DNA of 38,169 nucleotides, taken from positions 78,839 to 117,007 of the forward strand of contig JAHJKA010000071.1 in the NCBI GenBank assembly GCA_018822545.1, in the 5' to 3' direction. Under the pieces are notes generated by a model. It did not search any database, was not told where the DNA came from, and worked only from the letters and a program-made list of their open reading frames with translations. Positions within the stretch are counted from its first letter, which is position 1. Each line of letters opens with the position of its first letter. The translations under genes and the position numbers were made by a program. Source of the DNA: Pseudomonadota bacterium (lineage in GTDB: Bacteria > Desulfobacterota > Desulfobulbia > Desulfobulbales > SURF-16). Positions 1 through 38,169 of this stretch are shown one piece after another.

Positions 1-328
1 GCTCTTTTGCCGCATCAAGCATGGCAGCGGCCTCAAGGCGGGCATTTTCCTTCAGGACATGGGCTTCCTGCTTGGCCTTGGACTGCATTTCGTCGGCAAT
101 GTTCTGGGCCGCGATGATGGCGTTTTTAAAGGTGCGTTCCTGGGACTGAATCTGGTCACGTTCGCCTTGAACGGCGGCCATTGCATCCCGTAATTTCTCA
201 TTATCTTTGACCAAGACGAGATAATTCTCAGCAACCTTTTCAAGGAAGGCGTCCACTTCATCGACATCAAAACCGCGGAAACGCACATGGAACTGTTGGT
301 TCTGAATGTTTTCAGGGGTAAGCAGCAT
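1..328 (-). CDS. divIVA: DivIVA-family cell-division/polarity protein (3' end outside window)
   Basis: The reading frame opens at the ATG at 328-326, behind an AAGGAG ribosome binding site, and stays open to the left edge, so only about the first 109 residues are visible. The N-terminus MLLTPENIQNQQFHVRFRGF followed by DVDEVDAFLEKV is the characteristic DivIVA membrane-binding start (F-RG-D-EVD-FL). It is followed by a long charged helix rich in E, K, Q and A, as expected for the coiled coil. DivIVA proteins bind curved membrane at division sites or poles and recruit partners. It is the last visible gene of a minus-strand run after yggT, a common pairing in cell-division clusters. The overlapping frame at 52-288 is a shadow. 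Confidence 0.88.
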   Translation of the reverse strand, partial: MLLTPENIQNQQFHVRFRGFDVDEVDAFLEKVAENYLVLVKDNEKLRDAMAAVQGERDQIQSQERTFKNAIIAAQNIADEMQSKAKQEAHVLKENARLEAAAMLDAAKE

Positions 329-373
329 GGTAGTCACTCTCCTTCATCTCCCATTGGTGGATTATCGGCTTGC

Positions 374-676
374 TCAGCCAACCGAGTTGGCTATGTGATA
401 GAGGGTCTTTACGAGAAAATCCTGCAGAAAAATAATAACCAGCATGACAAGAAGCGGCGAAAAATCAATGCCAGAGGTGTAGGTAAAGGGCAGCATCTTA
501 CGGACCCTGTAGAGTACGGGTTCGGTAACATTGTGGAGAAAGCGAACAATGGGGTTGTAAGGATCAGGGCTTACCCAGGAAATAACAGCCCGGGCCAGCA
601 AAATGATCATGTAGCCATTGAGTATGAAGTTAACCAGCCCGGCAACAGCTTGTATGAAAATCCTGATAATAGACAT
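374..676 (-). CDS. yggT: YggT-family integral membrane protein
   Basis: The product has 100 residues and two hydrophobic stretches, about residues 5-32 and 72-90, separated by a loop with the family pattern ISWVSPDPYNPIVRFLHNVT, then EPVL and R-R--LP. That pattern is diagnostic of the YggT family. These small inner-membrane proteins are linked by gene neighbourhood to division genes (sepF, divIVA) and, in some bacteria, to osmotic stress; no biochemical activity is established. The gene lies 45 bases upstream of divIVA and 35 bases downstream of the MinD-like ATPase, so it is probably in the same transcript. Confidence 0.88.
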   Translation of the reverse strand: MSIIRIFIQAVAGLVNFILNGYMIILLARAVISWVSPDPYNPIVRFLHNVTEPVLYRVRKMLPFTYTSGIDFSPLLVMLVIIFLQDFLVKTLYHIANSVG

Positions 677-711
677 AGGTCAGTGGAGATAAGGTTGGTA
701 AGGGCGGTAGG

Positions 712-1476
712 CTAGGGTCGTGATTGCTCCAAGAGTTGGCTGGCAATTTCACGGATGGCCTTGGCCGCCGGGCAATCAGGTGCGGCAAGAAGAAACGGTT
801 TCTGTTTGCGGATTGCCTGGGTCACCTTGCTATCGTTAGGCAGCGGGCCCAGATAAGAGGGGGTCACCTGTAAAAATTGTTGAAGCACTGCCGCCATATT
901 GGTGAAGGTATTTAATCCTTCTGCTTTACTTTTAACATTGTTTACCACGAGTTTAAACCCCTTTTTCCCGTGGCGTGAGGCGAGAACTTTCATCAGGGCA
1001 TAGCCGTCGGTGAGCGAGGTCGGGTCCGGGGTGATAATGATGATGTTGGTGCTTGCCCACTGGTTGAACCAGAGGACGGAGTCGCCGATGCCGGCTGCAG
1101 TGTCAACCAGCACAAGATCAAAATCAGGGAGTATTTTTTCAAGAACCGTGGTGAGAAGAAGCTGGCCTTCATGGCTCAGACCGGCCATTTCCGGGACACC
1201 AGAGCTTGCCGGTAGCACAAAGAAATTCGTATCCACCTCAAAAAGAATGGATGCGGGATCGCGGCCATCCTCCACGGTTTCTCTGATGGTGTGGTTCACC
1301 TGTAGACCGAGGACCACATCAACATTGCCAAGGCCCAGGTCGCCGTCAATGAGCAGGGTTTTGATGCCCTTTTGAGCCAGGGCAGTGGCCAGATTAACGG
1401 AAAATGTGGTTTTGCCCACCCCGCCTTTGCCGCTGCTGATGCAGAGAATGGGGGGCGTTTTTTTTGCGGTGCTCAT
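712..1476 (-). CDS. MinD/FlhG-type ParA-family ATPase
   Basis: The preferred start is the ATG at 1476, giving MSTAKKTPPILC and 254 residues; an upstream ATG at 1539 would overlap the preceding gene. The deviant Walker A motif GKGGVGKTT lies right at the N-terminus, followed by DGDLGLGNVDVVLG and VDTAAGIG (Walker B and switch region). This is the layout of the MinD/FlhG/YlxH branch of ParA ATPases, membrane-associated switches that set division or flagellar position. No flagellar genes are visible, while yggT and divIVA follow directly, so a cell-division or polarity role seems at least as likely as flagellar placement. MinD and FlhG cannot be separated from sequence alone here. Confidence 0.85.
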   Translation of the reverse strand: MSTAKKTPPILCISSGKGGVGKTTFSVNLATALAQKGIKTLLIDGDLGLGNVDVVLGLQVNHTIRETVEDGRDPASILFEVDTNFFVLPASSGVPEMAGLSHEGQLLLTTVLEKILPDFDLVLVDTAAGIGDSVLWFNQWASTNIIIITPDPTSLTDGYALMKVLASRHGKKGFKLVVNNVKSKAEGLNTFTNMAAVLQQFLQVTPSYLGPLPNDSKVTQAIRKQKPFLLAAPDCPAAKAIREIASQLLEQSRP

Positions 1477-1480
1477 AGGG

Positions 1481-1780
1481 TTAACCGGTAAGGAATTTAA
1501 AGAGCTGGGCCCGTTCTTCCACACTGACCTGGCAGTCAATGGTGGCCGGGGCGCCAGCGCTTACGTTGTTTTCAGTCTGGGTGGCTTGCGACTTCCCTTG
1601 AGAGTGGGCACCCTTGAGTTCGGCAGTGATCTCTTGTAACAGCAGGCATTGCTCGGAGGCGGCAACACCCTCAGCAAAGAGGACAAGACCCTTGTTGTCG
1701 GACAAGGTATGGGCCTTGATGCCGTGTTCTTTGGCACTATGCTTGGTGGATTCAAGAAAAATGGGTGGAAGTATCGCCAT
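1481..1780 (-). CDS. Small protein of unknown function
   Basis: This 99-residue frame lies between metG and the MinD-like ATPase, ending 4 bases before the preferred ATPase start, which suggests translational coupling. I recognise no domain. It has a mixed N-terminal half (MAILPPIFLESTKHSAKEHGIK), a middle with LLLQEITAEL, a polar Gln/Ser/Thr-rich linker at about 60-78, and a C-terminal segment TIDCQVSVEERAQLFKFL. There is no signal peptide and no membrane segment. The ribosome binding site is weak. Its position in a tight co-directional run supports it being real; overlapping frames on both strands are less convincing. Confidence 0.6.
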   Translation of the reverse strand: MAILPPIFLESTKHSAKEHGIKAHTLSDNKGLVLFAEGVAASEQCLLLQEITAELKGAHSQGKSQATQTENNVSAGAPATIDCQVSVEERAQLFKFLTG

Positions 1781-1852
1781 TACAGAATGATTACAGAGGT
1801 GATGAAATGTGAAGATGGCTTCATGTTAAAAAAAACCGGGCACGACCTGAAC

Positions 1853-3763
1853 TCAGGCCACCCGTGATCCGGGCGCAACCTCCGCCGAGACAGAGGAAAG
1901 CACCAGGCGATCACCATCTTTGGCCGCCAGCACCATGCCTTGGGAGGTAATACCCATCAATTTTGCCGGTTTGAGATTGGCAACGATAATAACCCGGCGG
2001 CCAGGCAGATCTTCGGGCTGATAAAACTCGGCAATGCCGGCGACGATGGTTCGTTCTTCCGGCGCGCGCACCGTGAGTTTCAGCAGACGGTCCGATTTTT
2101 TAACCTTTTCAGCAGCAATAATTTCCGCCACCCGTAGCTCCACCTTGCCAAAGTCTTCAAAGGTGATAACGCCTTCAAGTTTTTTCTTGTCGTCCTTGTC
2201 GGCTTTTGCCTCTTTGGGGGCAGAGTCCTTATGGCCGTCTTTTTTCTTTTCCATACGGGGAAAGAGCGGTTCTGGTTTGGCAATGTCTGTGCCTGGGGTC
2301 AGACCGCCCCATTGGGCCAGGGAGGTCAGAGCGCCCTTATTGGCAACACCGAGGCCGATGCGCATTTTGGCGGCGGCAGCAGGCATGATCGGTTCCACGG
2401 CCAGGGCGATGATGCGTAAGCACTCCAGGAGATAGTAGAATACCGTGTCCAGGTGATGCTTCTGCTCGTCATTCTTGACCATGTCCCAGGGGGCATTTTC
2501 AACAATGTATTTGTTGGCCTTGCTCACCACTTCCCAGACGGCCTGCAGGGCCAGGTGGAAGCGGAAATCGCTCATCTCTTTTTGGTAGGTGGCAATCATG
2601 GCGGTGCAGGCTTGCGCCAGGGCCGTATCGATTTCCCGCGGTTCTCCGGGGGCAGGCACCTTGCCATCAACAAATTTACCCACCATGGTCAGCGACCGGG
2701 AAAAGAGATTGCCCAGATCATTGGCCAGATCAGAATTCTGACGAACCACCACGGCATCGGCTGAAAAAGAGGAGTCGAGACCAAAGGACATGTCGCGCAG
2801 CAGGAAATAGCGCACCACATCAGCGCCGAACTCCTCCACCATCTCATGGGGGCGTACCACATTGCCCAGGGATTTACTCATCTTGGCATCACCCATGTTC
2901 CAGTAGCCGTGGACATGCAGCTTCTTATAGGGTGCGAGGCCCATGGCTTTGAGCATGGTGGGCCAGAAGATGGCATGGGGCTTGAGGATGTCCTTGGCAA
3001 TGACATGCTCGGCCACTGGCCAGTATCTCGCAAATTTCTCATCGTCCGGATAGCCCAGACCGCTGAGATAGTTGATCAGGGCATCAAACCAGACATAGGT
3101 GACAAAATTGTTGTCAAAGGGCAGCGGGATGCCCCAGGTAAGGCGGCTGGTGGGCCGGGAGATGCAGAGATCCTCCAGGGGTTCGCTCAAGAAGGAGAGC
3201 ATCTCGTTTTTGTAGCGCTCCGGGGTGATAAACTCCGGGTGGCTGTTGATATGGTCGATGAGCCAATCCTGGTACTTGCTCATCTTGAAAAAATAGTTTT
3301 GTTCGCGGATCTTTGCCGGTGGTTTGAGGTGGTCGGGGCAATTGCCCTCGATCAGTTCTTTTTCAGTGAGGAAGCGCTCGCAGCCCTGGCAATAGAGGCC
3401 CTCATATTCGCTGAAATAGATGTCGCCCTGATCATAGACCTTCTGGAGGATGGCCTGGACGTTGTTGAGATGATCTGGGTCCGTGGTGCGGATGAAGTTG
3501 TCCGGCGCAATCTCCAGGGGCGGCCAGGACTCACGAAACAGGGCGCTTATCCGGTCGACATAGGCCTGAGGTGATTCACCCGCCCTTTCCGCGGCCTGAA
3601 CAATCTTATCGCCATGCTCATCCGTGCCGGTCTGGAAGCGGACATCATCACCACATAATCTTTTGAAACGGGCGTAGGTGTCGGCGACAATGGTGGAGTA
3701 AGCGTGGCCAAGATGGGGTGGGGCATTTACATAAAAGATGGGAGTGGTGATATAGGTGGTCAT
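1853..3763 (-). CDS. metG: Methionyl-tRNA synthetase with C-terminal tRNA-binding domain
   Basis: This cytoplasmic class I synthetase charges tRNA-Met. The 636-residue product carries the HIGH signature as HLGH (17-20) and KMSKS at 294-298. It has a single zinc-knuckle set, C125, C128, C142 and H145, and an anticodon-binding helical region. A lysine/acid-rich linker near 500-530 leads to the EMAP-II-like tRNA-binding domain (from about 533, GVITFEDFGKVELRV), which dimerises many bacterial MetRS. Length and order are normal for the long bacterial form. The start overlaps the ricT stop by four bases (ATGA), so the two are translationally coupled. Confidence 0.97.
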   Translation of the reverse strand: MTTYITTPIFYVNAPPHLGHAYSTIVADTYARFKRLCGDDVRFQTGTDEHGDKIVQAAERAGESPQAYVDRISALFRESWPPLEIAPDNFIRTTDPDHLNNVQAILQKVYDQGDIYFSEYEGLYCQGCERFLTEKELIEGNCPDHLKPPAKIREQNYFFKMSKYQDWLIDHINSHPEFITPERYKNEMLSFLSEPLEDLCISRPTSRLTWGIPLPFDNNFVTYVWFDALINYLSGLGYPDDEKFARYWPVAEHVIAKDILKPHAIFWPTMLKAMGLAPYKKLHVHGYWNMGDAKMSKSLGNVVRPHEMVEEFGADVVRYFLLRDMSFGLDSSFSADAVVVRQNSDLANDLGNLFSRSLTMVGKFVDGKVPAPGEPREIDTALAQACTAMIATYQKEMSDFRFHLALQAVWEVVSKANKYIVENAPWDMVKNDEQKHHLDTVFYYLLECLRIIALAVEPIMPAAAAKMRIGLGVANKGALTSLAQWGGLTPGTDIAKPEPLFPRMEKKKDGHKDSAPKEAKADKDDKKKLEGVITFEDFGKVELRVAEIIAAEKVKKSDRLLKLTVRAPEERTIVAGIAEFYQPEDLPGRRVIIVANLKPAKLMGITSQGMVLAAKDGDRLVLSSVSAEVAPGSRVA

Positions 3764-4740
3764 TTCTGCTTTCCGCGGGGCTTGTCAGTCTTGTCGGAGG
3801 GGCTTTTGGGTTTCTTGTCGGTCCGGGGTGGCCGTTTGCTCTGCTGCGGCTGTTGGCGCATCTCCTGGGTCAGAGGCTCCCAGGTGGAGCGGGGCAGGTC
3901 CATGGTTACGGCCCGGTCTTCCGGATCGATGACGGTGATGGATTCTTCCAGGACATTGAGCTTGATCACCTTGAGGGGCTTATCGTCAACGATGATGGTC
4001 TTGCCGCAGCGCGGCATCTGGCGCCTGATTTCCTTATACATGGGGAATTCATAGGTAAGACAGCAGAGCAGTCTATTGCAGATACCGGAAATCTTGGTGG
4101 GGTTTAACGGCAGATTTTGTTCCTTGGCCATCTTGATGGAGACAGCGGCAAAATTGTCAATATAGGAGGAGCAGCACAGCTCCCGGCCGCAGCTGCCGAT
4201 GCCGCCCAGCATTTTTGTCTCATGGCGGACGCCGACCTGACGCATCTCCACCCGGGTGCGAAATTCCTGGACCAGATCCTTGACCAGGGCCCGGAAATCC
4301 ACCCGGTTTTCAGCGGTGAAATAGAAGATGACCTTGCTGCCATTAAAGAAACGTTCGACCTTGATCAGTTTCATGGCAAGGTCATGTTTTTTGATGAGGC
4401 TGACGCAGGATTTGAAGGCTTCCTCTTCCTTTTCAATCAGGCGGACAAACTTCTCTTTTTCCTCGGGGTTACAGCGCTTTTGAATATGGAAGGCGGGCTT
4501 GAGTCCGGCAAGTTTGCCTTCAAGAACAGGCTGGGGGCCAAGGCCGACGATCATCGCCGGTTCCGGACCATGATCGGTGACCACAATAACATCGTCACCG
4601 CTGTGCAGATCCTGGAGGTTGGCGGTGGCGGTAAATATTTGATCTTTGGCGCGAAAACGAACCTTGTACCATCTGCCGATTGAGGGCGCTGGGGTTTGTT
4701 CGGTGTTTTCTGCGGCCTGGGGTTCTTCTGTTTGGCTCAT
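3760..4740 (-). CDS. ricT: PSP1-domain protein, RicT/YaaT type
   Basis: The 326-residue protein has the PSP1 core, including GGIGSCGRELCC with SSYI (C184, C189, C190) and GICNRLLCCLTYE (C221, C226, C227). In Bacillus RicT such conserved cysteines take part in iron-sulfur binding within the RicA-F-T complex that influences RNA processing; whether that partner complex exists here cannot be seen. The C-terminal 40 residues are Lys/Pro-rich and probably disordered. Position between holB and metG matches the conserved holB-yaaT neighbourhood of many bacteria. It overlaps metG by four bases. Confidence 0.88.
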   Translation of the reverse strand: MSQTEEPQAAENTEQTPAPSIGRWYKVRFRAKDQIFTATANLQDLHSGDDVIVVTDHGPEPAMIVGLGPQPVLEGKLAGLKPAFHIQKRCNPEEKEKFVRLIEKEEEAFKSCVSLIKKHDLAMKLIKVERFFNGSKVIFYFTAENRVDFRALVKDLVQEFRTRVEMRQVGVRHETKMLGGIGSCGRELCCSSYIDNFAAVSIKMAKEQNLPLNPTKISGICNRLLCCLTYEFPMYKEIRRQMPRCGKTIIVDDKPLKVIKLNVLEESITVIDPEDRAVTMDLPRSTWEPLTQEMRQQPQQSKRPPRTDKKPKSPSDKTDKPRGKQK

Positions 4741-4855
4741 GGGTATACGCTGTCTGACGCGAGAAGATGCATTAAAAATGTCTCAGTCTTTGCGGCGGCC
4801 AGCCCTGGAATTCGAGCTGGTGGCGCATGCTCAGGTGAGTATTAAGCAACAATCT

Positions 4856-5854
4856 TTAACATTTTTCCCTAAGCAAGGCAAAGAAAAGAACCTCGCAGAC
4901 CAGGGTGCGGTTGCAGTTGCGCAGGAGCTGGCGGCGGGCCTGGCCGAGATGGTCAAGGGCGGTGAGCAGGCCGGGGTGGTGCCAAGAGTGGCGGCCATGC
5001 TCGAGAAGATCGGCAAGATCATGGTTAATCAGCTGGCCTGAGTTCCGCAAACTTAAGAGAAGAAGATCGCGCAGCCAGGTGGCGAAAAGATCAAGAAGGT
5101 CGTTCAGGTTTTCCTTGAGATCGGCGGCCTGGGCAGCCAGGCCATATACCGCTGCAACCGCCTCGGGGCTCTCAGGGTCAAGACGGGTCAGGGTATCGAT
5201 CATCCCACGGCGCAGGTCGAGAAGGCCCATGCTGTGCAGGAGCAGGGCGCGGCCAGGGCTGCCCTCGGCCACGGCGGCCAGGGTCAGGGCCTGGCTGTGT
5301 TCCACTTCCGGCGCCAGCAGAGCGGCAACCTCCTGGTAGCTGAGCGGCGAAAAAGGCACGAGCTGGCAGCGTGACAGGATGGTGGGCAGGATACCGCCCG
5401 CCTCATCGCCGGTGAGAATAAGCAGGGTGTCGGGCGGCGGCTCCTCAAGGGTTTTGAGCAGCGCGTTTGCCACCTCAGGCCGGCGCATGGTGTCGTGGAT
5501 ATCCGCCAGGATGATCACCCTGGTCCGAGCCTCAAAGGGGGGATAGGCCAGGTCTTTTTGCAGTTGGCGGATCTGGTCGATCTTGATGCCTGCCCCTTGG
5601 GGCTCGATGCTATGAAGATCGGGGTGGTTGCCTGAGCTGAATTTTTTACAGGATGGGCAGTTGCTGCAGGCCTCCCCATTTTGCGGGGAGGCGCAATTGA
5701 TCAAGGCGGCAAAGGCCCGGGCCAGCATTTTCTTGCCAACCCCGGTGGGGCCCTTGAAGAGATAGGCGTGACTCATCTTCTCTTTGGTAAAGGAGGTGAG
5801 GAGAAAATTTTTGGCCTTGTTCTGGCCGATGACAGCGGAGAGAGGTGTGAGCAT
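4856..5854 (-). CDS. holB: DNA polymerase III delta' subunit (clamp loader)
   Basis: The 332-residue AAA+ protein begins MLTPLSAVIGQNKAKNFLL, has a Walker A-like GPTGVGKK (35-42), a four-cysteine zinc module (C54, C63, C66, C69), the DIHDTMRRPEVANALLKTLEEPP segment and a sensor-like SRC in TILSRCQLVPF. These features define the DnaX-family delta' subunit, which helps load the sliding clamp at the replication fork. It is the first gene of the minus-strand cluster; thymidylate kinase, often its upstream partner, is absent here. A 115-base gap without a recognisable gene separates it from ricT. Confidence 0.93.
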   Translation of the reverse strand: MLTPLSAVIGQNKAKNFLLTSFTKEKMSHAYLFKGPTGVGKKMLARAFAALINCASPQNGEACSNCPSCKKFSSGNHPDLHSIEPQGAGIKIDQIRQLQKDLAYPPFEARTRVIILADIHDTMRRPEVANALLKTLEEPPPDTLLILTGDEAGGILPTILSRCQLVPFSPLSYQEVAALLAPEVEHSQALTLAAVAEGSPGRALLLHSMGLLDLRRGMIDTLTRLDPESPEAVAAVYGLAAQAADLKENLNDLLDLFATWLRDLLLLSLRNSGQLINHDLADLLEHGRHSWHHPGLLTALDHLGQARRQLLRNCNRTLVCEVLFFALLREKC

Positions 5855-5947
5855 GTTTGTATGTCCTGGCAGGGTCCTGCATTTGTGCTATGGTGGTGAG
5901 ATTAGCAGGCCCTTACCACTTGTCAAGCTCTAAGCTGCTTTAACACT
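5855..5947. promoter_or_regulatory. Divergent intergenic region between holB and the rhodanese gene
   Basis: This short spacer must hold the promoters of the leftward holB cluster and the rightward rhodanese gene. I see no clear consensus -35/-10 pair and no sigma-54 promoter; a TGGCAG...TGCA match near 5866 has the wrong spacing by one base. Confidence 0.4.
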
Positions 5948-6352
5948 ATGAATATGAATATGAATAAGAGTACAACCTCCTTCCTTTTCAGCCTTTTTAT
6001 GGGCGCAGGGTTTTTTCTGCTTTGTGGCTGTTCCGGGGCATCCCGTTCCATGCCGAGTACCGATCTGTTTAGCCTCATGAACCAGGGCAACACGCCGATC
6101 CTTGTCGATGTCCGCAGTGCGGGGGAATTTGCTGCAGGCCATCTCCCGGGCGCCATCCATATCCCCTTTTATGCCGTGGGTAAACGCTCTCAGGAGATCA
6201 GCACGGCCAAAGACAGGCCGGTGGTTGTCTATTGCACCCATGGACTCCGGGCCTGGTGGGCCGCCTTTGTTCTAAGGGGCAAAGGCTTTAGCGAGGTAGC
6301 CATCCTATCACTTCGTGGTAGCAATGCGGCTTTGCCCGTGGTTCACGATTAG
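5948..6352 (+). CDS. Rhodanese-domain lipoprotein
   Basis: The 134-residue product starts with a basic/polar N-terminus, a hydrophobic stretch (11-25) and a lipobox-like LCGC with the lipidated cysteine at C28, so it is probably a membrane-anchored envelope lipoprotein. A single rhodanese domain follows: VDVRSAGEFAAGHLPGAIHI (53-72) and the active-site loop CTHGLRA with catalytic C96. Rhodaneses transfer sulfane sulfur through a cysteine persulfide. The domain is complete and close to minimal size. The gene appears monocistronic, divergent from holB. The physiological sulfur donor cannot be inferred. The start chosen gives the repeated MNMNMN; a later ATG in the same run is possible. Confidence 0.85.
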   Translation: MNMNMNKSTTSFLFSLFMGAGFFLLCGCSGASRSMPSTDLFSLMNQGNTPILVDVRSAGEFAAGHLPGAIHIPFYAVGKRSQEISTAKDRPVVVYCTHGLRAWWAAFVLRGKGFSEVAILSLRGSNAALPVVHD

Positions 6353-6431
6353 GCTGTCTGGCGTGGTGTGGATGTTGAAAAAAGGCCTGAGTCGAATTAA
6401 GCGTTGGGGAGTGAGGTTCACGTTTCTGTTG

Positions 6432-6452
6432 GGAGGAGAGTTTTTCTCCTCC
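6432..6452 (+). terminator. Possible hairpin terminator of the rhodanese gene
   Basis: GGAGGAG is complementary to CTCCTCC with a 7-base loop that contains the T run. The T run is in the loop rather than after the stem, so this is a weak terminator candidate. Confidence 0.3.
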
Positions 6453-6476
6453 TCTCTTTCTATGGACAAAAAAAGG

Positions 6477-6520
6477 AAAATAGCCATATGGCTATCGAGC
6501 ATTAGCCATATGGCTATTTT
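6477..6520. promoter_or_regulatory. Tandem identical 14-bp palindromes, putative enhancer/operator sites
   Basis: TAGCCATATGGCTA occurs at 6481-6494 and again at 6503-6516. Each copy is a perfect palindrome, and flanking AAAA and TTTT make the whole block an 18-bp perfect inverted repeat with an 8-base spacer. The centres are 22 bp apart, about two helical turns, so two dimers would lie on the same DNA face. The block is 105-160 bp upstream of the sigma-54 promoter at 6625, a typical position for NtrC-type activator sites. Alternatively it could act as a hairpin in a rhodanese transcript. Confidence 0.6.
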
Positions 6521-6624
6521 GGTGTTTTTTTGGGCGCAATATGCTTCCGGGGCAGGCAAGGTCTTTCAAGGTAATGCATTGTTTATATGCGGAAAGCATA
6601 AAAAAAATGGGCAAAATGCCGCAG

Positions 6625-6640
6625 TGGCATAGGTGTTGCT
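6625..6640 (+). promoter_or_regulatory. Sigma-54 (RpoN) promoter of the decaheme cytochrome gene
   Basis: TGGCATAGGTGTTGCT matches the -24/-12 consensus TGGCACGNNNNTTGCW at all positions except C6 and G7. The GG and GC doublets have the required 10-base separation. Transcription would start near 6650, leaving a leader of about 185 nt. An imperfect dyad (TGTTGCTCTT against AAGAACAACA, 6634-6657) overlaps the -12 element and start, possibly a repressor site. Confidence 0.7.
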
Positions 6641-6834
6641 CTTGGTTAAGAACAACAAAAAATAGCTCGACCATAAGTACCCATCCGGCGCTTATGGTTT
6701 TAGAATTTTATATCTCCAAAGTGTTTTTGTGCCACGTGCAGATTTATTCATCAACAAAGGAGGGGCAAGAGTCTGAAAATAACTATCGGCCGTAAGTAAA
6801 AAACCATCCAGATTAATGATTTGAGGAGATCAAA

Positions 6835-8724
6835 ATGATAAAAAAAGGAGCATTGCTTTGCGCTCTTGTGATGACCGTGGGCCTTGGCGCCCAGGATGTA
6901 TTCGCAGGTAAGCCAGTCGATAACGATGGTGATGGCTATAAGTCAACCAGTGATTGTAATGATAATGATGCAAGCGTGTGGGTTCTTAACTCCTGCGGCG
7001 ACTGCGCCGTGGAGCCTGTTGGCGGTTGCGGCGGAACACCTCCCCCTGCCACTGGTCATGACAGTATAACCGGGACCTTTACCACCCCGGCGGAAGTCAC
7101 CGCTAAATGTCTGGAGTGTCACGCCGCGGAAGGTTTTGCGGCCGTCAATTCCCTGCATGGCATGAAGCCCACTGCGGCCCCAAATGTCACCAATATTTCC
7201 GGCGACAGCCAGAAACTAAGCGAGATTAATACCTTTTGCAGTTATCCAAACCCTGATCTGGCTGGGGCTGCCTGTCTTAGCTGTCATCCTACCCTGGGCA
7301 AGACTGAAAATCTGGTTGCTGCTGATATCGATTGTCTGCGCTGCCATAATGATGCCTATAAGAGTATGTTTCCGGGCGACCCTGATCCTGCCAACTGGGA
7401 CAATATTGTCGACTGGCAGGGTACCGCTAAGACCTATGTCCCGGCGGACAAAGATGCTAACGGTGAATTTTATGTCGCCTTTAACTGGGCTGCCATGCCT
7501 GGCCTTACCGCCCTTGATCTGATCAAAGGTGTGCATCGGCCCACCACCAAAACCTGTCTGAGCTGCCATGCCAAGGCCGGCGGCGGCGACTGGACCAAGC
7601 GTGGTGATATCGGCCTGAACTCCGTCGATCCCACCAGCGCCCAAGATGTCCATCTTGCCTCTGTAGCCAATGGCGGTGCAGGTTTGGCCTGTGCGGATTG
7701 TCATACCCCATCCAGTCACGCCATTCCTGGTCGTGGTATTGATCTGCGTCCTTCTGAGGGCGGCTCGGTAAAGGCCTGTATCGACTGCCATGCCGGCATG
7801 GATTCCGGTGGTCATGCTGCATCTGGCCGCCGTGCCGAGCCTGATCGTCATACGCCTCGTGTTGCCTGTCAATCCTGTCATATCCCTGCCTTCGCCAAGG
7901 GTGGTGCCACGGAGATGTGGCGTGACTGGACCAATCCCCATTGGAACCAGGCCCTGTGTAGTGGTCAAGGCGCCTGGGCCGGTGAAGAGCATAAGGTTGC
8001 CAATGTTGCTCCGGACCATGTCTTCTTTGACGGCACCAGCTATGTGTACGCTTTAGGGCAGACCCTGGCCAAGGTTGATCCGCTCAGCGGTTATGGGATG
8101 ATGGCAGATGCCAATGGTGACATTAATGATGCCCAGGGTGTCAGCAAGCTTGTACCGATTAAACGTCATCAGTCCAATATGGCGGTGATGAGTTCCGGTG
8201 CCAATGTCGGCAAGGTCATTCCTTTTGATGTGGTCTGGCAGTTTAAGACCGGTCTCTCCAATGAGGCAGCGGAAAGAGGCAAGGCCTATGCTGGATACAC
8301 CGGCAGCCATGAGTGGAAATGGCTGGAGGCAGAAATGGCCATTAACCATGGGGTGAGCCCGGCCGCCAATGTCGCGGCGTGTACCAGCTGTCATCATGCC
8401 AGCAGAGACTTCCTCGTGGAAACCCAGAGCAAGCTCGACAAGCTCGGGTATGCCCTTAAGGATGCCGACAAGAACGGTGTGGTGAATGCCGCGGATAAGG
8501 CCATCATCTGTAGCCAGTGTCATGCCGAGAAAGCCTTTAAGCGTGACTGGGAGCAGATGCATGCCCATACCCAGAAGGGTTCCGGCATCGGCTGTACCTT
8601 CTGCCATGACATCAAGCGTCCTGAGAGGGGTTTAAGTGAACCCTGTAATCCGAACGGCACGGAAAACACCGCTGCCATCAACGAATTTGTGGATACCAAT
8701 TACTATGATCACTGTACGCCGTAA
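6835..8724 (+). CDS. Periplasmic decaheme c-type cytochrome, octaheme tetrathionate reductase-like
   Basis: The 629-residue product has a Sec signal (1-24, cleavage after DVFA) and ten CXXCH haem motifs starting at residues 92, 147, 167, 241, 286, 315, 345, 516, 559 and 587. The arrangement from 92 to 349, including [44 protein letters not shown] with HAIPGR and VACQSCHIP, recalls the octaheme tetrathionate reductase family of Shewanella and relatives (from memory). Two features are extra: an N-terminal metal-binding stretch [20 protein letters not shown] (29-48) resembling the MopE-type motif, and a dockerin-like calcium loop [12 protein letters not shown] (543-554) before the last two haems. 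The start has a GAGGAG site. Likely role: periplasmic electron transfer or reduction of a sulfur or nitrogen oxyanion; the substrate is unknown. Confidence 0.88.
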
Positions 8725-8757
8725 GTAATTGCCCGTTCGTTAGTCGTTGTCGTTAAC

Positions 8758-8789
8758 AAAAGGCCGCCCCGCAAGGGGTGGCCTTTTTT
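8758..8789 (+). terminator. Rho-independent terminator of the cytochrome gene
   Basis: A 13-bp stem (AAAAGGCCGCCCC with GGGGTGGCCTTTT, one G-T wobble) closes a GCAA loop and runs into a T tract. It lies 34 bases after the cytochrome stop codon. The group II intron begins 3 bases after it. Confidence 0.92.
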
Positions 8790-8792
8790 GTT

Positions 8793-10685
8793 GTGCGCCC
8801 GGCAGGGCGCACCTACTTGGAGGTGCAAGTCCTCTACACGCCCGACAGGGGGAAGTATTAGCCGAACGGCAAGGGTATCATCGTGAGGTGGTGGCTGAAG
8901 GAAGCTGAAGGCGAAGCGCTGGCCCGACGAACAGAAACCGCATATGAGGCGGCCATGCCGGATGAGGAGTCAATTGTCTCTAAAGTCCGATACCTGTATG
9001 GAAGGCATGGGCGTAGATGCGGCGGGCATAAGCGTGAAGGTGGGTGCGCATTACCCGGGGAGACCTCATGTCATGCTATGTGCTACTGTCGCCGCGAGGT
9101 GATGGGATGTGCCATGAGGAGTCAGCCGAGGCCATAGTAGCCTGAAATCGATCACAGGTGAAGGGCCGAACTTTACGTTAAAGGAATGGATCCTTAAGTT
9201 ATGCGAGTGAACGGAGTCATAGAAGGCAGTGCTGCAATGTGCTGCGCTTATGTGGAGAAGAGCGGACGGAATCTGCGAAGGTAGCCATGAGTATGACAAA
9301 TCACCCATCATCTGAAGCCTACTCCTCCCCAGAGGCATCGAAGTTGATCGAGCAGATGGTCGAGCGGCCGAACATGCTGGCCGCTTACCAGCGAGTGATG
9401 CGGAATAAGGGGGCAGCGGGAATAGACGGCATGCATGTCGACCAGCTGTTGGCCTTTCTGCAGAAATACTGGAAGGGCATCAAGGAGCTGCTTTTGGGTG
9501 GCTGCTACCAGCCAAAAGCAGTACGGCGGGTAGAGATTCCCAAGGCAGATGGAGGTACCCGGCAATTAGGAGTACCCACCGTGCTGGATCGTCTGATCCA
9601 GCAGGCCATGCATCAGGTTCTCCAGCCCTTGTTTGAGCCTGGGTTTTCCGAGCAGAGCTATGGTTTTCGTCCTGGCCGGAGTGCGCATCAAGCAGTGCTT
9701 CAGGCCCAGGTCTACCAGCATGCCGGAAAGCGTTGGGTGGTGGATATGGACCTGGAGAAATTTTTCGACAAAGTAAATCATGACATCCTGATGTCACGAG
9801 TGGCTCGTAAGGTCAAGGATCGAAGGATGCTGGGCCTTATACGGGCTTATCTGAACTCAGGGGTCATGGTCGGCGGGGTATGGTCGCAGACCGTGCAAGG
9901 TACACCGCAGGGTGGGCCGCTGTCGCCTCTGTTGTCGAATATTCATCCTTGATGATCTGGACAAGGAACTGGAGAAGCGCGGACATGCCTTCTGTCGCTA
10001 TGCTGACGACTGTAATATCTATGTCGACAGCAAGAGGGCAGGAGAGCGGGTGTTGTCGTCGATCCGTAACTTTGTCGAGAACCGCCTGAAGCTGAAGGTA
10101 AACGAGCAGAAGAGTGCGGTTGGTCGTCCCTGGAAACGCAAGTTTCTGGGCTATACGTTTACTGTCCACAAGAAATGCCGTGTACGGGTGTCCCCCGAGT
10201 CAATCAGGAGGTTCCGCGAGAAGGTCAAGGAGCTTTTCCGGCAGGGCCGGGGGAGAAACCTGTATCGATTCATCAATGAGGATCTGAACCCTGTGCTTTG
10301 CGGCTGGATACATTATTATGGTTTGGCTGAAGTAAAAGGTTTTGCAGAAGAGCTGGACCAGTGGATCAGACGGCGGCTACGCCTGATTCTCTGGCGTCAG
10401 TGGAAGCGGCCTTGGACGAGGTTCAAACGCCTGATGGGTTATGGGATTTCAGAGGAGCGGTCAGCACGGTCAGCATTCAACGAGCGAGGTCCCTGGTACA
10501 ACAGCGGATCGTCGCACCTGAATCAGGCGTTGCCGAAGAAGTATTTTGATAATCATGGACTGGTATCTCTGCTTGAAACACTTGAGAGGCCTTAGGACAA
10601 CATCAACGTAAAGAACCGCCGTGGTACGGAACCGTATGCCCGGTGGTGTGAGAGGTGGCGGGGGCGACCCCGCCACCTACTCGAT
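8793..10685 (+). mobile_element. Group II intron, class C-like, with broken maturase
   Basis: The 5' end GTGCG at 8793 fits the group II consensus and starts right behind a terminator hairpin, the known preferred target of bacterial class C introns. About 490 bases of structured non-coding RNA precede the intron-encoded reverse transcriptase. After the coding part, a domain V-like hairpin (about 10612-10652, ACCGCC pairing GGTGGT around a TACGG stem) and a domain VI-like hairpin with a strong GGTGGCGGGG/CCCCGCCACC stem (10653-10676) follow. The 3' end is estimated at about 10680-10685 (CTACTCGAT). The insertion is outside any gene, so splicing is not needed for host function. Confidence 0.82.
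9287..10595 (+). pseudogene. ltrA: Group II intron reverse transcriptase/maturase, frameshifted
   Basis: Two frames together make one intron-encoded protein. The first (9287-9952) holds RT motifs up to TPQGGPLSPLLSNI and then runs into a stop. The second, usable from about 9948, continues LDDLDKELEKRGHAFCRYADDCNIY with the catalytic YADD, then the maturase (X) domain and a C-terminus without an HNH endonuclease, as expected for class C. The sequence ATT CATC CTT at 9941-9950 has one base more than the expected ATT CTC CTT, so a single-base insertion at 9944-9947 separates motif 4 from YADD. Unless this is a sequencing error or is read by frameshifting, the enzyme is dead. The ATG at 9287 or 9293 is the likely start. 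Confidence 0.88.
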
Positions 10686-10902
10686 CCATTCCTTATGCAG
10701 ATATAACTTGGGCGAACACTTTTTGACAGGCCCAGGATTTAGTTCAACAACAATCTAAGGTTATTGTTCAGGCATAATGAAGGGCCATTGCCATTGTCCT
10801 CAAGGGGAGCGTGTGGTTCAGAAGGCAGGGGTCATTGTCACGGCAATACGTGCAAGGAAGGGGGGCTAGGATATCCAGGTTGTTTCTCCCTCTCAAAAAA
10901 AA
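10686..10902. other. Intergenic region between the intron and the nhaD terminator
   Basis: No gene is supported here. Short frames on the minus strand (10768-11193) run into nhaD out of frame and have no ribosome binding site. This is probably the original downstream flank of the cytochrome gene. Confidence 0.5.
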
Positions 10903-10932
10903 AGAGGCCAGCACCGTGGGGTGCTGGCCTCT
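10894..10932 (-). terminator. Rho-independent terminator of nhaD
   Basis: Read on the minus strand, a perfect 13-bp stem (plus-strand arms 10903-10915 and 10920-10932, loop GTGG) is followed by a run of nine T residues. It lies about 65 bases after the nhaD stop and closes the SLC13-nhaD unit. Confidence 0.9.
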
Positions 10933-10997
10933 GAGGTCAAGATGAGATGACGCTGGTCGGCAAGGAGAGGACGAATACTTCCTCGCGCCTTGCGACC

Positions 10998-12410
10998 TTA
11001 AAACAGGCTGCTGTTGATAACAAGATGGGCGTAGATACTGGCTGCATAGCCCAGGGCTACAATGGGCATCCATTTGAGATGGGCGCCAAAGGTGTAGATA
11101 CCGCGGGCACTTCCCATCAGGGCGACGCCGGCAGCGGAACCGATGGAGAGCAGACTGCCGCCAACGCCGGCGGTGAGAGTAACAAGCAGCCACTGGCCCA
11201 GGGCCATATCAGGGTTCATGGTCAGCACGGCAAACATCACCGGGATGTTATCCACGATGGCGGATAACACACCCACCAGGACATTGGCATTGGTGGCTCC
11301 CAATCCCTGATACATCTGATGGGATACCAGGGCCAGATAGCCAAACTGCGAAAGACCGCCCACGCAGAGGATGACGCCGTAGAAGAAGAGCAGGGTGTCC
11401 CACTCGGCCCGGGCGATCTTTTTGAAAAGATCAAAGGGCTCCATTGCACCGCTGCTTTGATGGCCAAGGACCGGGTCAAGTTGCAGCTCCCGTTTTTCAA
11501 CCTTCTTGATGTAGTAGGAAAAGAAACCGAGATAGGAAAGACCCAGCATCATGCCAGCTGCCGGCGGCAGATCCAGAAAATTATGAAAGGAGACCGCTGT
11601 GGCAATGGTGGCCAGAAAAAGGATGATGATGCGAACAGCACCAAATTTCATGGCGACCTTCTCGGTAAGGGCCGCAGGAACCTCTTTGGAGATAGCAAGG
11701 CTCATGATGGCAGCGGGCACCAGCCAGTTGATCAGGGCTGGGAAGAAGAGGGCAAAGAACTGACCAAAGGCCACCTGACCCTTCTGCCAGACCATGAGGG
11801 TGGTGATATCGCCGAAGGGTGAGAAAGCACCACCGGCGTTGGCGCCAACCACGATGTTGATACAGGCCAGAGCCACGAATTTTTTGTTATCCTTGGCAAC
11901 GGCCATAACCACGGCACCCATGAGTAGGGCAGTGGTCAGGTTATCGGCCACCGGTGAGATCAAAAAGGCGAGCAGGCCGGTGATCCAGAAGATAATCCGC
12001 AGGGAAAAGCCCCGGGAGACAAGCCAGGAGCGCAGGGCCTGAAAGACATTGCGCTCTTCCATGGAGTTGATGTAGGTCATGGCGGCGAGCAAAAAGAGCA
12101 GCAGCTCGGCATACTCGGTGATGTTGTGGATGATGGCGTCGTGCGCTGTTTCAGCTGGAATGCCGACCTGTTTATAGGTTAAGGCAATGAGGACCCAGAT
12201 GAGACCAGCGGCCATCATCACCGGCTTACTCTTGCGCAGGTGAAGTTGTTCTTCGAAAATAACCAGGGAATAGGCGCCGACAAAAAGGGCAATGGCGATA
12301 TAGCCCATGGTGGTGTTGGTGAGAGAAGCGGCACTCTGGGCATGTTCGGATGCCAGCGCCGGCAGGCAGCTGAAAAGGAGGCAGCCCAGGGTTGCCAGTA
12401 GAGTCTTCAT
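10998..12410 (-). CDS. nhaD: NhaD-type sodium/proton antiporter
   Basis: From the ATG at 12410 (GGAG site 11 bases upstream) the protein has 470 residues. It starts with a signal-like segment (MKTLLATLGCLLFSCLPALA) that is typical of NhaD, then about 11-12 membrane segments. Family motifs include AELLLFLLAAMTYINSMEERN, ISPVADNLTTALLMGAV and NIVVGANAGGAFSPFGDITT, which hold the conserved polar and acidic residues of the ion-transporter superfamily. NhaD exchanges cytoplasmic sodium for external protons and is common in marine and alkaliphilic bacteria. It follows the SLC13-type permease by 94 bases and probably shares its sigma-54 promoter. A longer start at 12485 would overlap the intergenic hairpin and is unlikely. 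Confidence 0.92.
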   Translation of the reverse strand: MKTLLATLGCLLFSCLPALASEHAQSAASLTNTTMGYIAIALFVGAYSLVIFEEQLHLRKSKPVMMAAGLIWVLIALTYKQVGIPAETAHDAIIHNITEYAELLLFLLAAMTYINSMEERNVFQALRSWLVSRGFSLRIIFWITGLLAFLISPVADNLTTALLMGAVVMAVAKDNKKFVALACINIVVGANAGGAFSPFGDITTLMVWQKGQVAFGQFFALFFPALINWLVPAAIMSLAISKEVPAALTEKVAMKFGAVRIIILFLATIATAVSFHNFLDLPPAAGMMLGLSYLGFFSYYIKKVEKRELQLDPVLGHQSSGAMEPFDLFKKIARAEWDTLLFFYGVILCVGGLSQFGYLALVSHQMYQGLGATNANVLVGVLSAIVDNIPVMFAVLTMNPDMALGQWLLVTLTAGVGGSLLSIGSAAGVALMGSARGIYTFGAHLKWMPIVALGYAASIYAHLVINSSLF

Positions 12411-12440
12411 GGTAATTACGCTCCAAAGTTTAAGTATAAA

Positions 12441-12477
12441 CGCCCCCAGGCCTTGGTCGAAACACGGCCTGGGGGCG
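12441..12477 (-). terminator. Strong intergenic hairpin between SLC13 permease and nhaD
   Basis: CGCCCCCAGGCC (12441-12452) is perfectly complementary to GGCCTGGGGGCG (12466-12477), with a 13-base loop. On the minus strand only a broken T-rich tail (TTTATACTT) follows, so it may be a partial terminator or an mRNA-stabilising hairpin that sets different levels of the two genes. Confidence 0.55.
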
Positions 12478-12504
12478 CAAGACAAAACAGCTTTTTGGGA
12501 TTTT

Positions 12505-14310
12505 TTAGATACCGTAAAAGAAGTAGATCATGGACATCATGACCGCGAGGTATAGAACGGTCATGCCGCTGCCTGCCCGGAAATAATCGATGGTTTTGTA
12601 ACCACCCGGCCGCATGATCAGGGCATTGACCTGATGGGTGGGGAGTACAAAGGTGTTTGAGCAGGCGACGGCGACAACCAGTGCTGCCATGCGGGGATCA
12701 GCACCGGCTGATACCGCCATGTTCATGGCCAGCGGCACCATGAGCACGGTGGCGCCGACATTGGAGGCCACCAGGGTGAAAAAGGAGGTCAGCAGGCCAA
12801 TAACGGTGAGCAGGACAAGGGGCGACACGGTACCAATGGCGTTCATGATCGTGGTGGCAATGAAGTTTGCGGCACCGGTCTTTTCAAAGGCGATGCCCAG
12901 GGGGATAAGGCCGCCCAACAGGAAGACCGTCATCCAGTCCACAGAATCGTAGGCCTCGTCAATGGACAACACACCACTGAGAATCATACCCAAGGCGCCG
13001 CCCAGCAATGCGATGGACAATTGGACTTTGAAGCCGAGGATCATGATCAATGAAATAATAAGCCAACCCACGGCATACTTAAGCTTCTCGGTTTTGATGA
13101 TCTCGCCCTGTACCTCTTCGGTGAAGACCAAATCCGGTTTCTTCTTAAGCATAAGGAATTTTTCCCAGCGGCCCTGGAGGAGCAGGGCGTCACCCGGCTG
13201 CAGGGGGATATCGGAGATGCCGGAGACAAATACCTTGTTGCCCCGAAAAATACCCATGGGGTTGACCTGGTAGTTTTTGCGGAACTCAAAGGCGCGCATG
13301 GTCTTGCGGGCCAGTTCGGATCTTGGGGTGATAATGGCCTCGATGATACCGGCGTTGTTGGGGGAAAGGTCTTCGGCAAAGGCGGAAAGATCATCCTTGA
13401 CGGTCCAGCCAAAATGTTTGGCCATTGCGGTGACCATTTCCTTGGTACCAACCACGGCGACATCATCACCGGGGTTGATTTCAGTGTCCCTTTTGGGGGC
13501 AAAAACCTTTTGCTTGGTCTTGTTGTTGGAGACACCCACCACGGTGGTAAAGAATTGCGGGCGAATTTCCAGCTCTTCCAGGGGCTGCTGGCCTTGCCAA
13601 TCTTGCGGGACATGGAGCTCAAACAGCGTACCCATGTCGCGATAGGTGTTCTGGAGGGCGGGTGACATGGCGGCACCGGTCTCATCGCCTTTGGCGCTGG
13701 GCAGAACAAAGCGTCCGAACACGATGAAGTAGATAAGGGCGGCAACGGTGAGCGCCAGGCCGATGGGGGTTACTGAAAAAAGGCCGAACGGTTCAATGTT
13801 CGGATTGGTGATCTTCATCACGTCATTTAAAAGAATGAGCGGGCTTGAGCCGATCAGGGTGATGCAGCCACCGATAATGGCGCAATAGCCCATGGGGATC
13901 AAGATTTTGGAAACCGGGATGCCGGTCTGGCGCCCGATTCTGCGGGCCGCTGGCATGAAGAGGGCGGCGGCGCCGATATTCTGCATAAAGCTTGAGATAA
14001 AGGCGACGGTTGAGGCGATCAGGGTGACGATCCTGGCCTCGCTTTTACCGGCGAATTTCAGGATCAAGCGGGCCAGTGAGTTCATAGCCCCTGTTTTGTC
14101 CAGTCCTGCGCCGATAATAATAACCGCAATAATGGACACGACGGCATTACTGGACAAGCCGCTGATGGCCTCTTTAGGGGTAACCAAACCAAGCAACGGT
14201 AGGCAGACCATCATGATAAGTCCGACGACGTCCACCCGTACCCATTCGAAAATGAATAAAAGGATGGCAACGAACAGCACTCCCATAACGAGCATAATAG
14301 GAACAGTCAT
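12505..14310 (-). CDS. SLC13-family permease with two TrkA-C (RCK_C) domains
   Basis: This 601-residue membrane protein has two hydrophobic halves (about 1-210 and 415-601) separated by a cytoplasmic part. That part holds two RCK_C-type domains, about 228-310 (ending DDVAVVGTKEMV) and 320-400 (ending GDALLLQGRWEKF). The permease motifs IGAAALFMPAARRIG and SNVGATVLMVPLAMN with GSSPLILLND and PTHQVNALIMRPGGY fit the divalent anion:sodium symporter group, whose members move sulfate, dicarboxylates and similar anions. A sulfate or other sulfur anion substrate is plausible in this organism but not shown. The adjacent NhaD could sustain the sodium gradient. The gene is preceded by a near-perfect sigma-54 promoter at 14431-14446. 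Confidence 0.88.
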   Translation of the reverse strand: MTVPIMLVMGVLFVAILLFIFEWVRVDVVGLIMMVCLPLLGLVTPKEAISGLSSNAVVSIIAVIIIGAGLDKTGAMNSLARLILKFAGKSEARIVTLIASTVAFISSFMQNIGAAALFMPAARRIGRQTGIPVSKILIPMGYCAIIGGCITLIGSSPLILLNDVMKITNPNIEPFGLFSVTPIGLALTVAALIYFIVFGRFVLPSAKGDETGAAMSPALQNTYRDMGTLFELHVPQDWQGQQPLEELEIRPQFFTTVVGVSNNKTKQKVFAPKRDTEINPGDDVAVVGTKEMVTAMAKHFGWTVKDDLSAFAEDLSPNNAGIIEAIITPRSELARKTMRAFEFRKNYQVNPMGIFRGNKVFVSGISDIPLQPGDALLLQGRWEKFLMLKKKPDLVFTEEVQGEIIKTEKLKYAVGWLIISLIMILGFKVQLSIALLGGALGMILSGVLSIDEAYDSVDWMTVFLLGGLIPLGIAFEKTGAANFIATTIMNAIGTVSPLVLLTVIGLLTSFFTLVASNVGATVLMVPLAMNMAVSAGADPRMAALVVAVACSNTFVLPTHQVNALIMRPGGYKTIDYFRAGSGMTVLYLAVMMSMIYFFYGI

Positions 14311-14430
14311 TAATTCTCTCCACGTGTGTAGGTATTTAATAATTGCCGGGTTCTACCGGCAAACTTTTTGTAAATGAGAGGGCAGCATTTCAGCCGACCT
14401 GTGGTTGTCTGGCAACCAACCGCTTCAAAG

Positions 14431-14446
14431 AGCAACAATCGTGCCG
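14431..14446 (-). promoter_or_regulatory. Sigma-54 promoter of the SLC13-nhaD unit
   Basis: On the minus strand the site reads CGGCACGATTGTTGCT, matching TGGCACGNNNNTTGCW at every defined position but the first, with exact GG-N10-GC spacing. The start would fall near 14420, about 110 bases before the permease ATG. Confidence 0.78.
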
Positions 14447-14657
14447 GACTTAAAAAAACATCCGGGGCCTTTGGGGGAAGTGTTTGTCTCCTGGCGTTCT
14501 GGTGGAACAAGGGCTGGGAAACCGCGCCGGAGCTAGCCTGATTTTGTCCCCAAAAATGTTCATCATTAGGACGGCTTCGCCTTTTTGTAAAGAACTATGT
14601 TTTAGAGAAGAGTAGACTGCACAACAAGTTTTGCTTGTGTTACAAAATGTAGTATTA

Positions 14658-14682
14658 CATAATGTTACACTGTTACATTATG
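14658..14682. promoter_or_regulatory. Dyad CATAATGT-N9-ACATTATG in a TTACA-rich block
   Basis: The 8-bp arms are perfect (14658-14665 and 14675-14682). The block 14636-14685 repeats GTTACA or ATTACA four times. It lies about 210-240 bp upstream of the SLC13 sigma-54 promoter, a possible activator binding region. The binding protein is unknown. Confidence 0.4.
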
Positions 14683-14933
14683 GTACGTATTGGGCTGGGG
14701 CAGCGGCGCTTGCCGAGAAGGACGCAGAGTTTTAAAAAAGTGTAACAGGTGATAGAGGAAAGATAACTTATTGGTTATAAAGAACTTTTTTCTAGGAAAG
14801 ACCTGGCTTGCCGCAGGTGCAAGGGGATGTTTGGTGGCGCACTTTCTGTGGCCGAAATGAGGCGGGCGTGGCAGGGTGATATATCGTAATCGAGGCAGAT
14901 GCCGGCTCTGTCGGCGGGTGGTTCGGGTTGGGG

Positions 14934-15485
14934 CTAGATGCGTGTGGAGGCGAGATCAAAGACCGGCACCTGGGCAGAATTCTGGTCATCGGTGTCCTTG
15001 AGTTCGGGTTCGGTGAGAACGTAACGGATGCCGGGGTGTTTGGCGGCAAGTGCACGAATGATCTCAGTTTCTTCACCAATCTCCATGAGGTGGATGAGAG
15101 AAACCCCGATACTTGCCGCCAGTTCTGAGAATTTGGCCCCTGCCTTGGCAGCATTCATGAAGAAAACTTCCATGACCCTCTCCTGTTGTTCTTCAGTGAT
15201 CGAAAAGGGCAGTGTGGTTGCATTGACCGCGATGATCTGACAGTCGAGACGCTGGCCCATCTTAAGGGCATACTCGATAAGGCTCTTTGAGAAATTTTCG
15301 GTCCCCACCACCAGGATTTGCGGAGCACTCGGGCGCGGTTCTTTCACAGAGGAAGGTTCTTCAGCGTTGGCGGAAGGATTAGCCGGAGTTGGTGCTCCAC
15401 TGCTGATAAGCGTGACCGGCATTGTGCTGATGGAGAACGGATCACTCTGGTCGGTGCCTGGCGTAAAAAAGTTTAAAAAAGGCAT
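14934..15485 (-). CDS. Universal-stress-protein-like protein with variable N-terminal extension
   Basis: The ATG at 15485 follows a CAGGAG site at good spacing and gives 183 residues (MPFLNFFTPG...); the ATG at 15518 is less likely. After a Pro/Ser-rich N-terminal 50 residues comes an alpha/beta core, APQILVVGTENFSKSLIEYA and GQRLDCQIIAVN, ending GIRYVLTEPELKD and PVFDLAS. The core is clearly paralogous to the product at 18420-18986 (ILVIG-EYAL-MAQR and PGMRYVLTEPDPE, PVFDL). The fold resembles the UspA/nucleotide-binding alpha/beta hydrolase superfamily, but the classic G-2x-G-9x-GS ATP motif is not evident, so ATP binding is uncertain. It has its own sigma-54 promoter. It lies between the ion transport unit and the kinase gene, which is divergent. 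Confidence 0.75.
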   Translation of the reverse strand: MPFLNFFTPGTDQSDPFSISTMPVTLISSGAPTPANPSANAEEPSSVKEPRPSAPQILVVGTENFSKSLIEYALKMGQRLDCQIIAVNATTLPFSITEEQQERVMEVFFMNAAKAGAKFSELAASIGVSLIHLMEIGEETEIIRALAAKHPGIRYVLTEPELKDTDDQNSAQVPVFDLASTRI

Positions 15486-15533
15486 GGTGATGCTCCTGTC
15501 GGGAGTGGGGGAGGTCATGTGGCTGAAGGAATT

Positions 15534-15549
15534 TGCAATCAGTATGCCA
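15534..15549 (-). promoter_or_regulatory. Sigma-54 promoter of the first stress-family gene
   Basis: The minus strand reads TGGCATACTGATTGCA: both doublets, TGGCA and TTGCA are conserved with exact spacing, and only C6 and G7 differ, the same two changes as in the cytochrome promoter at 6625. Transcription would start near 15523, giving a leader of about 38 bases. Confidence 0.68.
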
Positions 15550-15673
15550 TCAACTGGGTTATTTGATTATTTGTCTTTTTGCAATAGGGTGCGGCCGACA
15601 ATGGCAGGGTTACTTTTGGGGTTTTTGAAATGCACGTGAATACGCGTCTTGTCTGGGTGCGGGGTAGGGTTTT

Positions 15674-16894
15674 ATGAAGTGGCACGCGGTAGCTCTGCGG
15701 CGGAAGTCAGCACTTGTGCTGGCTGGTTTCTTTTTGCTGCTCACCGGGATTTCATGTGCAGCACTACTGCATGTCAGGCAGATCAATCAACAATTGTTCC
15801 TTGCGGACACGGCCGCACAGCTTCACACTCTCATGGTAAAGAGCAGCCATTTTGCAGAGGGGTACATTGCCAAGAACGACCCGCAGGCATATGAGCAGCT
15901 TGAGGACGGGTTGAAAAAGGCCCGGGCGCATCTTCGGCTGATGACCGGCCTCCTGGTTGCGATACTGCTTGTGACAAGTGCCCTTGTTGTCTGGGTGTGG
16001 CAGGGGCTTTTAAAACCCTTGAAGGCGGTGGTCAGCGCTGCCCAGGCGGTTGCAGACAATACCTATGAGCCAATTCCCCTTAAGGACGGGCCAGCTGAGA
16101 TACGCCAGGTCTTGTTGGTCTTTAACGCCATGGCTGCGGACACTTCTCCTCGGCATGCTCAGGTGCTGGAGACTGCGAAGCTCAACTCTTTGGGGACCTT
16201 GGCCTCAGGGGCCGCCCATCAACTCAATAATCCATTGAATAATATTTCCACCTCCTGCCAGATTGCCCTGGCAGAACTTGACGAGGGGGATCTCGTTTTC
16301 ATCAAAAAAATGCTGCATACCATTCAGCAGGAATCACAGCGGGCCAGTAATATGGTCCGTGGCCTCCTGGAATTTTCGAGAAGCCAGATTGTCCATCTTG
16401 CCCCGGGTCATATGGGCACTATTGTCAGAGGGGTTCTGCAGCTGGTTGACGGTGAGGTGCCGGCTGGGGTTGCCATCAAAACGGATATTGCCGACAACCT
16501 TCTGGTTCATATCGACAGCCAGAAGATGACAGAGGTTATGCTTAATCTGGTGAGCAACAGCATTCATGCCCTTGGGGAAAATGGCGGGGTAATTTCCATA
16601 TCGGCCAGGGCCGATGACGAGCAGGCTCAGGCGATTGTCAAGGTGCGGGACACCGGAGAGGGTATTGATAAGGGGCAGCTCAAAAATATATTTGAGCCCT
16701 TTTTTACCACCAAGAAAGCACTAGGTGGCGCCGGTCTGGGCCTGGCCATCGTCGATGCCATCATCCGGAAACATCAGGGCCGGATAACGGTGGAGAGCAT
16801 AGGGGGTGAGGGAACCGAGTTCACCATCACCCTGCCCCTGCTTCATATTGACCAGGACGCCGCAGCCCTGGACGGAAATAACAAGAAGGTTTGA
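15674..16894 (+). CDS. Membrane sensor histidine kinase (NtrB-like) with HQ in place of HE
   Basis: The 406-residue kinase has two membrane helices (about 12-33 and 90-112) around a small periplasmic domain of only about 55 residues, then a HAMP-like linker. A HisKA domain follows with the phospho-accepting H182 in GAAHQLNNPLNN, then an HATPase domain (NLVSNSIHAL, DTGEGI, GGAGLGLAI). The residue after the histidine is Gln rather than the usual Glu or Asp of this class, which could change kinase or phosphatase activity. It is followed after one base by an NtrC-family regulator, its evident partner. The periplasmic region is not recognisable as a known sensor. Confidence 0.88.
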   Translation: MKWHAVALRRKSALVLAGFFLLLTGISCAALLHVRQINQQLFLADTAAQLHTLMVKSSHFAEGYIAKNDPQAYEQLEDGLKKARAHLRLMTGLLVAILLVTSALVVWVWQGLLKPLKAVVSAAQAVADNTYEPIPLKDGPAEIRQVLLVFNAMAADTSPRHAQVLETAKLNSLGTLASGAAHQLNNPLNNISTSCQIALAELDEGDLVFIKKMLHTIQQESQRASNMVRGLLEFSRSQIVHLAPGHMGTIVRGVLQLVDGEVPAGVAIKTDIADNLLVHIDSQKMTEVMLNLVSNSIHALGENGGVISISARADDEQAQAIVKVRDTGEGIDKGQLKNIFEPFFTTKKALGGAGLGLAIVDAIIRKHQGRITVESIGGEGTEFTITLPLLHIDQDAAALDGNNKKV

Positions 16895-16895
16895 G

Positions 16896-18299
16896 ATGTT
16901 GATTGAAGAGCAGATACATATTTTGATCGTGGACGACGAGCAGATTAACCTCGAAAATATCAGCCATGTCCTAAGTAAAGATGGCTATCGTGTAGCAACC
17001 GCCAACTGCGGACGGGACGCCTTGGAAAAGGTCGATGTGCAGCACTATGACCTGGTGGTAACTGATCTGCGTCTTGGCGATATGGATGGCGTTGGCGTCA
17101 TGGAGTATATCAAGCAGCACAGTCCGGATACTGAGGTCGTTGTTGTCACCGGCTATGCCACCGTCAATTCTGCGGTGGAGGCCATGTCCAAAGGTGCCTT
17201 TTATTATCTGCCGAAACCCTTTTCCTTCAACCAGTTGCGCGAGGTGATTCGCAGCGCCCTGGAGAAGTCAGAGCTCAAGAGGGAGATCACCCATCTCCGG
17301 CAACAGCTCAATGCTAATCGGGGGGCAACGCAGTTCATCGGCCACAATCCCGCTATTCTTAAGCTTAAGGATGATATTGCCCAGGTTGCCCAACTTGATT
17401 GCAATGTCATGATTAACGGGGAAACGGGCACCGGCAAGGAGTTGGTGGCAAGGACCATTTATGAGTTGAGTCCCCGTTGTCAAAAACGATTTCTGCCCAT
17501 CAACTGCGGTGCTCTCACCGAAGAACTGATGCTCAATGAACTTTTCGGTCATGAGAAGGATGCCTTCACCGGCGCCAGCAAATGGCGGAAAGGATTGCTG
17601 GAGTCTGCCCATGGCGGGGTGGTTCTGCTGGATGAGGTGGGGGAGATGCCGCTCATGATGCAGGTCAAGCTCCTGCGTGTTTTGCAGGAGAAAAAGATCA
17701 TCCGGGTGGGTGGTACTGAGGAAATCCCGGTGGATGTGCGGATTTTGGCCGCCACCAACCGGGATCTCAAGCTGGAGACGGAGCAAAAGCGTTTCCGGAC
17801 CGATCTCTATTACCGCCTCAACGTGGTTTCTCTCTATATCCCGCCCCTGCGCAGCCGCAAGGATGATATCCCCGCCCTTGTCCGGCATTTCCTGGCAAAA
17901 TATCCCACAGTGGACGGCCAGGTAAAAACCATTACCGACGAGACCCTGCAGCTTATCATGAATTATGATTTCCCCGGTAATGTCAGGGAGCTGGAAAATG
18001 TCCTGGAGAGGGCTTTGGCCATGTGCAACCGTGAGGAGGTGAGGCCGGAAGATCTGTCGCCAGAGATAAGGAAGGGGGGTGGAATTCGTGCGTTGCCGCA
18101 GGTTATCCCAGGGGGCGGTCCGCCCCGGGTGAATCTCGACGAGAATGAACGCAACCACATTCTGGCCGTTTTAAAAATGGAGGAGGGCAACCAGACCAGG
18201 GCTGCCAAGATCCTCGGTATTGCCCGCGTCTCTTTGTGGCGCAAGTTGAAAAAGTATCAGGATGAAGGCTATGATGTGGAGGCTTATCTCCGCGCCTGA
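16896..18299 (+). CDS. NtrC-family sigma-54 response regulator, variant GAFTGA loop
   Basis: The start ATG at 16896 lies one base after the kinase stop; a longer frame from 16806 merely overlaps the kinase. The 467-residue protein has a receiver domain (D57 in DLVVTDLRLG, K107 in LPKPF), an AAA+ domain with Walker A GETGTGKE (175-182), the arginine-finger and sensor regions (FRTDLYYRLNVV), and a Fis-type HTH (NQTRAAKILGIARVSLWRKL). The sigma-54 contacting loop reads DAFTGA (222-227), with Asp replacing the first Gly of GAFTGA; the regulator at 23968 has the normal loop. This is a rare change that may alter activation of sigma-54 polymerase. Its targets may include the sigma-54 promoters in this window. 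Confidence 0.93.
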   Translation: MLIEEQIHILIVDDEQINLENISHVLSKDGYRVATANCGRDALEKVDVQHYDLVVTDLRLGDMDGVGVMEYIKQHSPDTEVVVVTGYATVNSAVEAMSKGAFYYLPKPFSFNQLREVIRSALEKSELKREITHLRQQLNANRGATQFIGHNPAILKLKDDIAQVAQLDCNVMINGETGTGKELVARTIYELSPRCQKRFLPINCGALTEELMLNELFGHEKDAFTGASKWRKGLLESAHGGVVLLDEVGEMPLMMQVKLLRVLQEKKIIRVGGTEEIPVDVRILAATNRDLKLETEQKRFRTDLYYRLNVVSLYIPPLRSRKDDIPALVRHFLAKYPTVDGQVKTITDETLQLIMNYDFPGNVRELENVLERALAMCNREEVRPEDLSPEIRKGGGIRALPQVIPGGGPPRVNLDENERNHILAVLKMEEGNQTRAAKILGIARVSLWRKLKKYQDEGYDVEAYLRA

Positions 18300-18348
18300 T
18301 TGCAGGTGGCGGAACCACTGCAGGGGTGTGGGTTTTCTCGGAAAACAG

Positions 18349-18405
18349 CCTCTAAAACAACAAAGCTCCTCCCGTTCTGCGGGAGGAGCTTTGTTGTTTT
18401 AGAGG
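18349..18405. terminator. Bidirectional terminator, 26-bp perfect stem
   Basis: Arms 18349-18374 and 18380-18405 are perfectly complementary around a 5-base loop TTCTG. A GC-rich top is flanked by AAAACAACAAAG and CTTTGTTGTTTT, giving T-rich tails in both directions. It sits between the convergent regulator gene and the FAEAGE operon and would serve both. Confidence 0.88.
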
Positions 18406-18419
18406 CGTAGAATGAAATT

Positions 18420-18986
18420 CTAGGCGGCTGCGCCATGGAAACTGTTGAGGTCAAAGACCGGAATGGTGACTCTGCCATTCATGGCCTGGGCAACTTCTGG
18501 GTCCGGCTCGGTGAGTACATAGCGCATGCCTGGATACTCGGCATGCAGTTTTTCAACGATGGCATCCTGGTTGCCGACCTCGGCCATGTGGCCGAACTGA
18601 ATGCCTTTTTCGGTGGCCTGCTGGTGAAAAAGAGCCATGTTGGCGATGCTGTTGTTTTTGAAAAGCTCGGTTGCTGCTGCCTGCTCGGCGGCAGCCAGGG
18701 CCAGGGGCTCTTCAGTGCAGCTCAGGGCGATGATCTCAAATTCCATCCTTTGGGCCATGGTGAGGGCATACTCGGTGAGCAATCCGGAAAAGCTGTCTTC
18801 GCGCCCGATGACGAGCATTTTTTTGCAGCCTATGGAGGTGTCCATCATCCGTTTGGCGGTGTCATGCTCGCCGGCCTCAGCAAAGGCTACTGCCGCTGCG
18901 GCGTCCTGCAGGGTATTCTGTTTGCGCTCGCTGACCTTAATTGTTTCGTTCTTTTTGTTTTTCTTGAACATGTCAAAAAAACCCAT
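18420..18986 (-). CDS. Universal-stress-like protein with N-terminal FAEAGE segment
   Basis: A strong AGGAGG site precedes the ATG at 18986. The 188-residue protein starts MGFFDMFKKNKKNET, then carries a FAEAGE segment (28-52, AVAFAEAGEHDTAKRMMD), then an alpha/beta core (56-188) with KKMLVIGREDSFSGLLTEYA, FEIIALSC and GMRYVLTEPDPE, PVFDL. The core is paralogous to the 14934-15485 product, which lacks the FAEAGE segment. It is the last gene of a four-gene minus-strand unit. The USP-like fold is inferred from its pattern of strands and helices; ligand and partner are unknown. Confidence 0.78.
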   Translation of the reverse strand: MGFFDMFKKNKKNETIKVSERKQNTLQDAAAAVAFAEAGEHDTAKRMMDTSIGCKKMLVIGREDSFSGLLTEYALTMAQRMEFEIIALSCTEEPLALAAAEQAAATELFKNNSIANMALFHQQATEKGIQFGHMAEVGNQDAIVEKLHAEYPGMRYVLTEPDPEVAQAMNGRVTIPVFDLNSFHGAAA

Positions 18987-19042
18987 GGTACTACCTCCTG
19001 AAATTAAGAAAAATTAGTGTAAAAATAGTATGTTATGTTTTT

Positions 19043-19552
19043 TTAAACCTCGGCCTGCACCATCACCACCGGGATGGTTAATCCCTTGGTGATGGATTTG
19101 AGGTCGTTTTTTATCTGTCGTGCCGTCGCCTTCGGGTTATTGCCCCGTGGCGTATCATAGACCGTGATAACGATGTCTTTATTATCGCGGACATAATCCA
19201 GTATTTCTTTGTTGGTGTCGCCTGTCCTTACTAATAAGTCGCAGCTGACACCGGCCCGGGTGGATTCAGGTAAGAGCTTGGAGATGTTTCTCTTGGCCTC
19301 GTCCATCAGGGCGTTGGCTGTTTCATGCTCACCGGCCTCCGCAAAGGTTGCCGCCATCATGGAGCCTTCGATGAGGCGTTTGGCGTTATTTGCGGTGTTT
19401 TTCAATTTGCTGATATAGCCGCCGAGATCATGGGGCCTGACAACCTGGAGAACCTTTAAGTCAGCCTTGATTCTCATGCAGAGGTCAACGGCGTATTTAA
19501 AGGCCTTGGTGTCCGGCATCGTCCCGTTTATGGCAAGTAAAACTTTTTCCAT
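19043..19552 (-). CDS. Universal stress protein with embedded FAEAGE segment
   Basis: The 169-residue product has a recognisable UspA start, MEKVLLAINGTMPDTKAFKYA and DLKVLQVV, and end, DIVITVYD and IPVVMVQAEV. A FAEAGE segment (61-85, SMMAATFAEAGEHETANALM) lies in the region after the second strand. The segment is nearly the same as in the two neighbouring small proteins and in the 18420-18986 product. The usual USP phosphate-binding glycine/serine motif near the C-terminus is weak (RGNNPKATARQI), so ATP binding is uncertain. It is the third gene of the unit, 35 bases after the second small gene. The ribosome binding site is weak. Confidence 0.82.
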   Translation of the reverse strand: MEKVLLAINGTMPDTKAFKYAVDLCMRIKADLKVLQVVRPHDLGGYISKLKNTANNAKRLIEGSMMAATFAEAGEHETANALMDEAKRNISKLLPESTRAGVSCDLLVRTGDTNKEILDYVRDNKDIVITVYDTPRGNNPKATARQIKNDLKSITKGLTIPVVMVQAEV

Positions 19553-19587
19553 CTGCGTGTTACCTTGGTGGTTATGATCCGCGCTTC

Positions 19588-19761
19588 TTAGACCCGCAGC
19601 TCAGGACGCTGCGTGGTTTTGCGGAGTCTGGAGTCTTTTTGGTTGTCGCTGGTTTTGCGGTTGAGCATTTCAACGGCGGTATCGGGCTCACCGGCCTCGG
19701 CAAAGGTGATTGCCATCATGAACCGGTCCCACATGCTGAGTTTGCTGTTTTTTTGTGACAT
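19588..19761 (-). CDS. FAEAGE small protein 2 (57 aa)
   Basis: The ATG at 19761 follows a GAGGAG site; an upstream in-frame ATG at 19776 lies within that spacer and is less likely. The 57-residue product has a helical core MWDRFMMAITFAEAGEPDTA followed by VEMLN, then a basic, polar tail ending TTQRPELRV. It is a paralog of the 19828-19992 product in both core and tail. No signal peptide or membrane span is evident. The pattern A--FAEAGE--TA--ML resembles a single TPR-like helix pair; I know of no assigned function. Confidence 0.75.
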   Translation of the reverse strand: MSQKNSKLSMWDRFMMAITFAEAGEPDTAVEMLNRKTSDNQKDSRLRKTTQRPELRV

Positions 19762-19827
19762 GGTGTTTCTCCTCACTGATTTTGTATTTTAATGGTGGTT
19801 AAAGTCGAGGTTGTTGGCCTTCTGGTT

Positions 19828-19992
19828 CTAGAAGCGAATCTCAGGTCGCTGAGCTGTTCTCTGGCCAACTCTGGCTTCAGACCGTTTATTGTTCAGGAAA
19901 TCACAGGCTGTACCGGCTTCACCGGCTTCAGCAAAGGTGATTGCCATCATGATTTTGTCCCAGGTGGTGATTTTTTCGAAATAGGTTTTCAT
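19828..19992 (-). CDS. FAEAGE small protein 1 (54 aa)
   Basis: An AAGGAGG site lies 8 bases before the ATG at 19992. The translated product reads MKTYFEKITTWDKIMMAITF then AEAGEAGTACDFLNNKRSEA, then RVGQRTAQRPEIRF. It aligns with the neighbouring 57-residue protein through the WD+-MMAITFAEAGE--TA--(F/M)LN core and the T-QRPE(I/L)R(F/V) end, so the two are tandem duplicates. It is the first gene of the unit and lies 67 bases downstream of a sigma-54 promoter. The gene is short enough that routine gene calling is likely to miss it. Confidence 0.75.
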   Translation of the reverse strand: MKTYFEKITTWDKIMMAITFAEAGEAGTACDFLNNKRSEARVGQRTAQRPEIRF

Positions 19993-20058
19993 GCGCTCAT
20001 CCTCCTTCTGTGAATGTGGTATGCATGGTTAATATGTTTCGTTGTTGATTACTCTTAT

Positions 20059-20074
20059 AGCAATCCCTGTGCCA
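20059..20074 (-). promoter_or_regulatory. Sigma-54 promoter of the FAEAGE/stress-protein unit
   Basis: The minus strand reads TGGCACAGGGATTGCT, matching TGGCACGNNNNTTGCW at 11 of 12 defined positions (only G7 differs), with exact spacing. The start would be near 20048, giving a leader of about 56 bases to the first small gene. Confidence 0.8.
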
Positions 20075-20224
20075 ACTTCGATATTTTTTTGTGACATGGT
20101 GCTGCCATTGGCTTTGTTGCTCTTTTTGACAAAGTGGTTCAAAAAAGGGAGAATGTTGCATTGTGAATCATTTGCGCCGGCCTGTTTTTTGTTTATCTTC
20201 AAAAAACAGCTACTTGGAATATGT

Positions 20225-20256
20225 TGCAATTTGCGAATAAGATGTTGCAAATTGCA
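20225..20256. promoter_or_regulatory. Dyad TGCAATTTGC-N12-GCAAATTGCA
   Basis: The 10-bp arms are perfect. The site lies 150-200 bp upstream of the minus-strand sigma-54 promoter and about 70 bp upstream of the Lon ATG, overlapping its possible -35 element. It could be an activator site for one and a control site for the other. A related TTGCAAC dyad lies at 25358-25377 before the TSUP gene. Confidence 0.5.
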
Positions 20257-20322
20257 TCTATTGGGGTATATAAGGGTTTATGGCGAGGTCGGGCCAGACA
20301 ACGTGGAGTGTGGGGATGAAAG

Positions 20323-22350
20323 ATGGGCTTGTTCGGTAATTGGCAGGGCTCTGAGAGCGATGAGGGTGACGATGGCGGGCTGGCCGAGATCAACGGTCTG
20401 CGCCAGGCGGTCCGTGGTGCCAAGATGCCTGCCCGGGTGGAAAAGGTGGCGCTCAAGGAGATCGACCGTTTGCTCAAGACCAATTCTGCCGCCACCGAAT
20501 ACACCATTGGCATCAATTATATAGAGTATCTTACCAGCCTGCCCTGGAACTTCACCACCGACGATAATCTGGACCTGGCCCACGCCAAGCATATTCTTGA
20601 TGCCGAGCATTATGGCCTGGAGAACATTAAAGAGCGTATCCTTGAGTACCTGGCCGTCCGCAAGCTGAAGCTGGCCTGTCGCCATAAGGTCCTGGTGGTT
20701 GATGATGAGAAGGTGGCTCGCCGCAACATGAAGCATGTTCTGGCCAAGGACGGTTATGAGGTGACCAGCGTCGCCGGTGGGGCTGAGGCCCTGCTGCTCC
20801 TGGAGAGCCAGCGTTTCGACCTGATTGTCACCGACCTGAAAATGGCGGGGGTGGATGGTATGCAGCTCCTCGAAAAGGCCAAGGCCGCTGATCCTGGCGT
20901 TGAGGTGATCATGGTCTCTGGCTTTGCCACCACGCCGGCCGCGGTTGAGGCCATGAAAAAGGGCTCCTATTATTTCCTCACCAAGCCTTTCCAGCTCGAC
21001 GAGTTGCGGGACATGGTGCGCAAGGCCCTCAAGCAAAAGGAAATGCGCGTTGGCGGCAAGGGCCCTATTCTGTGTTTTGTCGGGCCGCCAGGAACCGGCA
21101 AAACCTCCCTGCAGCAATCAATAGCCCACTGCCTGGGCCGCAAATTCATCAGGATTTCCCTGGCCGGCATGAAGGATGAGGCGGAGATTCGCGGCCACCG
21201 ACGCAGTTATGTTGGGGCCTTGCCCGGTCGGATCATCCAGGAAATTCGCCGCACCGGATCCAAAAATCCCCTGGTGATGCTTGATGAGATCGATAAGATC
21301 GGTCAGGATTTCAAGGGCGATCCGGCCTCGGCTTTACTTGAAGTGCTTGACCATACCCAGAACAGCCATTTTATCGATCATTATCTGGATGTGCCTTTTG
21401 ACCTGTCCCAGGTCATGTTCATTGCCACCGCCAACACCACGGACCCTATTCCCGCCCCTCTTGTCGACCGCATGGAGGTCATCTCTCTTTCCGGCTATGC
21501 CGAAGAGGAGAAGGAGCAGATTGCTGAACGTTTTCTGATCCCTCGAGCGGTGGAAGAGACCGGACTTGCCAGCAACCCGCCGCAATTCACCCCAGAGGCG
21601 ATACTGAAAATCATCCGCGATTATACCCGGGAGTCAGGCCTGCGGGGCCTGCAGGGCCAGTTCGCCGCCATCTGCCGGAAATTGGCCCGGAAGGTGGTGA
21701 ATAATTCCGCCGAGAACGATCTGATCATTACCCCGGAAAAGGTCGAAGAGTTGCTGGGGCCCCGGCGCTATTTTTTTGAGGTCGCCGAGGTGCGACAGAT
21801 GATCGGGGTTGCCACCGGCTTGGCTTTAACGGAAGCAGGGGGACAGATCATCTTTGTCGAAGCGCTCATCATGAAGGGCAAAGAACAATTGATCATGACC
21901 GGCTCTCTGGGCGGGGTCATGAAAGAATCGGCCCAGGCGGCCTTGAGTTATGTGCGCAGTCAGGCGAAGTCTTTTCACATCGCCGATGATTTTTTCGAAG
22001 GGCATGATATCCATATCCATATCCCGGCCGGCGCCATCCCCAAGGATGGCCCTTCTGCCGGACTCACCATCGCCGTCAGTCTGATCTCGCTGTTGACCAG
22101 GCGGCCGGTGCAACTGGACATGGCCTTTACCGGGGAGTTGACCCTCTGCGGGCGGATTTTGCCGGTGGGCGGCATCAAGGAAAAGATTCTGGCTGCCCGG
22201 CGGGCCGGGATCACCAAAATCGTCCTGCCCTTAAGAAATAAGGTTGATCTCTACGATATCCCCGCCAACGTGACGCAGGATATCGAAATTGTTGTCACCG
22301 ACGAAATCAACAAGGTTATCGAGCTGGCTCTGGGCCCGCCGGTTTTATAA
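20323..22350 (+). CDS. Lon-type ATP-dependent protease with inserted response-regulator receiver domain
   Basis: The 675-residue protein lacks the N-terminal LAN substrate-binding domain of Lon. It begins with the Lon helical region (about 22-118: EINGLRQAVRGAKMP, EYLTSLPWN, HYGLENIKERILEYLAVRKL). A complete receiver domain follows (about 121-240; D127, D128, phospho-acceptor D171 in DLIVTDLKM, S199, K221 in TKPF). Then the Lon AAA+ module resumes with GPILCFVGPPGTGKTS (Walker A 254-261), GHRRSYVGALPGR, Walker B MLDEID and the peptidase domain with catalytic S578 (PKDGPSAG) and K619 (GGIKEK). The receiver replaces only the few residues that usually link ILEYLAVRKL to the Walker strand, so phosphorylation could directly gate the protease. 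A kinase and regulator follow downstream. All catalytic residues are intact. Confidence 0.93.
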   Translation: MGLFGNWQGSESDEGDDGGLAEINGLRQAVRGAKMPARVEKVALKEIDRLLKTNSAATEYTIGINYIEYLTSLPWNFTTDDNLDLAHAKHILDAEHYGLENIKERILEYLAVRKLKLACRHKVLVVDDEKVARRNMKHVLAKDGYEVTSVAGGAEALLLLESQRFDLIVTDLKMAGVDGMQLLEKAKAADPGVEVIMVSGFATTPAAVEAMKKGSYYFLTKPFQLDELRDMVRKALKQKEMRVGGKGPILCFVGPPGTGKTSLQQSIAHCLGRKFIRISLAGMKDEAEIRGHRRSYVGALPGRIIQEIRRTGSKNPLVMLDEIDKIGQDFKGDPASALLEVLDHTQNSHFIDHYLDVPFDLSQVMFIATANTTDPIPAPLVDRMEVISLSGYAEEEKEQIAERFLIPRAVEETGLASNPPQFTPEAILKIIRDYTRESGLRGLQGQFAAICRKLARKVVNNSAENDLIITPEKVEELLGPRRYFFEVAEVRQMIGVATGLALTEAGGQIIFVEALIMKGKEQLIMTGSLGGVMKESAQAALSYVRSQAKSFHIADDFFEGHDIHIHIPAGAIPKDGPSAGLTIAVSLISLLTRRPVQLDMAFTGELTLCGRILPVGGIKEKILAARRAGITKIVLPLRNKVDLYDIPANVTQDIEIVVTDEINKVIELALGPPVL

Positions 22351-22459
22351 AGCTGAGTTGGGCAGCTTGCCTGCCCAAACGAAACTTATGCCCTTGCGGT
22401 ATAAAGCTGAGTTGAGCAGCTTGCCTGCCCAAACGAAACTTATACCCCTCAAGGGGGTA
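22346..22459 (+). repeat. Two 54-bp tandem repeats, each a hairpin, plus a third hairpin
   Basis: A unit beginning TATAAAGCTGAGTTG is found at 22346-22393 and 22400-22447 with a 54-base period and only a few differences. Each unit contains TTGGGCAG-CTTGC-CTGCCCAA (one mismatch in copy 2). A further hairpin, TACCCC-TCAA-GGGGGTA, follows at 22443-22459. No T tract follows, so these look like mRNA processing, stability or attenuation structures between the Lon gene and the kinase, or copies of a dispersed repeat. The period is a multiple of three, so frames on both strands show an 18-residue repeat; I do not consider these genes. Confidence 0.8.
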
Positions 22460-22498
22460 CTGAAAAGAGTGCCCTTGTGGTAGAGGGAGGAGATCTGC

Positions 22499-23971
22499 AT
22501 GAAATGGCCATGGTCAAACAGTATCGCTCGTCGCATCAAGTGGGGATACTATATTCTTGTTGCCCTGGTGGCCATTGGCTTTGTCACCACCGCCATCTTT
22601 CTGTCCCAGGTCGAGTCGATGGTGCGCTCCCTGGAGAAAGACTCCAAACTCCTGGATACCATCCTGGAGATCCGGCGCTATGAAAAGAACTGGATTCTTT
22701 ACAAACAGGAGACCGATTTTAACACCAACAGCCAGTTGATTGCCACGGCAATGGGTCTGCTTAATACCCTTGACAAAGAGATCCCCGGGGTCAACGGAAA
22801 TGCAGTGATTCGGGTGTCCCCTGATGATATCAAAGAGGTTCTGGTGAGCTATAACGGTTTGATGGAGGCAGAATTTGAGTGTTTGCACGAGGGATTCCCC
22901 CACCAGATGCTGGATAAAATACGCGAAAAAGGCAAGCAGCTCGTTGAGATGGTTGAGGCCAGGAACGTGCTGGTGCGGAAATCCATTGATGAAACGACGC
23001 GAAAGGTGAAGGCGAACTCTTTGTTGTTTCTGCTCTGTGTTTTTGTCGTCGCCCTGGTGCTTGGCAAGCAGCTTTCCAAGTCGGCGGTGAGCCCATTGCG
23101 GCAGATTGTTAAGTGTACCAAGATGGTGGCCGCCGGTGAAAAGGACTTGAGCGCTGTTCTTGATTCGAACATGGCCCTGGATGAGGTAAGCACCGTGGTG
23201 AGCGCCTTTAAAGGCATGCTTGAGAAACTTGAACACCGGGAAAAACTGGTTATCAAGAGTGAGAAGCTCGCTGCCGTGGGAACCCTTGTGGCCGGTGTTG
23301 CCCATGAATTAAACAACCCCCTGTCCAATGCCGGCACCTCAGCCCAGATCCTTTTGGAGGAAATGCGCGAATCAGAAGAGCTGCCTCGGCAGTTTATTAT
23401 GGAAATGCTTGAGCAGATCACCGAGCAGACGGACAGAGCCCGGCTCATCGTGCGCTCGCTTCTTGAATTCTCCCGGGAAAAGGCGGTCAATTCCAGAGAC
23501 CTGAAGGTAAGTGATATTCTGCACCAGACCTTGGATCTGGTTAGGGGCGAGATTCCCACGAATGTCGAAACTCGGGTGTATGTGGATACGGATGGTGTTT
23601 TCCGGGGCGATAAACAACGTCTGCAGCAGGCCTTGGTCAATCTGCTGCTCAATGCCTTTCATGCCGTTGAGGATATTGACGGCGGTAAAATTGTCATCCG
23701 TGGCAATTTTGACCAGGAGACCATGAAGGTTCGCCTGGAAGTGGCTGACAATGGCCCGGGAATTCCATTGGAGATTAAAAAGAACATCTTTGATCCTTTC
23801 TTCACCACCAAGGATGTTGGTGAAGGTTCAGGCCTGGGGCTGGCTATCACCCGGGAGATCATCGATAAGCATGGTGGCGATATCAGTGTGGAAACGAGTC
23901 CTGCCACCGGCACCAAATTTATTATTACCCTTCCTGTGGTGGTTGACGCTGCCGGGGAGTTGGATACATGA
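22499..23971 (+). CDS. Membrane sensor histidine kinase (NtrB-like)
   Basis: The 490-residue kinase has membrane helices at about 15-37 and 172-190 around a 135-residue mostly helical periplasmic domain (ILEIRRYEKNWILYKQETDF, a pattern seen in four-helix sensor domains). A HAMP linker (about 192-245), HisKA with H269 in VAGVAHELNNPLSN, and HATPase (NLLLNAFHAV, DNGPGIP, GEGSGLGLAI) follow. The H-box has the normal Glu. A GGAGG site precedes the ATG. The stop overlaps the next start by four bases (ATGA), coupling it to the regulator at 23968. Its position after the receiver-Lon gene makes it the prime candidate to phosphorylate that protease too. Confidence 0.93.
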   Translation: MKWPWSNSIARRIKWGYYILVALVAIGFVTTAIFLSQVESMVRSLEKDSKLLDTILEIRRYEKNWILYKQETDFNTNSQLIATAMGLLNTLDKEIPGVNGNAVIRVSPDDIKEVLVSYNGLMEAEFECLHEGFPHQMLDKIREKGKQLVEMVEARNVLVRKSIDETTRKVKANSLLFLLCVFVVALVLGKQLSKSAVSPLRQIVKCTKMVAAGEKDLSAVLDSNMALDEVSTVVSAFKGMLEKLEHREKLVIKSEKLAAVGTLVAGVAHELNNPLSNAGTSAQILLEEMRESEELPRQFIMEMLEQITEQTDRARLIVRSLLEFSREKAVNSRDLKVSDILHQTLDLVRGEIPTNVETRVYVDTDGVFRGDKQRLQQALVNLLLNAFHAVEDIDGGKIVIRGNFDQETMKVRLEVADNGPGIPLEIKKNIFDPFFTTKDVGEGSGLGLAITREIIDKHGGDISVETSPATGTKFIITLPVVVDAAGELDT

Positions 23972-25314
23972 ATAAAATAAGAATACTTGTTGTTGACGAT
24001 GAAAAGATAGCCGTGCGCAACCTTCAGCATATCCTCGAAAAAGAGGGGTATGAGGTGGAAACTGCGTCGGGTGGTGCCCAGGCTCTCCAAGTGCTCGATC
24101 GCGCTGAGGATAACGAATTTGATCTGGTCCTCACCGATCTGAAGATGCCCGGGGTGGACGGCATGGCGGTGCTTGCCAAGACCAAGTTGCGTTATCCTGA
24201 CGCTGAGGTCATCATGATAACCGGCTATGCCACCGTTGACTCGGCCATAGAGGCCCTGAAGGCCGGGGCTTATCATTATATCGCCAAACCCTTCAAACTT
24301 GATGAGGTGCGGCGGGTGGTGAAAGAGGCCCTGGAAAAACAGGTGCTCAAGCGAGAAAACCGGCAATTGAAGGAAAAGCTGGCCAAGGCCCAGGGTCTAT
24401 CGATTATTACCGATGATCCCCAGATGCGGGAGCTGTTGCGGACTGCCCGCCACATCGCCAAGGGCGAGGTCAGTATCTTGATCACCGGCGAGTCCGGAAC
24501 GGGTAAAGAGCTCATGGCCCGCTATCTCCATGAAAATAGTCCGCGCGTGGCCGGGCCTTTTGTCGCTGTCAATTGCGGGGTGTTCACCGAGGAGCTGTTG
24601 TCCAATGAGTTGTTCGGCCATGAAAAGGGGGCTTTTACCGGCGCCGATCGGGAAAAAATAGGTCTGATTGCCTCGGCCGGTGGCGGCACCCTGTTCCTCG
24701 ATGAGATCACCGAGATGTCCCTGGGCATGCAGGTTAAGTTGCTGCGTGCCCTTCAGGAAAAGGAGATCCAGCCCTTGGGGGCCGTGCAGCCCATCAAGAT
24801 TAATGTTCGTTTTGTGGCGGCCACCAACAGGGACATTCTGAAGATGGTCCGGGAAGGGCTTTTTCGCCAGGACCTCTATTTTCGCATCAATGTCATGAAT
24901 ATCCACCTGCCCCCCCTGGCTGAGAGGCGCAAGGATATCCCTCTGCTCACCAAGCATTTTGTCGACAAGTACAACTCACGCATGGGCAAAAACGTTACCG
25001 AGGTGGCCCCCGAGGCCATGCAGCAGCTTAAAGACTACGACTATCCCGGGAATATCCGTGAACTGGAGAACATTGTCGAGCGGGCCGTGGTGTTGGCCCG
25101 GGGTGATACCATTGAAAGCGAACATCTGCCGGAGATGGCGGTGCACACCTATCGAACCCCCAAGGGCGCCCTGCCCTCCCTGGATGAGCAAGAGCGATCT
25201 TATATAGAGCTTGTTTTGGAGCAGACCCAGGGCAACCGCACCAAGGCCGCGGAAATTCTGGGTATTGATCGGGTGTCATTATGGCGGAAACTCAAAAAAT
25301 ATATGCTTGAGTGA
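23968..25314 (+). CDS. NtrC-family sigma-54 response regulator
   Basis: The 448-residue protein has a receiver domain (D10, D11, D57 in DLVLTDLKMPG, K107 in AKPF), a central AAA+ domain with GESGTGKE (174-181), an intact GAFTGA loop (221-226), FRQDLYFRINVM, and a C-terminal Fis-type HTH (NRTKAAEILGIDRVSLWRKL). Such proteins bind enhancer-like dyads and activate sigma-54 polymerase when phosphorylated. It is coupled to the preceding kinase. Its receiver is similar to that inside the Lon-type protease (both have DL-VTDLKM-GVDGM), suggesting that the protease domain was copied from a regulator of this kind. Confidence 0.96.
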   Translation: MNKIRILVVDDEKIAVRNLQHILEKEGYEVETASGGAQALQVLDRAEDNEFDLVLTDLKMPGVDGMAVLAKTKLRYPDAEVIMITGYATVDSAIEALKAGAYHYIAKPFKLDEVRRVVKEALEKQVLKRENRQLKEKLAKAQGLSIITDDPQMRELLRTARHIAKGEVSILITGESGTGKELMARYLHENSPRVAGPFVAVNCGVFTEELLSNELFGHEKGAFTGADREKIGLIASAGGGTLFLDEITEMSLGMQVKLLRALQEKEIQPLGAVQPIKINVRFVAATNRDILKMVREGLFRQDLYFRINVMNIHLPPLAERRKDIPLLTKHFVDKYNSRMGKNVTEVAPEAMQQLKDYDYPGNIRELENIVERAVVLARGDTIESEHLPEMAVHTYRTPKGALPSLDEQERSYIELVLEQTQGNRTKAAEILGIDRVSLWRKLKKYMLE

Positions 25315-25339
25315 AAAGCAGTGGGCGGCCTTGTTTTTT

Positions 25340-25355
25340 TGGGGAAAATGTTGCA
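25340..25355 (+). promoter_or_regulatory. Weak sigma-54 promoter candidate before the TSUP gene
   Basis: TGGGGAAAATGTTGCA has the GG and GC doublets at correct spacing and TTGCA, but CACG is replaced by GGAA. It lies about 190 bases before the TSUP start and next to a TTGCAAC dyad, so it is only a candidate. Confidence 0.28.
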
Positions 25356-25357
25356 TG

Positions 25358-25377
25358 TTGCAACGGTACTGTTGCAA
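25358..25377. promoter_or_regulatory. Dyad TTGCAAC-N6-GTTGCAA
   Basis: Seven-base perfect arms around GGTACT, in a block that repeats GTTGCA three times (25350-25377). It sits between the second regulator and the TSUP gene and resembles the dyad at 20225-20256, so the same protein may bind both. Confidence 0.45.
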
Positions 25378-25547
25378 AAAAGAAAAAAAATAGCTGGACA
25401 CCGCCATTGATGAGCATTATGAATAGCGCGGTTGGCAGTGGGGAGGGAACCCTGCCTGGTCTATCTATTATATTGTAATCACTTAATTTTATAGGTGATA
25501 TGAGCTGTATTTTGATGATTTTTTAAAATTATGAGGGGAGGAACGCA

Positions 25548-26528
25548 ATGTTGGGGAAAATGAAGGAAAGAGTCGGAGTTCTGCTTGCAGCACTCATCTG
25601 GTCAGTCATGCTCTGCCCGGCCCTGGTCTGGGCCAGTGAGGCGACTGCTGAATCGCCGGTGCCGATCAGCGCTGCCGGGGACTGGTGGCATTGGCCGCTG
25701 ATCCTGCTGGGTGTAACGTTTATTATGGGCATCATTGCCGTACTGGGCGGTGTTGGCGGCGGCGTGTTGTTCGTACCGATCATCAGCGGCTTCTTCCCGT
25801 TCCATCTTGATTTTGTCCGCGGCACCGGTCTGCTTGTTGCCCTCTGCGGCGCCCTGGCCGCCGGCCCTGGTCTGCTCAAGGCCAATCTGGCCAGTCTCCG
25901 TCTGGCATTGCCGGTGGCCCTGATCGCTTCCACCATGGCCATTGTCGGTGCCATGGTTGGTCTGGCCCTGCCCACCCATATCGTCCAGCTTGCCCTTGGT
26001 GGTACCATCCTTGGTATTGTCGCGATCATGCTGATCGCCAAAAAATCGGCAGTTCCTGATGTCAAGGAGGCGGACGCACTCTCTTCTGCCTTGAGGATCT
26101 GCGGTGTATATCACGACCAGGCCACTAACGAGACCATCAACTGGAAGGTTCATCGTACTATCCCTGGCTTGCTGACCTTTATCATCATCGGCTTTATGGC
26201 AGGAATGTTCGGTCTTGGTGCCGGTTGGGCCAATGTCCCGGTCCTCAATTTAATGATGGGCGCGCCGCTTAAGATCAGTGTGGCCACCAGTAAATTCCTG
26301 CTTTCCATCACCGACACCTCTGCCGCCTGGATCTATCTGAACAAGGGTTGTGTTATCCCGATGATGGTCGTTCCTTCGTTGATCGGCATTATGCTGGGTT
26401 CCCTCGTCGGCGTTCGGCTGCTCAAGGTCGCCAAGCCGACCTTTATCCGTTGGATGGTTATCGCGATTCTGCTTTTCGCCGGAGTCAAGGCCGTAACGAA
26501 GGGCCTGAGCTCAATGGGCATCATGTAA
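25548..26528 (+). CDS. TSUP (TauE/SafE) family transporter
   Basis: The 326-residue membrane protein starts after a GAGG-GGAGG site. A signal-like first segment (10-27) is followed by about eight membrane helices. The two characteristic TSUP repeats are visible: GIIAVLGGVGGGVLFVPII near 65-83 and FMAGMFGLGAGWANVPVLNL near 210-230. TSUP proteins export or import small sulfur anions such as sulfite, sulfoacetate or thiosulfate-related compounds. Context (sulfur-linked cytochrome, rhodanese, small membrane partner) favours a sulfur anion, but substrate and direction cannot be read from sequence. Confidence 0.9.
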   Translation: MLGKMKERVGVLLAALIWSVMLCPALVWASEATAESPVPISAAGDWWHWPLILLGVTFIMGIIAVLGGVGGGVLFVPIISGFFPFHLDFVRGTGLLVALCGALAAGPGLLKANLASLRLALPVALIASTMAIVGAMVGLALPTHIVQLALGGTILGIVAIMLIAKKSAVPDVKEADALSSALRICGVYHDQATNETINWKVHRTIPGLLTFIIIGFMAGMFGLGAGWANVPVLNLMMGAPLKISVATSKFLLSITDTSAAWIYLNKGCVIPMMVVPSLIGIMLGSLVGVRLLKVAKPTFIRWMVIAILLFAGVKAVTKGLSSMGIM

Positions 26529-26547
26529 ATTACTGGAGGATATGATT

Positions 26548-26991
26548 ATGACTAATGAACCAACCCTGCAAGCAACCGAGGAGCAGCTGCTCTACGCCAA
26601 TCTCCTTGGCAAAGGCATGTTAATTGGCCTGGCGATGATGTTTGTCACCTTCGCCCTCTATGTATTTGGCATCATAAAGCCCGTGGTGCCCTTGGACCAG
26701 GTTGCCAGTATGTGGACCCAGCCGGTCCATGAGTATCTCGTCTCGGTGAACGAAAATTTTCTCCATGGTGATCATCTCATCACCGGTTGGGCCTGGATGC
26801 CTCTGCTCGGCAAGGGTGATTTTTTAAACTTTATGCCGATAGCGCTTCTGTCAGGTATCACCATTGTCTGCTACGCAGTCATTACGCCAGGTCTGTTTAG
26901 GCGTGGGGACAAAGCCATGGCAATTATGGCAGTTGCCGAGGTGCTTATCCTGTCCTTGGCTGCCAGCGGCCTGTTGGCTGTAGGGCATTAA
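26548..26991 (+). CDS. Small membrane protein, partner of the TSUP transporter
   Basis: The ATG at 26548 is preferred because GGAGGA ends 7 bases before it; the ATG at 26542 is too close to that site. The 147-residue product has three predicted membrane helices (about 20-45, 90-110 and 118-140) and a hydrophilic central loop (DQVASMWTQPVHEYL, LHGDHLITGWAWMPLLGKGD). Its last part (LLSGITIVCYAVITPGLFRR then GDKAMAIMAVAEVLILS) resembles the small DUF1634-type proteins often encoded beside TSUP transporters, but that assignment is tentative. It lies 19 bases after the transporter stop and is probably co-transcribed. Confidence 0.75.
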   Translation: MTNEPTLQATEEQLLYANLLGKGMLIGLAMMFVTFALYVFGIIKPVVPLDQVASMWTQPVHEYLVSVNENFLHGDHLITGWAWMPLLGKGDFLNFMPIALLSGITIVCYAVITPGLFRRGDKAMAIMAVAEVLILSLAASGLLAVGH

Positions 26992-27028
26992 CAGCGACCG
27001 TAGTACTCATTTTTTATTTATCTACACG

Positions 27029-27066
27029 AAGGGAGAGCAGCGGCGGTGCCGTTGTTCTCCCTTTTG
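27029..27066 (+). terminator. Rho-independent terminator of the TSUP unit
   Basis: Arms 27029-27044 and 27048-27063 pair over 16 positions (AAGGGAGA...TCTCCCTT outer part, CGGC-GGT-GCCG top), followed by TTTTG. It lies about 38 bases after the small membrane gene. Confidence 0.85.
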
Positions 27067-27151
27067 TTATGGCGCCGGGAACTGGGGTTTGGGTTGTGCA
27101 ACAGGCAGCATGGGCTTGGTGATCAAGGCCTTAACTGTAGAAGGGCGCCTG

Positions 27152-27802
27152 TTACTCTTTGGCCGGCAGAGAAAGCTTGTGGCCAGGGCATATTTTTATG
27201 CAGATGCCGCAGCGCATACAATCGCTGCTTTTCACATAGCCCTCATCTTTATAAGCACCGGGATAGGTTTCAATGGGGCAGGTTTTTTGGCACAGGCCGC
27301 ATTGTTTGCAACTGTCAGCCACTTGCAGGCGGAAGGTCTTAGGCGACAAAAAACCCTGGGAAAGGGCCATGGGGCAAATGCTGCACCAGGAGCGTGGTTT
27401 CCAGATAAGTCCTAGGGCGATGGCAAGGGCGGTGGACACCGTCCACATCATAACAAAGACCGCACCAACGGCCTTGGGCTCACCATTTGTCAGGAGGAGT
27501 CTGGTGGTGAGCAGGCTCATCATAAGGATAAAAACGATCCATTTGAACCACGGTTTTTTTAATACAGGGGGCATCTTCTTTTTTAGACTTACCTTCCCCA
27601 GGATCCTTTCGTGAAAGGCACCCATGGCGCAGATCCAGCCGCAATAATAGCGGCCACGGAACAAGGCCAGGATAATCATGACAGTCATGAAGGTGATGGC
27701 GATATAGCCCAGATAGGGCCAGATGGAGCCGCCAACAATGACCAGGGGCACCAAAGGGGTCATGAGCCATTGGAGACTTTTGCGGGTTTGTTGTTTGCGC
27801 AT
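27152..27802 (-). CDS. NapH/NosR-like membrane ferredoxin (4Fe-4S binding)
   Basis: The 216-residue protein has four to five membrane helices (about 15-50, 82-100, 112-135), the conserved CGWICAMGAF (54-63) and CSICPM motifs, and two C-terminal ferredoxin cluster motifs, CKQCGLCQKTCP and CMRCGICIKICP. This is the layout of NapH/NosR/RdxA-type proteins that pass electrons from the quinol pool or cytoplasmic donors toward periplasmic reductases or regulators. It is a compact stand-alone form without the NosR periplasmic domain. It faces the TSUP unit convergently, and no reductase gene is adjacent, so the acceptor is unknown. The frame at 27480-27770 is a shadow. Confidence 0.88.
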   Translation of the reverse strand: MRKQQTRKSLQWLMTPLVPLVIVGGSIWPYLGYIAITFMTVMIILALFRGRYYCGWICAMGAFHERILGKVSLKKKMPPVLKKPWFKWIVFILMMSLLTTRLLLTNGEPKAVGAVFVMMWTVSTALAIALGLIWKPRSWCSICPMALSQGFLSPKTFRLQVADSCKQCGLCQKTCPIETYPGAYKDEGYVKSSDCMRCGICIKICPGHKLSLPAKE

Positions 27803-28044
27803 TGGAGGTGGTTTTTTAGGAGCGGGAAGGCTCTGCTTGATGTCGATATGTAAGAAAATAATTAAATACTATTTAAGTAAAATATTAAACATGGTCAAGC
27901 TTTAATATTCCAGGAGATGAACATCAGGATGGCGTTGGTGTGGTGTTTGGTGCTCAAGAAGTCCGGCTCTATGCTGAAAATCAGGGCGGAGCAGGCACGG
28001 TGTTTATATCAAGTGCTCCTGGCCGGAGCTGAAACGGAGGATTG
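27803..28044. other. Intergenic region upstream of the NapH-like gene
   Basis: The 5' part of this stretch (27845-27905) is AT-rich and probably contains the minus-strand promoter of the NapH-like gene. The rest shows no gene or strong structure. Confidence 0.4.
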
Positions 28045-29112
28045 TTATCGATGTTTCTTGCCGGCAAGCAGGATCTTATAGGCCTCGGTGAGGCGGACAA
28101 AGATTTCGTGGTCGCCGCCGGTGTCGGGATGAAGACGCATGGCCTGCAGGCGGTAGAGGCGGGTGAGTTGCCGGTTGCTCATTTCTTTTAACTCTTTCAG
28201 GCTCGTTCCAAAAATTTCCTGATACTCCTCACTGCTGATTTTTTGAGCCGTCTCCGGAAAGCTGAATGTGCGGTGATCGTTCATGAAACGGCGGATGTGC
28301 TCGGCAAGTAAAGGGTTGCCGCCGTAGTCGTAATCCACCCACAGGCAGAGGTAGCGCTGGAGATATTCGGGCAGGTTGGCGTCTCGAACCATGCCCTGCC
28401 AAAAAGAGGTGTTGTCGGCCAGGGCGCAGAGTTCCTGGATAAAGAAGCTATCCACCTCATCTGACTCCAACATCTGCGGGGCTTGGCGGGCGTAGGATTG
28501 CTCGAAAAAGCGAGACAGGTGGAAAACGGCAAAGAGGTAGTTGCGGATCTCATCCTCGGCCAGGGAGGCCCGTTCCTGTTCGACAATGTATTGTTCGCGC
28601 TGATCGCGACTCATGCCGACGACACGGCGGGCCACCTTGGCTGGCAGCTGGTAAAGGCGGCTCTGGTCGATGGCGCCGTACATGAGGTAGTGGAGGCGCC
28701 GGCGGTCAAAATCGTGGAGCTCGCGCTGGATCGCCTCTTCCTGTGCGGCAGTCACCGGTGTACTGCCCTGATGGCCGCGACCGCGAAAGCGTTCAAGGTG
28801 GCGGCGAATCAGCGGGCTGACAAAAGGATAGAGCAGCTCTTCCAGGAGTTTTTCGGCATCTTTCACCTCCGCCTCAATCCGTTCAATCAATTCTTCTGCA
28901 ATATAGAAGCCCTGTTCGCCAATAGAGACGATGTATTGTGCCGGAGTGGTGCCAAGGGCAAAGATCTGGCGGGAAACCATACCGTGCAGCCGCTCATCCC
29001 ACGAGGAGAGGCGGAGAAAATAGGCGGGCGGATAGGCCATGACCTCCCGGGCCAGGTAGAGAGAGGGGGGATAGGGATGGGGCGATGCGGGGGGAGAGAC
29101 GTTAGAAGCCAT
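28045..29112 (-). CDS. Protein with C-terminal J (DnaJ) domain and unknown N-terminal part
   Basis: The 355-residue protein ends with a J domain (about 285-352): YQEIFGTSLKELKEMSNRQL, RLYRLQAMRLHPDTGGDHEI and AYKILL, with the HPD tripeptide at 328-330. The first 280 residues are helical and charged, with no recognised domain and no membrane span, Gly/Phe region or zinc module. Most J proteins carry the J domain at the N-terminus; a C-terminal J domain suggests a dedicated co-chaperone that presents a specific client bound by the N-terminal part to Hsp70 (DnaK). No chaperone gene is adjacent. The gene is followed by about 240 bases before the NapH-like gene. Confidence 0.78.
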   Translation of the reverse strand: MASNVSPPASPHPYPPSLYLAREVMAYPPAYFLRLSSWDERLHGMVSRQIFALGTTPAQYIVSIGEQGFYIAEELIERIEAEVKDAEKLLEELLYPFVSPLIRRHLERFRGRGHQGSTPVTAAQEEAIQRELHDFDRRRLHYLMYGAIDQSRLYQLPAKVARRVVGMSRDQREQYIVEQERASLAEDEIRNYLFAVFHLSRFFEQSYARQAPQMLESDEVDSFFIQELCALADNTSFWQGMVRDANLPEYLQRYLCLWVDYDYGGNPLLAEHIRRFMNDHRTFSFPETAQKISSEEYQEIFGTSLKELKEMSNRQLTRLYRLQAMRLHPDTGGDHEIFVRLTEAYKILLAGKKHR

Positions 29113-29250
29113 GGGTTCAGCTTAATATGGCCGCTGTCATGGTGGCAAGGAGTTTGCCGGCAGCCCTTCAACAAGCTCAGGGTCCAGGCCTGGAGGGACT
29201 ATTTGCAGAAGCACCCTTGAGGGGCTTCGCCAGAGAAAAAAGCAGTCGCC

Positions 29251-30288
29251 TCAAAACAGAGAGGGCTGTTGTTTGCGGGGCGGTGTTGCGAGGGGCGGCG
29301 TGTTTTCTTCCGTATCTTCCTCGGCTTGGGCGCTGTGGCCCTTGACAAAGAGGAAGCGTTCCAGGCTGCGCTGGTAATCGCTCCACTGGTAACCCTCCTC
29401 CTTGGCCTGGGCGCTCACCTTTTCAATGGTGTTGATCTTTGCGTCGAGATCATCAATGAAGTTGAGGGCAAAGCCCTCCAAGAGCATGGGCAGGGTGGGC
29501 GAGCCGAAGTCGTGGCGGCCGTGATGGCTGAGGAGGAGATGCTTTACCCGTACGGCCAGTTCTTCAGGGAAGTCCTTGATCTTGCTCACCCGTTCCTGGA
29601 TCATCTCCACCCCCAGCACCATATGGCCCACCAGCCGGCCGCTGTCGGAGTAGTCGAAGGTATGCGAGTCAAAGGAGAACTCCTTGATCTTGCCGATATC
29701 ATGGAGCATGGCCCCGGCCATGAGGAGCGACCGATCCAGGGAGGGGTAGAGTTTGCTGACACTATCGGCCAGCCTGGCCACCCCCAGGGTATGCTCAAGC
29801 AGGCCGCCCAGGTAGGCGTGATGCATGGCCTTGGCGGCGGGCGCCTTCTTGAAGACGGCGAAGAAATCCTCATCGTCAAAGAATTTGAGCAGCAGTTTCT
29901 TTATGAAGGGGTCGCTGACGGACTTGGCCAAGCCAACAAACTCGGCCGCCATCTTGTCCACGTCATATCTGGATGTGGGCACAAAGGCGCTGAAATCCAC
30001 GTCTTCATTGGGCACCCTGGCAAGGTCGGTGATGGAGAGTTGCAGGGTGTTGCGATAGGAGGAACAGCGGCCTTTGATGGCCACCACGGCTCCGGCCGGG
30101 CAATGGCGCTCCAGCTCATCGGCCCGTTCCCAGACCTTGGCCACCATCTCGCCGGATTTGTCCATCAACTTTAGCGACAGGTAGGGCTTGCCCGCCTTGG
30201 TCTCAAGTTTGCTGAGTTCCTGGACCATGAACAGGTCTTCAACCTGCTGACCGTCGGTGATGTCGGAGATAAAGTTTTTTTTGGTCAT
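29251..30288 (-). CDS. OB-fold/HD-domain phosphohydrolase, YhaM-like
   Basis: The 345-residue protein has an N-terminal OB-type nucleic acid binding domain (about 10-95: VEDLFMVQELSKLETKAGKP, SLKLMDKSG, RCSSYRNTLQLSI) and an HD domain (about 150-275). The HD domain shows H166 in LLEHT, H196-D197 in MLHDIGK, H222 and H255-H256 as likely metal ligands. The same order is found in YhaM/CBF1-type 3'-5' exoribonucleases. The C-terminal 30 residues are acidic then Pro-rich and likely disordered. It lies downstream of purL, separated by a palindromic element. RNA or DNA as substrate cannot be decided here. Confidence 0.85.
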   Translation of the reverse strand: MTKKNFISDITDGQQVEDLFMVQELSKLETKAGKPYLSLKLMDKSGEMVAKVWERADELERHCPAGAVVAIKGRCSSYRNTLQLSITDLARVPNEDVDFSAFVPTSRYDVDKMAAEFVGLAKSVSDPFIKKLLLKFFDDEDFFAVFKKAPAAKAMHHAYLGGLLEHTLGVARLADSVSKLYPSLDRSLLMAGAMLHDIGKIKEFSFDSHTFDYSDSGRLVGHMVLGVEMIQERVSKIKDFPEELAVRVKHLLLSHHGRHDFGSPTLPMLLEGFALNFIDDLDAKINTIEKVSAQAKEEGYQWSDYQRSLERFLFVKGHSAQAEEDTEENTPPLATPPRKQQPSLF

Positions 30289-30350
30289 GGTATTTGGAGC
30301 CCCTGTGGAAGAATGAAACAGAGGCGGGCTGTGTTATTGGAGCGGAAAAA

Positions 30351-30414
30351 TCGCCCGCAGGGGGCAGGCTCCCACAATGTGATTGGGCTTGTGGGAGCCT
30401 GCCCCTGCGGGCGA
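30351..30414. repeat. REP-like palindrome between purL and the HD gene
   Basis: Arms 30351-30377 and 30389-30414 are complementary over 26 bases with a single-base bulge and an 11-base loop. The outer part GTGGGAGCCTGCCCCTGCGG with GCGA resembles the GTGGGAGC...GCGA type of repetitive extragenic palindromes known from Pseudomonas. It may also act as a terminator or stabiliser after purL. Confidence 0.75.
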
Positions 30415-30434
30415 TTCAAAAGGGACTGTTGCTC

Positions 30435-33425
30435 CTAAAAATCCAACGTGGCCTGCCAGGCGGCCTTGAGTTCAGTCAGGTCGGCATTGAGCACTGTGTT
30501 GCCGCTGAGTCCCATGGCCTTCAGGGTCATCTCCTCGGTGACGGCGCCAATGCGGCCCATGGAAGTACCGGCCATGGCAATTTCAAAGGCGTCGGCCATG
30601 TTGGGGTTCACGGTGACCACAAAACGGCTCTGGGACTCGGAGAAAAGCAGGACATCATCGCGCTCAACGCCTTCTCTTGGTGCCTCGGCCAGGTCAAGGT
30701 GCATGCCGAAGCCGCCGCTGAAGGCGGTCTCGGCCAGGGCCACGCCCAGGCCGCCGTCGGAGCAATCATGGCAGGAGGCCACCAGGCCGTCCTTGATTGC
30801 GTTTTCCAGGGCCAGGTAACGGGGCAATGAATCAGCCTCGCGCACCTTGGGCACGTTGTTGCCGATGGCGCCGTGCAGCACGGCATACTCGGAGGCGCCA
30901 AGCTCATCATAGGTGGTGCCCAGCACATAAACCATATCGCCGGCCTGCTTGGCATCCATGGTCACGGCCTTGCGGACGTCGTCGATCTTGGCGACCACCG
31001 AGAAGAGCAGGGTGGGTGGGATGGAGATCTTGGTGCCGCCCACCATGTAGTCATTCTTCATGGAGTCCTTGCCGGAGATGGGTGGCACGCTGTAGGCCTT
31101 GGCATAATGGGCCAGGGCGCGGTTGGCGCGAACCAGCTGGGCCAGTTTGTAATGACCATCCGGTGTTTTTTCAGACTGGATGGGATCACACCAGCAGAAG
31201 TTGTCGAGACCCGCCATGACCTTCATGGAAGCGCCGACGCAGATGGCGTTACGTACTGCCTCGTCAATGGCGCAGGCTGTCATGTGGTAGGTGTCGATAT
31301 CCGAGTAGCGCGGACAGACGCCGTGGGAGATCACCAGGCCGGCAAAGGAGTCAAAGCGGGGCCGAACCACGGCAGCATCTGAGGGACCGTCGTTTGCCAC
31401 ACCGGTCAGCGGTTTGACCACCGAAATGCCCTGGACCTCATGGTCGTATTGCCTGACCACATACTCCTTGGAGCAGATGTTGAGGCTGGCCAGCAGTTTT
31501 TTAAGGTCGCCGCCTAAATCAGGAGAGGCGGGCAGGGCCGGTTCGGCAAAGGTTTTTTGCTGCCATTTGGCCACCATCTCCATGGGCGGCAGGGCCTTGT
31601 AGACAAAATCCATGTCCAGATAGGCCACAGTCTTGCCATCGTAGAGGCAGTGGAATTTGCCGGAATCAGTGAAGGTGCCGAGGATGGTGGCCTCGACATC
31701 CATCTTGGCGCACAGGGCCAGGAATTTGTCGATCTTTTCGGGCTGGATGGCCAGGGTCATGCGCTCCTGGGCCTCGGAGAGGAAAATCTCCCAAGGTTGG
31801 AGGCCGGCGTATTTCAAGGGGGCACGGTCCAGGTGCAGTTCAAAACCACCGGTGAATTCAGCCATCTCGCCCACCGACGACGACAGGCCGCCGGCGCCGT
31901 TATCGGTGATGCAGCGATACAACCCGAGATCCCGGGCCTTGATCAGGCAGTCGAACATCTTCTTCTGGGTGATGGGGTCACCGATCTGCACGGCAGTGGC
32001 CGGCGAGTTTTCGTTGAGCTCCTCGGAGGAAAAGGTGGCGCCGTGGATGCCGTCCTTGCCGATGCGGCCGCCGGTCATGACGATGAGATCGCCGGGCAGG
32101 GCTGTTTTTTCATGGGCTGGCTTGCCGCCGACAAGCTTGGGCATGATGCCGACGGTGCCGCAGAAAACGAGAGGTTTGCCGGCAAAGCGGTCGTCAAAAT
32201 AAAGGGAGCCGTTGACGGTGGGGATGCCGCTCTTGTTGCCGCCATGCTCAACGCCGGTGCGTACGCCTTCAAAAATCCTTTTAGGATGCAGAAGGCGGGC
32301 CGGAATCTCCTTGTCGTAGAAAGGAGTGGCAAAGCAGAACATATTGGTGTTGCACAGGAGCTTGGCGCCCATCCCGGTACCAAAGGGGTCACGGTTGACG
32401 CCAACAATACCGGTCAGCGCTCCGCCGTATGGGTCAAGGGCGGAGGGGCTGTTATGGGTCTCCACCTTGAAGACCACGTTCCACTCGTTGTCAAAGCTGA
32501 TGACGCCGGCGTTATCTTTAAATACCGACAGGCACCAGTCATCCTTGCCCATCTTGGCGCGGATCTCGGCGGTGGGGGTGCGGATGCAGGAGTCAAACAG
32601 GTTGTTGACCTGCTCCACCGTACCGGTATCGAGATCGTGGTACTCGATATTGCCGGAGAAGATCTTGTGCTTACAATGCTCAGACCAGGTCTGAGCCAGG
32701 GCCTCAAGCTCCACGTCAGCCACCTTGGCACCCAGGCCATGGGCCTTGCGCTGGGCAATGATCTCGGGCTGGGCGAGGTAGGAGCGGATGAAGATCATCT
32801 CATCCAAGGTCAGAGCCAAGACGCCATCCTTGCTGATCCGGATAAGCTCGGCATCGGCGACATCAAGATCAATCTGGTTGGTCACGGCCTTGGTCTCGGC
32901 AACCACCTTGGCGGCATAGGGCTTGAGGCCGCCTTCCTTAACAAAATCGGCATGGTTGATGATGGTGAAGCGTTGGATCAGCTCGTTGGCCAGGGCCTTT
33001 TTGGCAATGGTCTCCACATTGGCTTTGCTTAACTTGCCGCGAATGAGAAACTGGGTGGAGGTGTAGACGGTCTCGTTACGGTCAAGCTTGCGGCCGAGCA
33101 TGAGCTCCAGGGCCGAGGCGGCGGTGCGCCCTTCGTTATCAGTGACGCCGGGCCTAAAACCCACCTCGATCAACCAATCAAAGGCATAGTTCCAGTCCAG
33201 GGCCAGGGGGCCGAGGGAGTAATCCTGGGTGACCGGGTCAGAGTAAGGGCCTTGGGCGGCAGCCAGAAGCTGAGCATCGGTGATGTCAGCCTCCACGGTA
33301 AAGACCTTGATGGTGCGGACAGAATCCACCGGCAGATGAAGATCATGTTGGAGACGGGTGGCGGTGGTTTCGCCGAAAGAATCACGAAAGGCAGGTTTCA
33401 GACCGACCTGGATACGTGCGAGCAT
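30435..33425 (-). CDS. purL: Phosphoribosylformylglycinamidine synthase, PurS-PurL fusion
   Basis: This enzyme makes FGAM from FGAR, glutamine and ATP in purine synthesis. The 996-residue protein has an N-terminal region (1-165) that looks like PurS-like beta-alpha-beta units (MLARIQVGLKPAFRDSFGET, TVYTSTQFLIRGKLSKANVE). The linker and catalytic loop with SEHCKHK (248-254) and two AIR synthase-type halves follow (KVETHNSPSALDPYGGA, GRIGKDGIHGATFSS, then SHGVCPRYSDIDTYHM and SCHDCSDGGLGVAL). No glutaminase (PurQ) domain is present, so a separate PurQ must supply ammonia. A GAGGAG site precedes the ATG. Long open frames on the plus strand are antisense shadows. Confidence 0.93.
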   Translation of the reverse strand: MLARIQVGLKPAFRDSFGETTATRLQHDLHLPVDSVRTIKVFTVEADITDAQLLAAAQGPYSDPVTQDYSLGPLALDWNYAFDWLIEVGFRPGVTDNEGRTAASALELMLGRKLDRNETVYTSTQFLIRGKLSKANVETIAKKALANELIQRFTIINHADFVKEGGLKPYAAKVVAETKAVTNQIDLDVADAELIRISKDGVLALTLDEMIFIRSYLAQPEIIAQRKAHGLGAKVADVELEALAQTWSEHCKHKIFSGNIEYHDLDTGTVEQVNNLFDSCIRTPTAEIRAKMGKDDWCLSVFKDNAGVISFDNEWNVVFKVETHNSPSALDPYGGALTGIVGVNRDPFGTGMGAKLLCNTNMFCFATPFYDKEIPARLLHPKRIFEGVRTGVEHGGNKSGIPTVNGSLYFDDRFAGKPLVFCGTVGIMPKLVGGKPAHEKTALPGDLIVMTGGRIGKDGIHGATFSSEELNENSPATAVQIGDPITQKKMFDCLIKARDLGLYRCITDNGAGGLSSSVGEMAEFTGGFELHLDRAPLKYAGLQPWEIFLSEAQERMTLAIQPEKIDKFLALCAKMDVEATILGTFTDSGKFHCLYDGKTVAYLDMDFVYKALPPMEMVAKWQQKTFAEPALPASPDLGGDLKKLLASLNICSKEYVVRQYDHEVQGISVVKPLTGVANDGPSDAAVVRPRFDSFAGLVISHGVCPRYSDIDTYHMTACAIDEAVRNAICVGASMKVMAGLDNFCWCDPIQSEKTPDGHYKLAQLVRANRALAHYAKAYSVPPISGKDSMKNDYMVGGTKISIPPTLLFSVVAKIDDVRKAVTMDAKQAGDMVYVLGTTYDELGASEYAVLHGAIGNNVPKVREADSLPRYLALENAIKDGLVASCHDCSDGGLGVALAETAFSGGFGMHLDLAEAPREGVERDDVLLFSESQSRFVVTVNPNMADAFEIAMAGTSMGRIGAVTEEMTLKAMGLSGNTVLNADLTELKAAWQATLDF

Positions 33426-33848
33426 GGGATGACTCCTCTATCCTGAAAAGTTACGGACAGCTTGTTTTTTGGAAAAGTCGGGCCAAAGGTATGGGATATC
33501 TGGCGGCCCATATACCATAAAGTCCAATAAAAATAACCAGGGGCATTCCTGAATGGCCCTTTCGAAAATCTCGTAGACTCGCTATCTGTCCTGTCTTAAG
33601 CATCACAACCAAATGAAAAATACTCGCATATCGTCAATATGCTGCGCTTTTTAATTCGGCTGTTTGACGGAGTCTCGCAGGCTCGCTTACCTGATCTTGA
33701 ACAAAATGACCTATTTATCAATAGCCACGAACTAATTACTTCTTTGAGACTTTCTTCTTTTTAAGTTACAACATCTATATACTAAATCAGTCTGAATTTT
33801 GGAACGGCGTTTCCATCTTTTATCCACCGGATCACGAAAAAGATCATC
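33426..33848. other. Divergent intergenic region between purL and the GspE-type ATPase
   Basis: This 423-base AT-rich stretch holds no supported gene. It has an imperfect hairpin (GGGGCATT/AATGGCCC around 33541), a dyad GCATAT-CGTCA-ATATGC near 33635, and two similar 20-base segments, TCTCGTAGACTCGCT near 33570 and TCTCGCAGGCTCGCT near 33672, that look like a decayed direct repeat. Promoters of both flanking genes should lie here, but I cannot place them with confidence. No PurR-like or purine riboswitch signature is evident. Confidence 0.45.
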
Positions 33849-35642
33849 ATGCAGCTTCTGAGAGACGAACAATACCTGCTGGACCTGCTCTTTCGCCATG
33901 AACTCATCAGCGCCGAACAGCGCAAAATGATTTCCCTGAAAAAAGAGCTGCAGCGCCAGAATTTGATGCACAAGTTGCGCGATCGCGGCATTGACAAGGA
34001 AGAGCAACGTCTTGATCTGGTTGATGTCATCATCTCTTTTAACCTGGAAATTCCTGGCCGGGACGGTGATCTCCTCACCGAGGAAGAGGTGATCCGCACC
34101 GTGGCGGCCGATAAGAATCTGCCGTTTAAGAAGCTCGACCCTCTGGAGCTTGACATCGAGGTGGTCACCAAGACCATCCCCCAGAACTTTGCCATGCGTC
34201 ATCTCCTGGTGCCCTTTGAGATTCGAAACGGCGTGTTGGAAATGGCGATCTATGAGCCCGGCGAGCTTGCCATCCTGGAAGACATCATGCAGGCCAAGCA
34301 GGTGAAGATCAACCCCCATCTGGCCACCAAGACCGAGATAACCCGCATCCTTGCCGAGTTTTTTGGCTTTCAGACCTCCATTTCTGCCGCCGAGATCCAT
34401 CTGGGCGGCCCTAAGATCGACATCGGCAATCTTGAGCAGTTGGTCAAGATTGGTTCGGCCCGGGAAATCAGCTCCTCTGATAAGAATATCAAGGCCGCGG
34501 TCAACCATATGTTCAACTATGCCTTTGATGAGCGGGCCTCTGATATCCATATCGAACCGAAGCGGGAAAAGAGTGTGGTTCGTTTTCGGATTGACGGCAT
34601 CCTCCATACCATTTACGAGCTGCCCAAGGTGGTGCATGCCGCCATGGTCAGTCGTATTAAATACCTGGCCCGCCTTGATATTGCCGAAAAGAGACGGCCC
34701 CAGGATGGCCGCATCAAGGTTCAGCACCATAGTCAGGAGGCGGAGATTCGCGTCTCCACGGTGCCGGTTTCCTTTGGCGAAAAGGCGGTGTTGCGAATCC
34801 TCAATTCCGAGGTGCTTTTTCAGGAGATTGGCGATATCGGCTTTAACGAGCGCGATCTCACCGTCTATAAATCCTTTATCGAGGCACCCCACGGCATCGT
34901 GCTGGTCACCGGCCCCACCGGCTCCGGTAAGTCCACCACCCTCTACTCCACCCTGCACCATGTCGCCAGCCCGGAGATCAATATCACCACGGTGGAAGAT
35001 CCGGTGGAGATGGTCTATGAGGCCTTTAACCAGATCTCGGTGCAGAATCAGATCGATGTCACCTTCTCCACCATTCTGCGCAATATCCTCCGGCAGGATC
35101 CGGATATCATCATGATCGGTGAGATCCGCGACTATGAAACAGCAGCCCATGCCGTGCAGGCCGCCCTCACCGGCCATCTGGTTTTTTCCACCCTGCACAC
35201 CAACGACGCAGTGACCTCCATCACCCGTCTGGTGGAGCTTGGCGTCCAGCCCTTTCTGGTGAGTTCCACCATGCTCGGGGCCATGGCCCAGCGTCTGGTG
35301 CGGACCATCTGCCCTGATTGTAGTGAGGAGGTGGTCATGCCCATTGCCAACCTCCAGGGCTTTGGCTTCCCGCTGCCCGACAGCCATGAGGTTGTCCTCC
35401 GCCAGGGCAAGGGCTGCCCGAAATGTCGGGGTACCGGCTATTATGGCCGTTGTGGAATTTTCGAGATCTTTCCCATGTCTGATGCCATCAAGGCCCAGGT
35501 TGCCCTGTCGGTGCCTGCCTCCCAGATCCAGAAGGTGGCAACGGCTGAGGGCATGACCACTCTCAAGGAGGATGCCTGGGACAAGGTGCGGCGCGGTATC
35601 ACCACCTTTACCGAAGCGGTGCGGGTAACAGGTTCGGTGTAA
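33849..35642 (+). CDS. GspE/PilB-type secretion or pilus assembly ATPase
   Basis: The 597-residue protein has an N-terminal GspE/PilB (MshEN) domain (about 60-175) and a hexameric ATPase core. The core shows Walker A GPTGSGKST (355-363), the Asp box in TTVEDPVEM, Walker B DPDIIMIGEIRD (417-428) and the His box TGHLVFSTLHTND. A zinc-binding module with CPDC (488-491) and CPKC follows. It powers type IV pilus extension or type II secretion at the inner membrane. No pilin, secretin or platform gene is adjacent, so its system is elsewhere. The ribosome binding site is weak, but the N-terminus fits the family. The 647-residue frame on the opposite strand is antisense. Confidence 0.92.
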   Translation: MQLLRDEQYLLDLLFRHELISAEQRKMISLKKELQRQNLMHKLRDRGIDKEEQRLDLVDVIISFNLEIPGRDGDLLTEEEVIRTVAADKNLPFKKLDPLELDIEVVTKTIPQNFAMRHLLVPFEIRNGVLEMAIYEPGELAILEDIMQAKQVKINPHLATKTEITRILAEFFGFQTSISAAEIHLGGPKIDIGNLEQLVKIGSAREISSSDKNIKAAVNHMFNYAFDERASDIHIEPKREKSVVRFRIDGILHTIYELPKVVHAAMVSRIKYLARLDIAEKRRPQDGRIKVQHHSQEAEIRVSTVPVSFGEKAVLRILNSEVLFQEIGDIGFNERDLTVYKSFIEAPHGIVLVTGPTGSGKSTTLYSTLHHVASPEINITTVEDPVEMVYEAFNQISVQNQIDVTFSTILRNILRQDPDIIMIGEIRDYETAAHAVQAALTGHLVFSTLHTNDAVTSITRLVELGVQPFLVSSTMLGAMAQRLVRTICPDCSEEVVMPIANLQGFGFPLPDSHEVVLRQGKGCPKCRGTGYYGRCGIFEIFPMSDAIKAQVALSVPASQIQKVATAEGMTTLKEDAWDKVRRGITTFTEAVRVTGSV

Positions 35643-35652
35643 AATAAGGTTG

Positions 35653-35720
35653 GCCACGGAATCCACGGAACTCACGGAAGAAACCTCTTTTTTTTCCGTG
35701 AGTTCCGTGGATTCCGTGGC
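35653..35720. repeat. 27-bp perfect palindrome built from CACGGAA repeats
   Basis: Arms 35653-35679 and 35694-35720 are perfectly complementary around a 14-base loop holding eight T residues. Each arm is itself three CACGGAA units with a 9-base period. It lies between the GspE-type gene and smpB. It may act as a terminator, but no T tract follows the stem; a dispersed repeat is equally likely. Confidence 0.8.
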
Positions 35721-35792
35721 AGAAAAATAATAAATGTAAGCCTCGGCTCTACTCTATAAAGAGAGAGTAGTTTTTAAGAAGGAAGTAGTGAA

Positions 35793-36251
35793 ATGAGCAT
35801 TAAGATCGTCGCCACCAATAAAAAGGCGTACCACGATTTTCATATTGAGAAAGAGCTTGAGGTGGGCATTGTCCTGGTGGGGCCGGAGGTCAAGTCCCTG
35901 CGGGCTGGTCGGGCCAATCTGCGCGATTGTTACGCGCGCATCAAGGATGGTGAGATCTGGGTCCATAATCTCCATATTTCGCCCTATAAATACGCCGCTG
36001 CCCATGCCTCGCCGGAGCCGATGCGGCTCAGAAAGCTGCTTCTCCACAAGCGGGAGATTGATAAGCTGATCGGCAAGGTTCAGGAGAAGGGCTTTTCTCT
36101 GATCCCGTTGAAGATCTATTTTTCCCCTGAAGGCAAGGTCAAATTATCCCTGGGACTTGCCAAGGGCAAGACGGAGTATGACAAGCGTGACACCTTGAAG
36201 AAGAAAGAGGCGACCCGTGAGATGGATCGCATCCGGAAAGATTATCGGTAA
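35793..36251 (+). CDS. smpB: SsrA-binding protein SmpB
   Basis: The 152-residue protein has the full SmpB beta-barrel: NKKAYHDFHIEKELEVGIVL, GPEVKSLRAGRANLRDCYAR, KDGEIWVHNLHISPY, and the C-terminal helical tail KGKTEYDKRDTLKKKEATRE with MDR at the end. SmpB binds tmRNA and delivers it to stalled ribosomes for trans-translation. The length is normal. An AAGGAAG site precedes the ATG. No tmRNA gene (ssrA) is seen in the window. Confidence 0.97.
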   Translation: MSIKIVATNKKAYHDFHIEKELEVGIVLVGPEVKSLRAGRANLRDCYARIKDGEIWVHNLHISPYKYAAAHASPEPMRLRKLLLHKREIDKLIGKVQEKGFSLIPLKIYFSPEGKVKLSLGLAKGKTEYDKRDTLKKKEATREMDRIRKDYR

Positions 36252-36288
36252 GAGAACTTACGGGCAATTTTGTGGAGGGCCTCAACCC

Positions 36289-36780
36289 ATGAGTGGCACA
36301 GCAGCAACTTCCATCAGTCGCGGCGATTATAGGCTCAGCATAACCGACCTTGTCAGCTATGTGATTGATGATGAGGATGGTGTCGATGATCTTGATGAGT
36401 CTCTGGAAAATGGCTATCGTCAGGAGCTAGAAGAGCTTGCTCCGGAAATCGATCCCCTGGTGGATGCCTTTTATGGCGACAATGAAGAGGCCCTGGCCAG
36501 CAATGCAGATTCTTTGCTACTGCCGGAGTTATCCTTTAGTGCCGCAGAACTTTATGCAATGGTAGATTCCCCGGAGGTGCTTTCTCTGCCTGAGGGTTTT
36601 GAACAGGCCTCTCTGTGTGTGCGTTTCCTCCTGCTTGAGGAGTATAATAAACGCTGTCTTGAGATTTTTCTGATCCAAACCGGCCCCCTCCCCCTTGCTG
36701 CTCTGGCCACGCTGACCATGGATGTTGATCAGCTTTTGGTTCGTTATCTTAACGCGAAAAAAGAAGAGCCCTTGCACTAA
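36289..36780 (+). CDS. Acidic protein of unknown function
   Basis: The ATG at 36289, after GGAGGG, is preferred over an upstream start inside smpB. The 163-residue product is strongly acidic (DDEDGVDDLDESLENG, ELEELAPEIDPLVDAFYGDN), with a more hydrophobic C-terminal half (LLLPELSFSAAELYAMV, CVRFLLLEEYNKRCLEIFLI) and no signal or membrane span. I recognise no family. It lies 37 bases after smpB and is probably co-transcribed. Confidence 0.7.
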   Translation: MSGTAATSISRGDYRLSITDLVSYVIDDEDGVDDLDESLENGYRQELEELAPEIDPLVDAFYGDNEEALASNADSLLLPELSFSAAELYAMVDSPEVLSLPEGFEQASLCVRFLLLEEYNKRCLEIFLIQTGPLPLAALATLTMDVDQLLVRYLNAKKEEPLH

Positions 36781-36962
36781 AAAAGTTCTGCAATGATGGC
36801 CCTGTCTTACCCTGCTTTCTTGGCCGGGAGCTGTCTCTTCCCTGATAAACAGCCATATTGCTGCTGTTATATGGAGCTTGGATGTTCTATCATGGGAGGT
36901 AAATCATGTGGTCGAGAGCCGTTACGGCGGCTGGCCTTTGATTATTTTTACATGAAAATCAA

Positions 36963-38045
36963 GTGTTGCGTATGGTCTTTAAATCACTCGTCAATAATGC
37001 TGCAATCCTGCTGACCCTCTGTTACCTCTATACTCTGATTTCTCGGCACTGGAAGGGGGAAAATCTGGCAGCTCAGGTCATTCGAGGCCTCCTCTTTGGG
37101 TTTGTGGTTGTCGGCGTCATGCTCACCCCCCTCCAGCTTGCTCCCGGCCTTGTCTTTGACACCCGGTCAGTGGTTATCAGTATTGCCGGACTTTTTGGCG
37201 GCCCGATTACGGCGGCCATTACCGTCCTCTTTTCCATCACCTACCGGATCTGGTTGGGGGGGGTTGGCGTTGCGGCTGGGATTGCCACTGCTCTTTCTGC
37301 AGGATTAATCGGGGTCCTTTTCTTTTACTGGCGCAAGAAGTGGCGCCAGTCGAGCAATGTCTTCTATTTTTACCTCTTTGGCCTGGTCGTTCATGTGGCG
37401 ATGATCCTGGCCATGTTTACCCTGCCGCAGGAACTTGCCTGGCAAACCATTGGCAAGATTACCATGCCAGTCATGGTCATCTACCCACTGGCCACCTTGC
37501 TCCTTGCCATGCTTTTGGCGGATCAGGAGGCCGGGCTCGTCACGGAAAAACTGCTGCTGGAAAGTGAGGCCCGTTTCCGAACCCTTTTTGAGCAGGCCGG
37601 CGATGCCATCTTTGTCAGTGATTTTCAGGGCCATCTGGTTGATGTCAATCAGGCCGCCCAGAAAAGTCTGGGCTATACCAAGGCAGAGCTGCTCAAGCTC
37701 AGGATTCAGGATGTTGATTCGCAAGCACCCAGCCAGGAAGATTTGCAGGATTTTTGGCAGCAGCAGTTTGGGGGGGGACATCCCCGTACCTTTGAGAGTG
37801 TCCATCGCCGTAAAGACGGGACTATGTTTCCGGTGGAGCTTCGTGCTGGCTTTACCGAGCATACTGGTCAGCGCCTGGTTTTAGGTCTTGCTCGCGACAT
37901 TTCAGAGCGTCTGGAGGCGGAAGAGGCGCGTAAAAGGTTAGAGAGCCAGCTTCTGCATGCCCAGAAGATGGAGGCAGTCGGTACCTTGGCCGGCGGCATC
38001 GCCCATGAATTTAATAATATTCTGGCCGGAATGGCGCTAGTTTAG
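36963..38045 (+). pseudogene. 5TM-PAS sensor histidine kinase, truncated after the H-box
   Basis: The visible 360 residues have five to six membrane helices of the LytS-like 5TMR type (about 10-190; LFGFVVVGVMLTPLQLAPGL, VVISIAGLFGGPITA). A PAS domain (about 205-320; FRTLFEQAGDAIFVSDFQGH) and the start of HisKA with the phospho-accepting His in GGIAHEFNNILAG follow. The frame then changes to MALV and stops, so the rest of HisKA and all of HATPase are missing. The break coincides with what looks like the edge of an inserted element. The 5' end is also uncertain: the start is GTG at 36963 or ATG at 36972 without a good ribosome binding site, while an in-frame ATG at 36906 behind GGGAGG is cut by a TGA at 36939. 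Confidence 0.72.
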
Positions 38046-38169
38046 GGCTGATAAATTACCTTTAACCACCTGAAAACAAAAGGTAATTATGTTATATTTC
38101 GGGATGAAAAATTATCAATTTCCTATCCCATTCTTACCTGGTTTTTCGACTCATAAACGTGGACGGAAA
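38030..38169 (+). mobile_element. Probable left end of an inserted mobile element
   Basis: Homology to the kinase ends at about 38033. A 10-bp dyad AATTACCTTT (38054-38063) / AAAGGTAATT (38079-38088) follows, then a new frame. The boundary and family cannot be fixed because the element runs out of the window. Confidence 0.45.
38104..38169 (+). CDS. Start of an unknown frame in the putative mobile element (partial)
   Basis: From ATG 38104 (or in-frame ATG 38089) the frame is open to the right edge and reads MKNYQFPIPFLPGFSTHKRG then RK. It may be the N-terminus of a transposase; 22 residues are too few to recognise a family. No clear ribosome binding site is seen. Confidence 0.3.
   Translation, partial: MKNYQFPIPFLPGFSTHKRGRK

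What the first reader, a model, noticed from the sequence alone, without database searches (positions are those of the whole stretch)
20323..22350. Lon protease with a response-regulator receiver domain inserted just before its AAA+ domain
A full receiver domain (D127/D128, D171, S199, K221) sits between the Lon helical region ending ILEYLAVRKL and the Walker strand GPILCFVGPPGTGKT. The LAN substrate domain is missing, while Walker A/B and the Ser578/Lys619 catalytic pair are intact. Established knowledge: Lon is normally controlled by substrate recognition, and receivers normally control DNA binding or output enzymes. Inference: this is a protease switched by a histidine kinase, most likely the one at 22499, with the receiver replacing substrate recognition or blocking the hexamer until phosphorylated.
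Basis: partly seen in the sequence, partly recalled or inferred. Interest (0 to 1): 0.93.

Follow-up and report, generated by a model that had tools for sequence, protein, structure and literature searches.

The report
Lon protease with built-in kinase switch
This gene encodes an ATP-driven Lon protease with a two-component receiver domain built into its motor, so that a neighbouring sensor kinase likely switches protein degradation on or off; a relative was briefly described in 2011, but the switch itself is inferred and untested here.

Summary
ORF 20323-22350 (675 aa) is a Lon AAA+ protease without the LAN domain, with a complete receiver (REC) inserted inside the AAA+ module, between the helix ending EYLAVRKL and strand beta1. 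Two details change: the catalytic lysine is K621, not K619, and the insert lies within the AAA+ module rather than before it. It is no artefact: the insert has 139-141 residues in 347 of 347 homologues examined. It is not new as a kind: the Desulfovibrio relative DVU3303, with kinase and NtrC neighbours, was described in 2011 and 2023. New here: (1) a kinase-NtrC pair lies within 7 kb in 40 of 46 REC-Lon loci against 0 of 20 ordinary Lon loci; (2) Lon receiver and neighbouring NtrC receiver fall in one clade and share kinase-contact residues (N135 in 46/46 and 38/38, against 0/24 other receivers), pointing to one kinase serving both; (3) 23 of 46 loci encode, within 6 kb of REC-Lon, small proteins with a 'FAEAGE' element and a basic, often RP-rich C-terminus (predicted disordered for the window's copy), which are candidate clients. 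Phosphorylation, gating and clients are inferred. Verdict: new member of a known kind for which I found no biochemistry.

The parts
20323..22350 (+). REC-Lon protease, 675 aa
   Evidence: (TIGR00763 726 bits, cut-off 608)
20371..20676 (+). Lon helical N part and the helix before the insert (residues 17-118)
   Evidence: alignment to 3m6a and 7yph; secondary structure
20686..21042 (+). receiver domain insert (residues 122-240); phospho-acceptor D171 at 20833-20835
21058..21711 (+). AAA+ core and lid (residues 246-463)
21727..22332 (+). Lon S16 protease domain; S578 at 22054-22056, K621 at 22183-22185
22499..23971 (+). sensor histidine kinase (HisKA, HATPase; HAMP below cut-off), likely cognate
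23968..25314 (+). NtrC-type sigma54 activator; its REC is 53% identical to the Lon REC
25548..26528 (+). TauE/SafE-type anion exporter (resembles the anion transporter target of DVU3305, inferred)
26542..26991 (+). 149-aa protein without Pfam match (hydrophobic by eye), conserved beside TauE in some loci
19828..19992 (-). 54-aa FAE-element protein ending RPEIRF
19588..19761 (-). 57-aa FAE-element protein ending RPELRV
19043..19552 (-). universal stress protein carrying a FAE element
18420..18986 (-). Usp-like protein (no Pfam match itself) carrying a FAE element
20059..20074 (-). sigma54-type -24/-12 site TGGCACAGGGATTGCT pointing at the FAE/Usp genes; a matching site lies upstream of lon in L008. 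Weak alone: 5 such sites in the window, 5.4 expected
15674..16894 (+). second histidine kinase, alternative phosphate donor
16893..18299 (+). second NtrC-type regulator (start inferred inside the listed frame 16806-18299); its receiver lies in the same clade

Best explanation
The gene encodes a Lon AAA+ protease with a receiver domain spliced into its ATPase module, and it is likely a protease switched on by phosphorylation of D171 by the adjacent histidine kinase, which likely also phosphorylates the neighbouring sigma54 activator. Shown: architecture; conserved motor, protease and receiver residues; a nearly invariant insert length; the conserved kinase-NtrC neighbourhood; and the kinship and shared kinase-contact residues of the two receivers. 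Inferred: phosphotransfer; activation rather than inhibition, by the phosphorylated receiver pushing on the AAA+ fold through its two short fixed joints; and a preference for clients with disordered tails because LAN is missing. In this picture one signal makes NtrC transcribe the stress operon (Usp and FAE proteins, transporter) while REC-Lon degrades a client in the same pathway.
For: Receiver pocket in 347 homologues: D127 345 (E in 2), D128, D171 and K221 347 each, S/T199 347. Motor and protease: K260, T261, D321, E322, S578, K621 347 of 347; Y296, N371, R383, R441 347 of 347. Insert 139-141 residues in 347 of 347. Kinase-NtrC pair within 7 kb: 40 of 46 REC-Lon loci against 0 of 20 ordinary Lon loci. 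Receivers: 46 of 46 Lon RECs, 43 of 46 neighbour NtrC RECs and 1 of 24 other receivers of this genome in one group, SH-aLRT 99; in a chosen subset of 65 rows 98/96. At five kinase-contact positions Lon REC and partner REC are 68% identical against 47% over the rest of the domain; against 24 other receivers 9.6% and 31%. N135: 46/46, 38/38, 0/24. The AAA+protease tree separates 46 REC-Lons from 20 ordinary Lons by one branch, SH-aLRT 96. Published: D. vulgaris DVU3303-3305 pairwise cofitness above 0.9 (PMC10102598, passage).
Against: I found no biochemistry for any member (listings). 6 of 46 loci have no pair within 7 kb; one (L077) ends 519 nt beyond lon, but two others (L060, L061) are the closest relatives in this family, at 68% identity, with about 8 kb on each side. 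In L067/L068 the neighbouring NtrC receivers lie outside the clade and L067's lacks N135; these two were dropped from the 38-pair comparison. Of 6 further, second-ranked neighbour NtrC receivers only the window's has N135. The within-locus effect at contact positions is modest (permutation p 0.021), and the rest of the domain shows it too (p 0.0024), so it may be general co-inheritance. Receiver trees do not show one origin of Lon RECs (2 changes, 4) and carry long-branch warnings. Cofitness could come from polar transposon effects if lon is first in the operon, as in the window. No sigma54 site points at REC-Lon within 500 nt in 45 of 45 loci scored, although DVU3305 is reported to regulate its own operon.
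Confidence: 0.58

Rival explanations
1. Same switch, opposite sign: the unphosphorylated enzyme is active, and phosphorylation of REC blocks the ring or its assembly.
For: The REC sits in the AAA+ module with fixed joints, which allows either sign. N-truncated LonA without any REC degrades casein (PMC8087443 section 6), so the core needs no activator.
Against: In D. vulgaris mutants of protease, kinase and NtrC share the same fitness pattern, easier to explain if kinase and protease act in one direction.
Confidence: 0.25
2. The REC mainly tunes the kinase: REC-Lon is a phosphate sink or scaffold that competes with NtrC, and proteolysis is incidental.
For: The two receivers share contact residues and kinship.
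Against: The ATPase and protease residues checked are invariant in 347 homologues, which a pure sink would not need.
Confidence: 0.1
3. REC-Lon degrades its own NtrC or kinase as negative feedback.
For: Conserved adjacency; proteolysis of regulators by Lon is common (recalled).
Against: Cofitness above 0.9 in the same direction is not what a destroyer of its partner would show.
Confidence: 0.1
4. The join of REC and Lon is a misassembly or a decaying fusion.
For: The window is from a draft genome of 94 contigs.
Against: Same join in 347 of 347 homologues, insert length 139-141, including proteins on contigs of 3.99 Mb and 3.42 Mb.
Confidence: 0.01

Closest known systems
DVU3303 of Desulfovibrio vulgaris with DVU3304 (kinase) and DVU3305 (NtrC-type), PMC3333781 and PMC10102598
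   Same: Response regulator containing a Lon protease, beside a kinase and a sigma54 activator; Usp-type target genes upstream; anion transporter among the targets. The 2011 authors already suggested that phosphorylation may be needed for protease activity.
   Different: Different species and sequence. I did not fetch DVU3303 itself; the link rests on the published description and gene order. The sections and passages I saw do not mention the insert position, receiver kinship or FAE proteins.
LonA (endopeptidase La)
   Same: AAA+ core, lid and Ser-Lys protease; TIGR00763 726 bits over a cut-off of 608.
   Different: LAN domain absent; receiver inserted between the pre-AAA helix and beta1.
MtaLonA AAAP truncation (residues 1-241 removed; PMC8087443 section 6)
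   Same: Lon part begins at about the same place. That construct keeps activity on disordered casein and is severely impaired on unfolded Ig2.
   Different: No receiver; laboratory construct.
CpdR and RssB receiver adaptors of ClpXP (recalled; both names appear among the hits)
   Same: Works like them: a receiver couples two-component signalling to an AAA+ protease.
   Different: Those are separate adaptor proteins for ClpXP; here the receiver is part of Lon.

Membership tests
REC-Lon (DVU3303 type) | receiver domain and Lon protease in one chain | tested here: met
REC-Lon (DVU3303 type) | kinase and NtrC-type regulator genes beside it | tested here: met
REC-Lon (DVU3303 type) | Usp-type genes upstream | tested here: met
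   19043-19552 matches Usp PF00582 above cut-off; 18420-18986 has no Pfam match itself
REC-Lon (DVU3303 type) | phosphorylation controls protease activity | not testable with these tools
   proposed, not shown, in PMC3333781
LonA | AAA+ core plus Ser-Lys S16 protease | tested here: met
LonA | N-terminal LAN substrate domain | tested here: not met
   no LAN hit in Pfam; the chain starts at the helical N part
Response regulator | acidic pocket, phospho-acceptor Asp, Thr/Ser and Lys | tested here: met
Response regulator | accepts phosphate from a kinase | not testable with these tools
   inferred from neighbour and contact residues
CpdR/RssB adaptors | stand-alone receiver that delivers substrates to ClpXP | tested here: not met
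   the receiver is an insert in Lon

The most novel reading that the evidence does not exclude
A phosphorylation-gated Lon with a dedicated client class: small hairpin proteins with a 'FAEAGE' element and a disordered basic C-terminus ending RPELRV or similar (replaced in other lineages by Usp-membrane proteins with a similar tail) are the substrates or adaptors of REC-Lon, made by the NtrC arm and destroyed by the Lon arm of one kinase.
Probability: 0.2. Interest if true: 0.87.

Novelty: new member of a known kind. Interest (0 to 1): 0.57.

Why it matters
If the switch is real, bacteria can place an ATP-dependent protease directly under a sensor kinase, with no adaptor, and run transcription and proteolysis from one signal. 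The family occurs in at least 36 of 297 genomes sampled across the phylum, and the question is testable: one purified protein, one kinase, and named candidate clients. A receiver inside an AAA+ motor would also be a natural template for phospho-controlled proteases.

Tried and rejected
Assembly artefact: rejected. K619 as catalytic lysine: rejected. First sigma54 scan had an index error and found nothing; corrected. The corrected scan gives 5 sites in the window against 5.4 expected, so the site at 20074 rests only on its place and a matching site in L008. In one search a site pointing away from lon lay within 1.2 kb upstream in 8 of 46 loci, and one pointing at lon in 2 of 46 (L069, L103); 8 of the 9 second-subtype loci have one between lon and the Usp-like gene. 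First translation script mishandled minus-strand loci; later scripts use six frames. Genome-contig scan: 5 loci, only L008 is a full relative; L009-L012 are partial matches at 26-33% identity, not used. Foldseek/VIA-align listed Lon chains and a few other AAA+ or Lon-like chains; the REC was not folded or searched alone. Hexamer placement of REC could not be modelled. One search scored four candidates per genome and listed only the top matches, so 36 of 297 is a minimum, counted by hand from its rows. One further REC-Lon genome (G016, 5.7-kb contig) was seen and not fetched. 'Usp-like' means over 20 bits to one of two window proteins; of 10 such or tail-bearing neighbours checked in Pfam, 9 list Usp, only 1 above the curated cut-off, and L089 does not. 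FAE element: the profile was discovered on the same loci on which it was first counted, and one seed (L085, 7.8 kb from Lon) is probably false; the phylum test is partly circular, and five of the six positives held out of A2 had been in the discovery profile. FAE matches also occur in 20 of 261 genomes without a detected REC-Lon, so the element is not exclusive. In this family's 10 REC-Lon genomes of the second subtype there is none except one weak hit (E 0.001, 617-aa frame); the three genomes with strong hits were all in the profile. The C-terminal tail pattern was written after seeing examples. No paper search for the FAE element was made (10 of 10 paper searches used). PMC10643698 was seen in passages and not used.

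Full report

Is it intact? N135, Y296, N371, R383 and R441 are also 347 of 347, and the insert has 139, 140 or 141 residues in all 347. A fixed insert length fits tight mechanical coupling; this is inference.

How common? A full-length match spanning REC and Lon was listed in 13 of 22 genomes of the family and in at least 36 of 297 of the phylum. Names among the homologues include Desulfobulbales, Desulfobacterales, Desulfovibrio, Syntrophobacteraceae and Desulfocapsa. One is labelled 'response regulator receiver modulated ATP dependent protease', so annotators had seen the architecture.

Neighbourhood. 46 REC-Lon loci (window, L008, 44 stretches) were compared with 20 ordinary Lon loci by the same rule. 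A kinase and an NtrC gene side by side within 7 kb: 40 of 46 against 0 of 20. A Usp-like gene within 2 kb: 32 of 46 against 0 of 20. A TauE-like gene within 8 kb: 11 of 46 against 0 of 20. A few stretches end at contig ends and were kept in the counts. The six without a pair include L060 and L061, the two closest relatives in this family after the window's own. 'Usp-like' rests on similarity to two window proteins; of ten neighbours checked, nine list Pfam Usp but only one above its cut-off.

One kinase, two receivers. In a quick tree of 116 receivers, 46 of 46 Lon receivers and 43 of 46 receivers of neighbouring NtrC proteins fall in one group (SH-aLRT 99) with one of 24 other receivers from this genome's sigma54-activator loci (two neighbours without a receiver hit and two duplicates of window genes were left out). 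A careful tree of 65 rows (22 of 46 loci chosen, two long-branch rows left out) gives 98/96 for the same kind of group; both carry long-branch warnings. At the five helix-1 positions that contact kinases in Spo0F-type receivers (positions recalled), Lon and partner receivers are 68% identical against 47% elsewhere in the domain; against the 24 others they are 9.6% and 31% identical. N135 is present in 46 of 46 Lon receivers and 38 of 38 partners kept and 0 of 24 others; two first-ranked neighbours outside the clade (L067, L068) were dropped, and of six second-ranked neighbours only the window's has it. Pairing by locus is above permutations both at these positions (p 0.021) and in the rest (p 0.0024), so co-inheritance alone may explain that last effect. 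The second pair in the window (15674-18299) has a receiver in the same group, also with N at this position; loci of the second REC-Lon subtype (L095-L103) are paired with its relatives, so two kinases are candidates here.

Origin. The AAA+protease parts of 46 REC-Lons and 20 ordinary Lons separate on one branch (SH-aLRT 96, quick tree), which fits a single insertion; the receiver trees do not resolve this (2 changes, 4).

What it may degrade. A laboratory LonA lacking residues 1-241 still degrades disordered casein but is severely impaired on unfolded Ig2 (PMC8087443, section 6). REC-Lon starts at about the same place, so clients with disordered tails are expected (inference). Upstream of and divergent from REC-Lon the window encodes two small proteins of 54 and 57 aa; they share an element, roughly MMAITFAEAGExxTAxxxL, with the two Usp-like proteins on the same strand. 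A profile of it hits 23 of 46 REC-Lon loci and 0 of 20 controls; in all 23 a frame of at most 110 codons carries it, 0.1 to 5.9 kb from lon. In 297 genomes it hits 23 of 36 with REC-Lon and 20 of 261 without; because the profile came from 17 of the 36, the fairer figure is 6 of 19 against 20 of 261 (Fisher p 0.0042), with the caveat that five of the six had been seen before. Pfam has no match above cut-off for it, only weak hits such as TPR, and NCBIfam none for the two window proteins. A model from four sequences gives a two-helix hairpin with pLDDT near 90 over residues 11-30 and a C-terminal tail without structure at pLDDT 53-57. A C-terminal RPxLR pattern occurs in 11 of 4055 frames of the REC-Lon loci against 0.6 expected after shuffling (maximum 3); all 11 are upstream of and divergent from REC-Lon, none in the 20 control loci. 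Four are FAE proteins; seven are longer proteins that look like a Usp-type domain followed by a hydrophobic segment, though L089 has no Usp match.

Comparison with the known. PMC3333781 (sections 15 and 23 read) describes DVU3303 as a response regulator with a Lon protease, DVU3304 as kinase, DVU3305 as regulator of its own operon and of DVU3302-3298 with Usp-type proteins, and suggests that phosphorylation may be needed for protease activity; it places orthologues also in Thermodesulfovibrio, Thioalkalivibrio and Dechloromonas. PMC10102598 (passages) reports pairwise cofitness above 0.9 for the three genes, which are detrimental in chlorate, and names DVU3299, an anion transporter, as a target that is itself important in chlorate. 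PMC4641369 (passages) lists DVU3305 with these targets. The listings (titles and abstract starts, capped at 8 to 20 rows where more matched) showed no biochemical study of a REC-Lon; most subscription papers are not in that library.

Verdict. The architecture is real, conserved and in print. The window adds a new member; the work here adds the insert position, the kinship and contact residues of the two receivers, and a candidate client family. The kinase switch remains the best explanation (0.58), its sign and clients open.

Noticed in passing
window 15674-18299: A second kinase-NtrC pair on the same strand; its NtrC receiver belongs to the same clade, and its relatives are the partners of the second REC-Lon subtype in other genomes.
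   Followed up: partly
window 16893-18299: The second NtrC reads DAFTGA where sigma54 activators usually have GAFTGA (usual motif recalled; also listed).
   Followed up: no
window 18420-19992 (-): Four products in a row share the FAE element, two of them tiny; a sigma54-type site at 20074-20059 points at them.
   Followed up: yes
L069, L075, L076, L077, L086, L088, L089: Usp-type domain followed by a hydrophobic segment and a basic C-terminus ending in R-P-x-L-R and two or three more residues, divergent from REC-Lon.
   Followed up: partly
window 10998-14310 (-): Two CitMHS-type transporter genes side by side, one with TrkA_C domains.
   Followed up: no
G000:C70:22099-22596 (L138): The one other receiver of this genome's sampled activator loci that falls into the REC-Lon clade; its neighbourhood was not examined.
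   Followed up: no
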